Under the pieces are notes generated by a model. It saw only the letters and a program-made list of their open reading frames with translations, was not told where the DNA came from and made no database searches. A program made the translations under genes and the position numbers. Below are positions 1 through 64,000 of a stretch of DNA of 64,000 nucleotides, piece by piece. Within the stretch, counting starts at the first letter, position 1. Every line of letters begins with the position of its first letter. The DNA comes from an uncultured Coriobacteriaceae bacterium (GTDB lineage Bacteria > Actinomycetota > Coriobacteriia > Coriobacteriales > Coriobacteriaceae). The stretch is taken from the NCBI GenBank assembly GCA_949287085.1, contig CASEER010000008.1:1-64000 (forward strand), in the 5' to 3' direction.

Positions 1-282
1 GCCAAAGGAGATGTCACCCGCGAGCCCCGTCTGATTCATGATCTCGACGGTGAGGTGCTCGAGCAGGTGTGCGAGCTCGGTATCGCCCATGCAGTCATGG
101 AACTTCTCGCCCTCGTCTCCATAGCAGGCGTGCTGGGCAATGGCCGGAGCCAGATCGTAGACGCGCGCCGTCGCCTCAATATCCTCGGAGGTGCGCACCG
201 GCATGCCGGGGTTCACCAGGACGCGGGCACGAAGCTTGTCCTCGCCCACATGGATCTTCATGATGTTGAACAGGTCTGCCAT
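1..282 (-). CDS. Small protein resembling the cyanophycin synthetase N-terminal domain (5' part only)
   Basis: The first 94 codons of a gene that continues beyond the left edge. The ATG at 282 is preceded on the minus strand by an AAAGG-type ribosome site. The protein starts MADLFNIMKIHVGEDKL and carries the segment HLLEHLTVEIMNQTG followed by GDISFG at the cut end. It is a clear paralog of the complete gene at 41703-42356: same start, same RARVLVNPGMP and TSEDIEATARVY blocks, same spacing. The block 'AxxIAQHxC ... HLLEHLTVEI ... GRTR' resembles the glutamate/chain-binding N domain at the front of cyanophycin synthetases (CphA). This is inference from remembered motifs. No ATP-grasp or Mur-ligase part is visible, so polymer synthesis is not implied. 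Confidence 0.8.
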   Translation of the reverse strand, partial: MADLFNIMKIHVGEDKLRARVLVNPGMPVRTSEDIEATARVYDLAPAIAQHACYGDEGEKFHDCMGDTELAHLLEHLTVEIMNQTGLAGDISFG

Positions 283-809
283 GGCTGTCCGACCTTTCTG
301 CCCTGCGCGCCTCGCGGCGGGCACATCTCGCGGCTCTATGCTCGATATTCTAGCGCAGTCGACCTATCGGGCATCGCCCGCGGCCTCATCGGAGCGCGCC
401 TCGTGCGCAGCGCCCGCCGACGCCGCGTCGCCGCTCGCCTCCCGGGCATGCGCGCCCACAAACGCGCCCTCTGCCCATGTCCACGTATGCATGGATGCAT
501 CACCTCTTGATAGCTACCATAGCACCCATCCCCGCCGCGCGCTGCAGCCACGCTCCCGCCTCGCTCCGTCGCGTAAGCAAATCAAACGGGAACGCAGATT
601 CACGATTACGCCCGCCGCGAACGCGGTACAATAAAGTCGCATGTGGATTTTCGCTTGCGGCGGGCTTCCCCTCATCGCCGAGGCCCAACGCGGTGGCCGC
701 GCCATTTGCGCAGACACGGCCATTATCCAGCGAATTGCCAAGAAATGCGGAAAAGCCCCGGTGCACACGGGCGCCGGGAACCTGTATACCTAATGAGAGG
801 AGAAGGTAT
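283..809. other. Intergenic region between two divergent genes, no gene recognised
   Basis: About 530 bases without a convincing coding region; the open frames here lack ribosome sites and look like GC-driven chance. A TACAAT hexamer at 627-632 is a possible -10 box for nifJ but lacks a good -35. The nifJ ribosome site GAGAGGAGAAGG ends just before the ATG at 810. Confidence 0.5.
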
Positions 810-3800
810 ATGGCGCGCAAGTTCAAGTCCATGGACGGCAACGAGGCCGCCGCATACGTATCGTATGCGTTCACCGAAGTTGCGGGGATTTACCCCATCA
901 CGCCGTCCAGCCCCATGGCCGACCATGTCGACCAGTGGGCAGCCCAGGGGATGAAGAACATCTTCGGAACCCCGGTGAAGGTCATCGAGATGGAGTCCGA
1001 GGGTGGCGCCGCGGGCACCGTTCACGGCTCGCTCTGCGCCGGTGCGCTGACCACCACCTACACGGCTTCCCAGGGCCTGCTGCTCATGATCCCGAACATG
1101 TACAAGATTGCTGGCGAGCACCTGCCGGGCGTGTTCCACGTCTCCGCGCGTACGGTTGCCTCCCACGCGCTCAACATCTTCGGCGATCACTCCGACGTGA
1201 TGGCTTGCCGCCAGACCGGCTTCGCCATGCTCGCCGAGACCAACGTCCAGGAGGTCATGGACCTCGCCGCCGTGGCGCACCTTTCCGCCATCAAGGGCCG
1301 CGTGCCGTTCCTGAACTTCTTCGACGGCTTCCGCACCTCGCATGAGATCCAGAAGGTCGCCGTGTGGGACTTCGACGATCTGGCCGAGATGTGCGACATG
1401 GACGCCGTCCAGGCGTTCCGCGACCACGCCCTCAACCCGGAGCACCCGCACAACCGCGGCACCCACGAGGACGGCGACGTCTTCTTCCAGCATCGTGAGG
1501 CCTGCAACACGACCTACGACGAGCTGCCTGCGGTGGTCGAGGACTACATGAACCAGGTGAACGAGAAGCTCGGCACCAACTATCACCTCTTCGACTACTA
1601 TGGCGCGCCGGATGCGGACCGCGTCGTGGTCTGCATGGGCTCCTTCTGCGATACCCTCGAGGAGGTCATCGACTACCTCAACGCCCATGACGAGAAGGTC
1701 GGCCTGGTCAAGGTCCGCCTGTATCGTCCGTGGTCCATCGAGCACTTCATCGCTGCGCTGCCCGAGACGGTCAAGAAGATCGCCGTGCTCGACCGCACCA
1801 AGGAAGCCGGTTCCATTGGCGAGCCGCTCTACGAGGACGTCGTCTCTGCGCTCTATGAGTCCGGCAAGACCGGCATCAAGGTTGTCGGCGGCCGTTACGG
1901 CCTCGGTTCCAAGGACGAGCCGCCCGCGGCTGCGTTCTCGGTCTACGAGGAGCTCAAGGCCGACGAGCCCAAGCGCGAGTTCACCATCGGCATCGTGGAC
2001 GATGTCACCAACCTCTCCCTCCCCATGGATGCCGACGCGCCCAACACGGCGGCCGAGGGCACCATCGAGTGCAAGTTCTGGGGCCTTGGCGGTGACGGTA
2101 CCGTGGGCGCCAATAAGAACTCGATCAAGATCATCGGCGACCACACCGACAAGTACGTTCAGGCCTACTTCCAGTACGACTCCAAGAAGACGGGCGGCGT
2201 GACCATCAGCCACCTGCGCTTCGGCGATCAGCCCATCAAGAGCCCGTACTACATCACCAAGGCCGACTTCGTGGCGTGCCACAACCCCAGCTACATCACG
2301 AAGCACTTCAAGATTGCCCAGGGTGTGAAGCCCGGCGGTACGCTCATGATCAACTGCCAGTGGGACTTCGACGAGCTCTCGAAGCACCTCTCTGCGGCTG
2401 AGAAGCGCTACATTGCCAAGAACAACGTGCAGCTCTACACCATCAACGCCATCGACCTGGCGGTTCAGGTGGGCATGGGCAAGCGCACCAACACCATCCT
2501 CCAGTCCGCGTTCTTCACGCTCGCCGGCGTGCTCCCGCAGGAGGATGCCATCAAGTACATGAAGGATGCTGCCGAGAAGTCCTACGCCAAGAAGGGCCAG
2601 GACGTCGTCGAGGCTAACTGGAAGGCCATCGATGCCGGCGCCACCGCCTTCGTGAAGCATGAGGTTCCCGCCGAGTGGGCCAACGCCGCCGACGAGGCTC
2701 CCGCCGCCGAGCTCAAGGGCCGTCCCGAGCTCGTCAAGCAGGTCAAGAACATCATGGAGCCCATCAACCGCATGGAGGGCGACGAGCTCCCCGTCTCCGC
2801 GTTCGTCGATCACGCCGACGGCCAGTTCGAGCAGGGCGCCTCTGCGTACGAGAAGCGCGGCGTTGCCGTCATGGTGCCGCATTGGGACGCCGACAAGTGC
2901 ATCCAGTGCAACCAGTGCTCGTATGTATGCCCGCACGCCACGATCCGCCCGTTCGGCCTGACCGAGGAGGAGATCGCGAACGCGCCCGAGGGCATGCGCA
3001 CGCTCGACATCAAGATGCCGAAGGACACCGGCCTCAAGTTCACCATGGCCATCAGTCCGCTCGACTGCATGGGCTGCACCAACTGCGCCAAGGTCTGCCC
3101 GAAGGGCGCCCTCACCATGGTGCCGCAGGAGCAGGAGCTCGAGGAGCAGAAGACCTTCGATTACTGCGTGGCCGAGGTCTCGCCGAAGCCCGTGCTCGAG
3201 GCTGCAAACGTCAAGGGCAGCCAGTTCAAGCAGCCGCTGCTTGAGTTCTCTGGTTCCTGCGCCGGCTGCGCCGAGACCGCCTATGCGCGCCTCGTCACCC
3301 AGGTCTGCGGCGACCGCATGTTCATCTCCAACGCTACCGGCTGCTCCTCCATTTGGGGCAACCCGGCTGGCCGTTCGCCGTACACGGTCAACAAGGACGG
3401 TCATGGTCCCGCGTGGAACAACAGCCTCTTCGAGGATAACGCCGAGCACGGCCTGGGCATGGCACTCGGTTACGAGGCCGTTCAGAACAAGCTCGTGGTG
3501 CTGACCGAGGAGCTCATCGCTGCCGAGGGTACGCCCGAGGACGTGAAGGCTGCCGGTAAGGCCTGGATCGACGCTCGCAAGGACGCCGAGGCATCCAAGA
3601 CCACCGCTGCTGCCTACATCGCGGCCCTCGAGGCTTGCGGCTGCGACAAGGCCAAGGCGATTCTCGCCGACAAGTCCTTCCTCACCAAGAAGAGCTTCTG
3701 GATCTTCGGTGGCGACGGCTGGGCGTATGACATCGGCTTCGGCGGCCTCGATCACGTGCTCGCCAGCAACAACGACGTCAACGTCTTCGTGTTCGACACC

Positions 3801-4208
3801 GAGGTTTACTCCAACACCGGTGGCCAGGCTTCCAAGGCTTCGAACCTCGGCCAGGTGGCCCAGTTCGACGCGGCCGGCAAGGAGACCAAGAAGAAGAGCC
3901 TTGCCGAGATCGCGATGAGCTATGGCTATGTGTACGTGGCCCAGGTTGCCATGGGCGCCAACCCGGCTCAGACGCTTAAGGCCATCCAGGAGGCCGAGGC
4001 GTACGACGGTCCGTCCCTTATCATCGGCTACAGCCCCTGCGAGATGCACTCCATCAAGAAGGGCGGCATGCAGAACTGCCAGGCCGAGATGAAGAAGGCC
4101 GTGGAGTGCGGCTACTGGCACCCTCGACTCCAAGGAGCCGAAGGGCGGTTATCAGGAGTTCCTGATGAACGAGGCCCGCTATGCTTCGCTCACCCGTTCG
4201 TTCCCTGA
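810..4208 (+). CDS. nifJ: Pyruvate:ferredoxin (flavodoxin) oxidoreductase with a frameshifted C-terminus
   Basis: Oxidises pyruvate with CoA to acetyl-CoA and CO2, passing electrons to ferredoxin; the central pyruvate step in anaerobes. Start ATG 810 follows GAGGAGAAGG. Visible parts: N-terminal domain with GIYPITPSSPMADHVDQWA; two [4Fe-4S] motifs CIQCNQCSYVCP (about C697-C707) and CMGCTNCAKVCP (about C753-C763); the TPP and proximal-cluster region with CAGC (C817, C820), ATGCSSIWG (C845) and SPCEMHS (C1077). All known cluster ligands therefore lie before the defect. After H1104 in GYWH the frame is lost: about 16 expected codons are missing and 28 out-of-frame residues follow to a stop at 4206. 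The true C-terminal end is still readable in another frame to 4302. Either a real truncation that may keep activity, or an assembly/sequencing error. Confidence 0.95.
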   Translation: MARKFKSMDGNEAAAYVSYAFTEVAGIYPITPSSPMADHVDQWAAQGMKNIFGTPVKVIEMESEGGAAGTVHGSLCAGALTTTYTASQGLLLMIPNMYKIAGEHLPGVFHVSARTVASHALNIFGDHSDVMACRQTGFAMLAETNVQEVMDLAAVAHLSAIKGRVPFLNFFDGFRTSHEIQKVAVWDFDDLAEMCDMDAVQAFRDHALNPEHPHNRGTHEDGDVFFQHREACNTTYDELPAVVEDYMNQVNEKLGTNYHLFDYYGAPDADRVVVCMGSFCDTLEEVIDYLNAHDEKVGLVKVRLYRPWSIEHFIAALPETVKKIAVLDRTKEAGSIGEPLYEDVVSALYESGKTGIKVVGGRYGLGSKDEPPAAAFSVYEELKADEPKREFTIGIVDDVTNLSLPMDADAPNTAAEGTIECKFWGLGGDGTVGANKNSIKIIGDHTDKYVQAYFQYDSKKTGGVTISHLRFGDQPIKSPYYITKADFVACHNPSYITKHFKIAQGVKPGGTLMINCQWDFDELSKHLSAAEKRYIAKNNVQLYTINAIDLAVQVGMGKRTNTILQSAFFTLAGVLPQEDAIKYMKDAAEKSYAKKGQDVVEANWKAIDAGATAFVKHEVPAEWANAADEAPAAELKGRPELVKQVKNIMEPINRMEGDELPVSAFVDHADGQFEQGASAYEKRGVAVMVPHWDADKCIQCNQCSYVCPHATIRPFGLTEEEIANAPEGMRTLDIKMPKDTGLKFTMAISPLDCMGCTNCAKVCPKGALTMVPQEQELEEQKTFDYCVAEVSPKPVLEAANVKGSQFKQPLLEFSGSCAGCAETAYARLVTQVCGDRMFISNATGCSSIWGNPAGRSPYTVNKDGHGPAWNNSLFEDNAEHGLGMALGYEAVQNKLVVLTEELIAAEGTPEDVKAAGKAWIDARKDAEASKTTAAAYIAALEACGCDKAKAILADKSFLTKKSFWIFGGDGWAYDIGFGGLDHVLASNNDVNVFVFDTEVYSNTGGQASKASNLGQVAQFDAAGKETKKKSLAEIAMSYGYVYVAQVAMGANPAQTLKAIQEAEAYDGPSLIIGYSPCEMHSIKKGGMQNCQAEMKKAVECGYWHPRLQGAEGRLSGVPDERGPLCFAHPFVP

Positions 4209-4302
4209 GCGCGCCGAGGTGCTCTTCAAGGAGAACGAGGAGGCCGCAATGGCCCGCTATCAGCACCTGCTGAAGCTCAAGGATGTCTACGCTGAGGTCT
4301 AA
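4119..4302 (+). pseudogene. nifJ: Displaced in-frame 3' end of nifJ
   Basis: From the CACC at 4119-4122 the frame TLDSKEPKGGYQEFLMNEAR ... LLKLKDVYAEV ends at TAA 4300-4302. This matches the usual PFOR tail 'NPF-LDSK-P-G--EEFL'. In intact relatives about 16 residues (the Y-P-L-A-G-K-NPF stretch) separate GYWH from LDSK. Both sides of the junction fit a CACC microhomology, so a deletion of 3n+2 bases (about 50) is the simplest explanation. Confidence 0.85.
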
Positions 4303-4323
4303 GGCGTAGGTTCACTCCTAACC

Positions 4324-4409
4324 GGAAAGCCCCCGAGGGTTTCCACGCTCACGTCGCGCTGCTGAGAGGCTGCGGCATGTGGGCTACGGAAGTCCCTCGG
4401 GGGCTTTCC
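4324..4409 (+). terminator. Large stem-loop after nifJ
   Basis: Perfect 16-bp arms GGAAAGCCCCCGAGGG (4324-4339) and its complement (4394-4409), separated by 54 bases. There is no clear T-run after the right arm. Its place just after nifJ suggests a terminator or an mRNA 3' stabilising stem. Confidence 0.7.
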
Positions 4410-4605
4410 TATGTTTACGACGCCGCTTGGAATATCCAATATGGGGAGTGACTCAAAGTCGACATCCGCAATGCTGCGTGTCTTGCCACATCCTCAATGG
4501 CGCGCGCCTTGCCTAAGCGTCTAAATTGGGGGTAGCCCCCATTTGGATAACTGGGCAATTGGGTACAAAGAGCGGTGTATGGCGGCAACGACGAGGGGAA
4601 CGCAT

Positions 4606-5349
4606 ATGGCGCAGGACGACGTGCGTGACGAGTGCGCGGGCAACGACGACCCGTTTGATGCGGAAGGCGCGCAGACGTTTGAAGACCTTACCAGCAATGA
4701 ATCGGGCGGATCGGTGCACGCCGACGACGGAAGTCATCTGGTGCCGGGCGACGAAGGCGAGCATGATGCCGAGTTGCACGAGCAGATTCTCACCCAAGAA
4801 ACGGTGTGGAGCGGCAAGATCTTTGACGTGGAGCGCATGGAGGTCAAGCTGCCCAACGGCCATTGCTCGCTGCGCGACGTCGTGCGCCATTGTGGTGCGG
4901 TTGCCGTGGTGGCGCTCACCGAAAAGGGCAAGATCGCGCTGGTGCGCCAGTATCGCACGGCGCTCGATCGTGTAACGGTTGAGATTCCCGCAGGCAAGAT
5001 GGACCCGGGTGAGGAGCCGCTTGAGGCGGCAAAGCGCGAGCTCAAGGAAGAGACAGGCTTTGTGGCTGGTCGCATTGCGTATCTTACGACCATTGCCACC
5101 TCGGGGGGGTTTACCGACGAGCTCATCCACATCTACCTGGCCACGCAGCTTTCGTTCGAAGGCGCGCAGCCCGATGAGGACGAGTTCCTTAATGTCGAGC
5201 TCGTTGACGTGCAGGAACTGGTTGATGCCGTGCTGGACGGCAAGATTGAGGATGCCAAGACCGTGGTAGGCGCGCTTGCTTGTGACGTAATGGCGCATCG
5301 CCTGGCGGCAGACGCGACCATGCCGGATGACGGGCAGGATGCCGAGTAA
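4606..5349 (+). CDS. NUDIX hydrolase, ADP-ribose pyrophosphatase type
   Basis: Probably hydrolyses ADP-ribose or related nucleoside diphosphate compounds. The Nudix box is complete: GKMDPGEEPLEAAKRELKEE then TGF, matching GX5EX7REUXEEXGU. The upstream strand pattern VWSGKIFDVERMEVKLPNG is typical of the NudF/YqkG type. The ATG at 4606 is chosen over those at 4543 and 4579 because GAGGGGAA lies at good distance; 247 aa. The first ~60 residues are acidic and low in complexity, longer than usual for the family. Upstream, a small hairpin (about 4522-4545, TGGGGGT/AGCCCCCA) may be regulatory. The gene converges on coaX. Confidence 0.92.
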   Translation: MAQDDVRDECAGNDDPFDAEGAQTFEDLTSNESGGSVHADDGSHLVPGDEGEHDAELHEQILTQETVWSGKIFDVERMEVKLPNGHCSLRDVVRHCGAVAVVALTEKGKIALVRQYRTALDRVTVEIPAGKMDPGEEPLEAAKRELKEETGFVAGRIAYLTTIATSGGFTDELIHIYLATQLSFEGAQPDEDEFLNVELVDVQELVDAVLDGKIEDAKTVVGALACDVMAHRLAADATMPDDGQDAE

Positions 5350-5414
5350 CGGCCAGGCAGCCCGCTGTGCCGTGTGCGGCGCTGCGACTCCGTTGTACCG
5401 TATGTGGTTTCGCA

Positions 5415-5468
5415 GCCCCGTTGCGTATGCGCGGGGTTGCGGCCCCGTTGCGTATGCGCGGGGTTGCA
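5415..5468. repeat. 27-bp tandem duplication
   Basis: Two nearly identical 27-base units (5415-5441 and 5442-5468, each beginning GCCCCGTTGCGTATGCGCGG) sit between the convergent NUDIX and coaX genes. Confidence 0.85.
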
Positions 5469-5474
5469 GCGCTG

Positions 5475-6260
5475 CTATACGGTACGCGGCTCGCGGTCGC
5501 GCATGCGGCGGGCGATCTCGCAAATGCCCTTAAGCGTAAGCTGGCCATCAACGACATCAAAGACCTTGGTTGAGGTTGCCACAATCGGGGCAAGGCCGCC
5601 GGTGGCGATGACGCAGGCGTCGGGTGCTTCGAGCTCGGCGCGAATGCGGGCCACCAGCCCCTCGGCCATCGCAGCGGTGCCCAGTACGGCACCGCTTTGC
5701 ACAGCCTCTTCGGTGGTGCACCCAATGGCATGGGGCGGCGTTTCCAGCGGAATGCTCGCAATGCGTGCGGCACGCGCCACGAGCGCATCCATCGAAATCC
5801 GCAGGCCCGGTGCAATGGCGCCGCCAATATAGCAACCATCGGCGGCCACCACGTCAATGTTAGTGGCTGTGCCAAAGTCCACCACAATCGAGGGTGCACC
5901 GTAGAACTTCTCGGCAGCAACGGCGTTGGCAATGCGATCGGCACCCACCTCTTCGGGGTGCGGCGCGCGAATATGAGTGACCGCGGCCGTGTCCGGTCCC
6001 ACGGCAATGCACCGCGCGGCTATGCGCTCGGCCACCGCATGCCATTCGTGCGTAAGCTGCGGCACCACGCCGGCAAAGGCAATCTCGTCCACGCAACCCA
6101 GCGTGAGCCCGTACATGCGCAGGTATCCCAGCAGGCGCACGTGAATCTCGTCGGCTGTAAAGGTGCGGTCAGTTGGCATGCGCCATGAGCGAACGAGCTT
6201 ATCGCCATCAAACAGGCCAAGAGCGGTTTGGGTGTTTCCCATATCAATCGCGAGGAGCAT
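5475..6260 (-). CDS. coaX: Type III pantothenate kinase
   Basis: Phosphorylates pantothenate, the first step of coenzyme A synthesis. 261 aa, the usual length. Motifs: N-terminal phosphate loop LLAIDMGNTQTALGLF, the pantothenate-binding segment EEVGADRIANAVAAE, the central FGTATNIDVV with its acidic residue, and IGGAIAPGLRISMDAL. The start at 6260 follows AGGAGACCGC. It faces the LacI-type regulator gene across 157 bases that hold a palindrome overlapping both candidate promoters. It supplies CoA, the acceptor of the nifJ reaction nearby. Confidence 0.96.
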   Translation of the reverse strand: MLLAIDMGNTQTALGLFDGDKLVRSWRMPTDRTFTADEIHVRLLGYLRMYGLTLGCVDEIAFAGVVPQLTHEWHAVAERIAARCIAVGPDTAAVTHIRAPHPEEVGADRIANAVAAEKFYGAPSIVVDFGTATNIDVVAADGCYIGGAIAPGLRISMDALVARAARIASIPLETPPHAIGCTTEEAVQSGAVLGTAAMAEGLVARIRAELEAPDACVIATGGLAPIVATSTKVFDVVDGQLTLKGICEIARRMRDREPRTV

Positions 6261-6302
6261 GCGGTCTCCTTACCAGGTTAGGGGCGTGCGGTTGCGTGTC
6301 CA

Positions 6303-6355
6303 TTGTATACCACGCGGCGGCGTATCGTTAAAGCGCTTCAATTGCTTGGTATACT
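6303..6355. promoter_or_regulatory. Divergent coaX / LacI promoter region with LacI-type operator
   Basis: A palindrome GTTAAAGCGCTTCAAT (6327-6342, core AAGCGCTT with central CG) has the form of LacI/CcpA-family operators. Rightward, TATACT (6350-6355) is a good -10, so the operator covers the -35 and spacer. Leftward, TACAAT (complement of 6303-6308) is a -10 for coaX, whose -35 zone is also covered. Confidence 0.6.
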
Positions 6356-6417
6356 GATGCGCATACGATGGGCGGCGGCAAGCTTTCCATGCTGCAGCAT
6401 ATGGATACGGAGGCGAA

Positions 6418-7632
6418 ATGGCGCGCACCAAAATTAGCGATGTTGCCCGCGAGGCAGGTGTTTCGCTGGGAACGGTGTCCAACGCGATCAACCATCCCGA
6501 GCGCGTGCGCCCCGACACGCTTGCGCTGGTAAACGAGGCCATCGACCGCTTGGGCTACCTGCCCAACCAGACGGCGCGCCTGCTGGCGGGCGGCGTCAAT
6601 GCGGTCATAGGCCTGGTACTGCCGCGCCTGAACCACGGGTGCAGCTTGCAGATTGCCAACGGCGCGCGCAACGAAGCCATTCGCGCGGGCTATGATCTGA
6701 TTATTATGAATACCGATGATGACCAAGAGGTCGAGCGTCGCTACCTGCAGTTTTGCGTGGGCATGCAGCTTGCCGGCGTGCTGGTGCAGCCGTCGACCTA
6801 CCAGGTGCCGCGCCCGCTGCGCTCGTTGCCGGTGCCCGTGGTGTTTTTGAGTGCGCCTGATGTGCCCGACGGGGCGCTTTCGGTTTCGGCCGATTATGCG
6901 GCACAAGGGCGTTTGATTGCTGAGCACGTGCTGTCCCGCGGTGCCACGCATATTGCGGTGGTGGGGGAGACGTCGCGCCCGCCGCTCGCCCAGCGTTTGG
7001 AGGGTGTGCGTGCTGTGGCGGCTGAGCATCCAGAGGCGCATTTTGAGGTCATCAACCGGGGAAACCGGTACGGCTCGTCCGATGGTGCGCGGCTGGGGGC
7101 AAAGCTTGCCCGCCGTGATCCCTTGACGCGTCCTGACGCCATTATTGGCTTGGCAGATGCCATTGCAGTCGGCGCGGTTGCCGGCGCGCAGGCGGCGGGT
7201 TGCGCGGTGCCCGACGGCATAATGGTTGCCGGCTGCGACGGCAACCCGCTTGCATGGGGTGGCTCGGTGTCGCTTACCACGTGTTCGCCTGCGGGATACG
7301 AAATTGGGCGCAAGGGCGTGCAGATGCTCGTCGCGCAAATCAATGCCGAGCGGGAGGCTGAGGCGGCTGAGGCTGCAGGGGTGCCTTCGGCTGCAGCGGC
7401 CGAGGCCATGCGCCGCGAGTGGTATCCGAGCGCGCTCGACTACCCGGGCATGGCGCCTGCAGCCCAAAACGCGGCTGCCGAGGCAGAGATTAAAAATCGG
7501 CACGAGTTTGTGCGTCCGTTTTTGCTTGAGCGGGCGAGCACCATGGGTGCAGACGCGGCGCAAAAAGGAGCGATCGGGAGCATTGGTGCGATTCCGAGTA
7601 TTCCCGAGCTTGATGTGGGCTCGTATTTATAG
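6418..7632 (+). CDS. LacI-family transcriptional regulator
   Basis: DNA-binding repressor. Residues 1-56 form the LacI helix-turn-helix: TKISDVAREAGVSLGTVSNA, then the hinge region LPNQTARLLAGG. The periplasmic-binding-like sensor domain follows (IGLVLPRLNHGCSLQIANGA to about residue 310, with GLADAIAVGAVAGAQAAG). 404 aa, about 60 longer than the family norm because of an Ala/Glu-rich C-terminal extension from about residue 305. Start ATG 6418 follows ACGGAGGCGAA. The AAGCGCTT operator upstream suggests autoregulation. The effector is unknown; no sugar operon follows, so it may act elsewhere. Confidence 0.93.
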   Translation: MARTKISDVAREAGVSLGTVSNAINHPERVRPDTLALVNEAIDRLGYLPNQTARLLAGGVNAVIGLVLPRLNHGCSLQIANGARNEAIRAGYDLIIMNTDDDQEVERRYLQFCVGMQLAGVLVQPSTYQVPRPLRSLPVPVVFLSAPDVPDGALSVSADYAAQGRLIAEHVLSRGATHIAVVGETSRPPLAQRLEGVRAVAAEHPEAHFEVINRGNRYGSSDGARLGAKLARRDPLTRPDAIIGLADAIAVGAVAGAQAAGCAVPDGIMVAGCDGNPLAWGGSVSLTTCSPAGYEIGRKGVQMLVAQINAEREAEAAEAAGVPSAAAAEAMRREWYPSALDYPGMAPAAQNAAAEAEIKNRHEFVRPFLLERASTMGADAAQKGAIGSIGAIPSIPELDVGSYL

Positions 7633-7740
7633 CGCGAGTAGCTATGCCGCGCTGCGCAAATGTCGCATACCCATGCGGATATTCCTCAGTCGCACCAGGA
7701 AAATGCGGTCAAATGGGCGCTCAGCTATACTGCGCGGAAC

Positions 7741-8409
7741 CTACTCCTGATGGTCGTCGTTATAAAGGGCAATGGCACCGACGAGCTCGTCCAGCGAGCC
7801 GAGCACGTCGGCGCAGCAGCTGGCAATCTCGGGCGTTGGCGCAATGGTGTCCGGCACCAAAAAGACGGGCATGCCGGCCGCATGGCCGGAGCGCACGCCG
7901 TTGGGCGAGTCCTCCACCACGGCGCAGGTGGTGGGCTCCGTGCCCAGACGCTTGGCCGCGAGCAAATAGATCTCGGGGTCCGGCTTGCCGTTGGTGACCT
8001 CGTTACCGCAGGTAATGGTGTCAAAATACTTGAGCATATCGAACGGCTCAAGCTCGCGCTCGGCAACGGGACGGTACGACGAGGTGGCCAATCCCAGTTT
8101 AAAGCCGCGCTCCTTAAGGTTGGCAAGCGCCTTTTTGGCAAACGGCTTGGCGGTGAGCTCGGAGTCCATGAGTTCGCCCTTGAGGCGCTGGTGCAGGTCA
8201 AAGGTCTCCCGTGCGCGCTCGCGCGTGATGCCGTAGCGCTCGATGAGCAAATCGATGAGGGCGTCGGCGGTGCGGCCCACAAAGCTGCGAATGAGGTCGT
8301 CGTCGACCTCAAGCCCCATGGCCTCGCTGGTGCTGTGCCACGCATGCGCGCTGATGGTCTCGGTATCAACGAGCGTGCCGTCAAGATCAAAAAGCACCGC
8401 GTGTATCAT
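7741..8409 (-). CDS. HAD-superfamily hydrolase (beta-phosphoglucomutase / phosphatase type)
   Basis: 222 aa with all four HAD motifs: FDLDGTLVDTE (nucleophile Asp), LATSSYR (motif II), the conserved Lys in NGKPDPEIY, and VVEDSPNGVRSG (motif IV acids). A helical cap domain lies between motifs I and II, as in the subclass IA group that includes beta-phosphoglucomutases and phosphoglycolate phosphatases. Substrate cannot be fixed from sequence. ATG 8409 follows GGGAGATTCAC; longer upstream reading on this strand is antisense to larE and rejected. Diverges from larE. Confidence 0.93.
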   Translation of the reverse strand: MIHAVLFDLDGTLVDTETISAHAWHSTSEAMGLEVDDDLIRSFVGRTADALIDLLIERYGITRERARETFDLHQRLKGELMDSELTAKPFAKKALANLKERGFKLGLATSSYRPVAERELEPFDMLKYFDTITCGNEVTNGKPDPEIYLLAAKRLGTEPTTCAVVEDSPNGVRSGHAAGMPVFLVPDTIAPTPEIASCCADVLGSLDELVGAIALYNDDHQE

Positions 8410-8544
8410 GTGAATCTCCCGTGCTTGGTGGTGTGAGGGCGCCGCGCTGCGTTGGCGGCGGCGCACCAATTGCTCTATTGTGCCAGAGCTCGCGCTCGTT
8501 GGGTACAAGATGGACCGGAAATCGCGAAGAAGACGGAGGCGGCA

Positions 8545-9558
8545 GTGGCGGAGCGTTCGGCAGAAGAGAAGACTTGGGAAGCGGTAGCGGAGCGTCCGGT
8601 AGAGGCGAAAGCCCAGGCGGTGACCGAGCGTTCGGTGGAAGCAAAGGCTCAAGCAGTGGCGACGGAGCATTCGTTGGAAGCAAAGATGCGGGCTCTGGAG
8701 AAGTTGCTGGCTTCGTGGGGGTCGGTTGCCGTGGGGTATTCCGGCGGCGTGGACAGTACGTTTTTGGCGGCGGCCTGCGCACGCGTGCTGCCCCGGTCGA
8801 CGGTGCTCATGCGGCTGGATACGCCGTTTGCCGGCACACCGGAGCGAGCGTCGGTGGCGCGGGCGGTGTCTGACGAGCGGGCGGTGGCCAACGAGTGTGC
8901 GACAAGCGATGCGCACGAACGCGCTTTTGGGCTGCCGCTGATCACGCTTTCGTTTGACCCGTTTGCCGATGCCAACGTGGTGCGCAACGACCGCGACCGC
9001 TGCTATTACTGCAAGCGCGCGGGGTTTGCAGCGCTGGTGCGTGCGGCGCAGATGCGGGGTTTGGCGGTGGTGGCCGACGGCAGCAACGCCGATGACGCGG
9101 ATGATTATCGGCCCGGCATGCGAGCGCTCAAAGAGCTGGGCGTGCGTTCGCCGCTTATGGAAACGGGTTGGCATAAGGCCGAGGAGCGTGCGCTGCTGCG
9201 GGCGTGGGGGATTCCGGTGTGGAGCATGCCGGCAGGAGCGTGCCTGGCTACACGCGTGCCGTGTGGTGAGCCGTTGACGCCGCAGGCGCTTGCCGTGGCG
9301 CGTGCGTGCGAGGATTATCTGCATGGTTTGGGGCTGCAGCAAGTGCGCGCGCGCCTGGTGCAGGGATGCGTGCAGGTTGAAGCAGCTCCGGATGATCTGC
9401 GGGCGCTCGCGGCGCAGGGAGGATGTGCGCATGAGGCGGATGCCGCCGCCGGTGTGGCGCTGCCGGCTGCCGTGCAGACAGAGCTTGAGCGGCGCGCGGG
9501 CCGTCCTGTGGAGGCTTGGGCCCGGCCGTACGGCAAGGGCAATATGAACGGTTCATGA
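8545..9558 (+). CDS. larE: LarE-type ATP-dependent sulfur transferase (PP-loop ATPase)
   Basis: LarE adenylates the pyridinium dicarboxylate precursor and donates sulfur toward the nickel-pincer cofactor of lactate racemase. Motifs: PP-loop GYSGGVDSTFLA, DRCYYCKRAGF, DGSNADDADDYRPGMRALKE, and AGACLATRVPCGEPLT with the cysteine at the usual sacrificial position. Start choice: GTG 8545 has GGAGG five bases upstream; ATG 8686 is a shorter alternative. The extra N-terminus holds an imperfect 12-13-residue repeat (E-x-x-VEAKAQ three times), absent from typical LarE. No larA, larB or larC is in the window, so the acceptor pathway is not shown here. Confidence 0.88.
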   Translation: MAERSAEEKTWEAVAERPVEAKAQAVTERSVEAKAQAVATEHSLEAKMRALEKLLASWGSVAVGYSGGVDSTFLAAACARVLPRSTVLMRLDTPFAGTPERASVARAVSDERAVANECATSDAHERAFGLPLITLSFDPFADANVVRNDRDRCYYCKRAGFAALVRAAQMRGLAVVADGSNADDADDYRPGMRALKELGVRSPLMETGWHKAEERALLRAWGIPVWSMPAGACLATRVPCGEPLTPQALAVARACEDYLHGLGLQQVRARLVQGCVQVEAAPDDLRALAAQGGCAHEADAAAGVALPAAVQTELERRAGRPVEAWARPYGKGNMNGS

Positions 9559-9603
9559 GCGGCGTTTGCTCCGCTCCATGTTCTATGGGCTCGAACATAA
9601 GAA

Positions 9604-9637
9604 AGCAGGCCAGACCGCATACCGCGTCTGACCTGCT
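9604..9637 (-). terminator. Terminator of the tRNA-Gln transcript
   Basis: Stem AGCAGGCCAGAC (9604-9615) with GTCTGACCTGCT (9626-9637), one mismatch, followed on the minus strand by CTTTCTTAT. It lies between larE and the tRNA. Confidence 0.75.
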
Positions 9638-9645
9638 ATTTCTCA

Positions 9646-9719
9646 TGGCTGGGGCAGAGGGATTCGAACCCCCGTAACCGGCACCAAAAACCGGGGTCCT
9701 GCCGCTGGACGATGCCCCA
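9646..9719 (-). tRNA. tRNA-Gln (anticodon TTG)
   Basis: On the minus strand: acceptor TGGGGCA/TGCCCCA, D-stem GTCC/GGAC, anticodon stem CCGGT/GCCGG with loop TTTTGGT, variable TTAC, T-arm with GGTTCGAATC, discriminator G and encoded CCA at 9646-9648. Anticodon TTG reads CAA/CAG glutamine codons. Confidence 0.96.
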
Positions 9720-9758
9720 ATGCAAAGCCGGCGCGCTGCGCCAGCGCAATCAGTGTAC

Positions 9759-10661
9759 CTAATCGCTCAGCGCATCGCAAATGCCGTCGAGCAGCTGCAC
9801 GGCCAGGCCCTGTGCGTCGCTCGAAGTAAACGAGCCGTAACGCGTGATGCCGGTGAGCTCAAAGCGAATAAGCGCAGGGTGCGCCGTGGTTGCCGCGAGC
9901 GCCGTGCGAATGCGCTGCGAAGCGTTGGGGCAATCGGCCAACACGATGGTTGCGCGCGGTGTGGCGTCGTCGGGGAGCTCGGAGCTCGCCAGCTCAAACA
10001 CCATATCGACGTCGCTGGGTGCATCGCCATCGCACAGCTGCATGCCGCTCCGATCGGTCGTGGCAGTTGCAATGTTCCACATGCGTGACGCCACGTTGCG
10101 CGCAATGGGGTCCTCGCCCGTCACGGCAATGCGGTACCGCTCGAGCACGTTGGCCGCGCGCGCAAAGCCCGTGCGCTCCTCTGCGTCCACTACGGGCGGC
10201 TTGCCCTCCCACACGTGACGCAGGCGGTGAATATAGTTAAAGGTGTCCTGAAACGCCATGCCGTCGGCAAACAGCCCCACGTTTTCTTGGAACTGCTGCA
10301 ACGCGGCCTCGGTGTGCGGGCCAAATGAGCCGTCCGCGCGTCCGCACGAAAAGCCCAGCGTGTTGAGCGCATGCTGCAGCTCCATCACGTCGGCTCCGTG
10401 GAAATTGGGAACGCGTAGGTACAGCGTGCGGTCGCCCATGGCGTACGACGCATCGACCAGCGTGCTCCAGCACGGCGTGTCTACGCTGTCGCCCGGCTCG
10501 AGCTGCATTTTGGCGCGAAACGCCTGTACCGCCAGCGCGGTCGAGGCGCCAAAGCGCTGCTCGTCAAGCTCGGTGGCATCGATGGTATAACCCAAACGGC
10601 TGAGGCGCGTCTGCACGTCCTCGACGGCGGGGCCTTGCATGCCCGAGGTAATTGCTTCCAT
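9759..10661 (-). CDS. Protein with two peptidoglycan-binding domains and a possible degenerate amidase domain
   Basis: 300 aa. Residues ~8-70 (MQGPAVEDVQTRLSRLGYTI) and ~85-150 (GADVMELQHALNTLGFSCGR, then FGPHTEAALQQFQ) are two PG_binding_1 repeats. The remaining half (from RYRIAVTGEDPIARNVASRM) lacks obvious zinc ligands. The order resembles actinobacterial CwlM-type proteins, two PG-binding repeats then an amidase_3 fold, so the C-terminal part may be an inactive amidase; this is inference. No signal peptide is seen, also as in CwlM. ATG 10661 follows AAAGAGGCAGC. Downstream is tRNA-Gln. Confidence 0.8.
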   Translation of the reverse strand: MEAITSGMQGPAVEDVQTRLSRLGYTIDATELDEQRFGASTALAVQAFRAKMQLEPGDSVDTPCWSTLVDASYAMGDRTLYLRVPNFHGADVMELQHALNTLGFSCGRADGSFGPHTEAALQQFQENVGLFADGMAFQDTFNYIHRLRHVWEGKPPVVDAEERTGFARAANVLERYRIAVTGEDPIARNVASRMWNIATATTDRSGMQLCDGDAPSDVDMVFELASSELPDDATPRATIVLADCPNASQRIRTALAATTAHPALIRFELTGITRYGSFTSSDAQGLAVQLLDGICDALSD

Positions 10662-10891
10662 GCTGCCTCTTTCTAGCGAGTTCGTCCGCTGCCAACGCAT
10701 GCCGGCGCGGACGTGGTATCTGCGTATGTCTTTATAGTCTAGCAAGTTGCGCGCGCTCCTGCCCGGGGCGATGCGCCTGACAAAAACATCGGATTGGTAG
10801 ACGGATTATCGACATTTACTTGGCATCATACTGCCAGGCAAACGTACGGCACCGCGGCGCAACCGAGCCAGACCATATGGGGTTGATGTAT

Positions 10892-11731
10892 ATGATGTCA
10901 CAAAAACGGCTGCTCATTGTTGATGATGAGCCATCGATTGTGCATATGCTTGACGAGTTCTTCCAGATGGAAGGGTGTGCGACGGCGTGCGCTTGCAATG
11001 CAGCCGAGGCGCTCGAAGCCATCAGCCGGTTGTCGATCGACTTGGTGCTGCTTGATGTGAATATGCCGGGTATGGACGGTTTTGAGCTCTGCCGCCGTAT
11101 TCGCGAGCACCTGTCTTGTCCCATCATCTTTTTAACGGCGCGTGTAGAGGACGTGGACCAGATTGACGGCTTTGCCGCGGGGGCGGACGATTACGTGCTC
11201 AAGCCGTTTTCGCTCGAGGTGCTGGGCGGCCGGGTGCGGGCGCATCTGGCGCGCGAGGCCCGGCGCGACGCGCGCGATGACGCACGGCCAAAGAGCGTGC
11301 GCATGTTCTCAAACATCACGATTGACTACGCGGAGCGCGCGGTAGAGGTTGCCGCGCGCGAAGACATTGCGCGCAAGGCCGATGCGCATGAAGGCAATGC
11401 ACGCGAAGGCGATGTGTGCGAGGCCGATGCGCATGAAGGCAATGCGCGCAAGGGCAGTGGCCCGGACCACTCGGCCACCTCTGGTGCAACGGTGCGCCTG
11501 AATCTCACCCGTACGGAGTTTGACATCATTGCGCTGTTGAGCAAAAGCCCGGGGCGCGTGTACGACCGGGTGAACATGTATGAGCTCGTATGGGGCTGGG
11601 ACGCAACGGGCGATCCGGCAATTGTGCGCGAGCACGTGCGGCGTATTCGCAAAAAGTTCGCCGAGGCGGGCGCGGGCGAAGACGTAATCGAAACGGTATG
11701 GGGCGTTGGATACAGGTGGGCGGCGCGATGA
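10892..11731 (+). CDS. OmpR-family response regulator
   Basis: Receiver domain residues 1-120: acidic pair DD at 11-12, phosphoacceptor D55 in LLDVNMPG, T82 in FLTAR, K104 in YVLKPF. The winged-helix output follows (TRTEFDIIALLSKSPGRVYD, then VREHVRRIRKKFA and VWGVGYRW). 279 aa, about 45 more than usual, because a Glu/Ala/Gly-rich insertion splits the start of the output domain (~residues 155-193). The insertion is built from a 45-base direct repeat (11377 and 11422) giving ADAHEGNAR twice. ATG 10892 has GGGG nine bases upstream. It overlaps the kinase gene by ATGA. Confidence 0.94.
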   Translation: MMSQKRLLIVDDEPSIVHMLDEFFQMEGCATACACNAAEALEAISRLSIDLVLLDVNMPGMDGFELCRRIREHLSCPIIFLTARVEDVDQIDGFAAGADDYVLKPFSLEVLGGRVRAHLAREARRDARDDARPKSVRMFSNITIDYAERAVEVAAREDIARKADAHEGNAREGDVCEADAHEGNARKGSGPDHSATSGATVRLNLTRTEFDIIALLSKSPGRVYDRVNMYELVWGWDATGDPAIVREHVRRIRKKFAEAGAGEDVIETVWGVGYRWAAR

Positions 11732-13533
11732 GTAAGCAACACAAACACAACCAGGGTGCAGCAAGTAGAGCAGGCGGTCACGGCAAGCGGCGCGGGGTGC
11801 GTGTCCGTATTGCACAGTGGTGGCATAACCCCTCGATCATGCGGGCGTTTTTTGGCTATGCGGCGGTGTGGCTGGTGGTGGCAACGCTGACCACCATGGT
11901 GGGCATTACGCTGGCCATGGAGGTTAACGAGCGGGTGGCCGAGCAAGCGCATAGCGACCGCCAGGATGTGGTCAGCGGTCCGTATATCTACGATGAAACG
12001 ACTGACGAGCTGGTGGCGGCTTCGCAGGTGTACCTCAACGACGATGCCAATAGCGTCGTGTTTGTGGGATTTACCGAGGATCCGCTGGTCAACAGGCCGG
12101 TAGACGTAATCGTGGCGGGCGAATGGGATGCCGGTTCCCAGGTGGTAAACGCCACCATGGAGTTGCTGCGAAACGATGACGCCTACCAGCTGAGCGACTG
12201 GGGCGGCAATTACACCGACGAGATGTACTACGCGAGCGATGGCAACCCCTACGAAGAGCTGGGGACAATTGCGGTGGACGACTTGGCCGCGTATGACGCG
12301 CGGCAGCGAGCGGAGCGCGTGCGCACGGACCAGCTATTCGCACAGGGTGAGTTGGGTGACGGCGTGCTCGTGTCCAACGTGGGCTACTACGTCTCGTACA
12401 ACGAGATGGCGCACCTGACGCCGCTTGAATTTGTGCTGCGCGGCACGGCGGGCCTCATGCCGTTTGTGTGCTATGGCGGGTTTGCGCTGCTGTTTTTCAT
12501 GCGGTTTTACCGGCGCTACATCAAGGAGCCGCTGGGAGCGCTAGGTGCGGCGGCAGAGCGCATTGCGGGACAGGATTTGGACGGTTCGGTGGAGTCCGTG
12601 CGTGGCCGTGAGTTGGGGCAGCTGGCGCAGACCATGGAGAGCATGCGGGCGTCGTTGCTGGCGGCCCAGCGCGAGCTGTGGCGCACGGCGGAGGACCGGC
12701 GGCGGTTGAACGCGGCGTTTGCACACGATTTGCGCACGCCCGTGACGGTGCTTAAGGGGACGCTTGAGATGGCGCGCATGAAGTTTGCCCGCGCGGACGG
12801 CGGGGCCACGACACCGAATGCGGAGGAGACGCTCGACACGCTTGCCAACCAGGTAGAGCGCCTTGAAACGTATGCTCAGCTCATGAGTCGGGTGTCCAAG
12901 CTAGAGGACCGCGAAGTGGTTCGCCAGGAGCATGCGGCAGCCGAAGTGGTCGAGGCGCTGGAAAAGCAGGCGACCGGCTATGTGGCTTCGCGCGGCAACG
13001 GGTGCGAGTTGCACGTTACGTTGGGCGACCGTCTGCGCGCGGCGGTGCGCGAACCGGAGCGCGCGGAGCAGCTGCAGATAGATGTGCAGTTGGTCGAGGA
13101 GGCGCTGGGCAATGTGCTCAGCAACGCGTGCAGTCATGCGCGCAAGCGGGTGACCACGCGCGCCGAGCTGCGGGATGCGGGCGATGCTGCGCTTGCGGAC
13201 GGGTCGGGGTCCAGCTCTGATGGTTTTGGCTCCCGTGCGGACGGCCCGAGGTTTGGCACGGAGGCCCAGGTTGGGCAAGGACCGTGGCTGGAGCTGGTGA
13301 TTACCGATGATGGCCACGGATTTACTGCCGAGGCGCTCCATCGCGGGTGCGACCCGTTTTACAGCGAAGCCAAATCGGCAGAGCACTTTGGACTGGGGCT
13401 CAACATTGCGCAAACGCTTGCACGCCTGCATGGCGGCACGGTTGAGCTGGGAAATCTTGATGGCGGCGGAGCGCGCGTAACGGTGACGTTTGCCGTGGGA
13501 CCAGAAGGGAAGGCGCATGATGAATCAGATTGA
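11728..13533 (+). CDS. Membrane sensor histidine kinase
   Basis: Partner of the preceding regulator: its ATG at 11728 overlaps the regulator's stop. 601 aa. Two membrane spans (about residues 34-56 and 236-258) enclose an extracytoplasmic sensor of ~175 residues. Then a HAMP-like segment, HisKA with H333 in AFAHDLRTPVTVL, N box ALGNVLSNACSHA, G1 ITDDGHGF and G2 FGLGLNIAQTLARLHGG. A Gly/Ser/Asp-rich insertion (around 13195-13275) sits between N and G1 boxes. The signal sensed is unknown. The next gene overlaps the stop, suggesting a three-gene operon. Confidence 0.95.
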   Translation: MSKQHKHNQGAASRAGGHGKRRGVRVRIAQWWHNPSIMRAFFGYAAVWLVVATLTTMVGITLAMEVNERVAEQAHSDRQDVVSGPYIYDETTDELVAASQVYLNDDANSVVFVGFTEDPLVNRPVDVIVAGEWDAGSQVVNATMELLRNDDAYQLSDWGGNYTDEMYYASDGNPYEELGTIAVDDLAAYDARQRAERVRTDQLFAQGELGDGVLVSNVGYYVSYNEMAHLTPLEFVLRGTAGLMPFVCYGGFALLFFMRFYRRYIKEPLGALGAAAERIAGQDLDGSVESVRGRELGQLAQTMESMRASLLAAQRELWRTAEDRRRLNAAFAHDLRTPVTVLKGTLEMARMKFARADGGATTPNAEETLDTLANQVERLETYAQLMSRVSKLEDREVVRQEHAAAEVVEALEKQATGYVASRGNGCELHVTLGDRLRAAVREPERAEQLQIDVQLVEEALGNVLSNACSHARKRVTTRAELRDAGDAALADGSGSSSDGFGSRADGPRFGTEAQVGQGPWLELVITDDGHGFTAEALHRGCDPFYSEAKSAEHFGLGLNIAQTLARLHGGTVELGNLDGGGARVTVTFAVGPEGKAHDESD

Positions 13534-14288
13534 CCGTTCTGAGGCGAGCATGGCTCCAGCGGCAAAAAGTGTTACCCGCAACGGAGACGCTGCCTGCTAA
13601 CAAGCTGATGCGCGTTGGGGAACAGGCGGCACGCCGCCGCAAGCAGGTAGCTGTGGTTGTTGCGGCAGCGCTTGCGGGCGTGGTGCTCGGCATCATGTGC
13701 TGGCGCTATCTGCCAGGGGTTATTGCGTGGCTGCTGGATGCGCGGGCGGTGCGTACGTTTGTGAACGAATGGGGTCTGGCAAGCCGCGCAGCTATGGTGG
13801 GCATCAATATGCTGCAAATTGTGGTGGCCTTTTTGCCGGGCGAGCCCATTGAGCTAGCGAGCGGCTATGCCTTTGGTTTTTGGGAGGGCACGGGCCTGTG
13901 TTTGCTAGCAAGTGCGTTGGCAACGTCCCTGGTATACGGAGCAGTTCATCGCTGGGGTTGGCGCGTAGCGGGGCTCTTCTTTGACCGCTCGATGCTGGAC
14001 CGGTATTTGTGGCTGCGCGACGAGCGCCGGCTTGAACTCGTTATGTTCGTGGTGTTTTTGATTCCCGGTACACCCAAGGATTTTCTTACCTACTTTGCTG
14101 GACTTACACGGGCGCGCTTTGTGCCGGTGCTGCTTATTGCGACGGTGGGGCGCATTCCTTCGATCGTGACCTCAACGGTTGCAGCGTCGTCGTTTGGCTC
14201 GGGCAATTACCTGGTTACCGTGGGGGCGGTTGTGGTGTCGCTGCTGCTTGCAAGGCTGGGACTCTTTATTGGGCGTCGCCTGCGTTAG
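13530..14288 (+). CDS. VTT/TVP38-family membrane protein
   Basis: Integral membrane protein of the DedA/TVP38/VTT type; such proteins act in membrane lipid handling. Motifs: FLPGEPIELASGYAFGFWEG and IPGTPKDFLTYFAGLTRARF, with flanking hydrophobic spans and a basic C-terminus. The start is uncertain. The strong site GGGAAGG leads to ATG 13517/13520, but that frame stops after 26 codons; shifting by one base at the A5 run 13564-13568 would join it to the VTT frame. In the frame as written, starts are TTG 13530 (overlapping the kinase TGA), GTG 13569 or ATG 13608, none with a good ribosome site. Translational coupling to the kinase is likely. Confidence 0.82.
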   Translation: MTVLRRAWLQRQKVLPATETLPANKLMRVGEQAARRRKQVAVVVAAALAGVVLGIMCWRYLPGVIAWLLDARAVRTFVNEWGLASRAAMVGINMLQIVVAFLPGEPIELASGYAFGFWEGTGLCLLASALATSLVYGAVHRWGWRVAGLFFDRSMLDRYLWLRDERRLELVMFVVFLIPGTPKDFLTYFAGLTRARFVPVLLIATVGRIPSIVTSTVAASSFGSGNYLVTVGAVVVSLLLARLGLFIGRRLR

Positions 14289-14350
14289 CGCGCGGCGCAT
14301 TAAGCGATTTCTTGCCCGTTTTGTTGGATGGGCACCAGTGAGGTTGGCCC

Positions 14351-14506
14351 AAAATAAAACTTGGCCAAAAAAGAGAGATTATTTGGAGAGGGGCAAAGTA
14401 TATCGAATAGAGCGCAATGGCTCTACCTGCGGCTTCTTCGCATGAATGGTGCCGTATACATTGCTGGTCCGCAAATAACCTCTCTTTTTTGGCCAAGTTT
14501 TACTTT
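14351..14506. repeat. 156-bp element with 35-bp inverted terminal arms
   Basis: Arms 14351-14385 and 14472-14506 are complementary with two mismatches; the inner 22 bases (14356-14377 / 14480-14501, AAAACTTGGCCAAAAAAGAG...) are perfect. About 86 bases lie between. No transposase is encoded. It fills most of the 364-base gap between convergent genes. It may be a MITE-like element or a very strong bidirectional terminator, since each arm ends in a T6-containing run. The rest of the gap (14289-14350, 14507-14652) holds nothing recognisable. Confidence 0.75.
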
Positions 14507-14652
14507 GAGGTGTGCGCGAAGGGCATTTTTGCGTCTGACGACGCGCCCCTTGGATGCGCGTAGGCGCTGCTCGCGTTTGGTGCTGGCCTGCTGAAGCGTG
14601 TGCTGGCGCCCCGTGGCGTTTAGCGGTACGCCTCGGTGTGCCCTGCAGCGTC

Positions 14653-15666
14653 CTACTTCAAGCGCTCAACAAAGAAATCGGCCATGGCAAGTAGTAGCTC
14701 GCGGCAGGCGGAATCGAGTGCAATGCGGTCGAGCGTGCTCTTGGCGCGCGCGGTCAGCTTGAGGGCATACTCATGCGCAAAGGACAGAGACCCGGACGCT
14801 TCAAAGAGCTGCACGGCGCGATCGAGCACGGCTGGATCCTTCGAATTGCTGCTCAGGATGTTGACCAACTCAGCGCGCGCGGCGGGCTCGGCGTGCTCAA
14901 GCGCGTGCACGGCTACCAGGGTGCGCTTGCCCTCGGTAATGTCGTTGCGAAAATCTTTGTCGCCCGCGTTTCCTACCAGGTTAAGCAGGTCATCTTGAAT
15001 CTGGAACGCAAGGCCTGTGTCGAGGCCAAACGACCGCAGCGCCTCGATTTGCTCGTCGCTTCCGCCGCCAATGATGGCGCCTACGGCCAGCGGCACGGCC
15101 CCGCTGTAGTGTGCGGTTTTAAGCGTTGCCATAGCAAGGTAATCGTCAACGGTAAGGTCAAAGCGCTCGTTTTGCACCCAGCCCAAATCGAGCGCCTGTC
15201 CCTCAACGGTGCGCTGCATCATGGCCGTTAGCTCGCCCAGCACACGGATTTTCACGCTGTCGGTGAGCTCGGGGTCGCGCAGCACCGCGTCGGTTACGAG
15301 CGTCAGGTCATAATCGCCGCAGTTAATGGCGCGTCCTATGCCTTCGGTGAGGTACATGCAGGGCTTGCCGCGGCGCAGCTGGCCTTTGTCGGCAATGTCG
15401 TCGTGGATGAGCGCTGCGCTCTGAAAATGCTCGATTGCTGCTGCGGCGCTGTGAGCTTGCGCCGGGTCGCCGCCTACGGCACGTGCCGCGAGCAGGCAGA
15501 TGAGCGGGCGATGACGCTTGCCGCCGTTTTGCGAGAATGCGCGAAGCGGTGCATACAAATAGCGCTCAAGGTCCGCACGCTCGGTTTTCTTGGTAAAAAA
15601 GGCATCAAGGTATGCGTCAAGGTCGCGATGGTGCTCGGCAAGATAAGCGGCAAAAGCGTTGGGCAT
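14653..15666 (-). CDS. Polyprenyl diphosphate synthase
   Basis: Trans-isoprenyl diphosphate synthase extending allylic diphosphates with IPP. 337 aa. Motifs: GGKRHRPLICLLAARA, first aspartate-rich motif LIHDDIADKGQLRRGKP, KTAHYSGAVPLA, second aspartate-rich FQIQDDLLNLVGN and DFRNDITEGKRT. Chain length (geranylgeranyl or longer) cannot be fixed. ATG 15666 has only a weak ribosome site (AAAGCTTG). Lies 144 bases downstream of galE in the same direction, separated by a stem-loop. Confidence 0.93.
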   Translation of the reverse strand: MPNAFAAYLAEHHRDLDAYLDAFFTKKTERADLERYLYAPLRAFSQNGGKRHRPLICLLAARAVGGDPAQAHSAAAAIEHFQSAALIHDDIADKGQLRRGKPCMYLTEGIGRAINCGDYDLTLVTDAVLRDPELTDSVKIRVLGELTAMMQRTVEGQALDLGWVQNERFDLTVDDYLAMATLKTAHYSGAVPLAVGAIIGGGSDEQIEALRSFGLDTGLAFQIQDDLLNLVGNAGDKDFRNDITEGKRTLVAVHALEHAEPAARAELVNILSSNSKDPAVLDRAVQLFEASGSLSFAHEYALKLTARAKSTLDRIALDSACRELLLAMADFFVERLK

Positions 15667-15706
15667 GATTCAAGCTTTCAGTCACGGGTGACACAAAGGA
15701 CAAAAA

Positions 15707-15802
15707 GGGGACGGGGTCGTTTTGGCTCCTGCGCATATGCCAAATGGTGTTGTTTCGGGTTGCCCCCCATTTGACAGCGCGGCGACCAAAAGGCCCCGTC
15801 CC
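15707..15802 (-). terminator. Stem-loop between galE and the polyprenyl synthase gene
   Basis: GGGGACGGGG (15707-15716) plus GTTTTGG pair with CCAAAAGG-CCCCGTCCC (15786-15802), with ~60 bases between. The place right after the galE stop fits a transcription terminator. Confidence 0.6.
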
Positions 15803-15810
15803 ACAATGGA

Positions 15811-16872
15811 TTACTGCGCGGTGGCAAAGCCGTCCGGGTTCTTGGACTGCCAGTTCCAGGAGTCGCGGCACATGTCGTCGATGTTGTACTGCGCCTTCCA
15901 GCCCAGCTCCTTTTCGGCCTTGGTGGCGTCGCACCAGTTGGCGGCGATGTCGCCGGCGCGGCGCGGGCAGATCTTGTACGGCAGCTCCTTGCCGCAGGCT
16001 TTCTCAAACGCGTGAATCACATCAAGCACGCTCGAGCCGGTGCCGGTGCCCAGGTTGAAGATGCCCACCTCGGAGCGGCCGTTCATCCACTCGAGGGCCG
16101 CCACGTGGCCGGTTGCGAGATCAACCACGTGAATGTAGTCGCGCACACCGGTGCCGTCGGGCGTGGGGTAGTCGTTGCCAAAGACCTGCACAAACGGGCG
16201 CTTGCCCACGGCCACCTGCGCCACGTACGGCACGAGGTTGTTGGGGATGCCCTTGGGGTCCTCGCCAATGAGGCCCGAAGGATGCGCGCCAATGGGGTTG
16301 AAGTAGCGCAGCAGCACGACGTTCCACTCCGGGTCGGCCGTGTGCAGGTCCATAAGGATCTGCTCGATCATCCACTTGGTCCAGCCATACGGGTTGGTGG
16401 CCGGCTTCTTGGGGTCCTGCTCCGTGACGGGCGGGTTGTCCGGGTCGCCGTACACGGTCGAGGAGCTCGAGAAGATGATGTCCTTGCAACCGTGGCTGCG
16501 CATCACGTCCACCAGCGTGAGCGTGTTGCCGATGTTGTTGCTATAGTACTCAATGGGCTTATGCACGCTCTCGCCCACGGCCTTATAGCCGGCAAAGTGA
16601 ATGACGCGCGCGGGGTGCTCGGCATCAAAAATCTTGTTGAGGGCGTCGCGGTCGTTGACGTCGGCCTCGTAGAAGGTGAGGTTGGCGGCGGCATCGGGAC
16701 CCACGATTTCGCGCACGCGGTCGAGCGCGACGGGGCTCGCGTTGTAGAAGTTGTCGACCACAACCACCTTGTAGCCGCGTTCGAGCAGCTCAACAACGGT
16801 GTGCGAGCCAATAAAGCCGGCTCCGCCGGTTACAAGAACGCATGTGTCCTGGGGTGCAAGTGTTTCTGCCAT
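15811..16872 (-). CDS. galE: UDP-glucose 4-epimerase
   Basis: Interconverts UDP-galactose and UDP-glucose. Extended SDR: NAD site VTGGAGFIGSHTVVELL, VIHFAGYKAVGES, SSSSTVYGD, catalytic Tyr/Lys in NPYGWTKWM, then RYFNPIGAHPSGLIGEDP and GTGVRDYIHVVDLA. 353 aa, normal length. ATG 16872 follows AAGGAG. It acts in galactose use and in supply of envelope sugar nucleotides. Confidence 0.97.
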   Translation of the reverse strand: MAETLAPQDTCVLVTGGAGFIGSHTVVELLERGYKVVVVDNFYNASPVALDRVREIVGPDAAANLTFYEADVNDRDALNKIFDAEHPARVIHFAGYKAVGESVHKPIEYYSNNIGNTLTLVDVMRSHGCKDIIFSSSSTVYGDPDNPPVTEQDPKKPATNPYGWTKWMIEQILMDLHTADPEWNVVLLRYFNPIGAHPSGLIGEDPKGIPNNLVPYVAQVAVGKRPFVQVFGNDYPTPDGTGVRDYIHVVDLATGHVAALEWMNGRSEVGIFNLGTGTGSSVLDVIHAFEKACGKELPYKICPRRAGDIAANWCDATKAEKELGWKAQYNIDDMCRDSWNWQSKNPDGFATAQ

Positions 16873-16980
16873 GAAGACTCCTTACGCTGGGTCTGCTTCA
16901 ACACGCTGCCGGAACGAGGCGTCGCGCGGCATGCTGCTCAAAGTATAGCGTTGCGGCTGGGGAGCGTGCGTCGGCAGCGG

Positions 16981-17034
16981 GAATGTTACGCGGTCGGGCG
17001 GGAATGTTACGCGGATAGAGTGAATGTTGCGCGG
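16981..17034. repeat. Three direct repeats of GAATGTTRCGCGG at 20-21 bp spacing
   Basis: Copies begin at 16981, 17002 and 17022, two helical turns apart, upstream of the exported wall-protein gene. The phasing would suit cooperative binding of a regulator, or this may be a small minisatellite. The remainder of 16873-17152 shows no gene. Confidence 0.7.
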
Positions 17035-17152
17035 ACTGATTGCTTTTTGGCACAAAGCAGGCCATGGATATTTAGCCAACATCGTCTGCGCGCGGGGCAT
17101 TGCGTTATCCTTATACGAACGGGAGGCATATCACAGATTAAACGGAGCCAGT

Positions 17153-18445
17153 ATGTCACACCACGATGTTCGCGTTTCGGGGCGCTGCGATTCCAAACGG
17201 CGTTCCGATGCTATTGCTGAAGAGCTCGACGAGCTGTCGTTGAGCGCGGTCACGGGCGTTTCGCGCCGTACGGCCCTCAAGGCCGTGTTTTCGGTCATGG
17301 GTGCCGCCGTGCTGTTTGCCAACCCGGTAACAGCGCTGGCAAAACCCCAGGCAACGCAAAAAACGCTGAATGCGCTGAGCGACGCGCAGGAGCGCTACGA
17401 CGAGGTCGAGTCGCAACTTAACAAGATTTCTGACCAGTATCAGGAGCTCAGCAAGAAGCAGGACCAGACGCTCAGCAAGATCGAAGACGTCAACAATCAG
17501 ATTGACGAGACCCAAAAGAAGATCGAAAAAAAGCAGGCCGAGCTCAAGGAGGATCAGGCCCTGCTTTCCGAGCGCGTCGCTTCGAGCTATAAAAACGGCG
17601 GCAATGAGGCGCTCTCGGTTATTTTGGCGGCCGATACGCTCGACGACTTGATCTCGAATGCGTATTACATCGAGAAGGTTAACGAGCAGGATCGCGCGGT
17701 CATTGAGCAGATCGAGAAGATTCAAAAGCAGCTCGAGAAGCAAAAGGCCAAGCTCGAGGAGCAAAAGTCTTCGCTCGAGGACCTCAAGGCCCAGCAGCAG
17801 GCGCAGCTCGAGCAGATGCAGGAAAAGCAGCAGGAAACGCAGAAGCTGCTCAACAGCCTTGATGACGAGGTCAAAAAGCTCGTTGCTAAGCGCGACGCCG
17901 AGATTCTGGCGGCTGCCAAGGCGGAGGCCGAGGCCGAGCGCCAGCGCAAGGAAGCGCTTAAGCGCCAGCAAGCACAGAAGCAAAACAGCTACACGTCGAG
18001 TGGCTCGGCACCAAAGCTTCCCGAGCGCGGCAGCGGCCAGGATTACAACGCGGCTAGTCCGGCGCAGAAGCGCGTCGTGAACTCGTGCTACTACACCCCC
18101 TCTCCGGGCCAAGGTTACTGTGCGGCGTGGGTGTCGTACGTTATGCGCAACGCCGGCTTTGGCAGGGTGGCGGGCAACGCGAACGACATGTATAACGCGT
18201 GGTGCGGAAGCTCGAGTAAGTCAAACCTGCAGGTGGGCATGATTATTGCCGTGTCAACGCACAGCCATACCTATGCGGGCCGTATCTATGGCCACGTGGG
18301 TATTTACATTGGCGACAACAAGGTGATGCAAAACATCGGCGCCATTAACACGCAGGGGCTCGACAGCTGGATTAGCTACTACGGCACCACGGTCACGCCG
18401 CGTTGGGGCTGGGCCAACGGCATCAACCTGGCGCAGCGCAGCTAG
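17153..18445 (+). CDS. Exported coiled-coil protein with C-terminal NlpC/P60- or CHAP-like domain
   Basis: Probable peptidoglycan hydrolase of the PcsB/CwlO layout. 430 aa. An unusually long N-region precedes a twin-arginine-like signal (SRRTALKAVFSVMGAAVLFA, R38 R39) with cleavage probably near TALA-KP. Residues ~75-285 are a long Gln/Lys/Glu coiled coil. The C-terminal domain has the catalytic Cys in GYCAAWVSYVMRN (C323) and His in GHVGIYIGD (H381). ATG 17153 has CGGAG at good spacing. PcsB-type enzymes are usually controlled by an FtsEX-like partner through the coiled coil; none is seen here. Confidence 0.88.
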   Translation: MSHHDVRVSGRCDSKRRSDAIAEELDELSLSAVTGVSRRTALKAVFSVMGAAVLFANPVTALAKPQATQKTLNALSDAQERYDEVESQLNKISDQYQELSKKQDQTLSKIEDVNNQIDETQKKIEKKQAELKEDQALLSERVASSYKNGGNEALSVILAADTLDDLISNAYYIEKVNEQDRAVIEQIEKIQKQLEKQKAKLEEQKSSLEDLKAQQQAQLEQMQEKQQETQKLLNSLDDEVKKLVAKRDAEILAAAKAEAEAERQRKEALKRQQAQKQNSYTSSGSAPKLPERGSGQDYNAASPAQKRVVNSCYYTPSPGQGYCAAWVSYVMRNAGFGRVAGNANDMYNAWCGSSSKSNLQVGMIIAVSTHSHTYAGRIYGHVGIYIGDNKVMQNIGAINTQGLDSWISYYGTTVTPRWGWANGINLAQRS

Positions 18446-18473
18446 AATACCCCCAATGGTTCGCTATGCGGTT

Positions 18474-18595
18474 TGATCCGACGGTGCGGTTTAATCCGAC
18501 GGCGCCGCCTGAGCCTTGTCCGACGGCGCCGCCTGAGCCTTGTCCGACGGCGCGGTTTAATCCGACGGCGCGGCCTGAGCCTTCTGCTGCTGAAC
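18474..18595. repeat. Tandem repeat at and beyond the 3' end of cysE
   Basis: Units of about 18 and 24 bases built on CCGACGG(C/T)GC. Read in the cysE frame (minus strand) they encode AQAAPSD, then after the TAA at 18557-18559 two further in-frame KAQAAPSD octapeptides and related pieces. The array therefore straddles the stop codon. Confidence 0.85.
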
Positions 18596-19306
18596 AAATT
18601 GCTCAACCAGTGCGGTGAGCTCTGCAAGCTGGTGCTCCAGGTCGTTGATCTGCTGCTCAAGCTCGCCAATGCGCTGGTGGTTCTGGCGAATGCCCTCGCG
18701 GTTCAGGCGCGACTGCTCCTCAACGGGGTCGGGCATGCTCTCGCGGTGCTTGCCCTTGTCGTACGTTTCCTCCACAATGCGGCAGCCGTTGCGACGCACC
18801 ACGCGCCCGGGAATGCCCACGACGGTGCAGTTCTTGGGCACGTCCTTTACCACAACCGAGTTGCCGCCCACCTTGACGTTGTCGCCAATGGTGATGTTGC
18901 CGAGCACCTTGGCCCCGGCGCCCACGGTAACGTTGTTGCCCAGCGTGGGATGGCGCTTGCCGCTCTCCTTGCCCGTTCCTCCCAAGGTAACGCCCTGGTA
19001 GAGCACGCAATCGTCGCCTACTACCGTGGTCTCGCCAATCACGACGCCCATGGCGTGGTCAATAAAAAAGCGCCGACCCAGCTGCGCGGCAGGGTGAATC
19101 TCGACGCCGGTAAAAAAGCGCGTCACCTGGCTGAGCACGCGGGCGGGGCCGTGCGCGCCGTGGTTCCAGAGCCAGTGTTCGGGCGTATGCATCCACTTGG
19201 CGTGGAGCCCGGGGTAGGAAAGAAAGATCACAAACCCGCTCTGAGCGGCGGGGTCGTGGGTTTTGACGGTGCCAATGTCTTCGCGAATGGTGTCGATAAA
19301 GCTCAT
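18557..19306 (-). CDS. cysE: Serine O-acetyltransferase
   Basis: Acetylates L-serine from acetyl-CoA, the first step of cysteine synthesis. 249 aa. The hexapeptide-repeat left-handed helix is clear: [87 protein letters not shown]. The catalytic Asp/His pair lies in IDHAMG and KRHPT. A C-terminal coiled coil ([20 protein letters not shown]) and [11 protein letters not shown] tail are additions to the core. ATG 19306 follows AGAGGGGCATCT. No cysK is next to it. A TATACT on the minus strand (19424-19429) is a possible -10. Confidence 0.95.
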
Positions 19307-20227
19307 AGATGCCCCTCTTGGCATAGGCGACTTGCGTGTGGGACCGCGGTGTGGAGCGCGCTTGGTGTCGCGAACGCGCGCTCCGTTGGTCCCGCAGCGC
19401 AGGGCGCCGCGGTGTTTCGGTTAAGTATAGCGAATTACTAGGATTTAAAAAGGGGCCGAGAAACGGGGATGTCAGGGGGCGCGGCTGAAGGGCGGGCTGG
19501 GCGCAAGCCGGCGGCTGAAGGGCGGCTCGACGGGCGCGGCCCGTGCCAGGGCGGATTTGCCTTGACCGGGCAGGCGGTTAAGAAGCAGGTGCACCGGACG
19601 CGGCCCGCACCGGACGCGGGCCCTCTGCGCACCACTCGTCCGCCGAGGGAATAAGGTTTGTGCAACAGGCGTTGGGCGGCGTATGCTGTGGCGCGGCAAC
19701 CGGATGGCTCGGCAGCAATCGCTATGTGCAGCCGAGGATACAAAGGGGTTCAAAGGGGTTCTGCATGGAAAGCCAGCAACAGGCAGAGGCAAGCCGCGCG
19801 AAGACAGGGACAAGCCGCGCGGAGACAGGGACAAGCCGCGTGGGGGCGGGAACAACTCGCACAGGGACGAGGGAACGTCGCGTGAATGCAGGGACAACTC
19901 ACGCAAATGCAGGAGCAAACCGCGCGTGAGCGGGCGGCGCATGCGGGCTGCGAGCAGCTGGAGCTTGCGTCCAATGCGCGGCGGGTTGACGCGCATCGCT
20001 TTCGAGCGCCGGGGCATGGACAAATCGCACGTCCATTTTACGATGCCGCTGTAGCGGCGCTGCGCACGGGCAAGCGCCACGAGTTGAAACAAACTGGCAA
20101 CATACCGCGCATTTGATGCACCGCCGCCGCGCGCGAGTAGAATGAGACGAACGCGAACAATTCCGCTTGGCCCCGGCGCGGCGTACGCGCCCGGGTGACC
20201 AGCGGACGACGTCGTTTGGAGGATGAT
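19307..20227. other. Large gene-poor, repeat-bearing region upstream of ilvE
   Basis: About 920 bases without a convincing gene. It contains a duplicated GCGGCTGAAGGGCGG (about 19479 and 19509), a 10-bp tandem CAAAGGGGTT (19741-19760) and a 21-bp tandem array (19790-19852). Open frames in it are low-complexity products of the repeats. A weak promoter (TTGATG 20113, 19 bases, TAGAAT 20138) may drive ilvE. No T-box signature is seen. Confidence 0.6.
19790..19852. repeat. 21-bp tandem repeat, three copies
   Basis: Units at 19790, 19811 and 19832, consensus CAAGCCGCGYGRRGACAGGGA; further decayed pieces follow to about 19925. Confidence 0.85.
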
Positions 20228-21268
20228 ATGGAGAAGAAGGACATCGACTGGGGCAGCCTCGGGTTTGCGTACCAGCCCACCGATTACAGCTACGTCTGTA
20301 ATTACAAGGACGGCGCGTGGGAGGAAGGCGGCCTGACGACCGACCACACCCTCACCCTTTCCGAGTGCGCCGGCATTTTCCATTACTGCCAGGAGGTCTT
20401 TGAGGGCCTCAAGGCGTATACCACCAAGAACGGCGACATCGTCTGCTTCCGCCCCGACCTCAACGCGAGCCGCATGGCCGATTCCGCGCGCCGCATCGTG
20501 ATGCCGCCGTTCCCCGAGGACAAGTTCATCGAGGCCGTGAAGATGGTCGTCAAGGCCAACGAGGCCTGGGTGCCGCCGTTTGGCTCGGGCGCGACGCTGT
20601 ACGTGCGTCCCTTCATGGTGGCAACCGGCGAGGTCATTGGCGTGGCCCCGGCCGACGAGTACCAGTTCCGCATCCTCGTCACCCCGGTGGGCCCGTACTA
20701 CTCCGGCGGCGTGAAGCCCGTGGCCGTGAAGGTGCCCGAGTACGACCGCGCCGCACCGCATGGCACCGGCGCCATCAAGGCCGGCCTCAACTACGCCATG
20801 AGCCTGTACCCGAGCGTCCAGGCGCACGCCGAGGGCTTCGCTGACAACATGTATCTCGATCCGCAGACCCACACCTTTGTTGAGGAGTCCGGCGGCGCGA
20901 ACTTCCTGTTCGTGGACAAGGAGGGCACGCTCGTGGTGCCCCAGAGCCACACCAACTCCATCCTGCCGTCCATTACCCGCCGCAGCCTGGTGTACGTGGC
21001 CGAGAACATGCTCGGCATGAAGGTCGTGGAGCGCCCCGTCGAGTTTGCCGAGGTCGAGAGCGGCGCGTTTGTTGAGTGCGGCATGTGCGGCACCGCGGCC
21101 GTCATTAGCCCGGTGGGCAAGGTCGTGAACGGCGACGAGGAGATCGTCTTTGGCGAGAACGGCATGGAGCACGTTGGTCCCGTCATGAAGAAGCTCCGCG
21201 AGACGCTGACCGGCATCCAGGATGGCGAGATTGAGGCTCCCGAGGGCTGGATCGTGAAAGTTGCGTAA
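20228..21268 (+). CDS. ilvE: Branched-chain amino acid aminotransferase
   Basis: PLP enzyme moving amino groups between leucine/isoleucine/valine and 2-oxoglutarate. Class II BCAT, 346 aa: YCQEVFEGLKAYTTKNGDIV, CFRPDLNASRMADSARRIVM, YVRPFMVATGE, PLP lysine in GTGAIKAGLNYAMSL, EESGGANFLFV and MCGTAAVISPVG. ATG 20228 has TTGGAGGATGAT upstream. It stands alone, closed by a strong terminator; no other ilv genes are near. Confidence 0.97.
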   Translation: MEKKDIDWGSLGFAYQPTDYSYVCNYKDGAWEEGGLTTDHTLTLSECAGIFHYCQEVFEGLKAYTTKNGDIVCFRPDLNASRMADSARRIVMPPFPEDKFIEAVKMVVKANEAWVPPFGSGATLYVRPFMVATGEVIGVAPADEYQFRILVTPVGPYYSGGVKPVAVKVPEYDRAAPHGTGAIKAGLNYAMSLYPSVQAHAEGFADNMYLDPQTHTFVEESGGANFLFVDKEGTLVVPQSHTNSILPSITRRSLVYVAENMLGMKVVERPVEFAEVESGAFVECGMCGTAAVISPVGKVVNGDEEIVFGENGMEHVGPVMKKLRETLTGIQDGEIEAPEGWIVKVA

Positions 21269-21300
21269 AGTTACGCAGCTATTTGCTATTTGCTTTTGAC

Positions 21301-21334
21301 GGAGGCCTCCCATTTAGCGGAGGCCTCCTTTTTT
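21301..21334 (+). terminator. Rho-independent terminator of ilvE
   Basis: GGAGGCCTCC (21301-21310), 8-base loop, GGAGGCCTCC (21319-21328), then six T. Each arm is itself palindromic. Confidence 0.95.
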
Positions 21335-21390
21335 GGCGAAGGTTTCTGCCTCATGGGAGGGCGGTTTTCTAGGGAGCCGTGTACTAGGGG

Positions 21391-21570
21391 CTTGCATGTT
21401 GGAGGCCTGCCTGTTGAGGACCTGCATGTTGAAGGTCCACATGTTGGGTATCTGCCTGCTAGGGGCCAACATGTTAGAGGTCTGCCTGCTAGGGGCCCGC
21501 GTGTTGGAAGCCCGCGTGTTGGAAGCCCGCGTGTTGGAAGCCCGCGTGTTGGAAGCCCGCGTGTTGGTGG
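21391..21570. repeat. 15-bp minisatellite, 12 units
   Basis: Twelve contiguous 15-base units; the last five are nearly identical (CCCGCGTGTTGGAAG), the earlier ones diverged (such as CCTGCATGTTGAAGG, TCTGCCTGCTAGGGG). Several frames stay open through it and would give pentapeptide repeats, but none has a start with a convincing ribosome site. Confidence 0.93.
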
Positions 21571-21633
21571 CCCGCCCTCGCACGCTCCGGCGCGTGCTCC
21601 TTACATGGGGGGGGCAGTAAAAGCTCAAGCTAT

Positions 21634-21701
21634 AAAACATGTACACCAGCGTCACGAATCGCCGTATTTCGGCCGAATTTTGACGCTTGTGTACATGTTT
21701 T
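21634..21701. repeat. 68-bp palindromic element, copy 1
   Basis: Arms 21634-21654 and 21681-21701 (AAAACATGTACACCAGCGTC...) pair with one mismatch. A second copy of the same length and strongly similar sequence lies at 23277-23344. The pair brackets the nuclease gene. The A4...T4 ends would also allow a bidirectional terminator role. The stretch 21702-21885 holds nothing else recognised. Confidence 0.9.
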
Positions 21702-21885
21702 TCGTCCGGCGGGGCATGCGGGCCGCGTCTATGCGTTGCGCTCAACAAAGCACGCGAGCCACGTCACGCGCGTTGCATTCAACAAGGTGCGCTGCCGCTC
21801 ATGTATGTCTTCGCCCGGCGGGACACATGCGCCGTTGCGCCCGGCGGAAGACACATGCCGTTGTGTCCGGTGGGCGCGTGCGGCC

Positions 21886-23037
21886 TTACTGTTCCGTTGC
21901 ATCCTCTTGTGCGCACCAACGCCGGGTAACAAAGCGGCGCAGCTCATTTTGCGCGCGTTGGAACTCGGCCGATTCGTCTTGGGCGCAGCCGAAAAGCTTG
22001 GCGATTGCGTTAAGGGCTCGGTGGAGTTTGAGTTGATTGGCAAAGTGAATGTTAGTGAGCACGATGACGTGAATGCCCATGCGGCCAAGCATGCTCAGCC
22101 GGTCGGCGTCGTGCGCGCGGCGTGCATCTTTGCCGTGCTCGCTGCCGTCGTATTCGACGCCTGCTCGATGTCGTTCAGAAAAGATGTCAATCTCGACGTA
22201 GCTAATATTCGTCATGGTTTTGAGGCGGTCAGGCGTCGTGATGCGGTGGTTCATGCTGAACGAGCGAAACCCCAGTCCGCCGAGCCTTCGACTGCAAGAA
22301 ATCATCATGGCCGTTGCCGATTCCATGGGCGAACGCGACCCATTGCGTATCATGCTTAGTGCCTGCCGCGCACGCTTTGCGCCCCGCATGCCCGGGTGGC
22401 GGTCGAGGTAGGCCATAAGCTCTTCGCGCGTGCAGAAGGGGTCGTGTTCTTCATATCCGCCGTGGGCCAGCGTGGCGTACGCCCCGCAAAGCTCAAAACC
22501 ATACTCCACGAGCTCGAGTTCCGACATCCACGTTGCTGCTTGGACAAAGCAAGCCGCCTCGTTAACGGCAAGTATGCCCGGCGCGATAGCGATGATATCG
22601 TCGCTGGTGATGAGGGCTTTGCGCGCGTGGCAGATAAACGAGCGCGAGCGCACCCGATCGTGGGCGAACGCAACGAGCACGTCGGGCTTGGTGAAGTCGT
22701 TGGTGTTGACCCCGAGCGTTTTGAGAACGGCGTAGAGGTAGCGGCATATCTCGCGCGGCATGATTGCCGTTGCACGATCGGTGGAGGTCGCTGCGCGGCC
22801 GGTGGGGGCTATTGCCTGATTGGCGGGGGCTGCTGTCTGATTGACGGGGGCCGTTGCGCACGGCGGGAGGGCTATGTGGTTGGCTGCGAGATCGTCGGCA
22901 CTGATGAGGGGTGCATCGGCGTCGTAGTTTTCGGGAACGGTGCGATTGGTATTCTGGGTAATCCGACGTTCAAGGTAGCCGGGTGCGTGCTGCAGGAGCC
23001 AACAAGTCTTGTGAGAGACAACGATAGGAAGATCCAT
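21886..23037 (-). CDS. Orphan VSR/DUF559-like (PD-(D/E)XK fold) nuclease-type protein
   Basis: 383 aa. The C-terminal part has the Vsr/DUF559-like pattern: an early Glu in SRSPMESATAMMI, an Asp in YVEIDIFSE, GVEYDGSEHGKDARRAHDAD and a closing MGIHVIVLTN. The central part (GILAVNEAACFVQAA ... ELVEYGFELCGAYAT) resembles the AbiEi-like N-terminal regions found with such domains in Coriobacteriia. Residues ~55-95 contain an Ala/Thr/Pro-rich repeat (TAPVNQTA, APANQA, IAPTGRA). Same architecture as the protein at 51431-52624. No methylase or toxin partner is adjacent. ATG 23037 lacks a strong ribosome site. Function unknown; defence or mobile-element housekeeping are possibilities. Confidence 0.75.
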   Translation of the reverse strand: MDLPIVVSHKTCWLLQHAPGYLERRITQNTNRTVPENYDADAPLISADDLAANHIALPPCATAPVNQTAAPANQAIAPTGRAATSTDRATAIMPREICRYLYAVLKTLGVNTNDFTKPDVLVAFAHDRVRSRSFICHARKALITSDDIIAIAPGILAVNEAACFVQAATWMSELELVEYGFELCGAYATLAHGGYEEHDPFCTREELMAYLDRHPGMRGAKRARQALSMIRNGSRSPMESATAMMISCSRRLGGLGFRSFSMNHRITTPDRLKTMTNISYVEIDIFSERHRAGVEYDGSEHGKDARRAHDADRLSMLGRMGIHVIVLTNIHFANQLKLHRALNAIAKLFGCAQDESAEFQRAQNELRRFVTRRWCAQEDATEQ

Positions 23038-23276
23038 GGTTTACGCGTTCCTTTGTGCCTGGGGTTGTTTTTGTTGCTTGATGTATTCCCGTTTCTGGAG
23101 GTCGAGAAGTGCGGGCATGGCGATTTCGCGGTGCAAAAGAGGGCGCGCGGTGGCGACGGCGTACCGCGGCGCTCGGGGCGACCTGCTGCTTGGCGTGACG
23201 CGGCGCTCGGCGTGGCGCGGGGTAATGCATGGGGCTTCGGCACAGAGGCGTTGCGCAAGAGGCTGCGTCGTAGAGG

Positions 23277-23344
23277 AAAACATGTACACTAGCGGCATGA
23301 ATCGCCCGATTTGAGCAAAATTATGACGCTGGTGTACATGTTTT
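23277..23344. repeat. 68-bp palindromic element, copy 2
   Basis: Arms 23277-23294 and 23327-23344 (AAAACATGTACACTAGCG) pair with one mismatch; the loop keeps GAATCGCC and ATTT in common with copy 1 at 21634-21701. It lies 240 bases upstream of the nuclease start. Confidence 0.9.
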
Positions 23345-23458
23345 ATTGGAAGGCGAGCAGGTTCTTAGGAACACGAGGTTGCGGAGCTAGCAAAAAGCCC
23401 GCAACCCTTAGGGGCACGGGCCCGGCGCATCAAATGGCGGAGGATGGCGGAGATAGCG

Positions 23459-23493
23459 CGAACCCCCGCCCGGACGCGCCGGATGGGGGTTCG
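23459..23493 (-). terminator. Possible terminator of tRNA-Ser
   Basis: CGAACCCCC (23459-23467) pairs with GGGGGTTCG (23485-23493); the inner bases can extend the stem (CCGG/CCGG). No T-run follows on the minus strand. Confidence 0.5.
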
Positions 23494-23506
23494 TGTAAGT
23501 CGCGAC

Positions 23507-23596
23507 TGGCGGAGAGAGGGGGATTCGAACCCCCGAGGCGCGTAAACGCCTAACGGTTTTCAAGACCGCCGCATTCAACCGCTCTGCCATCTCTCC
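23507..23596 (-). tRNA. tRNA-Ser (anticodon TGA)
   Basis: Class II tRNA of 90 bases including CCA (23507-23509). Acceptor GGAGAGA, anticodon loop CTTGAAA between ACGGT-type stem strands, long variable arm AGGCGTTTACGCGCCT, T-arm GGTTCGAATCC. TGA reads UCA-type serine codons. It diverges from the TadA/glycerate kinase gene 58 bases away. Confidence 0.96.
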
Positions 23597-23653
23597 GTGA
23601 GGTGTAATGATAGCATCGAATCGTGAAATACGGTGGCGCGAAGGGCGGCGACG

Positions 23654-25408
23654 GTGGGCAAGCAGATTATCAATACAGCTGACGAGCGTTTTATGCGCGC
23701 GGCGCTGGCTGAGGCCCAGGCGGCAGCGGCGGAGGGCGAGGTGCCCATCGGCGCGGTGGTGGTGTGCAACGGCAAGATTATCGCTCGCGCGCACAACCGG
23801 CGCGAGCTCGACGAAGACCCATCGGCGCACGCTGAGTTTTTGGCGATGGAGACAGCGGCGCGCGTGCTGGGGCGCTGGCGCCTCACGGGCTGCACGGTGT
23901 ACGTGACGCTCGAGCCGTGCCTCATGTGCGCGGGACTCATGGTCAACGCACGCGTGGATCGCTGCGTGTACGGTGCGGCGGATCCCAAGGGCGGTGCGCT
24001 GGGGTCGCTGTATCGTCTGAACGATGACCCGCGTTTGAACCACGCGTTTTTGGTCGAGGCGGGTGTTTTGGCCCATGAATGCTCCGGCCTGTTGAAGGCA
24101 TTTTTTTCTCAGCTGCGTGACGGCGATCGCGCGGGCAACGAGGCGCACGATGCCAAGCGTGACGAGGCGCACAAGAGCGCTGCGGGCATGGCAGCTCACG
24201 TGTGCATGCCTGGTGCGTCGCATGCCCTGCGCGTGGCGCTCGCCATCGATTCCTTCAAAGGCTCGGCCACGAGCGTGCAAGCAGAAACCTGGGTTGCCGA
24301 GGGAATTCGTCGCGCGGTGCCTGCAGCGCAGGTAACATGCGTGCCCATTGGCGATGGTGGCGAGGGCACTGCCGAGGCGTTGACGGCTGCGGGCCCGTCG
24401 GAAACGCGTACGGCCGCCGTGCACGATGCGTTTGGTCGTGCAGTGACGGCGTCGTACCTGCTGCTTGATAGCGGCGCCGGTAAAGGTTCGGGTGCGTTTA
24501 TTGAGATGGCGTCGGTGGCAGGGCTCGCCTGCTCGGAGCGCACGGCTGCGGCGGCGCTTGCCGCTTCAACGCGGGGCGTGGGCGAGCTGGTGCTCGACGC
24601 CGTTGAGCGCGGGGTGCAGACCGTATACCTGGGCTTGGGCGGCAGCGCGACGACCGATGGCGGCGCGGGCTTCTTGCAGGCGCTGGGAGCGCGGCTGCTT
24701 GATGCGGAGGGGCAAGAGGTTCCTGCGGGCCTGGCCGGGCTCGAGCATGTTGCGTCCATCGACCTTGCTCCTGCGGTTGCTGCGCTGCGCGACGTGCAGC
24801 TCGTGGCGCTTTCGGACGTGACAAACCCGCTGGTAGGGGCGCATGGGGCGGTACGGGTCTTTGGCCCGCAGAAGGGGCTGCCGCTCGATGCGACGGCACT
24901 TGCCTCCCTTGACCGTTGGATGATTCGGTATGGCGCGTTGCTTGACGCAGCATGTCGTGCGGCAACGGAGCCGCTGTTTCGTTCGCTTCCGGGAGTGCCT
25001 GGGGCGGGTGCGGCAGGCGGGCTGGGTGCCGCCGCGCTCGCGCTGGGCGGCGCGCTAACGCCGGGTATTGACGCGGTGCTCGATCGTGCGGGCTTTGATG
25101 AGGTGGTGCGTACCTGCGATTTGGTGGTGACAGGCGAGGGCATGATGGATGGCCAGACGGCTGGTGGCAAGGCCCCGCTTGGCGTGGCACGTCGTGCGCG
25201 GACGGCGGGGGTGCCGGTGGTTGCTGTGGTTGGCGGGCGAGCCGACGACCTTGATGCCGTGTACGGTCAAGGCATCGATTTGGTGCTGCCGATTATTCGA
25301 CGGCCGATGGATTTGGCTGAGGCACTCTCGCCCGAACAGGCACGCGCCAACTTGGTGAGTGCGGGGGAGGCCGTCGCGCGGGCGTATTTGCTGGGGCGCC
25401 GCTGGTAG
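23654..25408 (+). CDS. Fusion protein: TadA-type tRNA adenosine deaminase + glycerate kinase
   Basis: One uninterrupted frame of 584 codons with two complete enzymes. Residues ~5-160: TadA/CMP-dCMP-type deaminase, zinc ligands H59 (HAEFLAME, with catalytic Glu) and C89, C92 (EPCLMCAGLMVNARV), end GLLKAFFSQLR. In TadA this makes inosine-34 in tRNA-Arg. Residues ~192-584: glycerate 2-kinase of the GlxK/GarK family (LRVALAIDSFKGSATSVQAE, IGDGGEGTAEAL, GLGGSATTDGGAGFLQALG, LSDVTNPLVGAHGA, GAAGGLGAAALALGG, VVTGEGMMDGQTAGGK). The ~30-residue linker is Ala/His/Asp-rich. GTG 23654 has AAGGG eight bases upstream; GTG 23633 is an alternative. An internal ATG at 24188 could also give free kinase. Confidence 0.93.
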   Translation: MGKQIINTADERFMRAALAEAQAAAAEGEVPIGAVVVCNGKIIARAHNRRELDEDPSAHAEFLAMETAARVLGRWRLTGCTVYVTLEPCLMCAGLMVNARVDRCVYGAADPKGGALGSLYRLNDDPRLNHAFLVEAGVLAHECSGLLKAFFSQLRDGDRAGNEAHDAKRDEAHKSAAGMAAHVCMPGASHALRVALAIDSFKGSATSVQAETWVAEGIRRAVPAAQVTCVPIGDGGEGTAEALTAAGPSETRTAAVHDAFGRAVTASYLLLDSGAGKGSGAFIEMASVAGLACSERTAAAALAASTRGVGELVLDAVERGVQTVYLGLGGSATTDGGAGFLQALGARLLDAEGQEVPAGLAGLEHVASIDLAPAVAALRDVQLVALSDVTNPLVGAHGAVRVFGPQKGLPLDATALASLDRWMIRYGALLDAACRAATEPLFRSLPGVPGAGAAGGLGAAALALGGALTPGIDAVLDRAGFDEVVRTCDLVVTGEGMMDGQTAGGKAPLGVARRARTAGVPVVAVVGGRADDLDAVYGQGIDLVLPIIRRPMDLAEALSPEQARANLVSAGEAVARAYLLGRRW

Positions 25409-25571
25409 GGTTTGGAGCTGTTGCTGATGGACCCCTGGTGGGGGTATTTGTCTTTGCGCCAAGACGCTGACGGCACGTACTCGTAATTGTCCCGGGTGCC
25501 ATGAGTAGGGTGTATGTTGGCGCGTGTTGCCAACTGGACGGCAGGGGCAGAACCGGGTACCATAGGCAAAG

Positions 25572-25692
25572 CGCCCTGTGCGCTCGATGGGTTCGGGTGA
25601 CGATATGTTCCGAACCTGGTCAGGTCCGGGAGGAAGCAGCCATAAGGAGCCTCTGCCGGGCACCCGGATCCATCGAGCCGAGCGCGCAGGGT
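25572..25692 (+). ncRNA. ffs: Signal recognition particle RNA (4.5S-type)
   Basis: Contains the conserved SRP domain IV core CCTGGTCAGGTCCGGGAGG and AAGCAGCC. The ends pair: CCCTGTGCGCTCGATGG (from 25574) with CCATCGAGCCGAGCGCGC and AGGG (to 25692), then TTTT. Pairs with Ffh to target membrane proteins. It sits in the 446-base gap between the fusion gene and the ABC exporter; the rest of that gap shows nothing else. Confidence 0.95.
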
Positions 25693-25854
25693 TTTGTTGT
25701 GTCGCGCCGTTGCCCGTCATAGGACGGCATGCGCGGCAGCGGCCCCATGCAACAGGCCATCATCTGCCAAGTAATGACATGATTGTTACGCGGCGACGCG
25801 GCGGGATAGCCTATGATTTGGGAGTTGCTGTATCTCCAACGCGAGGGCGCTCCT

Positions 25855-27882
25855 ATGTTTAAACTCCTTAAACGCTTCGGCCGCAGCTATCGGCTCAATC
25901 TTGTCTTAGGGCCGCTCTGCAAGCTTATCGAAGTCGTATTTGACCTGTTCACGCCCATCATCGTGGCCTACATGATTGACACGGGCGTGGGCACGCGCAA
26001 CGTGCGGCCGGTCCTTGTGGGCGGCGGCGTCCTGCTCGCCATGGCAGTCGTCGCAATCCTCTTTGCACTCGTCTGCCAGAAGATGGCTTCACGCGCGTCG
26101 CAGGGCATGGGCACGAGCATTCGCCACAGCCTCTACGAGCACATCAACGAGCTGTCGCACGCCGACCTCGACCGCTTTGGAACACCATCGCTCATCACGC
26201 GCATCACGAACGACGTCAACCAGGTGCAGCTCGCGGTCGCCTTGGGCATCCGCCAACTCATGCGCTGGCCGTTTCTCGCGGTGGGCTCGCTCGTGGCGGC
26301 GCTCGCCATCGACGTGCAGCTTGGCCTCATCTTCGTGGTGTCCATGGTCATCGTGGGCGGCCTGTTCTGGTTTGTCATGAAAGCGTGCATCCCGTATTAC
26401 CGCAGCATGCAGGCCAAGCTCGACCGCATCGCGCTCATTGTGCGCGAGGGGCTTTCGGGCGCGCGCGTCGTGCGGGCCTTTGTGCGCGAAGACCACGAGC
26501 GCCGGCGCCTGGCCGATGCCGCGCAGGATCAAGCTGACACGGCCATCGCGGTGGGCAGGCTCTCCTCGGTGCTCAACCCGGTGACCTTTCTTGTCATGTA
26601 CCTCGCGGTGTGCGCGATCTTGTGGGCCGGCGGCATCCAGGTGAACATCGGCGGGCTCACGCAGGGCCAGGTCGTGGCGTTTGTGAACTATATGACGCAG
26701 GCGCTGCTCTCTATTGTGTACGTGGCAAATCTGGTGGTGGTGTTTACCAAGGCGAGTGCCTCGGCCGCGCGCGTGAACGAGGTCTTTGCGTGTGCGCCAA
26801 GCGTGACGGACGAGGGCGCCGAGCCGGTTGAGCTGCCGGCGCCGTCCGGCGCGCGAACGGTTGTGGGCGCAATGGCCGCCGCAGCCGAGCACCCCGCTTC
26901 AGTTGCCCCGGTTGATGACCGGGGCCAGCACTCCGCTTCGACCCCGACAGCAGCTTCGATCGAGCAGGTCGCTTCGACCCCGGCCGCCGCGCCCGAGCAC
27001 CCCGCTCCAATCCCGGCGCTCGCCCTACGCAATGCGTGCTTTACGTACCCTGGCGCGGCTGCCGACGCCGTGCGCGAGGCAACCATCACGCATTTACCAG
27101 GGCAAACCCTTGGCATCATTGGCGGTACGGGCTCCGGCAAGTCCACGCTCGTCTCGCTCATCCCGCGCCTGTACGACGTTACGGCGGGTGCGGTCGAGGT
27201 GTTCGGCCGCGATGTACGTCGTTGGCCGCTCAAGCAGTTGCGCCAGGTGGTGGGCATGGTCCCGCAGCAGGCCTTGCTCGTTTCGGGCACGATTCGCTCC
27301 AACCTTATGTGGCGCAGCGCAAGCGCTTCGGACGAGGAGCTCTGGCGCGCGCTCGAGCTTGCCCAGGCGGCCGACTTCGTGCATAAGCTCTCTGACGGGC
27401 TTGACGCCCCGGTTGAGGCGGGCGGCAAGAACTTCTCGGGTGGCCAGCGCCAGCGCCTCACCATTGCGCGGGCACTTGTGGGCGACCCCAAGGTGCTCAT
27501 TCTGGACGACTCGGCTTCGGCGCTCGACTACAAGACCGATGCGGCCTTGCGCCTGGCACTTGCCTCGCTGGACCGTGAGGCCACGGAAGCGGGCGAGCTT
27601 GCGCCGGCGGTCGTGGTGGTCTCGCAGCGCGTGGCGAGCGTGCGCGGCGCGGACCTCATCTGCGTGATGCGCCGCGGCCATGTGGTTGGCCTGGGCACGC
27701 ATGAAGAGCTCGTGCACAGCTGCGATATCTACCAGGAGATCTGCGCCTCCCAAGGCGTCGAAGATGGTGCAGCGGCGGCAGATTCGTCTGCTTCGCCACG
27801 GCCGCGCGAGACAAACGGGACAAACGAGCCCCACGCCGCTGTTCCACATCCCCGCGATAGCAAGGAGGTGTGCCATGGCTAA
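25855..27882 (+). CDS. ABC exporter half, degenerate-site subunit
   Basis: 675 aa: six-span exporter membrane domain (residues ~1-300), then a Pro/Ala/Thr-rich linker of ~80 residues (about 310-395) not typical of the family, then a nucleotide-binding domain with Walker A GGTGSGKST (423-431), Q-loop MVPQQALL, signature FSGGQRQRLTIARA and Walker B VLILDDSASALD. The residue after the Walker B Asp is Asp (D552), not the catalytic Glu. This is the hallmark of the degenerate half of heterodimeric exporters such as LmrCD, BmrCD and TM287/288. ATG 25855 follows GAGGGCGCTCCT. It overlaps the partner gene by 8 bases. Confidence 0.95.
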   Translation: MFKLLKRFGRSYRLNLVLGPLCKLIEVVFDLFTPIIVAYMIDTGVGTRNVRPVLVGGGVLLAMAVVAILFALVCQKMASRASQGMGTSIRHSLYEHINELSHADLDRFGTPSLITRITNDVNQVQLAVALGIRQLMRWPFLAVGSLVAALAIDVQLGLIFVVSMVIVGGLFWFVMKACIPYYRSMQAKLDRIALIVREGLSGARVVRAFVREDHERRRLADAAQDQADTAIAVGRLSSVLNPVTFLVMYLAVCAILWAGGIQVNIGGLTQGQVVAFVNYMTQALLSIVYVANLVVVFTKASASAARVNEVFACAPSVTDEGAEPVELPAPSGARTVVGAMAAAAEHPASVAPVDDRGQHSASTPTAASIEQVASTPAAAPEHPAPIPALALRNACFTYPGAAADAVREATITHLPGQTLGIIGGTGSGKSTLVSLIPRLYDVTAGAVEVFGRDVRRWPLKQLRQVVGMVPQQALLVSGTIRSNLMWRSASASDEELWRALELAQAADFVHKLSDGLDAPVEAGGKNFSGGQRQRLTIARALVGDPKVLILDDSASALDYKTDAALRLALASLDREATEAGELAPAVVVVSQRVASVRGADLICVMRRGHVVGLGTHEELVHSCDIYQEICASQGVEDGAAAADSSASPRPRETNGTNEPHAAVPHPRDSKEVCHG

Positions 27883-29740
27883 TCCGTACGGTGCGGTGGG
27901 CTCGGTGGCGACGGTCGCCTCGAGCATTTCGAGCGACGGCGGCACGGGTGACAGCGGCGGCCAGTCCGGCGAGCGCGATACCCTGGTTAGCACGCTCACC
28001 ACGGGTCAGGTGCTCGGTCGGCTCTTTGGCTGCATCCGCCCGCATCTGGGGTCGTTTGTTCTTTCGTTTGCGTCTGCGGCCATCTCGGTCGTGCTACAGC
28101 TCTATGTGCCCATCCTGGTGGGACGCGGCATCGACTGCATCATCGCGGCGGGCCGCGTGGACTTTGGCGCGCTCATCCCGCTGCTTTGGCAGCTCATTGC
28201 GGTCATCGTGGGCGCGGCAGTGTTCCAGTGGGTGCAGGGCTACTGCGTGAATCGCCTTGCGTACGAGACGGTGCGCGACCTGCGCACCCAGGCAAACGAC
28301 AAGCTCAGCCGCATGCCGCTCTCGTTTATCGACAGCCACGCGCATGGCGACCTCATCAGCCGCGTCGTCAACGATGCCGACCAGGTGGGCGACGGCCTTC
28401 TGCAGGGGCTCACCCAGTTTTTTAGCGGTATCGTGACCATCGTGGGCACCCTCGTGTTCATGCTGTCCATCTCGGTGCCCATGGCCGTGATCGTGGTGCT
28501 CGTGACACCGCTTTCGGTAATCGTGGCCTCGGCCATCGCACGCTTCTCCAACGCAAGCTTTACCGAGCAGCAGCTCATCCAGGGCAAGCTCGGCGGCTAC
28601 GTGGAGGAGCTCGTGGGCGCGCAGAAGCTCGTGGACGTGTTTGCCCATGGCGACGAGGTGTTGGCGGGCTTTGACGCCCTCAACCGGCAGCTTTACGTTT
28701 CAGGCGAGCGCGCGCAGTTTTTAAGCTCGCTTTCCAATCCTGGCACGCGGGCGGTGAACAACGTGATCTACGCCATCGTGGCCGTGATGGGCTGCATCTG
28801 CGTCATCACGGGATGGCCCGCGGCGCTTACCGTGGGCGGCGTGCAGACGTTCCTCTCGTACGCCAACCAATACACCAAGCCGTTTAACGAGGTCACGGGC
28901 GTGATCACGCAGATCCAGACGGCCTTTGCCTCGGCGCGGCGCCTCTTTGCGCTCATGGATGCGGCGGAGGAGAAACCCGATGCCCCGGATGCCGTCGAGC
29001 TCGTAGAGCCCACGGGCGACGTGGAGCTCGCGCACGTTGACTTTTCGTATGTGCCCGAGCGTCCGTTGCTGTGCGATATCTGCGCGCACGCTCGCCCCGG
29101 CCAGCGCTTTGCCCTGGTGGGCCCCACCGGGTGCGGCAAGACGACGCTCATCAACCTGCTTCTGCGCTTCTACGATGTGGATGCGGGCGAGATTTGCGTG
29201 GACGGCATCGATACCGCGTGCATCGCGCGCGACAGCCTGCGCCGCGCGTTTGGCATGGTGCTGCAGGACACCTGGCTGTTCGAGGGCACCGTGCACGACA
29301 ACATTGCCTACGGCAAGCCCGATGCCACGCGCGAGGAGGTCGTTGCAGCGGCGGAGCGTGCGCGGGCCGATTCGTTCATCCGCGCGCTGCCGCAGGGCTA
29401 CGACACGGTGATTCCCGAGGATGGCGGCACGTTCAGCCAGGGACAGCGGCAGCTGCTCTGCATTGCGCGCGTGATGCTCACCGACCCGGCCATCCTGCTG
29501 CTGGACGAGGCGACCTCGAGCATCGACACGCGCACCGAGCTGCAGGTGCAGCGCGCGTTTGACGAGCTCATGCACGGGCGGACGAGCTTTGTTGTGGCGC
29601 ATCGCCTGAGCACCATCCGCAACGCCGATTGCATTTTGGTCATGCGCGACGGCCAGATCATCGAACGCGGCACGCATGACGAGCTTCTGGCCGCTGGTGG
29701 CACCTATGCCGAGCTCTACACCTCCCAATGGCAAGCGTGA
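27875..29740 (+). CDS. ABC exporter half, catalytically canonical subunit
   Basis: 621 aa partner of the preceding gene. Membrane domain (about residues 45-345), then NBD: Walker A VGPTGCGKTTLINLLL, Q-loop MVLQDTWLFEGTVHDNIAYG, Walker B and catalytic Glu ILLLDEATSSIDTRTE, H-loop VVAHRLSTIRNAD. The signature is FSQGQRQLL, with Gln for the second residue of the usual SGGQ; combined with the partner's good signature this again fits an asymmetric heterodimer. ATG 27875 follows AAGGAGGTGTGCC. Substrate unknown (peptides or drugs are usual). Confidence 0.95.
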   Translation: MANPYGAVGSVATVASSISSDGGTGDSGGQSGERDTLVSTLTTGQVLGRLFGCIRPHLGSFVLSFASAAISVVLQLYVPILVGRGIDCIIAAGRVDFGALIPLLWQLIAVIVGAAVFQWVQGYCVNRLAYETVRDLRTQANDKLSRMPLSFIDSHAHGDLISRVVNDADQVGDGLLQGLTQFFSGIVTIVGTLVFMLSISVPMAVIVVLVTPLSVIVASAIARFSNASFTEQQLIQGKLGGYVEELVGAQKLVDVFAHGDEVLAGFDALNRQLYVSGERAQFLSSLSNPGTRAVNNVIYAIVAVMGCICVITGWPAALTVGGVQTFLSYANQYTKPFNEVTGVITQIQTAFASARRLFALMDAAEEKPDAPDAVELVEPTGDVELAHVDFSYVPERPLLCDICAHARPGQRFALVGPTGCGKTTLINLLLRFYDVDAGEICVDGIDTACIARDSLRRAFGMVLQDTWLFEGTVHDNIAYGKPDATREEVVAAAERARADSFIRALPQGYDTVIPEDGGTFSQGQRQLLCIARVMLTDPAILLLDEATSSIDTRTELQVQRAFDELMHGRTSFVVAHRLSTIRNADCILVMRDGQIIERGTHDELLAAGGTYAELYTSQWQA

Positions 29741-30105
29741 AATGAGGACAGAGAAAATTTCACCTCCCGGGCGGGCGGAAGCCTCAGCGCGACGGCACGG
29801 CTGTCCCGGCCCGGGGCCTGGCCCAACTCAGCGGCCTCAGCACGGCGGCTTCGAGGCGGGCCCCGGCCCCAGCCCGTCTCCCCAGCTCTGTGAGACGGCC
29901 ACCGCGCCCGCCCGGGCAATCCGTTTCGGACATGTTTCGGTTCCCGCGGTTTGGCGCTTTCTCGTAGCACCCGCGCGCGCAGAGGGGTATGCTAAGCGAT
30001 TGTGCGCGGAACTTTCTCGCATTAAGTTGCAAGGGGGAGGGAAATGGGTTCCCTCCGGTTGTGCGCACGGAAGGGGTTTTAAGCAAAAACAGGAAGGAAC
30101 CAACC
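29741..30105. other. Structured leader / intergenic region before the amino-acid ABC genes
   Basis: No gene seen. A 7-bp stem GTGAAAT/ATTTCAC (29737-29763) overlaps the exporter stop. A 151-base GC-rich block follows, closed by the perfect 12-bp stem CCCGGGCGGGCG (29766-29777) with 29905-29916 and with further GC pairing inside (GGCCCCGG-type segments). Later, hairpin GGAGGGAA-ATGGG-TTCCCTCC (30036-30056) lies 50 bases before the next ATG. It could be a leader RNA with an attenuator, or a terminator series. Confidence 0.5.
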
Positions 30106-31044
30106 ATGACCAGGATTTCCCCCGCCTTAACGCAGCAACCATCGTCGCAGCCCTCGCGCCGCGACTTCCTCAAGTTTTCGGGTCTCGCGGTGAGCGCGGG
30201 GAGCCTTTTGATGCTTTCGGGCTGCGGCCCAGCCGCGCAGGATAGCGGCAAGAGCGAGGGTTCCTCCTCTACGTCTGCGACGAGCTCCGCCAAGCTGGGC
30301 GACGGCAAGACGCTCCGCGTGGGCATGGAAGCCGCCTACGCCCCCTACAACTGGCAGGTCTCCAAGGCCTCGGACTACACCATTCCCATCGAGAACGTCG
30401 ACGGCGCCTACGCCGACGGCTACGACGTGCAGGCCGCTAAGGTCATTGCCAAGGCTCTGGACATGGAGCCCGTCGCGGTGAAGTGCGACTTCTCGGCGCT
30501 GATCGACATGCTCAACAATGGCCAGATCGACATCATCTGCGCCGGTATGTCCGTAACGCCCGAGCGCGAGGACTCGGCCATCTTCTGCAATTCGTATATC
30601 GACGACGACATCTCGCTCGTTACGCGCAAGGATTCGCCGTACGCGAAAGCCACGACCTTTGACGACCTTAAGGGTGCCTCGATCATGGGCCAGGCCGCTA
30701 CCATGTACGACGACGTCATCGATCAGATTGCCGACGTTACCGACGTGAACCACATGACCCCGGGCGAGACCGTGCCGGCCGTGGTGGAGAGCCTCTCGAG
30801 CGGCACGTCCGACGTGATTACCTACTCCATGCTTTCGGTGCCCAAGCTGCTCGAGACGTATCCCGACTTTGTTGAGCTTAAGATGACCGACAAGTTTAAG
30901 GGCTCCGAGATGCCCGACAACGCCGCCGTGGCGCTGGGCACCGACCAGTCGATTGTCGATGCCATCAACGATGCCATCGACAGCATCTCCGAGGAAGAGC
31001 GCCAGGAGATCTGGAACGAGTGCATGGACCGTCAGCCGGCGTAA
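30106..31044 (+). CDS. Amino-acid ABC transporter substrate-binding lipoprotein
   Basis: 312 aa, SBP_bac_3 (polar amino acid) family. The signal is Tat-like and a lipoprotein at once: SRRDFLKFSGLAVSAGSLLM then lipobox LSGC. Mature domain motifs: RVGMEAAYAPYNWQ, GYDVQAAKVIAKALDMEPVA, LIDMLNNGQIDIICAGMSVTP, ALGTDQSIVDAINDAIDSI. Relatives bind glutamine, arginine, histidine or cystine; the ligand is not clear. ATG 30106 follows AGGAAGGAACCAACC. First gene of a three-gene importer with the permease and ATPase following. Confidence 0.95.
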   Translation: MTRISPALTQQPSSQPSRRDFLKFSGLAVSAGSLLMLSGCGPAAQDSGKSEGSSSTSATSSAKLGDGKTLRVGMEAAYAPYNWQVSKASDYTIPIENVDGAYADGYDVQAAKVIAKALDMEPVAVKCDFSALIDMLNNGQIDIICAGMSVTPEREDSAIFCNSYIDDDISLVTRKDSPYAKATTFDDLKGASIMGQAATMYDDVIDQIADVTDVNHMTPGETVPAVVESLSSGTSDVITYSMLSVPKLLETYPDFVELKMTDKFKGSEMPDNAAVALGTDQSIVDAINDAIDSISEEERQEIWNECMDRQPA

Positions 31045-31082
31045 CGACGGGCCAGGTTATCTGAGTGATACAGGAGAATCCC

Positions 31083-32369
31083 ATGGATTCGCATGAATCG
31101 TTGCCTACGGGCGGTCGCGCGACTCGCGGCCGCCTTGCGGCGTTTTTCTTGAACGATCACCGCTACGTGCTCTTGGGCACCAGCGCGGTGGCGTTGGTGG
31201 GCATGCTGCTTTCGAGCTCGCCCCGTCCGGCGCTGAGCTTTCTGTCTCAGGCGTATGTGGCCGAGCTCGTAATGTACTACCTGCTGGTGGCATGGCTTGT
31301 GGTGAGCGCCGTAGGGCTCGTGTTCAAGCTCACGCATTGGCGCACGTATGCGCAAACGGCTCCCTTTGCCAAGCCGGCGGTGCGCCGCGTGCTGCGCTAT
31401 GCCTCGTACGTGGTATGGGCCATGGTGCTCGTGCTCGTGGTTGACCGCGTGGTCATGGGCATCGCGAGCGCCTGGGGCGTGGCGGTGGCGGCAGCCAATC
31501 TCAAGCCTAAGCCCAAGCGCCCCAACGGCATGCTCGAGAGCATGCTCTACATTCTCTACCAGGGGCGCCAGACGTTTATCACGGGCTTCATCACCACGGT
31601 TGAGCTTGCTGTGTTCGGCACCGTCATCGCGTTCTTCCTGGCGCTGCTGCTCGTATTTGCGCGCATCCAGTCGATCGATCGTTCCGACAACGACTTTGTG
31701 CGTTTCTGGAAGGTCGTGGGCACGGGCTTCGCCAAGGTCTACTCGACCGTCGTGCGCGGCACGCCCATGATGGTGCAGGCCATGGTGCTCTACTACGGCG
31801 TGTTTGGCCTGTTCCGCATGACGAGCCTCACGACCACCCAGATCAACGGCATCTGGACCACGTTCTTGGCCGGCTTGGTTACCATTACGCTCAACTCCAC
31901 CGCCTACATGATGGAAGTGCTGCGCGGCGGCATCGAGTCGGTCGATGCGGGGCAGCTCGAGGCGGCGCGTTCGCTGGGTCTTTCGCAGTGGCAGGCCATG
32001 CGCAAGGTCGTGTTTCCGCAGGGTATCAAGTACGCCCTCCCGGGTCTTTCCAACGAGCTCGTCATCAACATCAAAGACTCGTCCGTGCTCTCGGTGATCG
32101 GTACGTTCGACCTCATGTTTGCGACCACGACCGTCGCCGGCATCTACTACCAGCAGTTCCAGACGGCGCTCATCACGACCGTGGTGTACCTCATGCTCAC
32201 CATGTTCGCATCGTGGCTGCTGGGCAAGTTCGCGCACCATTTTGACGTGAAGCCCCAGCCGGTGGGCAGCTCGTCTGACGCGGGCGTGGCCGTGGGAACC
32301 GAGGAAGTCAGCGCGGTGCCCGTGCGCGATGGCTACACGCATCGCGGCGGTTTTGGCCAGGGGAGGTAG
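31083..32369 (+). CDS. Amino-acid ABC transporter permease (HisM/GlnP family) with N-terminal membrane extension
   Basis: 428 aa, about twice the core permease. The HisM-type core (from about TFITGFITTVELAVFGTVI) has the EAA loop EAARSLGLSQWQAMRKVVFP and GIKYALPGLSNELVINIKDS. The ~165-residue N-terminus adds probably three membrane spans (VLLGTSAVALVGMLLSSS, YVAELVMYYLLVAWLVVSAV, YVVWAMVLVLVVDRVVMG) and a basic LKPKPKRP segment. ATG 31083 follows AGGAGAATCCC. Two such subunits would form the channel with the downstream ATPase. Confidence 0.94.
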   Translation: MDSHESLPTGGRATRGRLAAFFLNDHRYVLLGTSAVALVGMLLSSSPRPALSFLSQAYVAELVMYYLLVAWLVVSAVGLVFKLTHWRTYAQTAPFAKPAVRRVLRYASYVVWAMVLVLVVDRVVMGIASAWGVAVAAANLKPKPKRPNGMLESMLYILYQGRQTFITGFITTVELAVFGTVIAFFLALLLVFARIQSIDRSDNDFVRFWKVVGTGFAKVYSTVVRGTPMMVQAMVLYYGVFGLFRMTSLTTTQINGIWTTFLAGLVTITLNSTAYMMEVLRGGIESVDAGQLEAARSLGLSQWQAMRKVVFPQGIKYALPGLSNELVINIKDSSVLSVIGTFDLMFATTTVAGIYYQQFQTALITTVVYLMLTMFASWLLGKFAHHFDVKPQPVGSSSDAGVAVGTEEVSAVPVRDGYTHRGGFGQGR

Positions 32370-32372
32370 ACC

Positions 32373-33125
32373 ATGACAACCAAGAATGCTACCGAGCCCA
32401 TGGTGCGCATCGAGGGCCTTCGCAAGAGCTTTGGTTCGCTCGAGGTGCTGCGCGACATCAACCTTGAGGTCATGCCCGGCCAGGTGGTTACCATCATTGG
32501 CGCGTCGGGCTCCGGTAAGTCAACGTTGCTGCGCTGCATCAACCTGTTGGAATCGCCGGATGCGGGCCATGTATGGTTCCACGGCCAGGACCTTGCCGCC
32601 GAGCATGTTGACGTGAACCGCCTGCGCGAGAACATTGGCATGGTGTTTCAGGGCTTCAACCTCTTTAACAACATGAACGTGCTCGACAACTGCACGCTGG
32701 CGCCCGTGACGCTCAAGAAGATGAACAAGGAAGAGGCCGAGAGCGTTGCGCTCAAGCACCTTGAGTCGGTGGGACTGGCCCAGTTTGCCCACGCCGACGT
32801 GCGCAACCTTTCCGGTGGCCAGAAGCAGCGCGTGGCCATTGCCCGCGCGCTCTGCATGAACCCCGAGATCATGCTCTTTGATGAGCCAACGAGCGCCCTT
32901 GACCCCGAGATCGTGGGCGAGGTGCTCGAGGTCATGCGTCAGCTCGCAGCCGACGGCATGACCATGGTCGTGGTGACGCACGAGATGTCGTTCGCGCGGA
33001 ACGTGTCCGATGAGGTCGTGTTCATGGACAAGGGCGTCATCGCCGAGACGGGGACGCCGGAGAAAATGTTCACTGCACCCGAGCAGCCGCGTACGAGGGA
33101 GTTCTTGGCGCGCTACCTGGGATAG
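32373..33125 (+). CDS. Amino-acid ABC transporter ATP-binding protein (GlnQ type)
   Basis: 250 aa. Walker [20 protein letters not shown]-loop [19 protein letters not shown], signature [16 protein letters not shown], Walker [20 protein letters not shown]-loop [15 protein letters not shown]: all canonical for the polar amino acid uptake family. The start three bases after the permease stop, with GGGGAGGTAGACC, shows tight operon coupling. Confidence 0.97.
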
Positions 33126-33212
33126 CGCGTCTTGCCGCCGAGGCCCTTGACGGTGGGGACGGTTCGCCGGATGCGGATGGGCCGCCGACCGCTAATTCCT
33201 ACCGCGTTCGTC

Positions 33213-33278
33213 AAAAGATGCCACTCGTCGCTCTAAGAGGCCATTTTTTGCGCCTTAGAGCGTCGAGTGGCATCTTTT
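33213..33278. repeat. 66-bp palindromic element
   Basis: Arms of 25 bases (33213-33237 and 33254-33278, AAAAGATGCCACTCG...) pair with one mismatch around a 16-base T-rich loop. Size and A4...T4 ends resemble the 68-bp elements near the first nuclease gene, but the sequence differs. Located in the 369-base gap after the amino-acid transporter, perhaps its terminator. Confidence 0.88.
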
Positions 33279-33356
33279 GCGTTGTAACCGCGGACAAACC
33301 GTTCGTGGTTACGCTCGAACCGCCAGCGGGCACGCGGCAATCTCCCACATTTCTTC

Positions 33357-33405
33357 TTGCATTGTGTATAGGTGTGTATATACTGTACTTATCGGGTATA
33401 CACAC
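33357..33405 (+). promoter_or_regulatory. Promoter and operator of the GntR/ABC operon
   Basis: TTGCAT (33357-33362), 16-base spacer, TATACT (33379-33384). A perfect 9-bp inverted repeat GTGTGTATA (33372-33380) / TATACACAC (33397-33405) overlaps the -10 and the start region, as expected for autorepression by the YtrA-type regulator encoded next. Confidence 0.7.
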
Positions 33406-33494
33406 TATGCCCGCGTAGGGTTGCTGAGACGTCCGGCGCCCTATGGCCCGGTGGGGGACGCCTTGCCGGGCGCGACGGAAAGGATTTCGGATTC

Positions 33495-33872
33495 GTGGAA
33501 CTCATCATCTCCAACGCGAGCAGCAAGCCCATCTACGAGCAGATCACGAGTCAGATCAAGGCCATGATTCTCTCAGGTGAGCTTGCCGAGGGCGCGCAGC
33601 TCCCGAGCATCCGGGCGCTGGCCAACAGCCTGCGGGTGAGCGCCATCACCACCAAGCGCGCCTATGCCGACCTTGAAGCCGAGGGCTTCATCGAGACAGT
33701 TCAGGGCAAGGGTAGCTTTGTGGCCGGTGGCAACACCGAGCTCATCCGCGAGGAGCAGCTGCGCCACGTCGAGGAGCTCATGGGCCAGGCGATCGATGCC
33801 GGTCGCACCATGGGTCTCTCGGCCGAGGAGCTCGCCGAGATGTTCTCCCTGCAGCTCGACGGCGGGGAGTGA
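33495..33872 (+). CDS. GntR-family regulator, YtrA subfamily
   Basis: 125 aa, short as in YtrA-type regulators that have a winged helix and only a small dimerisation tail. Motifs: SSKPIYEQITSQIKAMILSG, GAQLPSIRALANSLRVSAIT, TTKRAYADLEAEGFIETVQG, KGSFVAGG. GTG 33495 is the first possible start of the conserved domain; ribosome site AAAGGA is about ten bases upstream. Next to an ABC ATPase and permease, the usual Ytr arrangement; members often respond to cell-wall antibiotics, but the signal here is unknown. Confidence 0.93.
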   Translation: MELIISNASSKPIYEQITSQIKAMILSGELAEGAQLPSIRALANSLRVSAITTKRAYADLEAEGFIETVQGKGSFVAGGNTELIREEQLRHVEELMGQAIDAGRTMGLSAEELAEMFSLQLDGGE

Positions 33873-33940
33873 GTGGGACACCGGTGTCAGGTTTATCTGT
33901 CCCACGCGTGGGACACCGGAACCTGGTTTGTTTGTCCCGC
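33873..33940. repeat. Two tandem ~33-bp hairpin units
   Basis: Units 33873-33905 and 33908-33940 both begin GTGGGACACCGG and end TGTCCC, each able to fold on GTGGGACA/TGTCCCAC-type arms. They lie between the regulator and the ATPase, just before its ribosome site, so they could tune translation or transcript processing. Confidence 0.8.
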
Positions 33941-33964
33941 GACACGGTTTATCAGGAGGAAGCA

Positions 33965-34915
33965 ATGACGATTGTTGAGGGCCGGATGCAGGAGAGCAGC
34001 GTGTACGAGCCGGCTGCGGCGCCAGACGTTCCGCTCATCGAGGCGCGCGGCCTTACCAAGCATTACGACGGGTTTTCGCTCCAAGACGTGAACCTTGCGG
34101 TGAACGAGGGCGAGGTCGTGGGCTTTGTGGGCAAGAACGGTGCGGGCAAATCTACCACCATCAAGGCGCTCCTGGGGCTCATCGAGCTCGACGGCGGGCA
34201 GGCGCGCGTGCTCGGCGTCGATGCACACGCCCTCGGCCACGACCATGCTGCCGCGCGCATGAAGGAACAGATCGGCGTGGTCTTTGACAGCGTGGCCATG
34301 CCGGGGCACCTTAAGGTGGTCGATGTGGCCCGCATGTACGCTCGTGCTTATAGCGCCTGGGACCAGCATGCGTTCGACCAGTTCGTCCGGGAATTTGACC
34401 TTGAGCCGCGCAAGCTCGTCAAGGACCTGTCGCGCGGCATGGGCATGAAGCTCAGCTTGGCCTGCGCGCTCTGCCACGGCGCGCGCCTCTTGATTCTGGA
34501 CGAGGCCACGGCCGGCCTGGACCCCATGGCGCGCGATGAGATCCTTGACCGCCTGCGCGTCTTCGTGGCAGAACCCGGGCGCGCCGTCCTCATGTCGAGC
34601 CACATTACGAGCGACCTCGAGCGCATCGCCGACCGCGTGGTGTGCATCGACAACGGTCGCATCGTTTTTGACCTCGTGAAGGACCAGATCACCGACGAGA
34701 TGGGCATCGCGCGCTGCCGCGTGGCTGACTTTGAGCGCATCGCGGCAAGCGGCATCATCCCCGAGCACGAGCTGCGCTACCGCAAGAACGACTACGGCGT
34801 CGACGTGCTCGTGCCCGACCGTTTTGCCTTCGCCGAGAACTTCCCCGGCGTGCCGTGCGACCGCATGACCATCGACGACTACCTCTCCCTCACCTTGAAA
34901 GGCGGTGTGCGATAA
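33965..34915 (+). CDS. ABC transporter ATP-binding protein (ABC-2 / YtrB type)
   Basis: 316 aa. Walker A GFVGKNGAGKSTTIKALLGL, Q-loop IGVVFDSVAMPGHL (Asp in place of the usual Gln), signature-position DLSRGMGMKLSLACAL (SRGM instead of SGGQ, a variant common in YtrB/BcrA-like ATPases), Walker B LLILDEATAGLDPMARDEIL, SSHITSDLERIADR. The C-terminal ~80 residues are a family extension. ATG 33965 follows AGGAGGAAGCA; the stop touches the permease start. Confidence 0.94.
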   Translation: MTIVEGRMQESSVYEPAAAPDVPLIEARGLTKHYDGFSLQDVNLAVNEGEVVGFVGKNGAGKSTTIKALLGLIELDGGQARVLGVDAHALGHDHAAARMKEQIGVVFDSVAMPGHLKVVDVARMYARAYSAWDQHAFDQFVREFDLEPRKLVKDLSRGMGMKLSLACALCHGARLLILDEATAGLDPMARDEILDRLRVFVAEPGRAVLMSSHITSDLERIADRVVCIDNGRIVFDLVKDQITDEMGIARCRVADFERIAASGIIPEHELRYRKNDYGVDVLVPDRFAFAENFPGVPCDRMTIDDYLSLTLKGGVR

Positions 34916-35641
34916 ATGATGCGCGCATACCTGATGGAAATGACCGTGTTCCGCGACTACGCCAAGCAGCTGCTGGGCATCGGCTTCTTCGTGGTCATCT
35001 TCGTCTCGGGCGGGATGGGCACCATCGTGGCCGCGCCTGCGATTCTTACCATGATGTTCTTCCTCATGGGTACGATGGCCGCCGCCGCGTATGACGAGCA
35101 GAACGGCTGGGGCCTCTTCCGCCTGACGATGCCCATAAGTCGCCGCGATGTGGTTCTCGGGCGCTACGGCGTGATCGTGACGCTGGGGCTCTTCGGCCTC
35201 GTTGCCGGTCTGGCGGCGGGTGCCGTACTGGTGGGGCTGGCCCAGGTGATGCCGCTGCCGTTTGGGCTTTCCGATGCGCTGACGCTGAGTGCCGAGGACG
35301 TGCTCGCGACGTTCTTTGCCGCGGCGTTTTGCCTGATGCTCGGTGCGGTGATCGCGAGCATCGAGACGCCGGTGTACTTCAGGCTGGGCCAGAACAAGAC
35401 CACGCAGTGGCTGCCCATGATCACCGTGCTCATGTTTGTGGGGCCGATGCTCATCATCAACGGCACAGGAATCCTGGATGATGGAGCCATTCACCTGGCA
35501 ACCATCGGCGAGCTACTCGGGTTTATCGAATCGCCCGTGGGCGTGGCGGTGTTCTTCGCGGTCGCCGTGGTGGTGGCCGCGGTGGCGCTCGGCATCTCGG
35601 CCGCGGTGTCGCTCAAGCTCTACGATCGCCGTGAACTGTAA
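34916..35641 (+). CDS. ABC-2 type membrane protein, permease partner
   Basis: 241 aa with about six membrane spans (GIGFFVVIFVSGGMGTIVA, ILTMMFFLMGTMAAAA, YGVIVTLGLFGLVAGLAAGA, AAFCLMLGAVIAS, LPMITVLMFVGPMLI, GVAVFFAVAVVVAAVALGIS). The segment YDEQNGWGLFRLTMPISRRD matches the ABC2_membrane family of YtrC/D-like permeases. ATG 34916 directly follows the ATPase stop (TAAATG). A 7-bp stem (GGCCTTC 35648 / GAAGGCC 35673) just after the stop may end the operon. Confidence 0.9.
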   Translation: MMRAYLMEMTVFRDYAKQLLGIGFFVVIFVSGGMGTIVAAPAILTMMFFLMGTMAAAAYDEQNGWGLFRLTMPISRRDVVLGRYGVIVTLGLFGLVAGLAAGAVLVGLAQVMPLPFGLSDALTLSAEDVLATFFAAAFCLMLGAVIASIETPVYFRLGQNKTTQWLPMITVLMFVGPMLIINGTGILDDGAIHLATIGELLGFIESPVGVAVFFAVAVVVAAVALGISAAVSLKLYDRREL

Positions 35642-35984
35642 GGCGATGGCCTTCCGCGAGCATGGCGGGAGAGAAGGCCGGGCTACCGCGCAGCGTGATA
35701 GAGAGAGGGGGTTGTAAAATATTGCTCTCTGTGGGATGCGGGCACCTACCGCAAGATTCGGGCCGCGAGTCGGCACCCCTGAACGGACGGTTCCTGCACA
35801 CGGCTCATGCGGCAACATGCGACCTGCGGTTTTTGTTAGAAACTGGCGAGGCCCTTGTGAGCAATGTGGCAGAAAGGTACCAATTCGCGGCTCGAATGGC
35901 TCCGTGCGGCGTTGCGGGCCGGAAAGTGGGTACCCTACAGGCGGTAATGACGGCGCGCGGAAGCGCAGCAACGAAGGGAAGCCC
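35642..35984. other. Intergenic region, hairpins only
   Basis: Besides the stem at 35648-35679 there is AGAGAG (about 35702-35707) / CTCTCT (35725-35730) with an AT-rich loop. No gene is recognised. The flavodoxin ribosome site GAAGGGAAGCCC ends it. Confidence 0.5.
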
Positions 35985-36521
35985 ATGGAATGCGCAGTTA
36001 TAGTGAGCAGTAAAGGCGGGAATACCCGCATGGTGGCAGACGCGTTGACAGATGCGCTTGCCCAGGCAGGGGCGGAGGTGCTCGGTTGCGCGGATGTCGC
36101 GGATGATGCCGATGCCGCGGCAGACGCGGCATCGGCAGCCGACGTTGTGCTCGCCGGGTTCTGGACCGACAAGGGCGACTGCGCGCCCGAGATGGCGTCG
36201 TTCCTAGAGACGCTCGCCAACAAGCGCGTGTTCCTCTTTGGCACGGCGGGCTTTGGCGGCAGCACTGAGTACTTCGCTCGCATCCTGGGCAACGTTCAGC
36301 AGCATCTGCCTGCGTCTGCCGAGTTGGTTGGCTCGGCCATGTGCCAGGGCAAGATGGGCGCCGGGGTGCGCAAACGCTACGAGGGCATGCTCGCGCAGAA
36401 CCCCGGCGACGAGCGCATTCAGGCGATGATCGACAACTTTGACGCTGCGCTCTCGCATCCTGATGCTGATGACCTGGCCAGCATTGTTTCCGCTGCCCAA
36501 AGCGCGCTCGGCCTCGCATAG
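35985..36521 (+). CDS. Flavodoxin-family protein, BilS-like
   Basis: 178 aa FMN-binding fold. The phosphate loop is VIVSSKGGNTRMVADALTDA; then LAGFWTDKGDCAPEMASFLE, KRVFLFGTAGFGGSTEYFAR and CQGKMGAGVRKRYEGMLAQN. The GFWTDKG, GTAG..EYF and CQGKM..VRKRYE blocks match what I recall of the flavodoxin subfamily that includes BilS, the accessory protein of bilirubin reductase BilR. No BilR is nearby, so an electron-carrier role in another process is equally possible. ATG 35985 follows AAGGGAAGCCC. It converges on the LDH-like gene. Confidence 0.85.
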   Translation: MECAVIVSSKGGNTRMVADALTDALAQAGAEVLGCADVADDADAAADAASAADVVLAGFWTDKGDCAPEMASFLETLANKRVFLFGTAGFGGSTEYFARILGNVQQHLPASAELVGSAMCQGKMGAGVRKRYEGMLAQNPGDERIQAMIDNFDAALSHPDADDLASIVSAAQSALGLA

Positions 36522-36529
36522 ATAGCGGC

Positions 36530-36574
36530 GATCCCGGCTAACACGAGGCTTCTGCCACCGCGTTAACCGGGATC
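36530..36574. terminator. Bidirectional stem between convergent genes
   Basis: GATCCCGGCTAAC (36530-36542) pairs with GTTAACCGGGATC (36562-36574), one mismatch, right after the flavodoxin stop. No T-run. Confidence 0.65.
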
Positions 36575-36589
36575 ACCCTAAGCTAGCAC

Positions 36590-36675
36590 CACATGAGCGC
36601 ACGGGCCGCGGCCTGCCGCCACATGAGCGCACGCGCCGCGGCCTATCGCCACGTTGACGCGCCGCGACCTACCAC
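36590..36675. repeat. 30-bp tandem repeat ending inside the LDH-like gene
   Basis: Units at 36590 and 36620 (CACATGAGCGCACGSGCCGC...) and a shorter third at 36650 that reaches the last codons of the LDH-like gene. Confidence 0.85.
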
Positions 36676-37622
36676 CACGCGAGCTGGGCGATGTTTCCGC
36701 GGATGTGGTCGCAGCTCGCGGCGAAGAGCTCCTGCTCGTGCTCGGTTAGATCAAGATGAATGACCTCTTCCACGCCCCGCGCGCCCACGCAGCAGGGGAG
36801 CGACGCCCAGATGCCCTCTTGGCCATACTCACCGGTCAGCTGCGTCGAGCAGGCAAAGATGGTGTGCTCGTTGGAGAGCACCGCGCGCGTGATGCGCGCC
36901 GCCGCGTTGGCCACGCCGTATTCGGTGCAGTTCTTGCCGTTGGCTACCACGTAGCCGTTCATGCGGCCCTGCTCCTCGATGTCTTCGTGGCTAAAGGAGA
37001 ACCGTTCGGGCTGCTCGGCCTCCCATTCGGCGAGCGGCTTGCCGCCGATGTTCACCTGCGACCATGCGGCAAACTGGCTAAAGCCGTGCTCGCCCAGCAT
37101 GTAAGCGCCAATCGACCCTTGCTCGTAGCCCGTGGCCTGCGAGAGCGCGCAGCGCAGGCGCGCCGAGTCGAGTGCCGTGCCCGTGCCGATGATGCGCTTG
37201 GGGTCGTAGCCGGTCAGATGCCAGATGGCCGTGGCCACCACGTCGCACGGGTTTGCCACGCTCACCCATACGCCGTCAAACCCCGCGTCAACGATGGCGT
37301 TGGCAAAGGTGCGCACCTCGGCCGCAGTTACTTGCAGCTCGCCGTCACGGTTAACGAGCGCCTCCTTTACGTGGCCCGCGGCGTTTACGATTACGTCGCA
37401 CGAGGCGAGGGCTGCGTAATCGGCGCCGGCGTTCTCGATCTGTACCGTGTGCGGGGCAAACGAGAGTGAGTCGCGCAGGTCCTGCACCTCGGCGCGCAGC
37501 TTGTCCTCCTTGACGTCAACGAGCACGAGCTCGTCTGCGATTCCCTGCATAATCAGGCTGTACGCCACGTGCGCTCCCACGTGCCCCTGACCCAGAATGC
37601 CAACGCGCTTTACCATGCCCAT
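36669..37622 (-). CDS. L-lactate / L-2-hydroxyacid dehydrogenase family (LDH/MDH fold)
   Basis: Reduces a 2-oxo acid such as pyruvate with NADH. 317 aa: NAD site VGILGQGHVGAHVAYSLIMQ, acidic LVLVDVKEDKLRAE (NAD rather than NADP), VSVANPCDVVATAIWHLTGY, GTGTALDSARLRCALSQ and the active-site His in LGEHGFSQFAAWS. The mobile loop reads AAGHVKEALVNRDGELQ, unlike the usual GE-R of classical LDH, so an L-2-hydroxyisocaproate-type specificity is possible. ATG 37622 follows GGGAGCAACACT. It could regenerate NAD during fermentation alongside PFOR. Confidence 0.92.
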   Translation of the reverse strand: MGMVKRVGILGQGHVGAHVAYSLIMQGIADELVLVDVKEDKLRAEVQDLRDSLSFAPHTVQIENAGADYAALASCDVIVNAAGHVKEALVNRDGELQVTAAEVRTFANAIVDAGFDGVWVSVANPCDVVATAIWHLTGYDPKRIIGTGTALDSARLRCALSQATGYEQGSIGAYMLGEHGFSQFAAWSQVNIGGKPLAEWEAEQPERFSFSHEDIEEQGRMNGYVVANGKNCTEYGVANAAARITRAVLSNEHTIFACSTQLTGEYGQEGIWASLPCCVGARGVEEVIHLDLTEHEQELFAASCDHIRGNIAQLAWW

Positions 37623-37826
37623 AGTGTTGCTCCCTGTCTGTTGGCCGCGGTGCTTTGAGCGCGGCGATTACCGTCAATAGATGTAAGGGCATCATACCAA
37701 CCTGAGCAAAGGCCATACTCCGTATAGATTGCCGAAACACGACGGTAGCAAACTTGCGTTGTACGCCCGCGATTGCATGGTGGGAGCCCTGTGCGCTATG
37801 CATGTGTGCTCTCTGCGCTTTGCATT

Positions 37827-37856
37827 TTGGATTCAGCGGAATTTTGGGGATAATGC
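37827..37856 (+). promoter_or_regulatory. Candidate promoter of the DUF362 gene
   Basis: TTGGAT (37827-37832), 18 bases, TAATGC (37851-37856), about 36 bases before the GTG start. Confidence 0.45.
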
Positions 37857-37891
37857 CAACGTTAGGTTTGCAATCGTGAGAGGGGATACAC

Positions 37892-39085
37892 GTGGCAGAA
37901 ACCAGGAACGCCAAAGTCTATTTCACCAACCTGCGCACCTATGGGCGCGAAAGCCAGCTCGACAAGCTCAAGCGCCTGATCAAGCGCGCGGGCATCGAGC
38001 AGATTGATTTTGAGAACAAGTTCGTGGCCATCAAGATGCACTTTGGCGAGCTGGGCAACCTCAGCTTCCTGCGTCCCAACTACGCGCGCGCCGTGGCCGA
38101 TGTGGTCAAGGAGCTCGGTGGCAAGGCGTTCCTCACCGACTGCAACACGCTCTACGTTGGCAGCCGCAAGAACGCGCTCGAGCACATTGACTGCGCGTAC
38201 CAAAACGGCTTCACCCCGTATGCCACCGGCTGCCAGGTAATCATTGCCGACGGTCTCAAGGGCACCGACGAGACCCTCGTCCCCGTGAAGAACGGCGAGT
38301 ACGTGAAGGAGGCCAAGATCGGCCACGCCCTCATGGATGCGGACATCGTTATTAGCCTCACGCACTTTAAGGGCCACGAGCAGGCGGGCTTTGGCGGCTG
38401 CATGAAGAACCTCGGCATGGGCGGCGGCAGCCGTGCCGGCAAGATGGAGCAGCACGCCGCCGGCAAGCCCAGCTGCGACGTGTCCAAGTGCATCGGGTGC
38501 CGCGCGTGCGAGCGCATCTGCGCCCATGGTGCCATTAGCTTCGATGGGACCCGCGAGCGCGAGCTTGCTAACGGCTCCACCCGTACCGTGCACGTGGCCT
38601 CGATTGACCACGACCGCTGCGTGGGCTGCGGCCGTTGCATTGGCGCCTGCAACCAGGACGCCATCGAGCCGGATTACGGCGCCGCGGTCGATGTGCTCAA
38701 CTATAAGATTGCCGAGTACACGCAGGCTATCGTGCAAGATCGCCCGCAGTTCCACATCTCGATTGCCATGGACATCAGCCCCAACTGCGACTGCCACGCC
38801 GAGAACGACACGCCCATCGTGCCCGACCTGGGCATGTTTGCGAGCTTTGACCCCGTAGCCATCGACCAGGCCTGCATCGACATGGCGCTCAAGGCCCCGG
38901 CGCTGCCCAATACCGAGCTCACGGACATGAAGGCCAAGCTTGAGGCCGAGGGCGGCGTGCCGGAGCGCTGCGAGCACGACCACTTCAACATGACCCACCC
39001 GGACACCAACTGGCGCTCCATGATCGAGCACGCCGAAAAGATCGGCCTGGGCACGAGCCGCTACGAGCTGATCGAAGTTAAGTAG
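37892..39085 (+). CDS. DUF362 protein with two [4Fe-4S] ferredoxin motifs
   Basis: 397 aa. N-terminal DUF362 domain: VAIKMHFGELGNLSFLRPNY, LTDCNTLYVGSRKNA, ISLTHFKGHEQAGFGGCMKN, LGMGGGSRAGKMEQH. A dicluster ferredoxin part follows: CDVSKCIGCRACERICAHGA and DRCVGCGRCIGACNQDAIEP; then a C-terminal part with DISPNCDCHAENDTPIVPDL. Family members are cytosolic iron-sulfur proteins of unsettled function in anaerobes. GTG 37892 follows GAGAGGGGATACAC. Single-gene unit. Confidence 0.94.
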   Translation: MAETRNAKVYFTNLRTYGRESQLDKLKRLIKRAGIEQIDFENKFVAIKMHFGELGNLSFLRPNYARAVADVVKELGGKAFLTDCNTLYVGSRKNALEHIDCAYQNGFTPYATGCQVIIADGLKGTDETLVPVKNGEYVKEAKIGHALMDADIVISLTHFKGHEQAGFGGCMKNLGMGGGSRAGKMEQHAAGKPSCDVSKCIGCRACERICAHGAISFDGTRERELANGSTRTVHVASIDHDRCVGCGRCIGACNQDAIEPDYGAAVDVLNYKIAEYTQAIVQDRPQFHISIAMDISPNCDCHAENDTPIVPDLGMFASFDPVAIDQACIDMALKAPALPNTELTDMKAKLEAEGGVPERCEHDHFNMTHPDTNWRSMIEHAEKIGLGTSRYELIEVK

Positions 39086-39150
39086 CCGAGTCGCGCTGTT
39101 TGGGGCGAGCACGCCAACTATTGCGGTTCCATGCGCGTCAACGGGTGTTA

Positions 39151-39178
39151 TTGAGCTGGTCTTGCCTTCTGCTATAGT
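39151..39178 (+). promoter_or_regulatory. Promoter of the hemolysin III-type gene
   Basis: TTGAGC (39151-39156), 16 bases, TATAGT (39173-39178). The ribosome site TTGGAGG follows at 39195-39201. Confidence 0.6.
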
Positions 39179-39212
39179 TATGAGCAGTCTATTTTTGGAG
39201 GATCGCGTACCT

Positions 39213-40031
39213 ATGTCCGCATCAGGTGACAGTTCCCAACCCCGAAGTACCTCGGGTGCGCTTGACGTGTCCTGCGCTCAGGAGGAGACGGCCGACGCGC
39301 CCGCAGCTTCTGCCGACGTTTGCGCCACGTGCCGCAAGCGCAGGCGTTCTTGCCCCAAATACCCACGCCCTGCAAAGGAGGACGCGGCCAACGACCTGCC
39401 GCTCTACACGTTGGGCGAAGAAATTGCCAACGCCATTACCCATGGCATTGGCGTATTGCTTGCCATTGCGGGGTTGGTGCTCCTTATTGTTAAGGCGGCA
39501 CTTGGCGGCGCAGCTCCCGCGCATCTTATCTCGGCCATCGTTTTTGGCGTAACGCTCATCCTTGAGTACCTTGCCTCGACGCTCTACCATGCCATCCAGG
39601 TGCCCGGTGCCAAGCGCATCTTTCGCATCATCGACCACAGCAGCATCTACCTGCTCATTGCGGGCAGCTATACGCCGTTTTGCCTGATTACGCTTGCGCC
39701 GTACGCGGGCATCGTGCTCTTTGTCGTGGTGTGGGCGCTCGCGTTTGCCGGTATTTCGTTCGAGATCATCGGTCGCCAGCGTCAGCCGCGCTGGGTGACC
39801 ATCATCATTTACCTCGTCATGGGCTGGCTTGTGGTGTTCCGCTTGCCGCAGCTGCTTGAGGCGCTCGACCCCATGGCCCTGGCGCTGCTGGTGGTGGGCG
39901 GCCTGTGCTACACCTTTGGCACGGCGTTTTACCTTATGAAGCAAATCCGCTATATGCACAGCGTATGGCACCTGTGGGTGCTCGCTGGCAGCATCTTTAT
40001 CTTTATGGCGGTGATCCTCTTCGTGATTTAG
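39213..40031 (+). CDS. Hemolysin III / PAQR-family membrane protein (YqfA type)
   Basis: 272 aa with seven membrane spans. Family marks: EEIANAITHGIGVLLAIAGL, EYLASTLYHAIQ, RIIDHSSIYLLIAGSYTPFC and MHSVWHLWVLAGSIFIF, giving the conserved His/Asp metal-site residues. A ~60-residue Cys/Ala/Arg-rich cytosolic N-terminus (VCATCRKRRRSCPKYPR) is extra. Bacterial members affect membrane lipid state; hemolysis is not established for most. ATG 39213 is chosen because GGAGG lies 11 bases upstream. Confidence 0.92.
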   Translation: MSASGDSSQPRSTSGALDVSCAQEETADAPAASADVCATCRKRRRSCPKYPRPAKEDAANDLPLYTLGEEIANAITHGIGVLLAIAGLVLLIVKAALGGAAPAHLISAIVFGVTLILEYLASTLYHAIQVPGAKRIFRIIDHSSIYLLIAGSYTPFCLITLAPYAGIVLFVVVWALAFAGISFEIIGRQRQPRWVTIIIYLVMGWLVVFRLPQLLEALDPMALALLVVGGLCYTFGTAFYLMKQIRYMHSVWHLWVLAGSIFIFMAVILFVI

Positions 40032-40205
40032 CGTTTTGGGCGGCCGCTCCGGCGGACCCGCCGTTTTCTTGCTATCTGCGCGCCGTATCCGCGCACGCGT
40101 TTGCCCCGCGCCTGGGCGCTGCGAACCGCCGGCGCCCGCGCCTTGGCGTTGCAGCTCTGGCACATCGCACTATTCATTGAACCGAGGAGGTTTGAACTCG
40201 TCCTT

Positions 40206-41582
40206 ATGGGCATAGCAATTTCTATCGTCGCAACCCTGCTTCTGACGCTGCTTAACGGCTATTTCTCGATGTCCGAGATGGCGCTCACCACCGCCAAGCG
40301 CGCCACGCTCGAGCACGACGCCGAGGAGGGTGACAAACGCGCCGCCCGCGCGCTCGATCTGGCAACGGATTCCACGGACTTTTTGGCCACCATCCAGGTT
40401 GCCATTACGCTCGTGGGCTTCTTCTCGGCTACCGTGTCGTCCAACACACTGTCGGAGCCGCTCACCGCGTGGGTTGAGTCCTTTGGCATCGCGCCGCTTT
40501 CGGCCGCGGCTCCCATTGCTTCGCCCATCATCATCACGCTCATCGTGTCGTACCTCTCCATCGTGGTGGGCGAGCTCGTGCCCAAGCGCATTGGCCTCTC
40601 CGATGCCGAGGGCATGGCCAAATCGGTCGCGGGGCCCATCAGCACGTTCCGCAAGCTCGCCAAGCCGCTCGTGTGGCTCACGCAGGCGAGCGCCAACGGC
40701 CTCAGCGCCATTCTGGGCATTAAGAGCGCCGACGACCGCCAAAACGTTTCCGAAGAAGAGATCAAGTACATGGTCTCCGAGCAGGACACCCTGCTTGATG
40801 AGGAAAAGCGCATGATCCACGAGATCTTTGACCTGGGCGACGCCGTGGCGCGCGAGGTCATGGTGCCGCGCGTGGACGTGCAGATGGCCGAGGACACCAA
40901 CACCGTGGACGAGGTCATGGAGCTCATGCGCCGCACCGGCTTTTCGCGCGTGCCCGTGTTCCGCGAGGACGCCGACAACGTGGTGGGCATCGCGCACATC
41001 AAGGACCTGGTGGGCATCGCGCTCAGCGGCAACGGCTCCGAGCCCGTGGGCGCGCACCTGCGCGACGTGACCTTTGTGCCCGACACCAAGGACATCCTGC
41101 CGCTTCTTTCTGAGATGCAGACCGCGCATGACCAGATTGTGGTCGTGGTGGACGAGTACGGCGGCACGGCCGGCATCATAACCATCGAGGACATTGTTGA
41201 AGAGATCGTGGGCGAGATCGAGGACGAGTTTGACCCCGACAACAAGTACCTCACGCGGCTCAGCCGGCGTGAGTGGCTCGTGGACGGCCGCTTTAGCTGC
41301 GACGATGCCGAGGAGCTCGGTTGGCCCATCGAGGAGAGCGACGAGTACGAGACCATTGCCGGCTGGATCTTGGACATCTGCGACGGCGTGCCGGATATTG
41401 GTGAGGTTTTTGAGGTGGACGGCTACCGCTTCAAGGTGCAGTCCATGCGCGGCCGCCGCATCTCGCTCATCCGCGTGATTGCACCCGAGGAGCCCGCGCC
41501 CGAGGCCAAAGCCTCAACCGAGGACTCTACCAGCGACGACGTCAAGGAACCGCAGGAGGCGGAGGAGAGCGCCAGCGCGTAG
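40206..41582 (+). CDS. CNNM/CorC-type transporter-associated protein (HlyC/CorC family)
   Basis: 458 aa. CNNM (DUF21) membrane domain residues ~1-190 (LNGYFSMSEMALTTAKRATL, SDAEGMAKSV), then a CBS pair (REVMVPRVDVQMAEDTNT, GFSRVPVFREDADNVVGIAH, QIVVVVDEYGGTAGIITIED), then a CorC_HlyC domain (LVDGRFSCDDAEELGWPIEE) and an acidic tail. Relatives take part in Mg or Co efflux or tolerance. ATG 40206 is the only in-frame start; GAGGAGG is 15 bases upstream, unusually far. With the locus at 47906 it is one of two CBS-containing, probably Mg-related genes here. Confidence 0.93.
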   Translation: MGIAISIVATLLLTLLNGYFSMSEMALTTAKRATLEHDAEEGDKRAARALDLATDSTDFLATIQVAITLVGFFSATVSSNTLSEPLTAWVESFGIAPLSAAAPIASPIIITLIVSYLSIVVGELVPKRIGLSDAEGMAKSVAGPISTFRKLAKPLVWLTQASANGLSAILGIKSADDRQNVSEEEIKYMVSEQDTLLDEEKRMIHEIFDLGDAVAREVMVPRVDVQMAEDTNTVDEVMELMRRTGFSRVPVFREDADNVVGIAHIKDLVGIALSGNGSEPVGAHLRDVTFVPDTKDILPLLSEMQTAHDQIVVVVDEYGGTAGIITIEDIVEEIVGEIEDEFDPDNKYLTRLSRREWLVDGRFSCDDAEELGWPIEESDEYETIAGWILDICDGVPDIGEVFEVDGYRFKVQSMRGRRISLIRVIAPEEPAPEAKASTEDSTSDDVKEPQEAEESASA

Positions 41583-41702
41583 CATGAAAATCTCCTGGCT
41601 GATTTTATCGTTCGCCTGGGATATGCCCCGCGCGGTTGCGTTACGATGGCAGGGAGCATTTCCCTGCCGCGCGCAGCGCCTGCGACTGAAGATCGGAGAG
41701 CT

Positions 41703-42356
41703 ATGGCGACCTTGTTTACCATTCTTAAGATTACCGTTGACGACACCAAGATGCGCGCCCGGGTGCTGGTAAACCCCGGTATGCCGCTTATGACCTCGGA
41801 AGATATTGAGGCCACGGCGCGCGTGTACTACCTGGCCCCGGCCATTGCCCAGCATGCGTGCTTTGGCGATGCGGGCGAGAAGTTCCAGGATTGCATGGGA
41901 AACACCGAGATTGCGCACCTGCTGGAGCACCTTACGGTCGAGATTATGAACGAGACGGGTCTGGCGGGCGCGATTTCGTGCGGACGCACGCGTGCAGTCG
42001 CGGATGATCCGCGTGTCTTTGAGATCGAGCTCTCGTGCCCGGACGACGCACTGACCATCGGCGCCTTGTCCTCGGCAACGTTCATGATGGACTGGGCGTT
42101 CTTGCATCCCGATGTGGCGGCGCCCGACTTTGCCGGTACCGTTGAGGGCATGCGCCAGCTGGTGCTGAGCTTGCGGGGCGAGGCCCCGGAGGACGCCGCG
42201 GCCGAGGCTTCATCTGATGCTGAGGATGCGCCGGAGGCTGCAGAGGCGCCGGCGGCAGACGAGCAGGCTGCCGAAGCGCCGGCACCTGAAGATGCGCCGT
42301 ATGATGCCGCCGATGGCGCAGGCGAGGCCCCGGAGGCCGCAACACCCGAGGCGTAA
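41703..42356 (+). CDS. Protein resembling a stand-alone cyanophycin synthetase N-terminal domain
   Basis: 217 aa. Residues 1-~145 are the conserved part: ATLFTILKITVDDTKMRARV, LAPAIAQHACFGDAGEKFQD, TEIAHLLEHLTVEIMNETG, then ISCGRTRAVADDPRVFEIEL. In CphA the N domain has the same order: a His/Cys segment, (G)H-hEH-hE-Q-h-G, and SFGRTR. The last ~70 residues are an acidic Ala/Glu/Pro tail without homologous look. Paralog of the partial gene at 1-282, about 41 kb away. ATG 41703 follows CGGAGAGCT. Function unknown; amide- or polymer-binding is a guess from the resemblance. Confidence 0.8.
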   Translation: MATLFTILKITVDDTKMRARVLVNPGMPLMTSEDIEATARVYYLAPAIAQHACFGDAGEKFQDCMGNTEIAHLLEHLTVEIMNETGLAGAISCGRTRAVADDPRVFEIELSCPDDALTIGALSSATFMMDWAFLHPDVAAPDFAGTVEGMRQLVLSLRGEAPEDAAAEASSDAEDAPEAAEAPAADEQAAEAPAPEDAPYDAADGAGEAPEAATPEA

Positions 42357-42453
42357 CGTTTGCGGATGCGGCGGAGCGCGGCTGCGTTCTGCGGGTATAA
42401 TAGGCGAACATGAAGTCACCGTGTGAACGGATTCAATAGAAGGGAATCACGTT

Positions 42454-42837
42454 ATGGGTAAGGCCTTCAGCTTCATTGCCGGTGCCACGATTGGTGCCGC
42501 TGCCGGCACCATCATCGGCATTCTCGTTGCTCCGCGTTCTGGTGCCGAAACCCGCGCCATGGCCGCCGATATGGCCAACGATGCCTGGGATAGCGCGCGC
42601 GACATGTACGAGCAGGGCACCGAGCAGGCCCGCGCCGCCATGAACGATTTTGGTCCCATGGTCGATGCCAAGACCGATGAGCTCCGCGCCAAGGTTGACC
42701 TGGCCCGCGAGCGCATGGACCAGCTGCGCGAGACCCTGAACGACGCCATTGCCGGCGGCACCGTAACGCCCGCCATGGACGTTGAGGTTGAGGTCGCCCC
42801 CGGCGTCGAGGCTGACGAGGCTCCTGCCGAGGCGTAA
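42454..42837 (+). CDS. YtxH-domain small membrane-anchored protein
   Basis: 127 aa. One N-terminal membrane segment with the YtxH signature (FIAGATIGAAAGTIIGILVA then PRSGAETR), followed by an amphipathic helical stretch and an acidic Val/Glu/Ala tail. YtxH proteins are general-stress or envelope proteins of unclear role. A TATAAT (42396-42401) is a good -10, but the -35 is poor. The stop overlaps the next start by one base (TAATG). Confidence 0.88.
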   Translation: MGKAFSFIAGATIGAAAGTIIGILVAPRSGAETRAMAADMANDAWDSARDMYEQGTEQARAAMNDFGPMVDAKTDELRAKVDLARERMDQLRETLNDAIAGGTVTPAMDVEVEVAPGVEADEAPAEA

Positions 42838-43640
42838 TGCGCACCAAAGATTTTCAGGGCATCAAGATCTACCGGATTCCGCCCGAGGCCAAGCGCACCC
42901 GTAAAGACGGCACGCCGCGCAGTCCCAAGCGCTTGGGCAAGATTCACTTTCCGGTGTTTACCGCAAACGGCCAGCAGGTCGTTGGTTTTATGGTGTCGCC
43001 GCCCGATGTGGCCGGCATGATCAAGCAGCCCGACCGCTTTGTGGCGCGCGACGCCATCCGCGTGTACGAAGGCGTGGTGGCCGTAGATGACCGCAAGGAT
43101 TCCTATGATGCCGCCGCAGCCAAGCGCCTGGGTATTGACTTAGACGCCTGCATCATCTGGACGGGCATGGATGCGGTAACCACCTCGGGCACCAAGCTGG
43201 GCTACTGTTCGGACGCAGCGTTCGACGGCAAGACGGGGGCCGTTACCAGCTTTACCCTCACGGGCGGGGCTACCGCAGCGGCGCTGCTGGGTACGGTCGA
43301 GATGCCCGCGTCGTATCTCAAGGCCTATCGCGACGGTGCCATGATCGTGGACGATGCCGCGGCGTCGCTCGAGCTTTCGGGCGGCGTGGCAGCTAAGGCG
43401 GGCGAGGTTACGGCCAAGGCGAGCGTCAAGGTCAAACAGGGCGCCAAGGTCCTGGATGAGAAGGGCTCCGTTGCGGTCGAAAAAGGCTCGCGCGCGCTAG
43501 GCCGCCAACTGGGCAAAACGCGCGGCATGTTTTCGGCCTTTAAGGACGAGTTTAAGAAAGCGTCGGCGCCAAGCAGCGCGCACGGCACGTCGAGCAAACG
43601 ATCGGGGGGCTCGGCCGGCACGTCAAAGCGTTCTTCGTAG
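42837..43640 (+). CDS. PRC-barrel-like protein
   Basis: 267 aa. Two barrel-like segments: GKIHFPVFTANGQQVVGFMV and GTKLGYCSDAAFDGKTGAVT, each with the 'G..vG.....d..TG.v' pattern of PRC-barrel domains. A Lys/Ala/Ser-rich C-terminal third (AGEVTAKASVKVKQGAKVLD, later SSKRSGGSAGTSKRSS) looks disordered and basic. Translationally coupled to the YtxH gene. It may be an envelope-associated adaptor; function not known. Confidence 0.78.
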   Translation: MRTKDFQGIKIYRIPPEAKRTRKDGTPRSPKRLGKIHFPVFTANGQQVVGFMVSPPDVAGMIKQPDRFVARDAIRVYEGVVAVDDRKDSYDAAAAKRLGIDLDACIIWTGMDAVTTSGTKLGYCSDAAFDGKTGAVTSFTLTGGATAAALLGTVEMPASYLKAYRDGAMIVDDAAASLELSGGVAAKAGEVTAKASVKVKQGAKVLDEKGSVAVEKGSRALGRQLGKTRGMFSAFKDEFKKASAPSSAHGTSSKRSGGSAGTSKRSS

Positions 43641-43682
43641 CGTCGGCGGCGGGTTTGATCTGCGCCATAGGGGAGGACACCA

Positions 43683-45137
43683 TTGCTTAACCACACCACC
43701 TCCTACCCACCAAAGCGTCCGCACCCGCGGCGCAACCAAAAAACCACGGGTTACCAACTGCCCCGCGGCAGGGCGCGTGCGGCGCGACGGCCGGGGGCAA
43801 CCTATCTCAATCATTCACAAGGATTTGGCAGCGCTGGCCGGCGCGGATACGGCGTTAACCGCGCGCCGCGCTTGACGCTGCGGCAGTCGGGCGGTCGGCG
43901 CAACAACGCGCGGCGCTCATATGCCATTGTTATTGTGGGCTGCGCGCTCCTGTTTTTTGTGGCGAGCGTGATTTGGTACCTAAACCGCGGCGTAACCATT
44001 ACGCTCAACGGCGAAGAAGCGAGCATTCACATCAACGGCACCGTTGCGCAGCTGATTGAAAACGAGGGCCTCGACGAGCAGTATGACGCGGGCGACCTGC
44101 TGGCGGTTGACGACAGCGTGCTGGAGCGCGGCGGTGGCGACCGCTATAGCGTGCAGGTCAATGGCAAAAAAATTGCGATGGACGATTTATCCAACGTGCA
44201 GCTGAGCGGCGGCGAAAAGGTTAAAATCGCCGATGGCGCCGACAAATACGAGAAGCACGACGTCAAGGCAACCAAGATTGAGCCTACCATTACCGTCGAC
44301 GGTACGGGTGCCATTGGCTATGTAAAAACCTGGGGCGTTCCGGGTCGTTCAGAAGTGTGGACGGGCAAGCAGTCGGGCATTGTGAAGGACCGCGGTGTGG
44401 TGCAAAAGGTGCAAAACTGCGAGGTCGTATACCGTTCGGTGACGCCCGACAAGGGCAACTACGTGGCGCTTACCTTTGACGAGGGCCCAAGTGAGTACAC
44501 GCAGAAGATTCTTGACGTGCTAAACGAAAAGGGCGTCAAGGCGACGTTCTTCTTGCAGGGCAAGGCGGTGGAAGAAAACGTGGCGGCGGCCAAAGCCATT
44601 GCCGACGCTGGCCACGAGCTGGGGTCGAACGCCTACACCGATACCAACCTCACCAAGCTTTCGGACGACGACCTGCGCTCGCAGCTGACCAGTGGGTTTG
44701 ACGCCATCAAAGATGCGACGGGCACCTCAACGTGTTTGCTGCGCGCGCCGTACGCGGCGTTTTCGGCCAAGAATTGGGCAGAGGGCATGGACCTGGTAAG
44801 CGCCGTGGTGTCGTGGAATCTTGACTCGGGTGACTGGCTGCTGCCGGGGGCGAGCAGCGTGGTGGACACCGTGGTGGGCTCGGTGCGCAACGGCAACATC
44901 GTGCTGCTGACCGACAACGATGCCACCGGTTCGCAAACGGCTGAGGCGCTGGGCGATTTGATTGATCAGTTGCAGGATAAGGGCTACAAACTCGTGACGT
45001 TGAGCGAGCTGGTGGCTACGGATAAGGATTTGGCCAAGGAGCTCGACCTGTCCCAGGTGTCGATGCCGGATGATGCGGTGCTGCCGTCGGTTGCGGCAAA
45101 AGATGCGGCTGGCGACGCCAACACCGCGGCGGAGTAG
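43683..45137 (+). CDS. Degenerate NodB-type polysaccharide deacetylase, predicted inactive
   Basis: 484 aa; TTG start 43683 is fixed by GGGAGG six bases upstream. Basic cytosolic N-terminus, one membrane span (~82-102), an extracytoplasmic domain (RGVTITLNGEEASIHINGTV ...), then a NodB homology fold. The metal and catalytic motifs are changed: TFDDGP is TFDEGP (~264-269), the His-x-x-x-His motif is SNAYTDTN (315-322) with both His lost, and LxHD near the end is LLTDND (~408-413). RAPYAAF and WNLDSGDW remain. The next gene is the same architecture with all motifs intact, so this looks like a pseudoenzyme partner or a carbohydrate-binding derivative. Confidence 0.88.
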   Translation: MLNHTTSYPPKRPHPRRNQKTTGYQLPRGRARAARRPGATYLNHSQGFGSAGRRGYGVNRAPRLTLRQSGGRRNNARRSYAIVIVGCALLFFVASVIWYLNRGVTITLNGEEASIHINGTVAQLIENEGLDEQYDAGDLLAVDDSVLERGGGDRYSVQVNGKKIAMDDLSNVQLSGGEKVKIADGADKYEKHDVKATKIEPTITVDGTGAIGYVKTWGVPGRSEVWTGKQSGIVKDRGVVQKVQNCEVVYRSVTPDKGNYVALTFDEGPSEYTQKILDVLNEKGVKATFFLQGKAVEENVAAAKAIADAGHELGSNAYTDTNLTKLSDDDLRSQLTSGFDAIKDATGTSTCLLRAPYAAFSAKNWAEGMDLVSAVVSWNLDSGDWLLPGASSVVDTVVGSVRNGNIVLLTDNDATGSQTAEALGDLIDQLQDKGYKLVTLSELVATDKDLAKELDLSQVSMPDDAVLPSVAAKDAAGDANTAAE

Positions 45138-45350
45138 CTCGCGCGGCGGCAGCTGCCTGGGTGCGGCATTTGCCCGGCGCGAGCTTGCAGCTGGCTTGGC
45201 GCGGCGTTTGCTCGGCGCGAACGTGCGGTTAGCGGCGCATGATGGTGGGCTTGATGAGGAGCGCGAGGGAATGTTGCCTACGGGTTAATGATCGTGATTA
45301 ACGCTTGCTGGTGCTTCCCTTAAACAATAGTTAAGGTTGGGATGAGTATC

Positions 45351-45378
45351 TTGCGCGCACTGTCCGCCACGATACACT
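45351..45378 (+). promoter_or_regulatory. Promoter of the intact deacetylase gene
   Basis: TTGCGC (45351-45356), 16 bases, TACACT (45373-45378). Just upstream an inverted repeat CTTAAACAATAGTTAAG (about 45319-45335) could be an operator. Confidence 0.5.
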
Positions 45379-45495
45379 GGTGGCGGCAAATCGAGCGCGC
45401 TAGGTACGCGCAGACAGACGCAGGATCGGCGTCGACGGAAGGGGCATTTGCAGCACGGCGCGGGGGCGCTGCGCTGCTTGAGGACTGGCGGCATC

Positions 45496-47499
45496 ATGAC
45501 CAACACGAAACACGACCAGACGGGGTCGACGGAACCAAACAACGGGGCAAACGCGTCGCAGGCGACCGACGCAGCTGCGCAGCAGGGTACTGGTAAAGCT
45601 GCGAGCTCGGCGCACGTGGCGGCAGATAGCGCACGCCAGCAGGCGGCGAGCGCTGCGTGGCAGCAGGCGCTGGCCCGGGCGGCAGGTGCCGTGCGCGCAC
45701 AGGGGTCAGCGGCGGCGCAGGCATCGGAAGAGACAGCCGAGGCGAAGCAGGCGCAGGTGCCAGAGGAAGCCGAGGCGCACCGAGTGCGGGCGTCAGAAGA
45801 GGCAACCGACACGCAGCGGGCGCACCACACGACGGAACAACGAGCGGCACGTGCTGCGCAGCATCCGGAGGAGGGCGCCCAGCGGGCACAGGCTCCGCAC
45901 ATGCGCCAGCAGGCTCCACGTGGCACCCAGCGCCAGGTTCCCCACATGCGTCGGCAGAAGGCCGCACATGACGGGCCGCATCAGACCGCTCATCAACGTC
46001 AGCAGGCTCCCCATGCGGCGCATCCGCAGAGTGCAGGAGCAACGCATCCGCAGGGTGCCGGCGCACCACATACCCAGAACCGGCGCGGTGCACGTCCACA
46101 CGGTTCGGGCGCCGCGCCGCATGCCACGGGCAACGCGGGTACTCCTCATGTCGCGGGTCACCCGGGCGCGCCGCACACGGGGTCGCCGCGACCCAATACG
46201 GTGCACCCTCAAACCAACCCGCATCGTGCACAACCCACGCGCCCTGCGACGCTCGGCTACGTTACGGCAACCGACGGCCATGGTCACCGTCCCGGTTACG
46301 GCGGAGCCCGTCCCCTCGCTGCAGCAGCGGCGGCTCTTGCGTGCATCGGGCTTGTGGTGCTTGCGGGCTGCTGGTTCTTTATGTGGCGCGACGTTACGAT
46401 TACGGTCAACGGCGAGCCGGTGACGGCCAAGGTCAGCGCGCCGCTGAGCGAGGTGCTCGACGGCAACGACCAGTTTGGCGCAAAGCCGGGGCGGTTGCTG
46501 TCGGTAACGGGCGAGGTGCTTTCTAAGGACGGCGGCAACGCGTGCACGGTAAGCCGTGGCGAGCAGGAGCTCTCGGCCAACGAAATCAGCCAAGCGCGCG
46601 TGCAAGATGGCGACGAGTTCAGCGTGACGGACGGCACCGACAAGGAGGAGCCTTCGACCGAGGAAACGGTTGAGGTCGCGCCCAAGATCGACAAAAAAGA
46701 GGGCGGCGCTATTCAGTACGTGTCCCAGTGGGGCAAGTCGGGCAAGAAGCGCGTGAAGAAGGGCAAGACCTCGGGCAAAACCGTTGACATCAAGACGCTC
46801 AAAAAAGCGCAGGATATGGTGGTATCGTCGGCCAACATGAATCCGAGTGGCGGCAAGTACGTTGCGCTCACCTTTGACGACGGCCCCAGCTCGTACACGC
46901 CCAAGATCCTGAAGATCCTGAAGGAGAAGGGCGCCAAGGCAACGTTCTTTAACCTGGGCGAGCAGGCCAAGAGCAACCAAAGCGGCAGCAAGGCGATTGT
47001 TGATGCCGGCATGGAGCTTGCAAGCCACACCATGGCGCACCGCAATCTGCCAAAGTGCGATCGCGACACGCTGCGATCCGAGATTACCAAGGCGTTTGAT
47101 GCGCTCAATCAGGCGGCGGACACCAAGGTGCAGATGATCCGTGCTCCGTATGGCGCGTTTACCTCGGCCGAGTGGGCGCGTGCGGGTGACTTGATTTCGT
47201 GCAACGTGCTGTGGAACATCGACACGCTCGACTGGGAGCGTCCGGGCGCGACGGCCATTACGTCGGCGGTGCTCAACCATGCCTATAACGGCGCGATCAT
47301 TCTGATGCACGACGGTGGCGGCAACCGCGAGCAGGACGTTGAAGCGCTGCCGGACATCATCGATGGCCTGCACGAGAAAGGCTACGAGCTGGTGACCGTG
47401 AGCGAGCTCATGAAGCTCGACGGCAGCATTCCCGATGACGTGATCAACGGCACCGTGAGCATGCCCGACGATGCCGTGTTGCCCAAGGTAGACAACTAG
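45496..47499 (+). CDS. Membrane-anchored polysaccharide deacetylase with a long His/Gln-rich N-terminus
   Basis: 667 aa. Residues 1-~270 are a low-complexity Ala/Gln/His/Pro-rich region presumed cytosolic (repeats such as PHMRQQAP and HPQSAGATHPQGAGAPH), then a membrane span (~275-297), an extracytoplasmic domain (RDVTITVNGEPVTAKV ...) and a NodB domain with every motif: TFDDGP (D461, D462), ASHTMAHRNL (His pair ~510/514), IRAPYGAF, WNIDTLDW and ILMHDGGG. Likely deacetylates peptidoglycan or another surface glycan, which can give lysozyme resistance. ATG 45496 is chosen; its ribosome site (GAGGA) is rather distant. Tandem paralog of the preceding gene. Confidence 0.92.
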   Translation: MTNTKHDQTGSTEPNNGANASQATDAAAQQGTGKAASSAHVAADSARQQAASAAWQQALARAAGAVRAQGSAAAQASEETAEAKQAQVPEEAEAHRVRASEEATDTQRAHHTTEQRAARAAQHPEEGAQRAQAPHMRQQAPRGTQRQVPHMRRQKAAHDGPHQTAHQRQQAPHAAHPQSAGATHPQGAGAPHTQNRRGARPHGSGAAPHATGNAGTPHVAGHPGAPHTGSPRPNTVHPQTNPHRAQPTRPATLGYVTATDGHGHRPGYGGARPLAAAAAALACIGLVVLAGCWFFMWRDVTITVNGEPVTAKVSAPLSEVLDGNDQFGAKPGRLLSVTGEVLSKDGGNACTVSRGEQELSANEISQARVQDGDEFSVTDGTDKEEPSTEETVEVAPKIDKKEGGAIQYVSQWGKSGKKRVKKGKTSGKTVDIKTLKKAQDMVVSSANMNPSGGKYVALTFDDGPSSYTPKILKILKEKGAKATFFNLGEQAKSNQSGSKAIVDAGMELASHTMAHRNLPKCDRDTLRSEITKAFDALNQAADTKVQMIRAPYGAFTSAEWARAGDLISCNVLWNIDTLDWERPGATAITSAVLNHAYNGAIILMHDGGGNREQDVEALPDIIDGLHEKGYELVTVSELMKLDGSIPDDVINGTVSMPDDAVLPKVDN

Positions 47500-47530
47500 C
47501 CGCGGCGCTTGCCCCCCTGCGGCCCGAGTT

Positions 47531-47606
47531 TGCGCCGCGGGGCTTGCACCGTTCTGCAGCGCGCTGCTTGCGCCGCGGGGCTTGCACCGTACCGCAGCGC
47601 GCTGCT
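47531..47606. repeat. 38-bp tandem repeat, two copies
   Basis: 47531-47568 and 47569-47606 differ at only two positions (TGCGCCGCGGGGCTTGCACC... start); a decayed third start follows. Confidence 0.85.
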
Positions 47607-47905
47607 TGTGCCGCGACGCACGCCAAAGTGGCAACCCCTCAAAAGCGCGTCCAACTTGGGCGCGAAGACGCGCGGTGCGCCTTGTCGTTTCGCACGGGGG
47701 CACAACCTGCTATAGTAGGAACGTTTGATATGGGTCACGAGAAAGGTATCAGGTGAAATCGAAACCTCGACCTCACAGTCGCTGACCCCTGCGGGTGCTC
47801 TAAGCGCGCGCATGGGGTAGCACCACGCGCACCGCTTTGCGGCTGTGCTGCGCACGCATAGCTTCGGCGCCGGGTCTGCTCGGCCGCCGGGAATGAAGGA
47901 GCACC
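47607..47905. other. Upstream region and possible leader of the Mg-transport operon
   Basis: TATAGT at 47711-47716 is a good -10 (the -35 is weak), giving a leader of ~185 bases before the ATG at 47906. The leader can form a stem GGTGCT ... AGCACC (about 47795-47825) among others. It does not show the conserved M-box core, so any Mg-sensing role would be through a different structure. Confidence 0.4.
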
Positions 47906-49819
47906 ATGAACTATCTCTCCGAGATGCTCAAGCTGCCCGTTTTGGATGTAAACGGAGCCAAGCTGGGCGTCGTGAACGACCTGGGTATCGCCACGGGCGA
48001 GGTCTTTCCCCACGTTACATCGCTTGCGTTCCAGGGACCGGGCAAAACGCCGTTTATGATTAGCTGGCGCAAGTACGTGGACCATGTTGACGAGACGGGC
48101 GTGCACCTGAAGGCGCGCGACACCGACGTGCGCTTCTCGTACCTGCAGCCCGACGAGGTGCTGCTCGCGCGCGATATTCTTAACAAGCAGATCGTGGACA
48201 CGCAGGGCCTCAAGGTCGTGCGCGTAAACGATCTCAAGCTTTCGAGCACGGGCGATAACCAGCTGCGCCTGATCGGTGCCGAGGTGGGCATGCGCGGCCT
48301 GCTGCGCGCGGTGCATCCGGCGCTCGAGCACGTGGTGGCCCGCATTGCCCGCGCGGTGGGCAAGCCGCTCGAGGAGCACATTATCGCGTGGTCGTACATG
48401 GACCTGCTCGAGCGCAGCACGCAAACCATCAAGCTCTCCGTTTCGCACAAGACTCTTGACGAGCTGCACCCGGCCGACATCGCCGATATCATCGAGCAGC
48501 TCGATCCGCGCTTGCGCGGCCAGGTGTTCGCGCAGCTCGACACGGCGCAGGCGGCCGAGGCCATTAGCGAGTTCGACGATGACGAGCTGGTAACCGAGAT
48601 GCTCGAGGGCATGAGCGACCGCGATGCCTCGTCAATGCTTGCCCTCATGGATCCGGACGACGCGGCCGATCTTATCGAGGAGCTTGACTACGAGAAGGCC
48701 GAAAAGCTCCTGCGCCTCATGGGCGTCAAGGAGGAGCGCGCGATTCGCAACCTGCTGGGCTACGAGGAGCACACCGCGGGCCGCATCATGACGAGCGAGT
48801 TCGTGGCGCTGCCGGCAACGGACACCGCAGCCGATGCCATCGAGGCCATCCGCAAACTCGATGAGGACTTTGAGAGCATCTACTACGTCTACACGCTCGA
48901 CCCGGCGGGCGCGCTCACGGGCGTGCTCTCGCTCCGCACGCTTATCGTGGCCGACCACGACGCGCGGCTCTCGGACCTTGCCTACCGCGACGTGGTGTGG
49001 GTCACGCCCGACGTGGACCAGGAGGACGTGGCGGACGAGATGACCAAGTACGACCTGGTTGCCGTGCCCGTGTGCGACGAAAACCGCCACGTGCTGGGCA
49101 TCGTGACCGTCGACGACGCACTAGACGTCATTGCCGAGGAGCACGAGGAGGACCTGCAGATTGCCGGTGTGGGCGCGGGCGAGGGCTCCTCGGGCGAGGC
49201 ACCCCATGTGCTTTCGTGGTTCGCACGCCGCCAGTACTGGGTGCTTGTGTGGGCCATTGCCTCGGGCATCATCGCGGCGGCGCTCGACGCGGCGGGCGGT
49301 GCAAGCGCGTACTTTGTTTACCCCATGTGCGCGATGCCCGTGGTGCTGCTGGCGGCGGACCGCGTGGTGTCGTTTGTGCGCAACTACTTTTTGGAATACG
49401 ACGCACCGGAGGATGAAGGCAAGCCCTACCTGGGGTTCTTCTTGCAGATGACAGGGCTGGGCGTCATCTTGGCGGCGCTCATCTACCTGTGCGGGCAGCT
49501 CGCGCTCGGCGCGGCGTATCCGGACGACATCATTGCCATGGCAAGCGATTCGACCCTGTTGCCGCTGGTGGACGGGGCGCGGCAGGTGCCTGCCGCGGTG
49601 CTGCAGGTGCAGGCGCTCTCGGCAAGCTTTTCGTGCGCCGCCGGCGTGGTGCTGCTGTGCTGCGTGGCGGCGGTTGGCTACCTTAAGCTGCTCTTTTGGC
49701 GTGACGAGCACGACCTTAACACCTCGGGCACGGCGCTCGGCGCTTCTGCGGTGCTTGGCGCGTGCGCGATCTATTCGGTGGCGGCCACCCTCTTTGTGCT
49801 GCTTGCGGTCTGCTGGTAG
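47906..49819 (+). CDS. PRC-barrel / MgtE_N / CBS protein with a divergent membrane domain
   Basis: 637 aa. N-terminal PRC-barrel segment (VLDVNGAKLGVVNDLGIATG, residues ~12-75), MgtE N-domain (LHPADIADIIEQLDPRLRGQ ... SDRDASSMLALMDPDDAADL, ~190-280), paired CBS (~285-415: AGRIMTSEFVALPATDTAAD, GVLSLRTLIVADHDARLSDL, VVWVTPDVDQEDVADEMTKY, GIVTVDDALDVIAEE), then ~190 residues with five membrane spans. The spans lack the conserved pore motif of MgtE channels as I remember it, so this may be an Mg-sensing regulator rather than the channel. ATG 47906 follows AAGGAGCACC. Seven bases separate it from the NRAMP-type gene. Confidence 0.88.
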   Translation: MNYLSEMLKLPVLDVNGAKLGVVNDLGIATGEVFPHVTSLAFQGPGKTPFMISWRKYVDHVDETGVHLKARDTDVRFSYLQPDEVLLARDILNKQIVDTQGLKVVRVNDLKLSSTGDNQLRLIGAEVGMRGLLRAVHPALEHVVARIARAVGKPLEEHIIAWSYMDLLERSTQTIKLSVSHKTLDELHPADIADIIEQLDPRLRGQVFAQLDTAQAAEAISEFDDDELVTEMLEGMSDRDASSMLALMDPDDAADLIEELDYEKAEKLLRLMGVKEERAIRNLLGYEEHTAGRIMTSEFVALPATDTAADAIEAIRKLDEDFESIYYVYTLDPAGALTGVLSLRTLIVADHDARLSDLAYRDVVWVTPDVDQEDVADEMTKYDLVAVPVCDENRHVLGIVTVDDALDVIAEEHEEDLQIAGVGAGEGSSGEAPHVLSWFARRQYWVLVWAIASGIIAAALDAAGGASAYFVYPMCAMPVVLLAADRVVSFVRNYFLEYDAPEDEGKPYLGFFLQMTGLGVILAALIYLCGQLALGAAYPDDIIAMASDSTLLPLVDGARQVPAAVLQVQALSASFSCAAGVVLLCCVAAVGYLKLLFWRDEHDLNTSGTALGASAVLGACAIYSVAATLFVLLAVCW

Positions 49820-49825
49820 GCGCGC

Positions 49826-51070
49826 ATGCAGGGGAGAGATGCAGGCAGCAAGCTCACGCTCGGCGCGGTACTGGGCGCCATGGGGCCGGGGCTCTTGGCG
49901 GCGCTTGCGGGCAACGATGCAGGCGGCATTGCCACCTACTCGAGCGCGGGCGCGTCGTTTGGCTACGGCACGTTATGGATTCTGCCCGTTATGGCCGTGC
50001 TGCTTATCGTGGTGCAGGAGACTGCGGCGCGCTGCGGATGCGTGACGGGCAAGGGCTTTGCGTCGCTCATTCGCGAGAAGTTCGGCGTGCGGCTCTCGGC
50101 GCTCGCCATGGCCGCGCTGCTCGTGGCCAACACGGCGGTGACCATCTCGGAGTTCGCAGGCATTGCAAGCGGTCTTGCGCTCTTTGGGGTACCCACCACC
50201 ATTTCTGTGCCGCTGGTGGCGCTCGTTATCTGGCTCATTACCATGAGCGGGAGCTTTGCGCGCATCGAGAAGATTCTGCTGCTGGTGAGCTGCGTGTTTC
50301 TTACGTACGTGGTGGCGGCGTTTATGGTGGGGCCCGATTGGCTCGCGGTGGCGCGCGCCACGGTGACGCCACAGCTCGTGAGCGACCCGGATTACGTATC
50401 GCTGCTCGTGGCAACCATCGGCACCACGATTGCGCCGTGGATGATCTTTCTCGCCCAGAACAACGTGGTCGATAAGAACGTGCGCGAAGACGGCATTGCG
50501 CTGCAGCGCGTGGATACGGTTTCGGGCTCGGTGATTGCCTGCGCGATCGCATGGTTCATCATCGTGACGACGGCGACGGTGCTGCATCCCGCGGGCATTG
50601 AGGTGGGCGACGCGGCGGACGCGGCGCTGGCGCTCGAGCCCATCGCGGGGCAGTGGTCGACCATCCTCTTTGGCGCAGGGCTCGTGGCAGCGAGCTTTTT
50701 GGCCGCGTGCGTGCTGCCGGGCGTGACGTCGAGCGCAATCTGCGAGGCGTTTGGCTGGGAGCGCGGCGCCGACCGCACGTGGGACGAGGCGCCGGCGTAC
50801 CGCGGCATTATTACGGGCATCATCATGCTCTCGGCGTTGCTGGTGATTTTGCCCGGCGTGGACCTGTTTGACATCATGATGAGCGCGCAGGTTATCAACG
50901 GCGTGCTGCTGCCTATTCTGCTCGTGTTTCTGGTGCTCATTGCGCGCGACGGCCGCATCATGGGCGCCTACCGGAACGGCCGCGTGTGGAACATCCTCAC
51001 GGTGGCGACTATCGTGCTGATTACCGTGCTGACGGTGGTGATGCTCGTGCTCCAGGCGCTCGGATTTTAA
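49826..51070 (+). CDS. NRAMP-family transporter of the Mg-type (NRMT)
   Basis: 414 aa, about 11 spans. NRAMP fold: GAMGPGLLAALAGNDAGGIA then TYSSAGASFGYGT. In Mn/Fe NRAMPs the metal site is DPGN in span 1 and a Met-containing MPH motif in span 6; here span 1 has NDAGG (N30, D31) and span 6 has TIAPWM (A203 where Met is usual). Replacement of that Met is the mark of NRAMP-related magnesium transporters, described from Eggerthella and clostridia. Coupled to the MgtE-like gene upstream, supporting Mg uptake. The start at 49826 has no strong ribosome site, so translation is probably coupled. Confidence 0.9.
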   Translation: MQGRDAGSKLTLGAVLGAMGPGLLAALAGNDAGGIATYSSAGASFGYGTLWILPVMAVLLIVVQETAARCGCVTGKGFASLIREKFGVRLSALAMAALLVANTAVTISEFAGIASGLALFGVPTTISVPLVALVIWLITMSGSFARIEKILLLVSCVFLTYVVAAFMVGPDWLAVARATVTPQLVSDPDYVSLLVATIGTTIAPWMIFLAQNNVVDKNVREDGIALQRVDTVSGSVIACAIAWFIIVTTATVLHPAGIEVGDAADAALALEPIAGQWSTILFGAGLVAASFLAACVLPGVTSSAICEAFGWERGADRTWDEAPAYRGIITGIIMLSALLVILPGVDLFDIMMSAQVINGVLLPILLVFLVLIARDGRIMGAYRNGRVWNILTVATIVLITVLTVVMLVLQALGF

Positions 51071-51190
51071 GTGTTTGGGTTTTAGGTGCTTGGGTTCTAG
51101 TGGCCGGGGCATTGTACGTGGCCGCGGAGCCTCGTGCTCGTGCGAGACCGCGGTGCTTCGTGTTCGTGCATAGTTGCAGTGTTAGAAAAA

Positions 51191-51400
51191 CAGCTTTGGT
51201 AACAGTTTTGAGCCATCGGTGAGAATTAGAGCAACTTTGGTAACGCTTTTACGGGCGTTGCTGAGTAGAGGTACGATTTTGTACGCTAAATTCGCAGGTC
51301 GCTGCCAATCACTTTTGGGCATAACCTTGGTTCACGCGAAAAAGCGTTACCAAAGTTGCAAAACTAATCCTTTGATGCGAAAAACTGTTACCAAACCTGC
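51191..51400. repeat. Nested inverted repeats sharing the core TTTGGTAACRSTTTT
   Basis: Outer pair: 51194-51210 region with 51380-51398 (core TTTGGTAACAGTTTT). Inner pair: GCAACTTTGGTAACGCTTTT (51231-51250) with its perfect complement 51340-51359. Four copies of one motif in two orientations lie in the gap between the NRMT gene and the 3' end of the second nuclease gene. Before them, 51066-51110 holds a decayed 15-bp triplet (TTTTAGGTGCTTGGG). Confidence 0.85.
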
Positions 51401-51430
51401 GTTTGTGTTGCTACGGTTTGCCGTTAACGT

Positions 51431-52624
51431 CTAAAAGGGCTTTCCATAGAGCGCTTCGTGAAGTTTTGAGCGCCGGCGCAGGAAGGCCGGCGTTCGCTTT
51501 GCCGGCTTTACGTCAAGTTTTTTCGCAAGTGCGCTAACAATCGTATCGTACAGATCAAGATTGCTGAGCTGTTCGTAAGTTAGTTCGATAACGGTAAATC
51601 CCATGCTTTCCAGCGCGGGCTTTCTTCCGGTTGCAATAAAGAAGTTCTGCTTATCCGCATGGAATGCCTGGCCGTGCACTTCAAGATCTACCAGGGCGTC
51701 GGCCCATAGCTGGTCCGCAATGCAATAGTCTTGATGAGCAAGGTCCGAAGCCTCAGGAGAGAAATCGATACGCCGGTTAAGAAACGGCGCGCTCCATCCC
51801 TCCCCACCCGATGTGACGGGAAGACAGAGCTGCATAGCGGCGCGCGTTTCGAGCGGTGAGCCCGATCCGTTTAGCACGTGCGGAGCCGCTGCGCGCATGG
51901 TTCTTCCTCCCGGGGCTTCGTGCAGCCCGTTTGCAAATCGGACAAGGTCTGCGCTCGTTAGAAGCGGTGGTCGCTTCCACAGCCCAGCGGGCCTGCCAAA
52001 ACGGTCAAACGACAATTCCCAGGGAAGCGATTTGCCATGCGAATCGGTAAAGCGCACGGGTACTCCGCGAGTGTCATAATAGGCGCGCACATGGTCTTTC
52101 TGGGCTTGTTGTGATTCGGAAGTGATAACCCCCTGCGATACCAGCTCGTTAAGCGTCGCCGCCGAGCGCGCGGTCTCACTGAACTGGGAGTATAAACCAG
52201 CAAATTCAAACATAACGAGCATAAGCTCAAAGCGGTTGGCCCCTTTTGCCAGGGAGGCGATTGTTGCCTGGGGAGAGAGCACCGCAAGCCCACCGCCAAG
52301 GTCAACCATATCGTCGTCATGCAACCAAGCGGGCATCCGGTGCGGCGCGAGCAGGGGAGATGACCGGCGGCTCTGCGTATTGCCAACGAACACGTGAATC
52401 GGCGTTGCAACACCTTTGAGGTCGCTGGCTAAACGGTCACCGATAATGCCTTCTGCAGGACGGGCATTGCTGCGTAAAGAGCGAGCATGCATGATGGCTC
52501 GCGTCTCTTGACCGTTGCGCTCCGGCAGCCATGATGGTGGAAGCTGGGCATTCCGCACAATGGGAGCCGTCCGCCAATAATCGAGCGAGGATTGCCCGCA
52601 GATGATGGCCTCATAACATTTCAT
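51431..52624 (-). CDS. Orphan VSR/DUF559-like nuclease-type protein, second copy
   Basis: 397 aa, same layout as the protein at 21886-23037. The central part (DMVDLGGGLAVLSPQATIAS, ANRFELMLVMFEFAGLYSQF) is followed by NGSGSPLETRAAMQLCLPVT, GWSAPFLNRRIDFSPEA, then ADALVDLEVHGQAFHADKQN and MGFTVIELTYEQLSN, matching the E ... D-E-H ... closing-strand order of the fold. Similarity to the first copy is in architecture and motifs, not overall identity. GC content and codon use look lower than in the neighbours, suggesting transfer. ATG 52624 has no clear ribosome site. No modification enzyme or antitoxin is adjacent. Confidence 0.75.
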   Translation of the reverse strand: MKCYEAIICGQSSLDYWRTAPIVRNAQLPPSWLPERNGQETRAIMHARSLRSNARPAEGIIGDRLASDLKGVATPIHVFVGNTQSRRSSPLLAPHRMPAWLHDDDMVDLGGGLAVLSPQATIASLAKGANRFELMLVMFEFAGLYSQFSETARSAATLNELVSQGVITSESQQAQKDHVRAYYDTRGVPVRFTDSHGKSLPWELSFDRFGRPAGLWKRPPLLTSADLVRFANGLHEAPGGRTMRAAAPHVLNGSGSPLETRAAMQLCLPVTSGGEGWSAPFLNRRIDFSPEASDLAHQDYCIADQLWADALVDLEVHGQAFHADKQNFFIATGRKPALESMGFTVIELTYEQLSNLDLYDTIVSALAKKLDVKPAKRTPAFLRRRSKLHEALYGKPF

Positions 52625-52796
52625 AGCAAAAAGCTTAGCAGGTTTTGCGTGGGCAGATCGTCCGTTTGGACAAGTAACCGATAGGTTTGTTGCGTCAGGC
52701 AGTCAGATCGGTTAACGGACCCCTGCATTCTTGCGCGATACGTGGCTCCATACGCTACAATGGCACGATACCGTCGGAGTAGTTGCGGAGGGTGTT

Positions 52797-53627
52797 ATGG
52801 CCGCTGGCAAGGCGAAGGCTAAAGAAGCCCGCATCGACCGAATGTCTATCGAGCTCAGGCGTTCAGAGATCCTTAAGATAATCGATCAAGACGGCTCGGT
52901 GAGCGTGCAGAGGATTCGCTCGACGTTTGGTGTGTCCGAGGTGACCGCGCGCAACGATTTGGCCGCACTGGCAAAACAGGGGCATGTGAGGCGCGTACGG
53001 GGTGGCGCATGTGCTGTTGACAGTGTGGGGATCCCGTCCGACCCGGCTCTGCGTCTTAACGTAAACGCCGAGGCAAAGGTGGCTATTGCGCGCGCGGCTG
53101 CCGAGTTTGTTGAGGATGGAGACCGCATTGTGGTCGATGCGGGCACCACGACGCTCGAATTTGTAAAGGCGCTGGCGGGCAAGCAAGACCTTACCATCAC
53201 GACATACGATTTGGATATTGCGCTCTATGCCGATGCGCATTTGCCCAATGTCGAGGTGACCATGCCAGGAGGAACGCTTCAAAAGAATCGGCGCTATTTG
53301 GCGGGGCCGCTCGTTACCGACAACTTGGCGCGCTTCTATTTTGACAAGGTGTTTCTTGGCGCCGATACCTTTTCTTCGCGACAGGGATTTGGCACCAAGT
53401 ACATGGCGAGCGCGGCAATCAAAGAGAGCATGATCAAGCACGCGCGCTACAAGTACATGCTGCTTGATGCGTCAAAGGTTGGCCGCACGAGCCCGGTGCG
53501 GTTCTCGACAATCGAAGACTTGGACGTCATTGTTATCGATCACGACCCCGAAGATACCGTGCGGCTTTCTATTGACGCGCTTGCGCTCAACGCGATCGTT
53601 AAGTTGGTGCAGGCAGACGAGCAATAG
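52797..53627 (+). CDS. DeoR-family transcriptional regulator
   Basis: 276 aa. N-terminal helix-turn-helix: RRSEILKIIDQDGSVSVQRI, FGVSEVTARNDLAALAKQGH and VRRVRGGA. C-terminal sugar-phosphate-sensing domain (DeoRC): IVVDAGTTTLEFVKALAG, VTMPGGTLQKNRRYLAGPLV and DKVFLGADTFSSRQGFGT. Such regulators bind a phosphorylated intermediate; IolR of inositol operons is of this family and responds to the IolC product. ATG 52797 follows GGAGGGTGTT. It heads the carbohydrate locus. Confidence 0.93.
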   Translation: MAAGKAKAKEARIDRMSIELRRSEILKIIDQDGSVSVQRIRSTFGVSEVTARNDLAALAKQGHVRRVRGGACAVDSVGIPSDPALRLNVNAEAKVAIARAAAEFVEDGDRIVVDAGTTTLEFVKALAGKQDLTITTYDLDIALYADAHLPNVEVTMPGGTLQKNRRYLAGPLVTDNLARFYFDKVFLGADTFSSRQGFGTKYMASAAIKESMIKHARYKYMLLDASKVGRTSPVRFSTIEDLDVIVIDHDPEDTVRLSIDALALNAIVKLVQADEQ

Positions 53628-53697
53628 CCCGTACGAGCGCCATCGCGACGAGCACCATCGCGGTGCGCGCGTTTTTTGCTTACCGTGCGTCTAAGTC

Positions 53698-53726
53698 TTG
53701 ATTCGATGGTTTCCATCGGCTAATCT
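53698..53726 (+). promoter_or_regulatory. Promoter with internal palindrome before the iolC-like gene
   Basis: TTGATT (53698-53703), 17 bases, TAATCT (53721-53726). The spacer contains the perfect inverted repeat CGATGG-TTT-CCATCG (53704-53718), well placed for repression by the DeoR-type protein encoded upstream. Confidence 0.65.
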
Positions 53727-53841
53727 GCATAGTGCTGGACGGTGCCGACTCTCATCATGCCTAGTCCACGTTCAAACGTGCCCTGGAGAACGCAGGGCAG
53801 GTGCGTGGGCTCCTGTGGAGCTACTTGATGAGGAGAGGTAC

Positions 53842-54876
53842 ATGAGCATCTTTCATGAGGATGACGCTCGGCCATTCGATGTTGTGTTGCTTGGACGTAT
53901 TGCCATCGATTTCAATCCAGCATATACCGATCAGGTACAAGAGGATTTCAAGCCCCTTAAAGACGTGCATGTCTTTGAAAAGTTCGTAGGGGGCTCGCCG
54001 GCAAACATTGCGGTCGGGCTTGCGCACCATGGTCTTAAGGCGGGCTTTTTTGCTAAGGTCTCGGACGACCAATTTGGCGACTACGTAACCGAGTATTTCG
54101 AGCGCGCCGGTATCGATGTGTCGCACATCACGCGAGCGACTGGCGGGGAAAAGCTCGGCCTCACCTTTACCGAGATGCTGAGCCCATCCGAAAGCAATAT
54201 TCTTATGTACCGAAACGGCATCGCCGACCTGCAGCTTTCGGTCGACGATATTGATGAGGAATATATTGCGCAGGCCAAGGCCCTGCTTGTTTCGGGGACG
54301 GCGCTCGCCGCCAGCCCTTCGCGCGAGGCGGCGCTTAAGGCGGTAATGCTGGCGCGTCGCGTTGGCACGCCGGTCATTTTTGACATCGATTACCGCGCGT
54401 ATAACTGGACGAGCCTTGATGAGATTTCGATTTACTACGCCGCCGTCGCGCGCGAGGCAACGGTGATCATGGGGTCGCGCGAAGAGTTCGACCTTACCGA
54501 GCGCCTGATCGCGCCCCATATGTCAGACGAGGAATCGGCTGCATACTGGCAGGGCCAGCACGCGCAGATCGTTGTGATCAAGCATGGAATGGAAGGGTCT
54601 ACGGCATACACTGCCGATGGCGGGCGGTACGCCATCCGTCCCTTCCCGGTTACCGCGCGCAAGGGATTCGGCGGCGGTGACGGCTATGCTGCTGGATTCC
54701 TGTACGGTTTGTTCCAGGGCTGGGACGTTTTGCGGTGTCTTGAGTTTGGATCGGCAGAGGCGTCGATGATGGTCCGCGCCAACAACTGTTCGGATGCGCT
54801 GCCAACCCCTCAAGAAGTGCAGTCGTTTATTGACGAGGAGAAGCGCCAGTACGGCGAGATGGTTGCACAGGCATAA
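53842..54876 (+). CDS. iolC: PfkB-family sugar kinase, 5-dehydro-2-deoxygluconokinase (IolC) type
   Basis: 344 aa. Family features: FDVVLLGRIAIDFNPAY, EKFVGGSPANIAVGLAHHGL, AKVSDDQFGDYVTEYFERAG, IFDIDYRAYNW and the C-terminal signature GFGGGDGYAAGFLYGLFQGW with the catalytic Asp. In inositol breakdown IolC phosphorylates 5-dehydro-2-deoxy-D-gluconate. The FNPAY start and DIDYRAYNW segment match IolC better than ribokinase or fructokinase. An iolD gene at the end of the locus supports this. ATG 53842 follows GAGGAGAGGTAC. Confidence 0.9.
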   Translation: MSIFHEDDARPFDVVLLGRIAIDFNPAYTDQVQEDFKPLKDVHVFEKFVGGSPANIAVGLAHHGLKAGFFAKVSDDQFGDYVTEYFERAGIDVSHITRATGGEKLGLTFTEMLSPSESNILMYRNGIADLQLSVDDIDEEYIAQAKALLVSGTALAASPSREAALKAVMLARRVGTPVIFDIDYRAYNWTSLDEISIYYAAVAREATVIMGSREEFDLTERLIAPHMSDEESAAYWQGQHAQIVVIKHGMEGSTAYTADGGRYAIRPFPVTARKGFGGGDGYAAGFLYGLFQGWDVLRCLEFGSAEASMMVRANNCSDALPTPQEVQSFIDEEKRQYGEMVAQA

Positions 54877-54907
54877 ACGTGGCCCAAGGGTAAGGTGAGG
54901 AATAATC

Positions 54908-56065
54908 ATGGCTTACGGATTTTCAATACCTGATCGCATCCTGTATGGTGCGAACGCGCTTGACGACGCAGCTTCGTGGTTTGCGACAAAGGGAACAAAA
55001 GCGCTGATCGTGACCGACGAAACGATGGTGAAGCTGGGGAACGTCTCGTTGATAACAACGCTTTTGGAGCAGGCGGGGCTGTCGAGCGTGGTGTTTAGCG
55101 ACGTGAACGCGGAGCCAACCGACGAGGTTGTCCGTGCGGGCGCGGCGTGCTATCGTGCGCATGGCTGCGGCATGATCGTAGCGCTGGGCGGTGGCTCGCC
55201 AATCGACACCATGAAGGCCATCGCGCTGTGTGTCGCAACGGACCGCGACATCGATGAATTTATGGGAGAGGCGTATAGCGGGCCCGTTTGCCCCCTGGCG
55301 GCAATTCCCACAACAGCGGGAACAGGATCAGAGGCAACGCAGTTCACCATCATCACCGATACTGCTCGCGATATAAAAATGCTGCTCACCGGCTCGTCGT
55401 TGCTGCCGGAGCTCGCCGTGGTCGACCCGCGGTTCACGGTCACGGCGCCTCCCGGGGTAACCGCGGCAACCGGCATCGACGCGCTCTGCCATGCGGTCGA
55501 AGCGTTTACCTCGCGCAAGGCGCAGCCGCTGTCTGACACCTTTGCGCTTTCGGCTATCAAGCGCATCTGGAACAACCTGGTGACCTGTTACCGCGAGCCC
55601 TCGAATCTTGATGCGCGCACGCAGCTTTCGCTGGCGGCAACGGAGGCCGGCATCGCTTTTAACAACGCCAGCGTAACGATTATCCACGGTATGTCCCGGC
55701 CCATTGGCGCGCTGTTCCATGTACCTCACGGCCTTTCTAACGCCATGCTCATGGAGCCATGCCTTTCGTTTGCCCTCGATGGGGCCTACGAGCGCTTTGC
55801 CACGATTGCGCGCTCGTGCGGGCTGAGCGACGCCGCGGACGATCAGGTGGCGGCACACGATTTTATGGCGGAGCTTCGCCAGCTCTTGGAGGCTCTTGCT
55901 ATTGCAACGCCCCAGGAATACGGCATCGATTGTGCAGAATACGAGGCGGCGATTCCCAAGATGGCAGCCGATGCGCTTGCGAGCGGAAGCCCCGGCAACA
56001 CCATCAAGCAGGTGACGGTTGAGGATATGGAAGAGCTGTACCGTCGTGCTTATGCAAGGCAGTAG
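54908..56065 (+). CDS. Iron-containing alcohol dehydrogenase
   Basis: 385 aa, type III metal ADH. GGGSPIDTMKAIAL for NAD binding, IPTTAGTGSEATQFTIITD, metal ligands from GIDALCHAVEAFTS and NASVTIIHGMSRPIGALFHV then PHGLSNAML. Relatives reduce aldehydes or oxidise diols (1,3-propanediol, lactaldehyde). In this locus it may reduce an aldehyde from sugar cleavage, such as the malonic-semialdehyde branch of inositol breakdown, or oxidise a polyol; not determined. Weak ribosome site GGTGAGG before ATG 54908, 31 bases after iolC. Confidence 0.93.
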   Translation: MAYGFSIPDRILYGANALDDAASWFATKGTKALIVTDETMVKLGNVSLITTLLEQAGLSSVVFSDVNAEPTDEVVRAGAACYRAHGCGMIVALGGGSPIDTMKAIALCVATDRDIDEFMGEAYSGPVCPLAAIPTTAGTGSEATQFTIITDTARDIKMLLTGSSLLPELAVVDPRFTVTAPPGVTAATGIDALCHAVEAFTSRKAQPLSDTFALSAIKRIWNNLVTCYREPSNLDARTQLSLAATEAGIAFNNASVTIIHGMSRPIGALFHVPHGLSNAMLMEPCLSFALDGAYERFATIARSCGLSDAADDQVAAHDFMAELRQLLEALAIATPQEYGIDCAEYEAAIPKMAADALASGSPGNTIKQVTVEDMEELYRRAYARQ

Positions 56066-56091
56066 CTCGGGGATGTGACTTCCTATCGGGT

Positions 56092-56222
56092 GAGGCCGCC
56101 TGTCTGCTGAGGCCGCCTGTCTGCTGAGGCCGACCGCGTGCTGAGGCTGCCCGCCTGCTGAGGCCGCCCGCCTGCTGAGGCGGCCGGGCGAGGCGGCTCA
56201 CATGCTGAGGCTGCCCGCATGC
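56092..56222. repeat. 17-bp minisatellite, 7-8 units
   Basis: Units begin GAGGCYGCC and end TGCT: 56092, 56109, 56126, 56143, 56160, a shortened one at 56177, then 56190 and a partial at 56207. The period is not a multiple of three, so it is not a coding repeat. Confidence 0.92.
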
Positions 56223-56283
56223 CCCTTTTGGATAGGCTCACTACACGACCTCTTTTGAACGAGGCTGCCTAGAAAACGAAATG

Positions 56284-56320
56284 AATGCCGCCGCGGGTAA
56301 CCGGTGCCCGCGGCGGCATT
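56284..56320 (+). terminator. Terminator after the alcohol dehydrogenase gene
   Basis: AATGCCGCCGCGGG (56284-56297) pairs perfectly with CCCGCGGCGGCATT (56307-56320), followed by TATTGATT. Confidence 0.85.
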
Positions 56321-56788
56321 TATTGATTGCAGGGGCTATCCGCCGGTTGCAAGGGCCACCCGTCGCATTCCCCTAGGCGCAGCCTGTTGGGCTTGGGGCG
56401 CCTATTCGCGCGTGGGGCGGTTTTAAAAGCGCTGCGCATGCGTGGCGTTAGAAACCGAAACCTTGCGGCGAGGATAAACTCGTGGCGCGGTTACAAGAAT
56501 ATGCCGCAGAAATATACGGTATTCATCCATAAACGGTCGATATTTTTCCGTGAACGGTTGCTCGTTGCCAAAAAGAGCGGAATTACACCCCCTCGTTGCT
56601 GCCCGCTTCATCGGTTTTTATCAAATACGCAGGAGAGCTGCTGCATATGCGCCAGAAATCGAAACCTGCACCCCTTGCGTTTTGTTGCGGATGCCTTGCG
56701 CCGATGAGCTGTTTCTTTGCCCCGTCGGATTTTTTAGGATGTGAAACCGAGAGTCGCATCGGTCCCACGATCATACGAAGGAGTAACC
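56321..56788. other. AT-richer control region before the aldo/keto reductase gene
   Basis: No gene recognised. AT content rises around 56500-56570 and 56730-56750. Three ACGGT motifs (about 56516, 56532, 56553; as in ATACGGTATT, AAACGGTC and GAACGGTTG) suggest regulator sites. The reductase ribosome site GAAGGAG ends it. Confidence 0.45.
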
Positions 56789-57754
56789 GTGAAAAAGATT
56801 CGTATTACTGGTTGGAAAGACGGCAAGGAAATCGCCATCGAGCCGAGCAATCTGTTCCTGGGGTCCGCGGACTTTTTGCGCCCCGACAACATGGAGCAGG
56901 TTGAGCAGATGTTTGACGCGTATTTGGCCGCTGGCGGCAATGCGCTTGATACCGCGGAGCACTATCGCTATTCCGAGCCTGCCATTGGTGCGTGGATCGA
57001 GAAGACGGGGCGCCGCGACGATTTTGTTATCTTTACCAAGGGCTGCCACCCCAAGCGCGAGGCGCGCGATGTGAAGCGCGTTAACGCCGCGTGCATCCGC
57101 GAGGATATCGAGCACAGCCTTGAAACCATGCACACCGATCATGTTGAGATGTTCGCTCTGCACCGCGATGATCCCACCATTCCCGTGGGTGAGATCATGG
57201 AGGAGCTCAACGCCCAGATCGAGGCCGGCCACATCTACGCCGCCGGCGTCTCCAACTGGGAGCTCCCGCGCATCATCGAGGCCCAGGCCTACGCACAGGA
57301 GCATGGCCTGCACCCGCTGAGCTTCAACTCGCCCAACCTCTCGCTTGCTAAGCCCATGGGCCCGCGCTGGCCGGGTTGCGTCTCGGCGAACGACGAGATG
57401 GTCGCCTACCACAAGGAGACCGGGTTGCCGCTCGTCTCCTGGTCTTCGCAGGCCGGCGGCTTCTTCTCCGGCCGTTTTACGCGCGACCATTGCGACGACG
57501 AAGAAATCCGCAGCTGCTTCTACAACGACGAGAACTGGACGCGCTACGACCGCTGCATCGAGCTCGCCGAGGCCAAGGGCGCCACGCCCATCCAGATGGC
57601 GCTCGCGTGGGTGCTCAACCAGCCGTTCCACATCGCGGCCGTAATTGGCCCGGAGCGCATCGAGGAGCTCGAGAACTCCATCGAGGGTAGCGCCATCGAG
57701 CTCACTCCGGCAGAGGTCGCCTACCTCGACTTGGAGGCTGATTCCCTTGACTAG
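56789..57754 (+). CDS. Aldo/keto reductase
   Basis: 321 aa TIM-barrel oxidoreductase. Catalytic tetrad: Asp in GNALDTAEHYRYSEPAIG with Tyr, Lys in FVIFTKGCHPK, His in VEMFALHRDDPT. The NADP end is ALAWVLNQPFHIAAVIGPER. GTG 56789 is fixed by GAAGGAG five bases upstream. It overlaps the next gene. In inositol-type loci, AKR members oxidise or reduce inositol/inosose; that is a possible role here, since no Gfo/Idh inositol dehydrogenase is in the window. Confidence 0.92.
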   Translation: MKKIRITGWKDGKEIAIEPSNLFLGSADFLRPDNMEQVEQMFDAYLAAGGNALDTAEHYRYSEPAIGAWIEKTGRRDDFVIFTKGCHPKREARDVKRVNAACIREDIEHSLETMHTDHVEMFALHRDDPTIPVGEIMEELNAQIEAGHIYAAGVSNWELPRIIEAQAYAQEHGLHPLSFNSPNLSLAKPMGPRWPGCVSANDEMVAYHKETGLPLVSWSSQAGGFFSGRFTRDHCDDEEIRSCFYNDENWTRYDRCIELAEAKGATPIQMALAWVLNQPFHIAAVIGPERIEELENSIEGSAIELTPAEVAYLDLEADSLD

Positions 57755-58529
57755 GATCGTATGCCAGATGTACGGGTTCCGCAAAGAGATCGAGCGCGAT
57801 CCGTACGAGTGCTTCCGCAAGGTCAAGGCCCTGGGCTTTGACAAGATCCAGCTCGACGGCTGCCGCGGCCGCGACCCCGAAGAGGTGGCCGACGCCGTGC
57901 ACCAGGCGGGCCTCGTGGTCGACAGCATGCATATCAAGCACAATCTCTTTATCTCTGATGTTGACGAGATCATGCGCGAGGGCGAGCTCTTTGGCTGCAA
58001 GGAGGTCTACCTCAAGTACATCGAGGACGAGTTCCAGGTTGAGTACGGCTACAAGTTCACGAAGTGCGCGCTCATCAAGGCCGCCAAGGAGCTTATCGCG
58101 GCGGGTTACACCGTGGGCTTCCATTCGCCCGAGTACGACTTCAACAACCTCGTGGACGGCAAGCGCGTCATGGACTACATCTGCACCGAGGAGGACGGCG
58201 TCGCCATCCACCCCGAGCCGGATACCTACTGGCTCACCGTTGCCGGAATCGATCCGCTTTCGTACTGCCAGCAGTACGCCGGGCGCATTCTGACCATGCA
58301 TTTTAAGGACATCGACACCTCGCTCGATCTCATGGACATGGAAGCCAACCTGCGCGAGTGCGGCCAGGGCAACGTGGACTTTGAGGGGCTCATGCGTTGG
58401 GGCTATGCCAACGGCGTGCGTGCTTTTGCCATTGAGCAGGATTATTCAACCAAGGGCGTCTACGAGAGCTTCAAGGAGTCGCTCGAGTACCTGAAGGCTG
58501 TTGAAGAGCGGGTCGTTGCAACGCAGTAG
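57747..58529 (+). CDS. Sugar phosphate isomerase/epimerase (AP endonuclease 2-like TIM barrel)
   Basis: 260 aa of the IolE/IolI/IolH type. Metal-site and family segments: FDKIQLDGCRGRDPEEVADA, VVDSMHIKHNLFISDVDEIM, YTVGFHSPEYDFNNLVDGKR, VAIHPEPDTYWLTVAGIDPL, RILTMHFKDIDTSLDLMDM and FAIEQDYSTKGVYESFKESL. The TTG start 57747 overlaps the reductase stop and has GGAGG nine bases upstream; the alternative is ATG 57768. Could isomerise or dehydrate inosose; exact reaction not fixed. Confidence 0.9.
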   Translation: MTRIVCQMYGFRKEIERDPYECFRKVKALGFDKIQLDGCRGRDPEEVADAVHQAGLVVDSMHIKHNLFISDVDEIMREGELFGCKEVYLKYIEDEFQVEYGYKFTKCALIKAAKELIAAGYTVGFHSPEYDFNNLVDGKRVMDYICTEEDGVAIHPEPDTYWLTVAGIDPLSYCQQYAGRILTMHFKDIDTSLDLMDMEANLRECGQGNVDFEGLMRWGYANGVRAFAIEQDYSTKGVYESFKESLEYLKAVEERVVATQ

Positions 58530-58567
58530 TTGGCAAGGAGGCGTGCCGCGCGATGCACGTTCTATCT

Positions 58568-58659
58568 TGATACGGCAGCAGCCTCTGCTTTGGATGGCTG
58601 CGTGTCCACCGGCATAAGGCAATAGAAATAGCTGTATTGCGGCAATTCTGCCCGTATCA
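58568..58659 (+). ncRNA. Candidate structured leader (three-way junction)
   Basis: Pairings read by eye: P1 TGATACGG (58568-58575) with CCGTATCA (58652-58659); P2 GCAGCC (58578-58583) with GGCTGC (58596-58601); P3 GCAATA (58619-58624) with TATTGC (58635-58640). It lies 35 bases before the PHP-hydrolase start, in an operon gap. No known riboswitch class is recognised. Hypothesis only. Confidence 0.4.
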
Positions 58660-58694
58660 GATACACAAAATATAAGGAAGACGGAGGAGTACCT

Positions 58695-60104
58695 ATGGTG
58701 CTTCGGGGGTCGTTTACGCAAGAAACGCTTCAAATTGATCATCATACGGTTGAAATTGGGGCGGCAACCTCTATTGTTGTCACGCTGCTTGAAGGCGCAT
58801 TCGAACATTTCTTTTGCATTGTGCGTGATCCTGCTGGGGTACAGCGCGCACTGATAACGTTTAAAACGCGTATCAAGGAATATCGCATTTCCACGTTGCC
58901 GCTTTCTACTGATAATGGCGCGCTTCCTGGTGAAATAACGCAGGGCACCTGGACGATTGACGTGGTGCGTTCGTATCCCGTTGCCGGCGGTTATGCGATA
59001 GAGGTTGTTGAGACATCGGATATCGACTATCGCGGATGGGGTGACTATGCCTTCAATCCGCTCGCAACTGCGTTCGATGAGGTATTTGATGCTCGCGATG
59101 GTTGGTATCGAGGAGATTTTCATACGCATAGCGCTTGGTCAGACGGGCGTGTTTCGCTTGCCGATGTTGCTAAAGCGGCAGAACAAGCAAAGCTTGACTT
59201 CTTTTGCATGAGTGACCACTCGATTGTAGCCACCAAATTTCCTAAGACGTCGTGTTTGGTAATCCCTTCGACTGAGGTCACCTGGGATGATAACGGACAT
59301 TACAACGTACATGGCGTGACAGAGTTGCCAGACTGGGGTGCTTTTATCTCAGGGGCAAACGGAACAGATATGGCAGCAAAGAGCCGCGCACTCAATGCGG
59401 TGTTTGCCAGCTATCACTCTCAGGGAAGCATCGTCTCAATCAACCATCCGTTCCCGTACGGCTGGGAGCTGTTGCACGATTATGATATGCGCAATATTGG
59501 GCTGCTCGAAGTCATTAATGCTCCTCATTTGTTTGATGAGGAAATTGATAACGAACGTGCCGTGCGGTTCTTTGATTATCTGTGGTCGCAAGGCCACTAC
59601 CTTATGGGCGTTGGAGGCAGTGACGCTCATAAGAAAAATTACTTTGACCAATACCCCATCGGTATTCCCACGACGCATGTGCGCGTCAATGGCCTGTCGA
59701 TTGAGCGTGTGCTTGAGGCGGCACGTCTTGGACATTCGTTTGTTTCCATGTACGAGGATTTTGAAGTGTCGTTCCGTCGACCGGGCGATACGAAGGAAAC
59801 GCTTCTTCCCGGCGATCGTACAACCGGCCCCGTGGTGTTCAAGGCCCGCTGCTCAGCGCCTGTTGTGTGGGAGCTGGTGCGGTGCGGAACCGTTGTTGCA
59901 ACGGAAAAGGGCCGCACATGCGCGCTTGAGGCTCAGGTAGAGCCGGGAACATGGTGGCGCTTGCAGGCACGCGACGCATTCTCTGGTGAGCTCAGATTGT
60001 TTGTTAACCCCGTGCACGACTGCTCGTCTGTGCCGGAAGTAACCGGTTTCCAAGATGTACTCCGGGGTTTCTATGCCTCCGAGAGCGCTGTCGCAAAAGC
60101 TTAA
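58695..60104 (+). CDS. CehA/McbA-family PHP-domain metallohydrolase
   Basis: 469 aa. An N-terminal ~130-residue beta-rich domain, then PHP motifs: GDFHTHSAWSDGRVSLADVA (HxH and Asp), CMSDHSIVATKF, STEVTWDDNGHYNVHG, IVSINHPFPYGW and GVGGSDAHKK. A C-terminal beta domain (~340-460) follows. The family cleaves phosphate or other esters. In this operon it might act on a phosphorylated polyol or a glycerophospho-type substrate. Codon use is clearly less GC-rich than in its neighbours, suggesting separate acquisition. ATG 58695 follows GGAGGAGTACCT. Confidence 0.9.
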   Translation: MVLRGSFTQETLQIDHHTVEIGAATSIVVTLLEGAFEHFFCIVRDPAGVQRALITFKTRIKEYRISTLPLSTDNGALPGEITQGTWTIDVVRSYPVAGGYAIEVVETSDIDYRGWGDYAFNPLATAFDEVFDARDGWYRGDFHTHSAWSDGRVSLADVAKAAEQAKLDFFCMSDHSIVATKFPKTSCLVIPSTEVTWDDNGHYNVHGVTELPDWGAFISGANGTDMAAKSRALNAVFASYHSQGSIVSINHPFPYGWELLHDYDMRNIGLLEVINAPHLFDEEIDNERAVRFFDYLWSQGHYLMGVGGSDAHKKNYFDQYPIGIPTTHVRVNGLSIERVLEAARLGHSFVSMYEDFEVSFRRPGDTKETLLPGDRTTGPVVFKARCSAPVVWELVRCGTVVATEKGRTCALEAQVEPGTWWRLQARDAFSGELRLFVNPVHDCSSVPEVTGFQDVLRGFYASESAVAKA

Positions 60105-60249
60105 CGCTGCCAACGCCGTTTTCATTCTTTTGTTTATGTCGCACGTGCGTGCGACGAGATAGGCGATGCATGAGAAGGAGGGGTTAGGAAAAGGGAATGC
60201 CCCGCAGCGTTTGGGGCGGTGAATGCTGGTATGTAGGAAAGGAGCTGAA

Positions 60250-61884
60250 ATGAAGGAAAAGTTTCAGCAGTTCGGAAAGGCGATGCTCGTTCCGGTGAGT
60301 TTGATCGCTCTTACGGGCTTGTTGCTTGGTCTTGGTGGCGCCTTTACCACCGAGCTCACGGTCACCTCCTTCGGAGTTGATTGGGATTGGTATTCGACTT
60401 CGTTCATCTACCATCTCTTCTCCGTGCTTAAGGGCCTCGGCAACGTTATTATTGGCAACCTTGGTATTCTGTATGCGGTTGGGTGCGCTTTCTCGCTTGC
60501 ACGCAAGGAGAAGGGCTGGGCGGCGTTCTCCGCTGTTGTTGCCTATCTGGCAATGCTCAATACGATGCAGGTACTTCTTGAGGCTCAGGGCCTGACGGCC
60601 GACACTGCTTCGCGCGAGGCGCTGATTGCAGGCGGTATGGAGGCACTTGCGGCTGCCAAGGAATCTTCGCTTTACACCACCGTGCTCGGATTCTTTGTCA
60701 ATAACAGCGGCGTGTTTGGCGGCATCATTGTCGGTTGCGTAGTCGCGGCGATCACTTCGAAGTTCTACAGCACCAAGCTTCCGGTGGCGCTTTCGTTCTT
60801 TGCTGGCACTCGTACGGTGCCGATCATCTCGCTTGTTGCTGGTGGAGCTTTGGGTATCGCAATGCATTTTGTGTGGCCCGTCATCGGTAGCGCGATTTCC
60901 AACCTTGCCGAGTTCATTAATGCGTCGGGGCTTGTTGGCACGTTCGTGTATCGTTTCTGCGACGAGTGCCTCGTGCCGTTTGGCATGCATCCGATTATGT
61001 CGACGCCGTTCCGCTACACCGAGCTTGGCGGCTCGATGATTATTGATGGCGTGCAGGTTGTGGGTAACGCGTCCATTCAGCTGGCTCAGCTTGCTTCGCC
61101 TTCGAGTGACAAGCTGCTGGTGCGTGCGTTCATGGCTGCATCTGGCGTCAACGATTACGCAATCTATCCTGCTATTGCGCTGGCTATGTGGTCCTGCGCC
61201 AAGAAAGAGAACCGCAAGAAGGTCGCCGGTCTTCTGATTCCGACCGTTGTCTCTACGGTGTTCTTTGGCGTGACTGAGCCCATTCTGTTTACCTTCCTGT
61301 TTGCAGCTCCGTGGCTGTACTTCTTCGTGTACGCGCCGATGTCTGCTCTTTCTGAGGTTATCTGCGAGGCTTGTAAGGTATCGGTGTATCAGGGCAACAT
61401 CAAGGACCTGATTCCGTTCTTGCTGCGCCCCGAGAAGCTCAATCTGTGGCCGTACCTCTGGATTCTTCCGCTCTTCTTCGTCGTTGCCTTCGTGCTCTTC
61501 CGCTTCCTCATCCTGAAGTTCGATGTCAAGACGCCTGGTCGCGATGACGATGAGAGCGAGGACGACATCCACCTCATTAGCAAGGCGGAGTACAACGCCC
61601 GCACCGCTGCCGAGAAGCACGACGGTGAGTCTGAAGAGGTTGCGCTTGCTCGCGGCATTGTTGAGGCGCTTGGTGGCGCTGCGAACATCGAAGATGTTGA
61701 CAACTGCATCTCTCGTTTGCGCGTCATCGTAAAGGACGGCGGAAAGCTCGCCCCCGATGCGGTCTTCACCAAGGAATTGAAGGCCATGGGAGTTATGCAT
61801 ATTTCCGATAAGGCGGTCCAGGTTATTTATGGACCGGCAGTCGCTGAAGTCGCGGCGAACGTCCACGACGTTCTGGGATTCTAA
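60250..61884 (+). CDS. PTS transporter EIICB, glucose/glucosamine-family type
   Basis: 544 aa. EIIC membrane domain (residues 1-~430): MLVPVSLIALTGLLLGLGGA, GNLGILYAVGCAFSLARKEK, KLPVALSFFAGTRTVPIISL, YRFCDECLVPFGMHPIMSTP and GVTEPILFTFLFAAPWLYFF. Cytosolic EIIB (~470-544) has the phosphorylated Cys in IEDVDNCISRLRVIVKD. No EIIA domain is attached. It takes up and phosphorylates a sugar or polyol using HPr. Among IolC/IolD-type genes this suggests import as a phosphate ester. ATG 60250 follows AAAGGAGCTGAA. Hairpins at 60136-60153 (GTCGCAC/GTGCGAC) and ~60201-60220 precede it. Confidence 0.94.
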   Translation: MKEKFQQFGKAMLVPVSLIALTGLLLGLGGAFTTELTVTSFGVDWDWYSTSFIYHLFSVLKGLGNVIIGNLGILYAVGCAFSLARKEKGWAAFSAVVAYLAMLNTMQVLLEAQGLTADTASREALIAGGMEALAAAKESSLYTTVLGFFVNNSGVFGGIIVGCVVAAITSKFYSTKLPVALSFFAGTRTVPIISLVAGGALGIAMHFVWPVIGSAISNLAEFINASGLVGTFVYRFCDECLVPFGMHPIMSTPFRYTELGGSMIIDGVQVVGNASIQLAQLASPSSDKLLVRAFMAASGVNDYAIYPAIALAMWSCAKKENRKKVAGLLIPTVVSTVFFGVTEPILFTFLFAAPWLYFFVYAPMSALSEVICEACKVSVYQGNIKDLIPFLLRPEKLNLWPYLWILPLFFVVAFVLFRFLILKFDVKTPGRDDDESEDDIHLISKAEYNARTAAEKHDGESEEVALARGIVEALGGAANIEDVDNCISRLRVIVKDGGKLAPDAVFTKELKAMGVMHISDKAVQVIYGPAVAEVAANVHDVLGF

Positions 61885-61959
61885 TCGCGACAGTGCCCCA
61901 AACTGGCTTACGCCAGCGCGGGGCGCTCGCGTTGTTACGGTAAGAGAGGCGGGTGAACT

Positions 61960-62604
61960 ATGGATTTCATGGCATCAGCCGAGATGGTCTGGCGTATGCT
62001 GCTCGCAGCGATTTGCGGAATCGTTGTTGGGTACGAGCGCATGAATCACTTTAAAGCGGCTGGCGTTAAGACCCATATGATCGTCGGCCTCTCTGCCGCG
62101 CTCATGACGATCGTTTCGATTTGCGGATTTCCCAATAGCTCGGATGCTGGCTCTGCACGTGTAGCGGCACAAATTATTTCTGGCATGGGTTTCTTGGGCG
62201 CGGGCATTATATTCCGGCGCCGCAACTCAGTTCAGGGATTAACAACAGCTGCAGGGGTGTGGGGTGTCGCCGGTATAGGAATGGCGATCGGCGCGGGCCT
62301 CTACGTAGTTGGCGTTGCTGGAACAATAGTGTTCGTGGGGCTTCGCAGCATCGTGCAACATATGCGCATGTTTAACAACGGCGTGCAAGAGTCATACCTT
62401 GTGCGTTTTGCTGCGTCAGAAGCACCTGAACGTCCGTTGGACATTTGCGGCGATACACCGGTAATTTCGTACGGCATCAAGCGATGCGATAAGGGAGATG
62501 TTGAGCTAGAAGTAACGCTGCTTTTCCCTGACGAACGCAAAGAGCACGACTGGATTGATAGCGTTTCTTCAAATATACGCATTGTGCAGTTTAAGCGTTA
62601 CTAG
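61960..62604 (+). CDS. MgtC/SapB-family membrane protein
   Basis: 214 aa. Family motif block: RMLLAAICGIVVGYERMNHF, GVKTHMIVGLSAALMTIVSI, RVAAQIISGMGFLGAGIIFR, RRNSVQGLTTAAGVWGVAGI; then GMAIGAGLYVVGVAGTIVFV and a ~70-residue cytosolic C-terminal domain. MgtC-type proteins modulate ATP synthase or Mg stress in other bacteria. Its position inside a sugar operon, between EIICB and iolD, is unusual. ATG 61960 has AGAGGCGGG upstream. Confidence 0.92.
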   Translation: MDFMASAEMVWRMLLAAICGIVVGYERMNHFKAAGVKTHMIVGLSAALMTIVSICGFPNSSDAGSARVAAQIISGMGFLGAGIIFRRRNSVQGLTTAAGVWGVAGIGMAIGAGLYVVGVAGTIVFVGLRSIVQHMRMFNNGVQESYLVRFAASEAPERPLDICGDTPVISYGIKRCDKGDVELEVTLLFPDERKEHDWIDSVSSNIRIVQFKRY

Positions 62605-62667
62605 AAGGGTGCGCGGGGTTGACCGATAGACAACGACTCTGCGTACAGGGGTTAGAAAGGAGTCGAA

Positions 62668-64000
62668 GTGCAGACCTATAGGCTCACGGTGGCACAGGCG
62701 CTGGTAAAGTTTCTCGACCAGCAATACGTTGAGTTTGATGGCGTCCAGAACAAGTTTGTAGATAGCATCTTTACCATTTTTGGACACGGAATCGCTGTTG
62801 GGCTTGGCGAGGCGCTCGATGCACCGAGCTGCACTATGAAGGTGCGGCAGGGGCGCAACGAACAGGGGATGTGCCACGTTGCAATTGGTTTTGCTAAACA
62901 GGCCAATCGCCGCAAGATCATTCCGTGCGCTTCGAGCATTGGGCCGGGTGCCGCCAACATGGTCACCGCAGCTGCAACGGCCACGGTGAATAACATTCCG
63001 CTGCTGCTCTTTCCGGCAGATACCTATGCGTCGCGCCAGCCGGATCCGGTTCTCCAGCAGCTTGAGTGCTCGGACAGCTTGAGCGTGACGACCAACGATG
63101 CCTTTAAGCCGGTCTGCCGTTATTGGGACCGCATCGTGCGCCCCGAGCAGCTCATGACGGCCATGATCAACGCCATGCGCGTGCTTACCGACCCCGCCGA
63201 AACGGGAGCGGTGTGCATTGCGCTGCCGCAGGATTGCGAAGGCGAGGCGTACGACTATCCCGCGAGCTTCTTTGCCCGTCGCGTGTGGCGCATCACGCGC
63301 CCGGTTGCCGTGGATGAAGAAATCGCCGACGTGGTTGCCGCTATTGCAGCAGCGCGCAAGCCGCTTGTTGTGGTGGGCGGCGGCGTTCGCTATTCAGAAG
63401 CGGGCCCGGTGGTCGAGGCCTTCTGCGAGCGCTATGGCATTCCCTTTGCCGAAACCCAGGCCGGAAAGAGCGCCTGCGTTTCGACGAGCCCCATGTGCCT
63501 TGGTGGCATTGGCACCACGGGCACCCTGGCGGCAAACAATATGGCCAAGGAAGCGGATTGCATTATCGCCTTAGGCACGCGCCTCACGGATTTTACCACG
63601 TCAAGCAAGACGCAGTACGCCAACCCGGACGTGCGCGTGGTGAGCATCAACATCAGCCGCTTCCACGCGATCAAGCTCGACGCGGTGTATGCCGTTGGCG
63701 ATGTTAAGGCAACGCTGACTCGCGTTGATGACGAGCTTGCTGGCCGTTCGTATCATGCGGAATGGGGCAACGAGGTGGCCAGCCAAAAGGCGGCATGGGA
63801 TAAAGAGCTCGACCGGCTCCGCTCGTTTATGCTCGAGGGCGACCCCGAGACGTTTGAGCCTATCGTATCGGCCCGCGATCCGCGGACCATCCCCGAGTTT
63901 GTCAAGCTCACGGGCGGTACCATCACCCAGGTTTCGGCTTTGCTGGCCCTGCGTGAAGAGCTGCCGGACGATGCCATCGTGGTCACTGCCGGCGGGTCGC
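62668..64000 (+). CDS. iolD: 3D-(3,5/4)-trihydroxycyclohexane-1,2-dione acylhydrolase, partial at window end
   Basis: 444 codons before the edge. TPP-dependent enzyme of the acetolactate-synthase fold. Start region YRLTVAQALVKFLDQQYVEF, then FTIFGHGIAVGLGEAL; TPP-activating Glu in RQGRNEQGMCHVAIGFAKQ; SSIGPGAANMVTAAATATVN with NIPLLLFPADTYASRQPDPV; central domain KPLVVVGGGVRYSEAG and ETQAGKSACV. These match IolD, which opens the inositol-derived ring dione to 5-deoxyglucuronate. GTG 62668 is fixed by AAAGGAG. The C-terminal TPP-pyrophosphate domain is outside the window. Confidence 0.94.
   Translation, partial: MQTYRLTVAQALVKFLDQQYVEFDGVQNKFVDSIFTIFGHGIAVGLGEALDAPSCTMKVRQGRNEQGMCHVAIGFAKQANRRKIIPCASSIGPGAANMVTAAATATVNNIPLLLFPADTYASRQPDPVLQQLECSDSLSVTTNDAFKPVCRYWDRIVRPEQLMTAMINAMRVLTDPAETGAVCIALPQDCEGEAYDYPASFFARRVWRITRPVAVDEEIADVVAAIAAARKPLVVVGGGVRYSEAGPVVEAFCERYGIPFAETQAGKSACVSTSPMCLGGIGTTGTLAANNMAKEADCIIALGTRLTDFTTSSKTQYANPDVRVVSINISRFHAIKLDAVYAVGDVKATLTRVDDELAGRSYHAEWGNEVASQKAAWDKELDRLRSFMLEGDPETFEPIVSARDPRTIPEFVKLTGGTITQVSALLALREELPDDAIVVTAGGS

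Follow-up and report, generated by a model that had tools for sequence, protein, structure and literature searches.

A common explanation for a pseudoenzyme is that it assists an active relative. Several proteins with the NodB fold of the CE4 deacetylases can be set beside the locus described here. BA0330 and BA0331 of Bacillus anthracis, as characterized in PMC4505593, are surface-anchored CE4/NodB proteins without detectable deacetylase activity that bound purified peptidoglycan, and variants lacking the catalytic Asp gave full complementation of the shape defects, pointing to a non-enzymatic role in wall integrity; the same account describes them as lipoproteins with an Fn3 domain, an Asp-His-His metal site that is kept, and MT5 placed before MT1. 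From the same species come BA0150 (4M1B), described as metal-free in the passages of PMC5855634 and PMC6115787 that deal with it, and BA3943 (7BKF), which the title of its PDB entry calls a pseudoenzyme; both combine the NodB fold with altered motifs. ECU11_0510 (2VYO) of the eukaryote Encephalitozoon cuniculi is treated in PMC5855634 and PMC10967932 as a probable dead CE4 protein, without the metal His and also without the base Asp and the MT3 Arg. The peptidoglycan GlcNAc deacetylases of the SpPgdA type (2C1G), by comparison, are wall deacetylases with extra N-terminal domains.

We analyzed a window of 64,000 nucleotides from an uncultured Coriobacteriaceae bacterium, in which two NodB-type genes follow each other on the forward strand. 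ORF1 (43683..45137) encodes 484 amino acids, and ORF2 (45448..47499) encodes 683 amino acids from a TTG at 45448 or 667 from an ATG at 45496, the ATG being the likelier start. Both match Pfam Polysacc_deac_1 (PF01522, cut-off 23.1 bits), ORF1 with 97.9 and ORF2 with 114.2 bits, and they align with 37% identity over 469 amino acids. Alignment of start codons supports the TTG start of ORF1: 43 of the 44 aligned orthologues (of 64) have a codon at that place, which is TTG in 33, GTG in 4 and ATG in 3. The genes occupy a fixed spot across relatives, in the order YtxH-PRC-ORF1-(ORF2)-MgtE. Upstream, also on the forward strand, a YtxH-like membrane protein gene (42454..42837; PF12732, 61 bits) overlaps by one base a PRC-barrel domain protein gene (42837..43640; PF05239, 21.5 bits, cut-off 21.2), which ends 42 nt before ORF1, and both are conserved beside it. 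Downstream, profile matches and synteny set the boundary of the locus at a PRC, MgtE_N and CBS membrane protein gene (47906..49819, forward strand), and a syntenic Nramp metal transporter gene follows on the same strand (49826..51070; PF01566, 289 bits). Promoter and terminator scans of positions 42300 to 48000 found no more candidates than in shuffled sequence.

The motif comparison agrees with the original prediction, coordinates included: ORF1 has TFDEGP, no His-x-x-x-His and no terminal His, while ORF2 keeps every NodB motif. In MT1 of ORF1 (TFDEGP, 44472..44489), the presumed base D266 is retained and the metal Asp has become E267; in MT2 (GSNAYTDTNL, 44622..44651), GSNAYTD stands for HTMAH, so that both metal His are replaced, by N316 and D320. 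MT3 (RAPYAAF, 44742..44762) keeps R354, and MT4 (DSGDW, 44823..44837) keeps D384, its SG being fixed across the dead clade. In MT5 (LLTD, 44904..44915), which reads LMHD in the intact form, the catalytic His is T410 and the neighboring Asp411 is still present. ORF2, a putative peptidoglycan GlcNAc deacetylase, has all five CE4 motifs (TFDDGP, 46870-46887; HTMAH, 47026-47040; RAPYGAF; DTLDW; and LMHD, with the MT5 His at 47308-47310), and all seven catalytic positions of this stretch (46870..47310) are intact. It thus shares the catalytic residues of the SpPgdA type, whereas ORF1 is without the three catalytic His. The claim that the two have the same architecture holds for the order of parts, namely cytoplasmic tail, one membrane helix, ectodomain and NodB domain, degenerate in ORF1, but not for the tails, which are short and conserved in ORF1 and long and of low complexity in ORF2. 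In ORF1, the tail covers residues 1-79 (43683..43919), with a TTSY..QLP..RRPGAxYLNHSQGFG pattern kept among the 44 of 64 orthologues aligned, and the helix predicted from the sequence covers residues 80-100 (43920..43982). The N-terminal ectodomain and linker (43983..44450) begin with a stretch resembling DUF348 that stays below the Pfam threshold (10.9 bits, cut-off 24; E 0.39).

By descent, ORF1 belongs to the CE4/NodB family, as seen from its PF01522 match and from a structure model that matches CE4 structures with a best Z of 22.1. The model superposes on 2C1G (Z 20.4), 4M1B (Z 20.2) and 7BKF (Z 19.6), the VIA structural matches covering only its residues 106-367. The MT3-MT4 stretch is poorly modeled in both predictions, perhaps because they drew on alignments of only 8 and 7 sequences. 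Catalytic CE4 deacetylases have an Asp-His-His metal triad and a general-acid His in MT5, and ORF1 lacks all of these, with Glu, Asn and Asp in the triad; the base Asp, MT3 Arg and MT4 Asp are present as in the enzymes. A NodB fold with conserved loss of the metal and acid residues places ORF1 among CE4 pseudoenzymes of the BA0150, BA3943 and ECU11_0510 kind, although it retains the base Asp and MT3 Arg that ECU11_0510 has lost. As to named families, ORF1 lies below the NCBIfam cut-offs for PdaB (TIGR02764, 149.9 bits against the equivalog cut-off of 237.4) and YlxY (TIGR02873, 109.7 against 391.5), and both ORFs lie far below that of the PgdA equivalog.

An ORF1 orthologue was found in 64 of 65 Coriobacteriaceae genomes. 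All 64 ORF1 orthologues lack His at both MT2 positions, and the catalytic residues are intact in 34 of 34 ORF2 orthologues and in 38 of 40 outgroup sequences, the MT2 part of the 64/64 and 34/34 counts being set by the labeling, because the dead or active label of a family row was assigned from the presence of both MT2 His. This labeling was checked in two ways: each label forms one clade in the 138- or 121-row tree, and the MT5 His, which lies outside the label, agrees in every row. The ORF1 orthologues form one clade with support 100 in the tree of all 138 rows, and the active copies form a separate one with support 100 in that tree and 99 in the 121-row tree, from which 17 of the 22 core rows were excluded. 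Five of 143 ORF hits, shorter than 300 amino acids, had been dropped (a split ORF1 piece of Enorma massiliensis, an ORF2 piece at a contig end in G038 and three pieces in G194). Conservation by column, like the tail alignment, drew on 44 of the 64 dead rows. At the MT5 His position, the orthologues of ORF1 have Thr (61/64) or Ser (3/64); the MT3 Arg and MT4 Asp are kept in all 64 and the MT1 base Asp in 57, its loss falling in 7 of the 33 genomes that carry both copies. The loss of the catalytic residues is therefore old and fixed across the clade, and a putative single duplication at the base of the Coriobacteriaceae explains the pair.

Since all 64 orthologues, one clade, share the loss, the dead copy has been conserved and presumably has a function, and the concern that a loss confined to this strain would mean simple decay falls away. 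That ORF1 is a pseudogene being lost might be read from its NodB domain, which is less conserved than that of ORF2 (mean identity 0.584 against 0.695, with only 10 of 528 genome pairs showing the dead copy as the more conserved), indicating that the constraint on its groove is weaker than an enzyme's, and from the E. massiliensis orthologue, which reads in two frames. However, 63 of 64 orthologues in this deep clade have a single long open frame, the start codon is conserved and dN/dS is well below 1, so the survey and dN/dS rule decay out and we give it practically no weight. The original prediction also held that the dead copy might regulate or heterodimerize with the active one, and in most genomes with both the copies do lie in tandem on the same strand, with a median gap of 139 nt (n=28 measured); in G006, though, they are on different contigs. 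Against such a partnership, 31 of the 64 genomes have ORF1 without an ORF2 orthologue and 33 have both; on an ORF1 tree of 46 of the 64 rows this distribution takes seven changes, of which well-supported branches force six. In 29 of the 31 (29 of 65 family genomes), the dead copy is the sole PF01522 match found, 27 of these coming from assemblies at least 90% complete, and no remnant of ORF2 turned up (E up to 1) when the 31 genomes were searched by tblastn with the ORF2 domain over as much as 2.2 kb downstream of ORF1. Among the dead-only genomes is one that matches Collinsella sp. An2. ORF1 in the dead-only genomes is under purifying selection (dN/dS about 0.07 to 0.17; 0.070 in the core group, 231 pairs, and 0.099-0.171 in three other pairs), with no visible relaxation where ORF2 is absent, and its pocket is more uniform there than in paired genomes. 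Regulating or pairing with ORF2 is therefore not its general job, the 31 dead-only genomes ruling out an obligate partner; such a role could apply in the 33 paired genomes, and overall we consider it improbable.

The pocket itself bears on two further explanations. ORF1 might still deacetylate through its Glu/Asn/Asp site or by a metal-free route, since it retains Asp266, Arg354 and Asp384, and the NodB-fold allantoinase PuuE, as described in PMC10967932, needs no metal. Yet PuuE has its MT5 His according to the same description, CE4 proteins of known structure without the metal His are called inactive in the account of PMC5855634, and none of the 64 orthologues has either metal His or the acid His, so that a retained activity seems very improbable. 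Alternatively, the pocket may have been rebuilt: Glu267, Asn316 and Asp320 would coordinate a hard cation (Mg, Mn or Ca) through oxygen, Thr410 would stand where the acid was, and the outcome would be a sensor dependent on the cation, a lectin for glycans or a protein that catalyzes a different reaction. The eight pocket positions read D-E-N-D-R-D-T-D in 30 of 31 dead-only genomes (a close group makes up 22 of the 31), with Asn at the fourth in the remaining one; in a set of 10 dead-only representatives, made up of one member of that group and the nine genomes outside it, 7 of 8 pocket columns do not vary, compared with 61 of 184 across the NodB domain (hypergeometric p 0.002); and divalent-metal transporter families (CNNM/CorC, MgtE_N-CBS and Nramp) bracket the locus. 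But the active copy, too, conserves half of these eight positions, and the four changed ones alone, 3 of them invariant in the same representatives, are not significant (p 0.11). Moreover, strict D-E-N-D is missing in 8 of 33 paired orthologues, adjacent transporters are no evidence for metal in ORF1, and the models are poorly resolved near MT3-MT4. A rebuilt pocket therefore seems unlikely to us, and we hold equally doubtful its extension to a re-tooled receptor, whose oxygen-ligand pocket would bind a fragment of the wall, perhaps along with Mg, Mn or Ca, while the tail signals to an intracellular partner; if true, ORF1 would be a deacetylase-derived wall sensor or tether, needed even once the enzyme is discarded.

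Many relatives kept the dead copy and not the working one, so the dead protein probably has a useful role of its own. The reading we favor, giving it an even chance, is that ORF1 is anchored in the membrane, has a conserved cytoplasmic tail and acts without catalysis, as a binder of wall glycan or a scaffold, in the manner of BA0330 and BA0331. A deacetylase gene at this locus would have been duplicated in the Coriobacteriaceae ancestor, and the upstream copy would then have lost its metal site and general acid while retaining its own ectodomain, the NodB fold and, in the groove, the Arg of MT3 and the Asp of MT4; it also carries the conserved tail. Its groove may bind peptidoglycan or another wall glycan and leave the acetyl groups on, and its tail may hold an intracellular partner, for which synteny puts the YtxH and PRC proteins first in line; ORF1 would thereby tether or position envelope machinery and stabilize the wall. 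The N-terminal region has a mean identity of 0.560 in ORF1 against 0.448 in ORF2, and in 462 of the 496 genome pairs that can be compared (the 32 involving G038 cannot) the dead copy is the more conserved one. By eye, the tail pattern was not seen within the leading 60-140 residues of outgroup proteins or ORF2 orthologues; the tail could also owe its conservation to membrane insertion and not to a partner. Against this reading also stand the weaker constraint on the NodB groove and the base Asp missing from 7 of 33 paired genomes. The likeness to BA0330 and BA0331 is one of function only, because those proteins have an Fn3 domain and an intact metal site, whereas ORF1, which has lost the site, spans the membrane, conserves its cytoplasmic tail and has its motifs in the standard order.

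CE4 pseudoenzymes are already known; what is new here is the clade-wide fixation of one and the repeated loss of its active twin. Evolution dropped the active relative and kept the dead one about seven times in a family that includes Collinsella, which is common in the human gut, and this repeated loss opens a direct way to test whether a dead deacetylase has a role by itself. Since the dead copy is the only PF01522 match in so many genomes of the family, a PF01522 or 'polysaccharide deacetylase' label in Coriobacteriaceae genomes need not imply wall deacetylation.

The two tandem NodB/CE4 (PF01522) genes lie on the plus strand, ORF1 at 43683-45137 (484 aa, TTG start) and ORF2 at 45448-47499, for which ATG 45496 is the likelier start. 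Their products share 37% identity across 469 aa, and each runs from a cytoplasmic tail through a single membrane helix, read from the sequence, to an ectodomain and a C-terminal NodB domain. Following the motif roles (base, metal ligands and acid) set out in PMC4505593, the catalytic residues of ORF2 are intact. In ORF1, the second Asp of MT1 is replaced by Glu267, the MT2 histidines by Asn316 and Asp320, and the MT5 histidine by Thr410, while Asp266, Arg354, Asp384 and Asp411 are retained. The assembly that contains the window (76% complete) has no PF01522 match besides ORF1 and ORF2, and its genome is placed in the same genus as surveyed genome G002.

Among the 65 Coriobacteriaceae genomes searched, an ORF1 orthologue was found in 64 and an ORF2 orthologue in 34; 33 genomes carry both, 31 only ORF1 (dead-only) and one, G008, only ORF2. 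A search of G008 for a relative of the upstream PRC protein also found none, so ORF1 may be absent from that assembly or have been deleted together with the block. The loss noted in the original prediction extends beyond this strain: none of the 64 ORF1 orthologues has either MT2 histidine, and all 64 also lack the MT5 histidine. Order-wide, the ORF2 domain was matched in 155 of 197 genomes, where the 197 include 48 from the family. The 40 loci fetched outside the family, mostly best matches, supplied an outgroup of 40 sequences drawn from 37 genomes; 38 of the 40 are catalytically intact.

Each family row was called dead or active according to its MT2 histidines. In the 121-row tree, the 47 dead rows form one clade (SH-aLRT 100) and the 34 active rows another (99), and together they split from the 40 outgroup rows at 94, which is below the tool's star. 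A quick 138-row tree agrees, with 64 dead rows in one clade (100), 34 active rows in another (100) and the outgroup split at 91. The MT5 histidine, which played no part in the labelling, is missing in 64/64 dead rows and kept in 34/34 active rows. Within the reach of each fetched stretch, most family loci keep the order CNNM-CBS, cyanophycin-synthetase-N-like, YtxH, PRC, ORF1, (ORF2), MgtE_N-CBS, Nramp, and 11 outgroup loci have a single NodB gene with YtxH and PRC upstream. Taken together, the trees and synteny indicate that one gene at this locus was most likely duplicated once, before the family diversified, with inactivation of the upstream copy at that stage.

Divalent-metal transporter families (CNNM/CorC, MgtE_N-CBS, Nramp) bracket the YtxH-PRC-NodB block at 40101-51070 of the window, an order kept in most family loci fetched. 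The short gene at 41646-42356, also conserved at the locus, has the cyanophycin synthetase N-terminal domain as its sole match, barely over the Pfam cut-off.

ORF2, the active copy, is the dispensable member of the pair. In all 31 dead-only genomes MgtE lies downstream of ORF1 on the same contig (median 328 nt, range 207-1951), with no ORF2 trace found between them. Mapping ORF2 presence on the ORF1 tree needs seven changes, and starred branches force six of these; parsimony alone does not distinguish gain from loss, but since the duplication is older we take the changes to be losses. In a whole-genome scan for PF01522 proteins, the dead copy was the sole match in 29 of the 31 dead-only genomes, 27 of these in assemblies with a completeness of 90% or more, among them the one-contig genome G010; the other two, G023 and G035, each have one distant NodB protein elsewhere. 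At the G037 locus (L109), a gene of about 400 aa fills ORF2's place and resembles, by eye, the window's ORF at 51431-52624 on the minus strand, for which Pfam gives no match. The ORF1-MgtE interval is about 1.7 kb in G009 and G015 (L081, L087), against about 330 nt in most other core genomes, and no ORF2 trace was found in it.

We used our own Nei-Gojobori script to calculate dN/dS over the stretch that starts at the membrane helix and closes with the NodB domain. ORF1 gave 0.070 in the core group of 22 closely related dead-only genomes (ratio of means, 231 pairs; top pair 0.175) and, in three further dead-only pairs, 0.099, 0.104 and 0.171. In paired genomes, ORF1 values (0.026-0.27, 11 comparisons) are similar to those of ORF2 (0.015-0.31, 12 comparisons). 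Among the 33 paired genomes, NodB domain conservation is lower in ORF1 (0.584) than in ORF2 (0.695), ORF1 being the more conserved in only 10 of 528 pairs; this is consistent with release from catalysis and speaks against a tightly constrained groove. The N-terminal ectodomain shows the reverse (ORF1 0.560, ORF2 0.448; ORF1 more conserved in 462 of 496 comparable pairs), and conservation in the tail of ORF1 follows the pattern TTSY..QLP..RRPGAxYLNHSQGFG, which was not seen by eye in ORF2 or outgroup tails. Two orthologues have irregular frames: that of Enorma massiliensis (L073/L015) is divided, close to the membrane helix, between two frames that overlap, through either a genuine frameshift or a fault of the assembly, and that of G051 (L124) shares one open frame with the apparent end of the upstream PRC gene, likely a scaffold artefact since the stretch contains an ambiguous residue.

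Of the 31 dead-only genomes (22 of them in one close group), 30 have D-E-N-D-R-D-T-D at the eight active-site positions and the remaining one has Asn at the fourth; the strict first four (D-E-N-D) occur in 25 of 33 paired genomes. Across ten dead-only representatives (one core genome and all nine others), 7 of 8 pocket columns are invariant against 61 of 184 overall (p 0.002), and the four changed positions alone give 3 of 4, which is not significant (p 0.11). MT4 is DSGD or NSGD in 64/64 ORF1 orthologues. These sequence patterns indicate that the ORF1 pocket is probably in use, but for a rebuilt site they are no more than suggestive.

The MT2 histidines were lost independently in genus g45, of another family. 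At the syntenic locus, established for G120 and G188 (L161, L159), both MT2 histidines are gone while TFDDGP and the MT5 histidine are kept; the altered MT2 of the single NodB gene reads ATKTDxY (L161, L159, L178-L181). The g45 search found this loss in four of five homologues (G120, G188, G214, G215), G126 being unaffected. G126, G188 and G214 (also G216) carry a further NodB protein, whose motifs are TFDDGP, an HTxDH/HSxDH stretch and LMHDGG; G120 and G215 have a second match too, outside that motif tally. CE4 pseudoenzymes are already established, as PMC10967932, PMC5855634 and PMC6115787 indicate. A literature search, with most subscription papers outside its reach, returned no paper on a Coriobacteriia polysaccharide deacetylase, on a Collinsella peptidoglycan deacetylase (a related search does return papers) or, by direct query, on a polysaccharide deacetylase as a catalytically inactive pseudoenzyme.

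AlphaFold models reached a mean pLDDT of 77.7 for ORF1 (8 sequences) and 75.9 for ORF2 (7 sequences), both weak in the MT3-MT4 region. Among CE4 structures, the NodB domain of the ORF1 model matched 5LGC best (Z 22.1); 4M1B (20.2) and 7BKF (19.6) were also among the matches. The nearest worked example is the Bacillus anthracis pair BA0330/BA0331, and although ORF1 falls outside their subgroup, it may by analogy work like them. According to PMC4505593, these proteins showed no activity and bound purified peptidoglycan, and variants lacking the catalytic Asp gave full complementation of the shape defects. Most likely, ORF1 is anchored in the membrane, its dead groove a putative binder of wall glycan and its conserved tail a putative binder of something inside the cell.

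Follow-up and report, generated by a model that had tools for sequence, protein, structure and literature searches.

A pore-less MgtE homologue encoded beside an Nramp-related Mg2+ transporter in Coriobacteriia and its probable role as a Mg2+ sensor

The window that we analyzed, 64,000 nucleotides of contig CASEER010000008.1 (assembly GCA_949287085.1), comes from an uncultured, gut-type Coriobacteriaceae bacterium whose genome is 76% complete, and it carries two adjacent genes that we call A and B. The product of gene A is probably a non-conducting MgtE protein, kept as a Mg2+ sensor and regulator of the Nramp-related Mg transporter (NRMT) encoded by gene B. This reading draws on the domains of the gene A protein, its homology to MgtE, the loss of its pore, the conservation of its Mg2+ ligands, its linkage to NRMT, the co-loss of the two genes, and Mg riboswitches in relatives. 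We are more tentative about a wider evolutionary reading, which may fall somewhat short of even likelihood: that the dead channel became a dedicated regulatory subunit of NRMT, whose LeuT fold is unrelated to its own, with the sensor elsewhere re-paired with an MgtA-type ATPase and its membrane domain shed.

Organization of the gene pair

Genes A and B are both on the + strand, and 6 bp separate the stop of gene A from the start of gene B; their coordinates and reading frames, first given in a sequence-only reading of this DNA, are correct. The main features are as follows.

47896..47901, +: ribosome-binding site of gene A, AAGGAG, 4 bp ahead of its ATG (sequence read directly)
47906..49819, +: gene A, 637 aa, consisting of PRC, MgtE_N, a CBS pair, and a transmembrane domain of degenerate MgtE type
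47909..48088, +: PRC-barrel domain, aa 2-61 (Pfam PF05239, E 3.3e-6)
48464..48769, +: MgtE_N domain, aa 187-288 (Pfam PF03448, E 6.4e-25)
48785..49144, +: CBS pair, about aa 294-413 (Pfam PF00571, two stretches)
49109..49165, +: plug-helix equivalent, aa 402-420, with E412, E415 (Mg2), and D416 (Mg3)
49214..49816, +: membrane domain of five helices, aa 437-637, diverged from the MgtE transmembrane domain
49355..49375, +: ADRVVSF, aa 484-490, replacing the MgtE TM2 motif GGNxGxQ
49751..49753, +: V616, aligned with the MgtE pore aspartate (D432 of Thermus thermophilus)
49826..51070, +: gene B, NRMT, 414 aa
49916..49927, +: DAGG, helix-1 metal site, NRMT DxxG replacing DPGN
50423..50440, +: TTIAPW, helix-6 metal site, NRMT TxxA, with W replacing the first H

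The two genes most likely form one operon and would be cotranscribed. Conservation of the pair across hundreds of genomes rules out chance as its explanation.

Gene B and the NRMT clade

The gene B protein belongs to the NRAMP/SLC11 fold family (Pfam PF01566 Nramp, E 5.5e-86), and its closest solved structure is EleNRMT of Eggerthella lenta (7qia; E 8e-145, aligned over aa 14-413). EleNRMT is a demonstrated Mg2+ transporter; it transports Mg2+ in liposomes and is the sole protein described in that work (PMC8806188), in whose text the terms CBS, operon, and adjacent gene had no match. The literature gives the NRMT signature as DxxG-TxxA/T (PMC8806188). Gene B carries it as D31-A-G-G34 in helix 1 and T200-T-I-A203-P-W in helix 6; TTIAPWMIFLAQNN of gene B aligns with TTIAPWMMFFNQSN of EleNRMT. 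The replacement of the DPGN and MPH metal motifs by NDAGG and TIAPW had thus been read correctly from the letters and corresponds to the published signature. In helix 6b, tryptophan takes the place of the first histidine and asparagine that of the second, as in an NRMT that lacks proton coupling. EleNRMT and gene B match over their full length and share DxxG/TxxA as well as W and N at both helix-6 histidine positions; nothing notable differs, and gene B is an ordinary family member. Judged by its sequence, then, gene B encodes an NRMT-clade transporter for Mg2+ uptake, and the 7qia match and DxxG/TxxA site support its earlier assignment as NRMT. DxxG/TxxA plus PW was found in 87 of the 101 neighbors of gene A examined; the others mostly have DxxG with TxxS or TxxT.

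Mg2+-sensing module of gene A

Sites Mg2 to Mg7 have been defined for MgtE of T. thermophilus (PMC5882242). Alignment places predicted equivalents of their ligands at E218 (Mg7), D251 (Mg4), and D255 (Mg6) in MgtE_N and at D383, D404, and D407 in the CBS pair; together with E415 and D416 of the plug-helix equivalent, gene A holds equivalents of all the acidic ligands for Mg2 to Mg7. Residues 402 to 420 form a single continuous helix in the full-length model. Gene A has the MgtE_N domain and CBS pair of an MgtE channel, and its score against the MgtE model TIGR00400 (214.8) is below the cutoff of 232.75, with the match ending at model position 299 of 450. Both the Pfam domains and the ligands present support the earlier claim of a Mg2+-sensing MgtE_N/CBS module in the upstream gene.

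Gene A could instead be a scaffold for assembly or stability, in which the PRC and membrane domains act and Mg2+ sensing is secondary. A PRC domain is common to these partners, and the membrane proteins that adjoin them vary (NRMT, MgtA, and, in other Actinomycetota, a DUF1003 protein), as would suit a scaffold. Against this, the strongest constraint in gene A falls on MgtE_N (dN/dS 0.01 to 0.05), and the Mg-ligand residues are kept; we consider a scaffold unlikely.

Membrane domain of gene A

The C terminus of gene A has five hydrophobic spans, in which Pfam found no PF01769 match in the window's own protein. When we searched the 248 genomes of the class (Coriobacteriia), PF01769 matched the C termini of gene A homologues from deep lineages, some above the curated cutoff (33.1 bits in G067, 31.5 in G031, and 30.2 in G043). 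L155, a gene A homologue from another class with NRMT just downstream, scored 61.6 bits over positions 1 to 125 of 125. An hhalign comparison of 52 gene A C termini with 19 canonical MgtE domains gave a probability of 97.4% over 190 of 210 columns, collinear, and a control against NRAMP gave 0.1%. A profile built from gene A only retrieves canonical MgtE genes from other parts of the phylum, with E values of 2.9e-7 and 1.2e-6 (L156 checked). AlphaFold2 modeled the domain with a pLDDT of 88.9, and the best three Foldseek matches of this model are MgtE structures, including 4u9l/4u9n (probability 0.95 to 0.98, compared to 0.28 for the best non-MgtE match); the E values are weak (0.2 to 0.4), so the fold match only supports the sequence profiles. 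The domain, which has the five-helix arrangement of the MgtE channel, is a degenerate homologue of the MgtE transmembrane domain. What the sequence-only reading took for a new membrane domain is a diverged MgtE domain instead: hhalign, the PF01769 matches in homologues, and Foldseek rule out a new fold. It evolves under purifying selection that is looser than that on MgtE_N (dN/dS 0.16 to 0.32), making a decaying remnant unlikely.

Loss of the pore

We compared pore and ligand positions in one alignment of 120 sequences. The D432 column holds aspartate in all 23 canonical MgtE proteins and in none of the 47 five-helix gene A proteins. GGNxGxQ of TM2, absent from gene A along with the pore aspartate, is likewise gone from its five-helix homologues. 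Alignment therefore confirms that the five C-terminal spans lack the usual MgtE pore motif. The Mg-ligand columns of the same five-helix forms are nearly invariant: D91 and D247 are each kept in 47/47, and in the plug helix E255 is kept in 46/47, E258 in 45/47, and D259 in 47/47. In soluble partners, which have no membrane domain, the plug-helix residues E258 and D259 are mostly absent. Retention of the plug-helix ligands in five-helix forms, and their frequent loss where the membrane domain is missing, argues that the sensor, the plug, and the membrane domain evolve together as a unit.

By its pore residues (D432 column and TM2 motif), gene A cannot be a normal MgtE channel. It might still conduct or carry divalent cations through a pore remodeled with other residues, the operon then providing two uptake routes. 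Such a role would fit a five-helix fold that is retained, confidently predicted, and under purifying selection, and the persistence of gene A without NRMT in a few genomes. However, the D432 column contains no conserved acidic substitute (mostly M or V and never D), the TM2 pore motif is absent, mutation of the Mg1 site abolishes MgtE conduction (PMC5882242), and the membrane domain has been lost twice while the sensor stayed. We find a remodeled channel improbable.

Linkage to NRMT and distribution

Gene A matches, some of which are to canonical MgtE, occur in 227 of the 248 class genomes, and 207 genomes have NRAMP matches. A survey for conserved linkage, proposed in the sequence-only reading, bore the linkage out: NRMT directly follows gene A at all 30 of the nearest loci and at 56 of 59 additional loci where the downstream DNA is long enough (L031 to L090; the exceptions are L075, L076, and L084, and L051, which ends too early, was left out). 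Across Coriobacteriia, gene A is almost always linked to NRMT. At the order level, 15 of 15 genomes without gene A also lack NRMT; 11 have no NRAMP and 4 have only distant NRAMP proteins. Gene A is found without any NRAMP in G172 (a single contig), G228, and G008, the first two being reverse exceptions in the order. These genomes, together with an MgtA-linked lineage described below, contradict NRMT as a strictly obligatory partner. Of the earlier proposal that the first protein is a "dedicated sensor or gate" for the second, the sensor part gains from the Mg-sensing module, the linkage, the co-loss, and the Mg riboswitches that relatives have ahead of the pair; strict dedication fails on those same exceptions.

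Outside the class, soluble forms of gene A lie beside NRMT in Caldisericota, Chloroflexota, Thermoleophilia, and Rubrobacter. Five other Actinomycetota loci (L092, L096, L099, L100, and L106) encode a distant PRC-MgtE_N-CBS protein followed by a DUF1003 membrane protein, the Pfam match to DUF1003 having been checked in L100 only; the DUF1003 protein is possibly a further partner of the same type of sensor. The L100-type protein shares the cytosolic architecture of gene A but has neither a membrane domain of its own nor an NRMT neighbor, and it is distant in the tree.

History of the membrane domain

In the tree, the five-helix forms cluster and L155 is sister to all Coriobacteriia (99/94); the deep branches, which bear on whether canonical MgtE, the soluble partners, or the five-helix form came first, are weak or uncertain. 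Eggerthellaceae have kept NRMT, with the membrane domain of gene A cut down to one helix; pairing therefore does not depend on the five-helix domain. In another lineage (L075 and L174), gene A has lost its membrane domain and lies a few bases behind an MgtA-type ATPase. This arrangement, a cation P-type ATPase and then a membrane-less gene A homologue, is seen at L174:4560-8473, L162, and L075 (G026, G032, and a termite-gut actinomycete MAG); in G026 the ATPase scores above the TIGR01524 cutoff for MgtA. The gene A sensor seems to have been re-paired there with another Mg2+ importer.

Mg riboswitches and other Mg2+ transporters

M-box Mg riboswitches lie just upstream of the gene A-gene B pair at four five-helix loci (L055, L057, L059, and L064) and just upstream of soluble gene A forms at three (L077, L080, and L085). 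Although deep relatives have an M-box, none was found upstream of the pair in the window, and M-box control of that pair was discarded. We did not find canonical MgtE in the window's genome, at its 76% completeness, nor in those members of its family that were listed. The genome does contain a CorA-family gene, which rules out the pair as the organism's sole Mg2+ importer. MgtA above the TIGR01524 cutoff was found in four of five sampled genomes that have gene A without NRMT (G172, G008, G020, and G026, not G228).

It is improbable that the pair carries Mn2+ or another divalent metal rather than Mg2+, as proposed for the Acidobacterium capsulatum pair, whose NrmT is most likely a Mn2+ carrier despite its MgtE-like neighbor (Shin et al. 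2014, PMC4072509): gene B closely resembles the Mg2+ transporter EleNRMT, deep relatives have an M-box Mg riboswitch ahead of this operon, and neither the window's genome nor the listed family members yielded canonical MgtE, though CorA is present.

Three genomes with five-helix gene A invite separate mention. G172 (L146/L175) has an intact gene, no NRAMP or CorA genome-wide, and two MgtA-type ATPases. G008 and G020 (L173 and L172), of a different lineage, have no NRAMP and carry MgtA elsewhere; their gene A is downstream of what read as purA/purD/purE-like purine genes.

Proposed mechanism

Our preferred reading, that gene A is a Mg2+ sensor for NRMT, would work as follows. Gene A would descend from an MgtE-type channel that gave up conduction and retained the N domain, CBS pair, and plug helix. 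At high cytosolic Mg2+, the ion would bridge the N and CBS domains and shift the plug helix, as it does in MgtE; the change may then be relayed via the dead membrane domain to the adjacent NRMT, slowing uptake. Since gene A would have no pore to close, its simplest output, on the MgtE analogy, would be a change in the neighboring NRMT. Contact between the two proteins, Mg2+ binding by gene A, and the direction of the effect are likewise what we infer. Weighing against this reading are Mg2+ transport in liposomes by EleNRMT, the results of Shin et al. 2014 on small partners given below, the presence of gene A in genomes free of NRAMP (G172, G228, and G008), the one-helix gene A that accompanies NRMT in Eggerthellaceae, and the failure to find an M-box ahead of the pair in the window.

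Relation to known systems

Linkage of NRMT to a gene for an MgtE N domain, a riboswitch connection, and the idea of feedback are already known from Shin et al. 2014 (PMC4072509). In that work, the partner of the Clostridium proteins was dispensable for Mg2+ transport, and coexpression of the A. capsulatum partner gave no additional rescue; both partners are of the small type, not five-helix (PMC4072509). Like gene A, they are paired with nrmT, have the MgtE cytosolic module, and have been assigned a proposed feedback role, and some relatives of both systems have Mg riboswitches. The partners of Shin et al. are small and resemble the MgtE cytoplasmic domain, whereas gene A, which also lies beside nrmT and has that cytosolic homology, is neither small nor cytosolic only: it has 637 aa, a five-helix pore-less domain, and plug-helix Mg2+ ligands.

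With the T. thermophilus MgtE channel (2yvx/2zy9/4u9l), gene A shares the N domain, CBS pair, plug-helix ligands, and five-helix fold; unlike that channel, it has an extra N-terminal PRC domain, has lost the pore aspartate and GGNxGxQ, and is encoded with NRMT. Among the papers searched, we found none on PRC-barrel/MgtE proteins or on an MgtE/Nramp regulatory subunit, nor any report of a dead-channel, pore-less MgtE beside NRMT. New in this analysis are an MgtE membrane domain that lacks the pore while the gating ligands remain intact, the way this domain is distributed, the two occasions on which it was lost, and the gene A form linked to MgtA.

The question of what an MgtE-like gene does beside NRMT dates from 2014, and the structural work on NRMT did not take it up. 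Gene A amounts to the MgtE gating apparatus minus the pore, and its known Mg2+ ligands and plug helix make its role testable by defined mutations. If our reading is true, a channel has been turned into the regulator of another transporter; to our knowledge, there are few clear bacterial examples. Judging from the one-helix partner gene of Eggerthellaceae relatives, the Eggerthella NRMT may have been studied without its native regulator.

Other genes in the window

Our remaining observations come from reading the window's sequence directly. Two neighboring paralogues (43683-45137 and 45448-47499) encode polysaccharide-deacetylase-like, membrane-anchored proteins, the second with a low-complexity segment of ~280 residues, rich in A, H, Q, P, and R, ahead of its membrane helix. 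At 52731-56065, the gene for a DeoR-type regulator comes first, and after it those for a PfkB-type sugar kinase resembling 5-dehydro-2-deoxygluconokinase and for an iron-type alcohol dehydrogenase.
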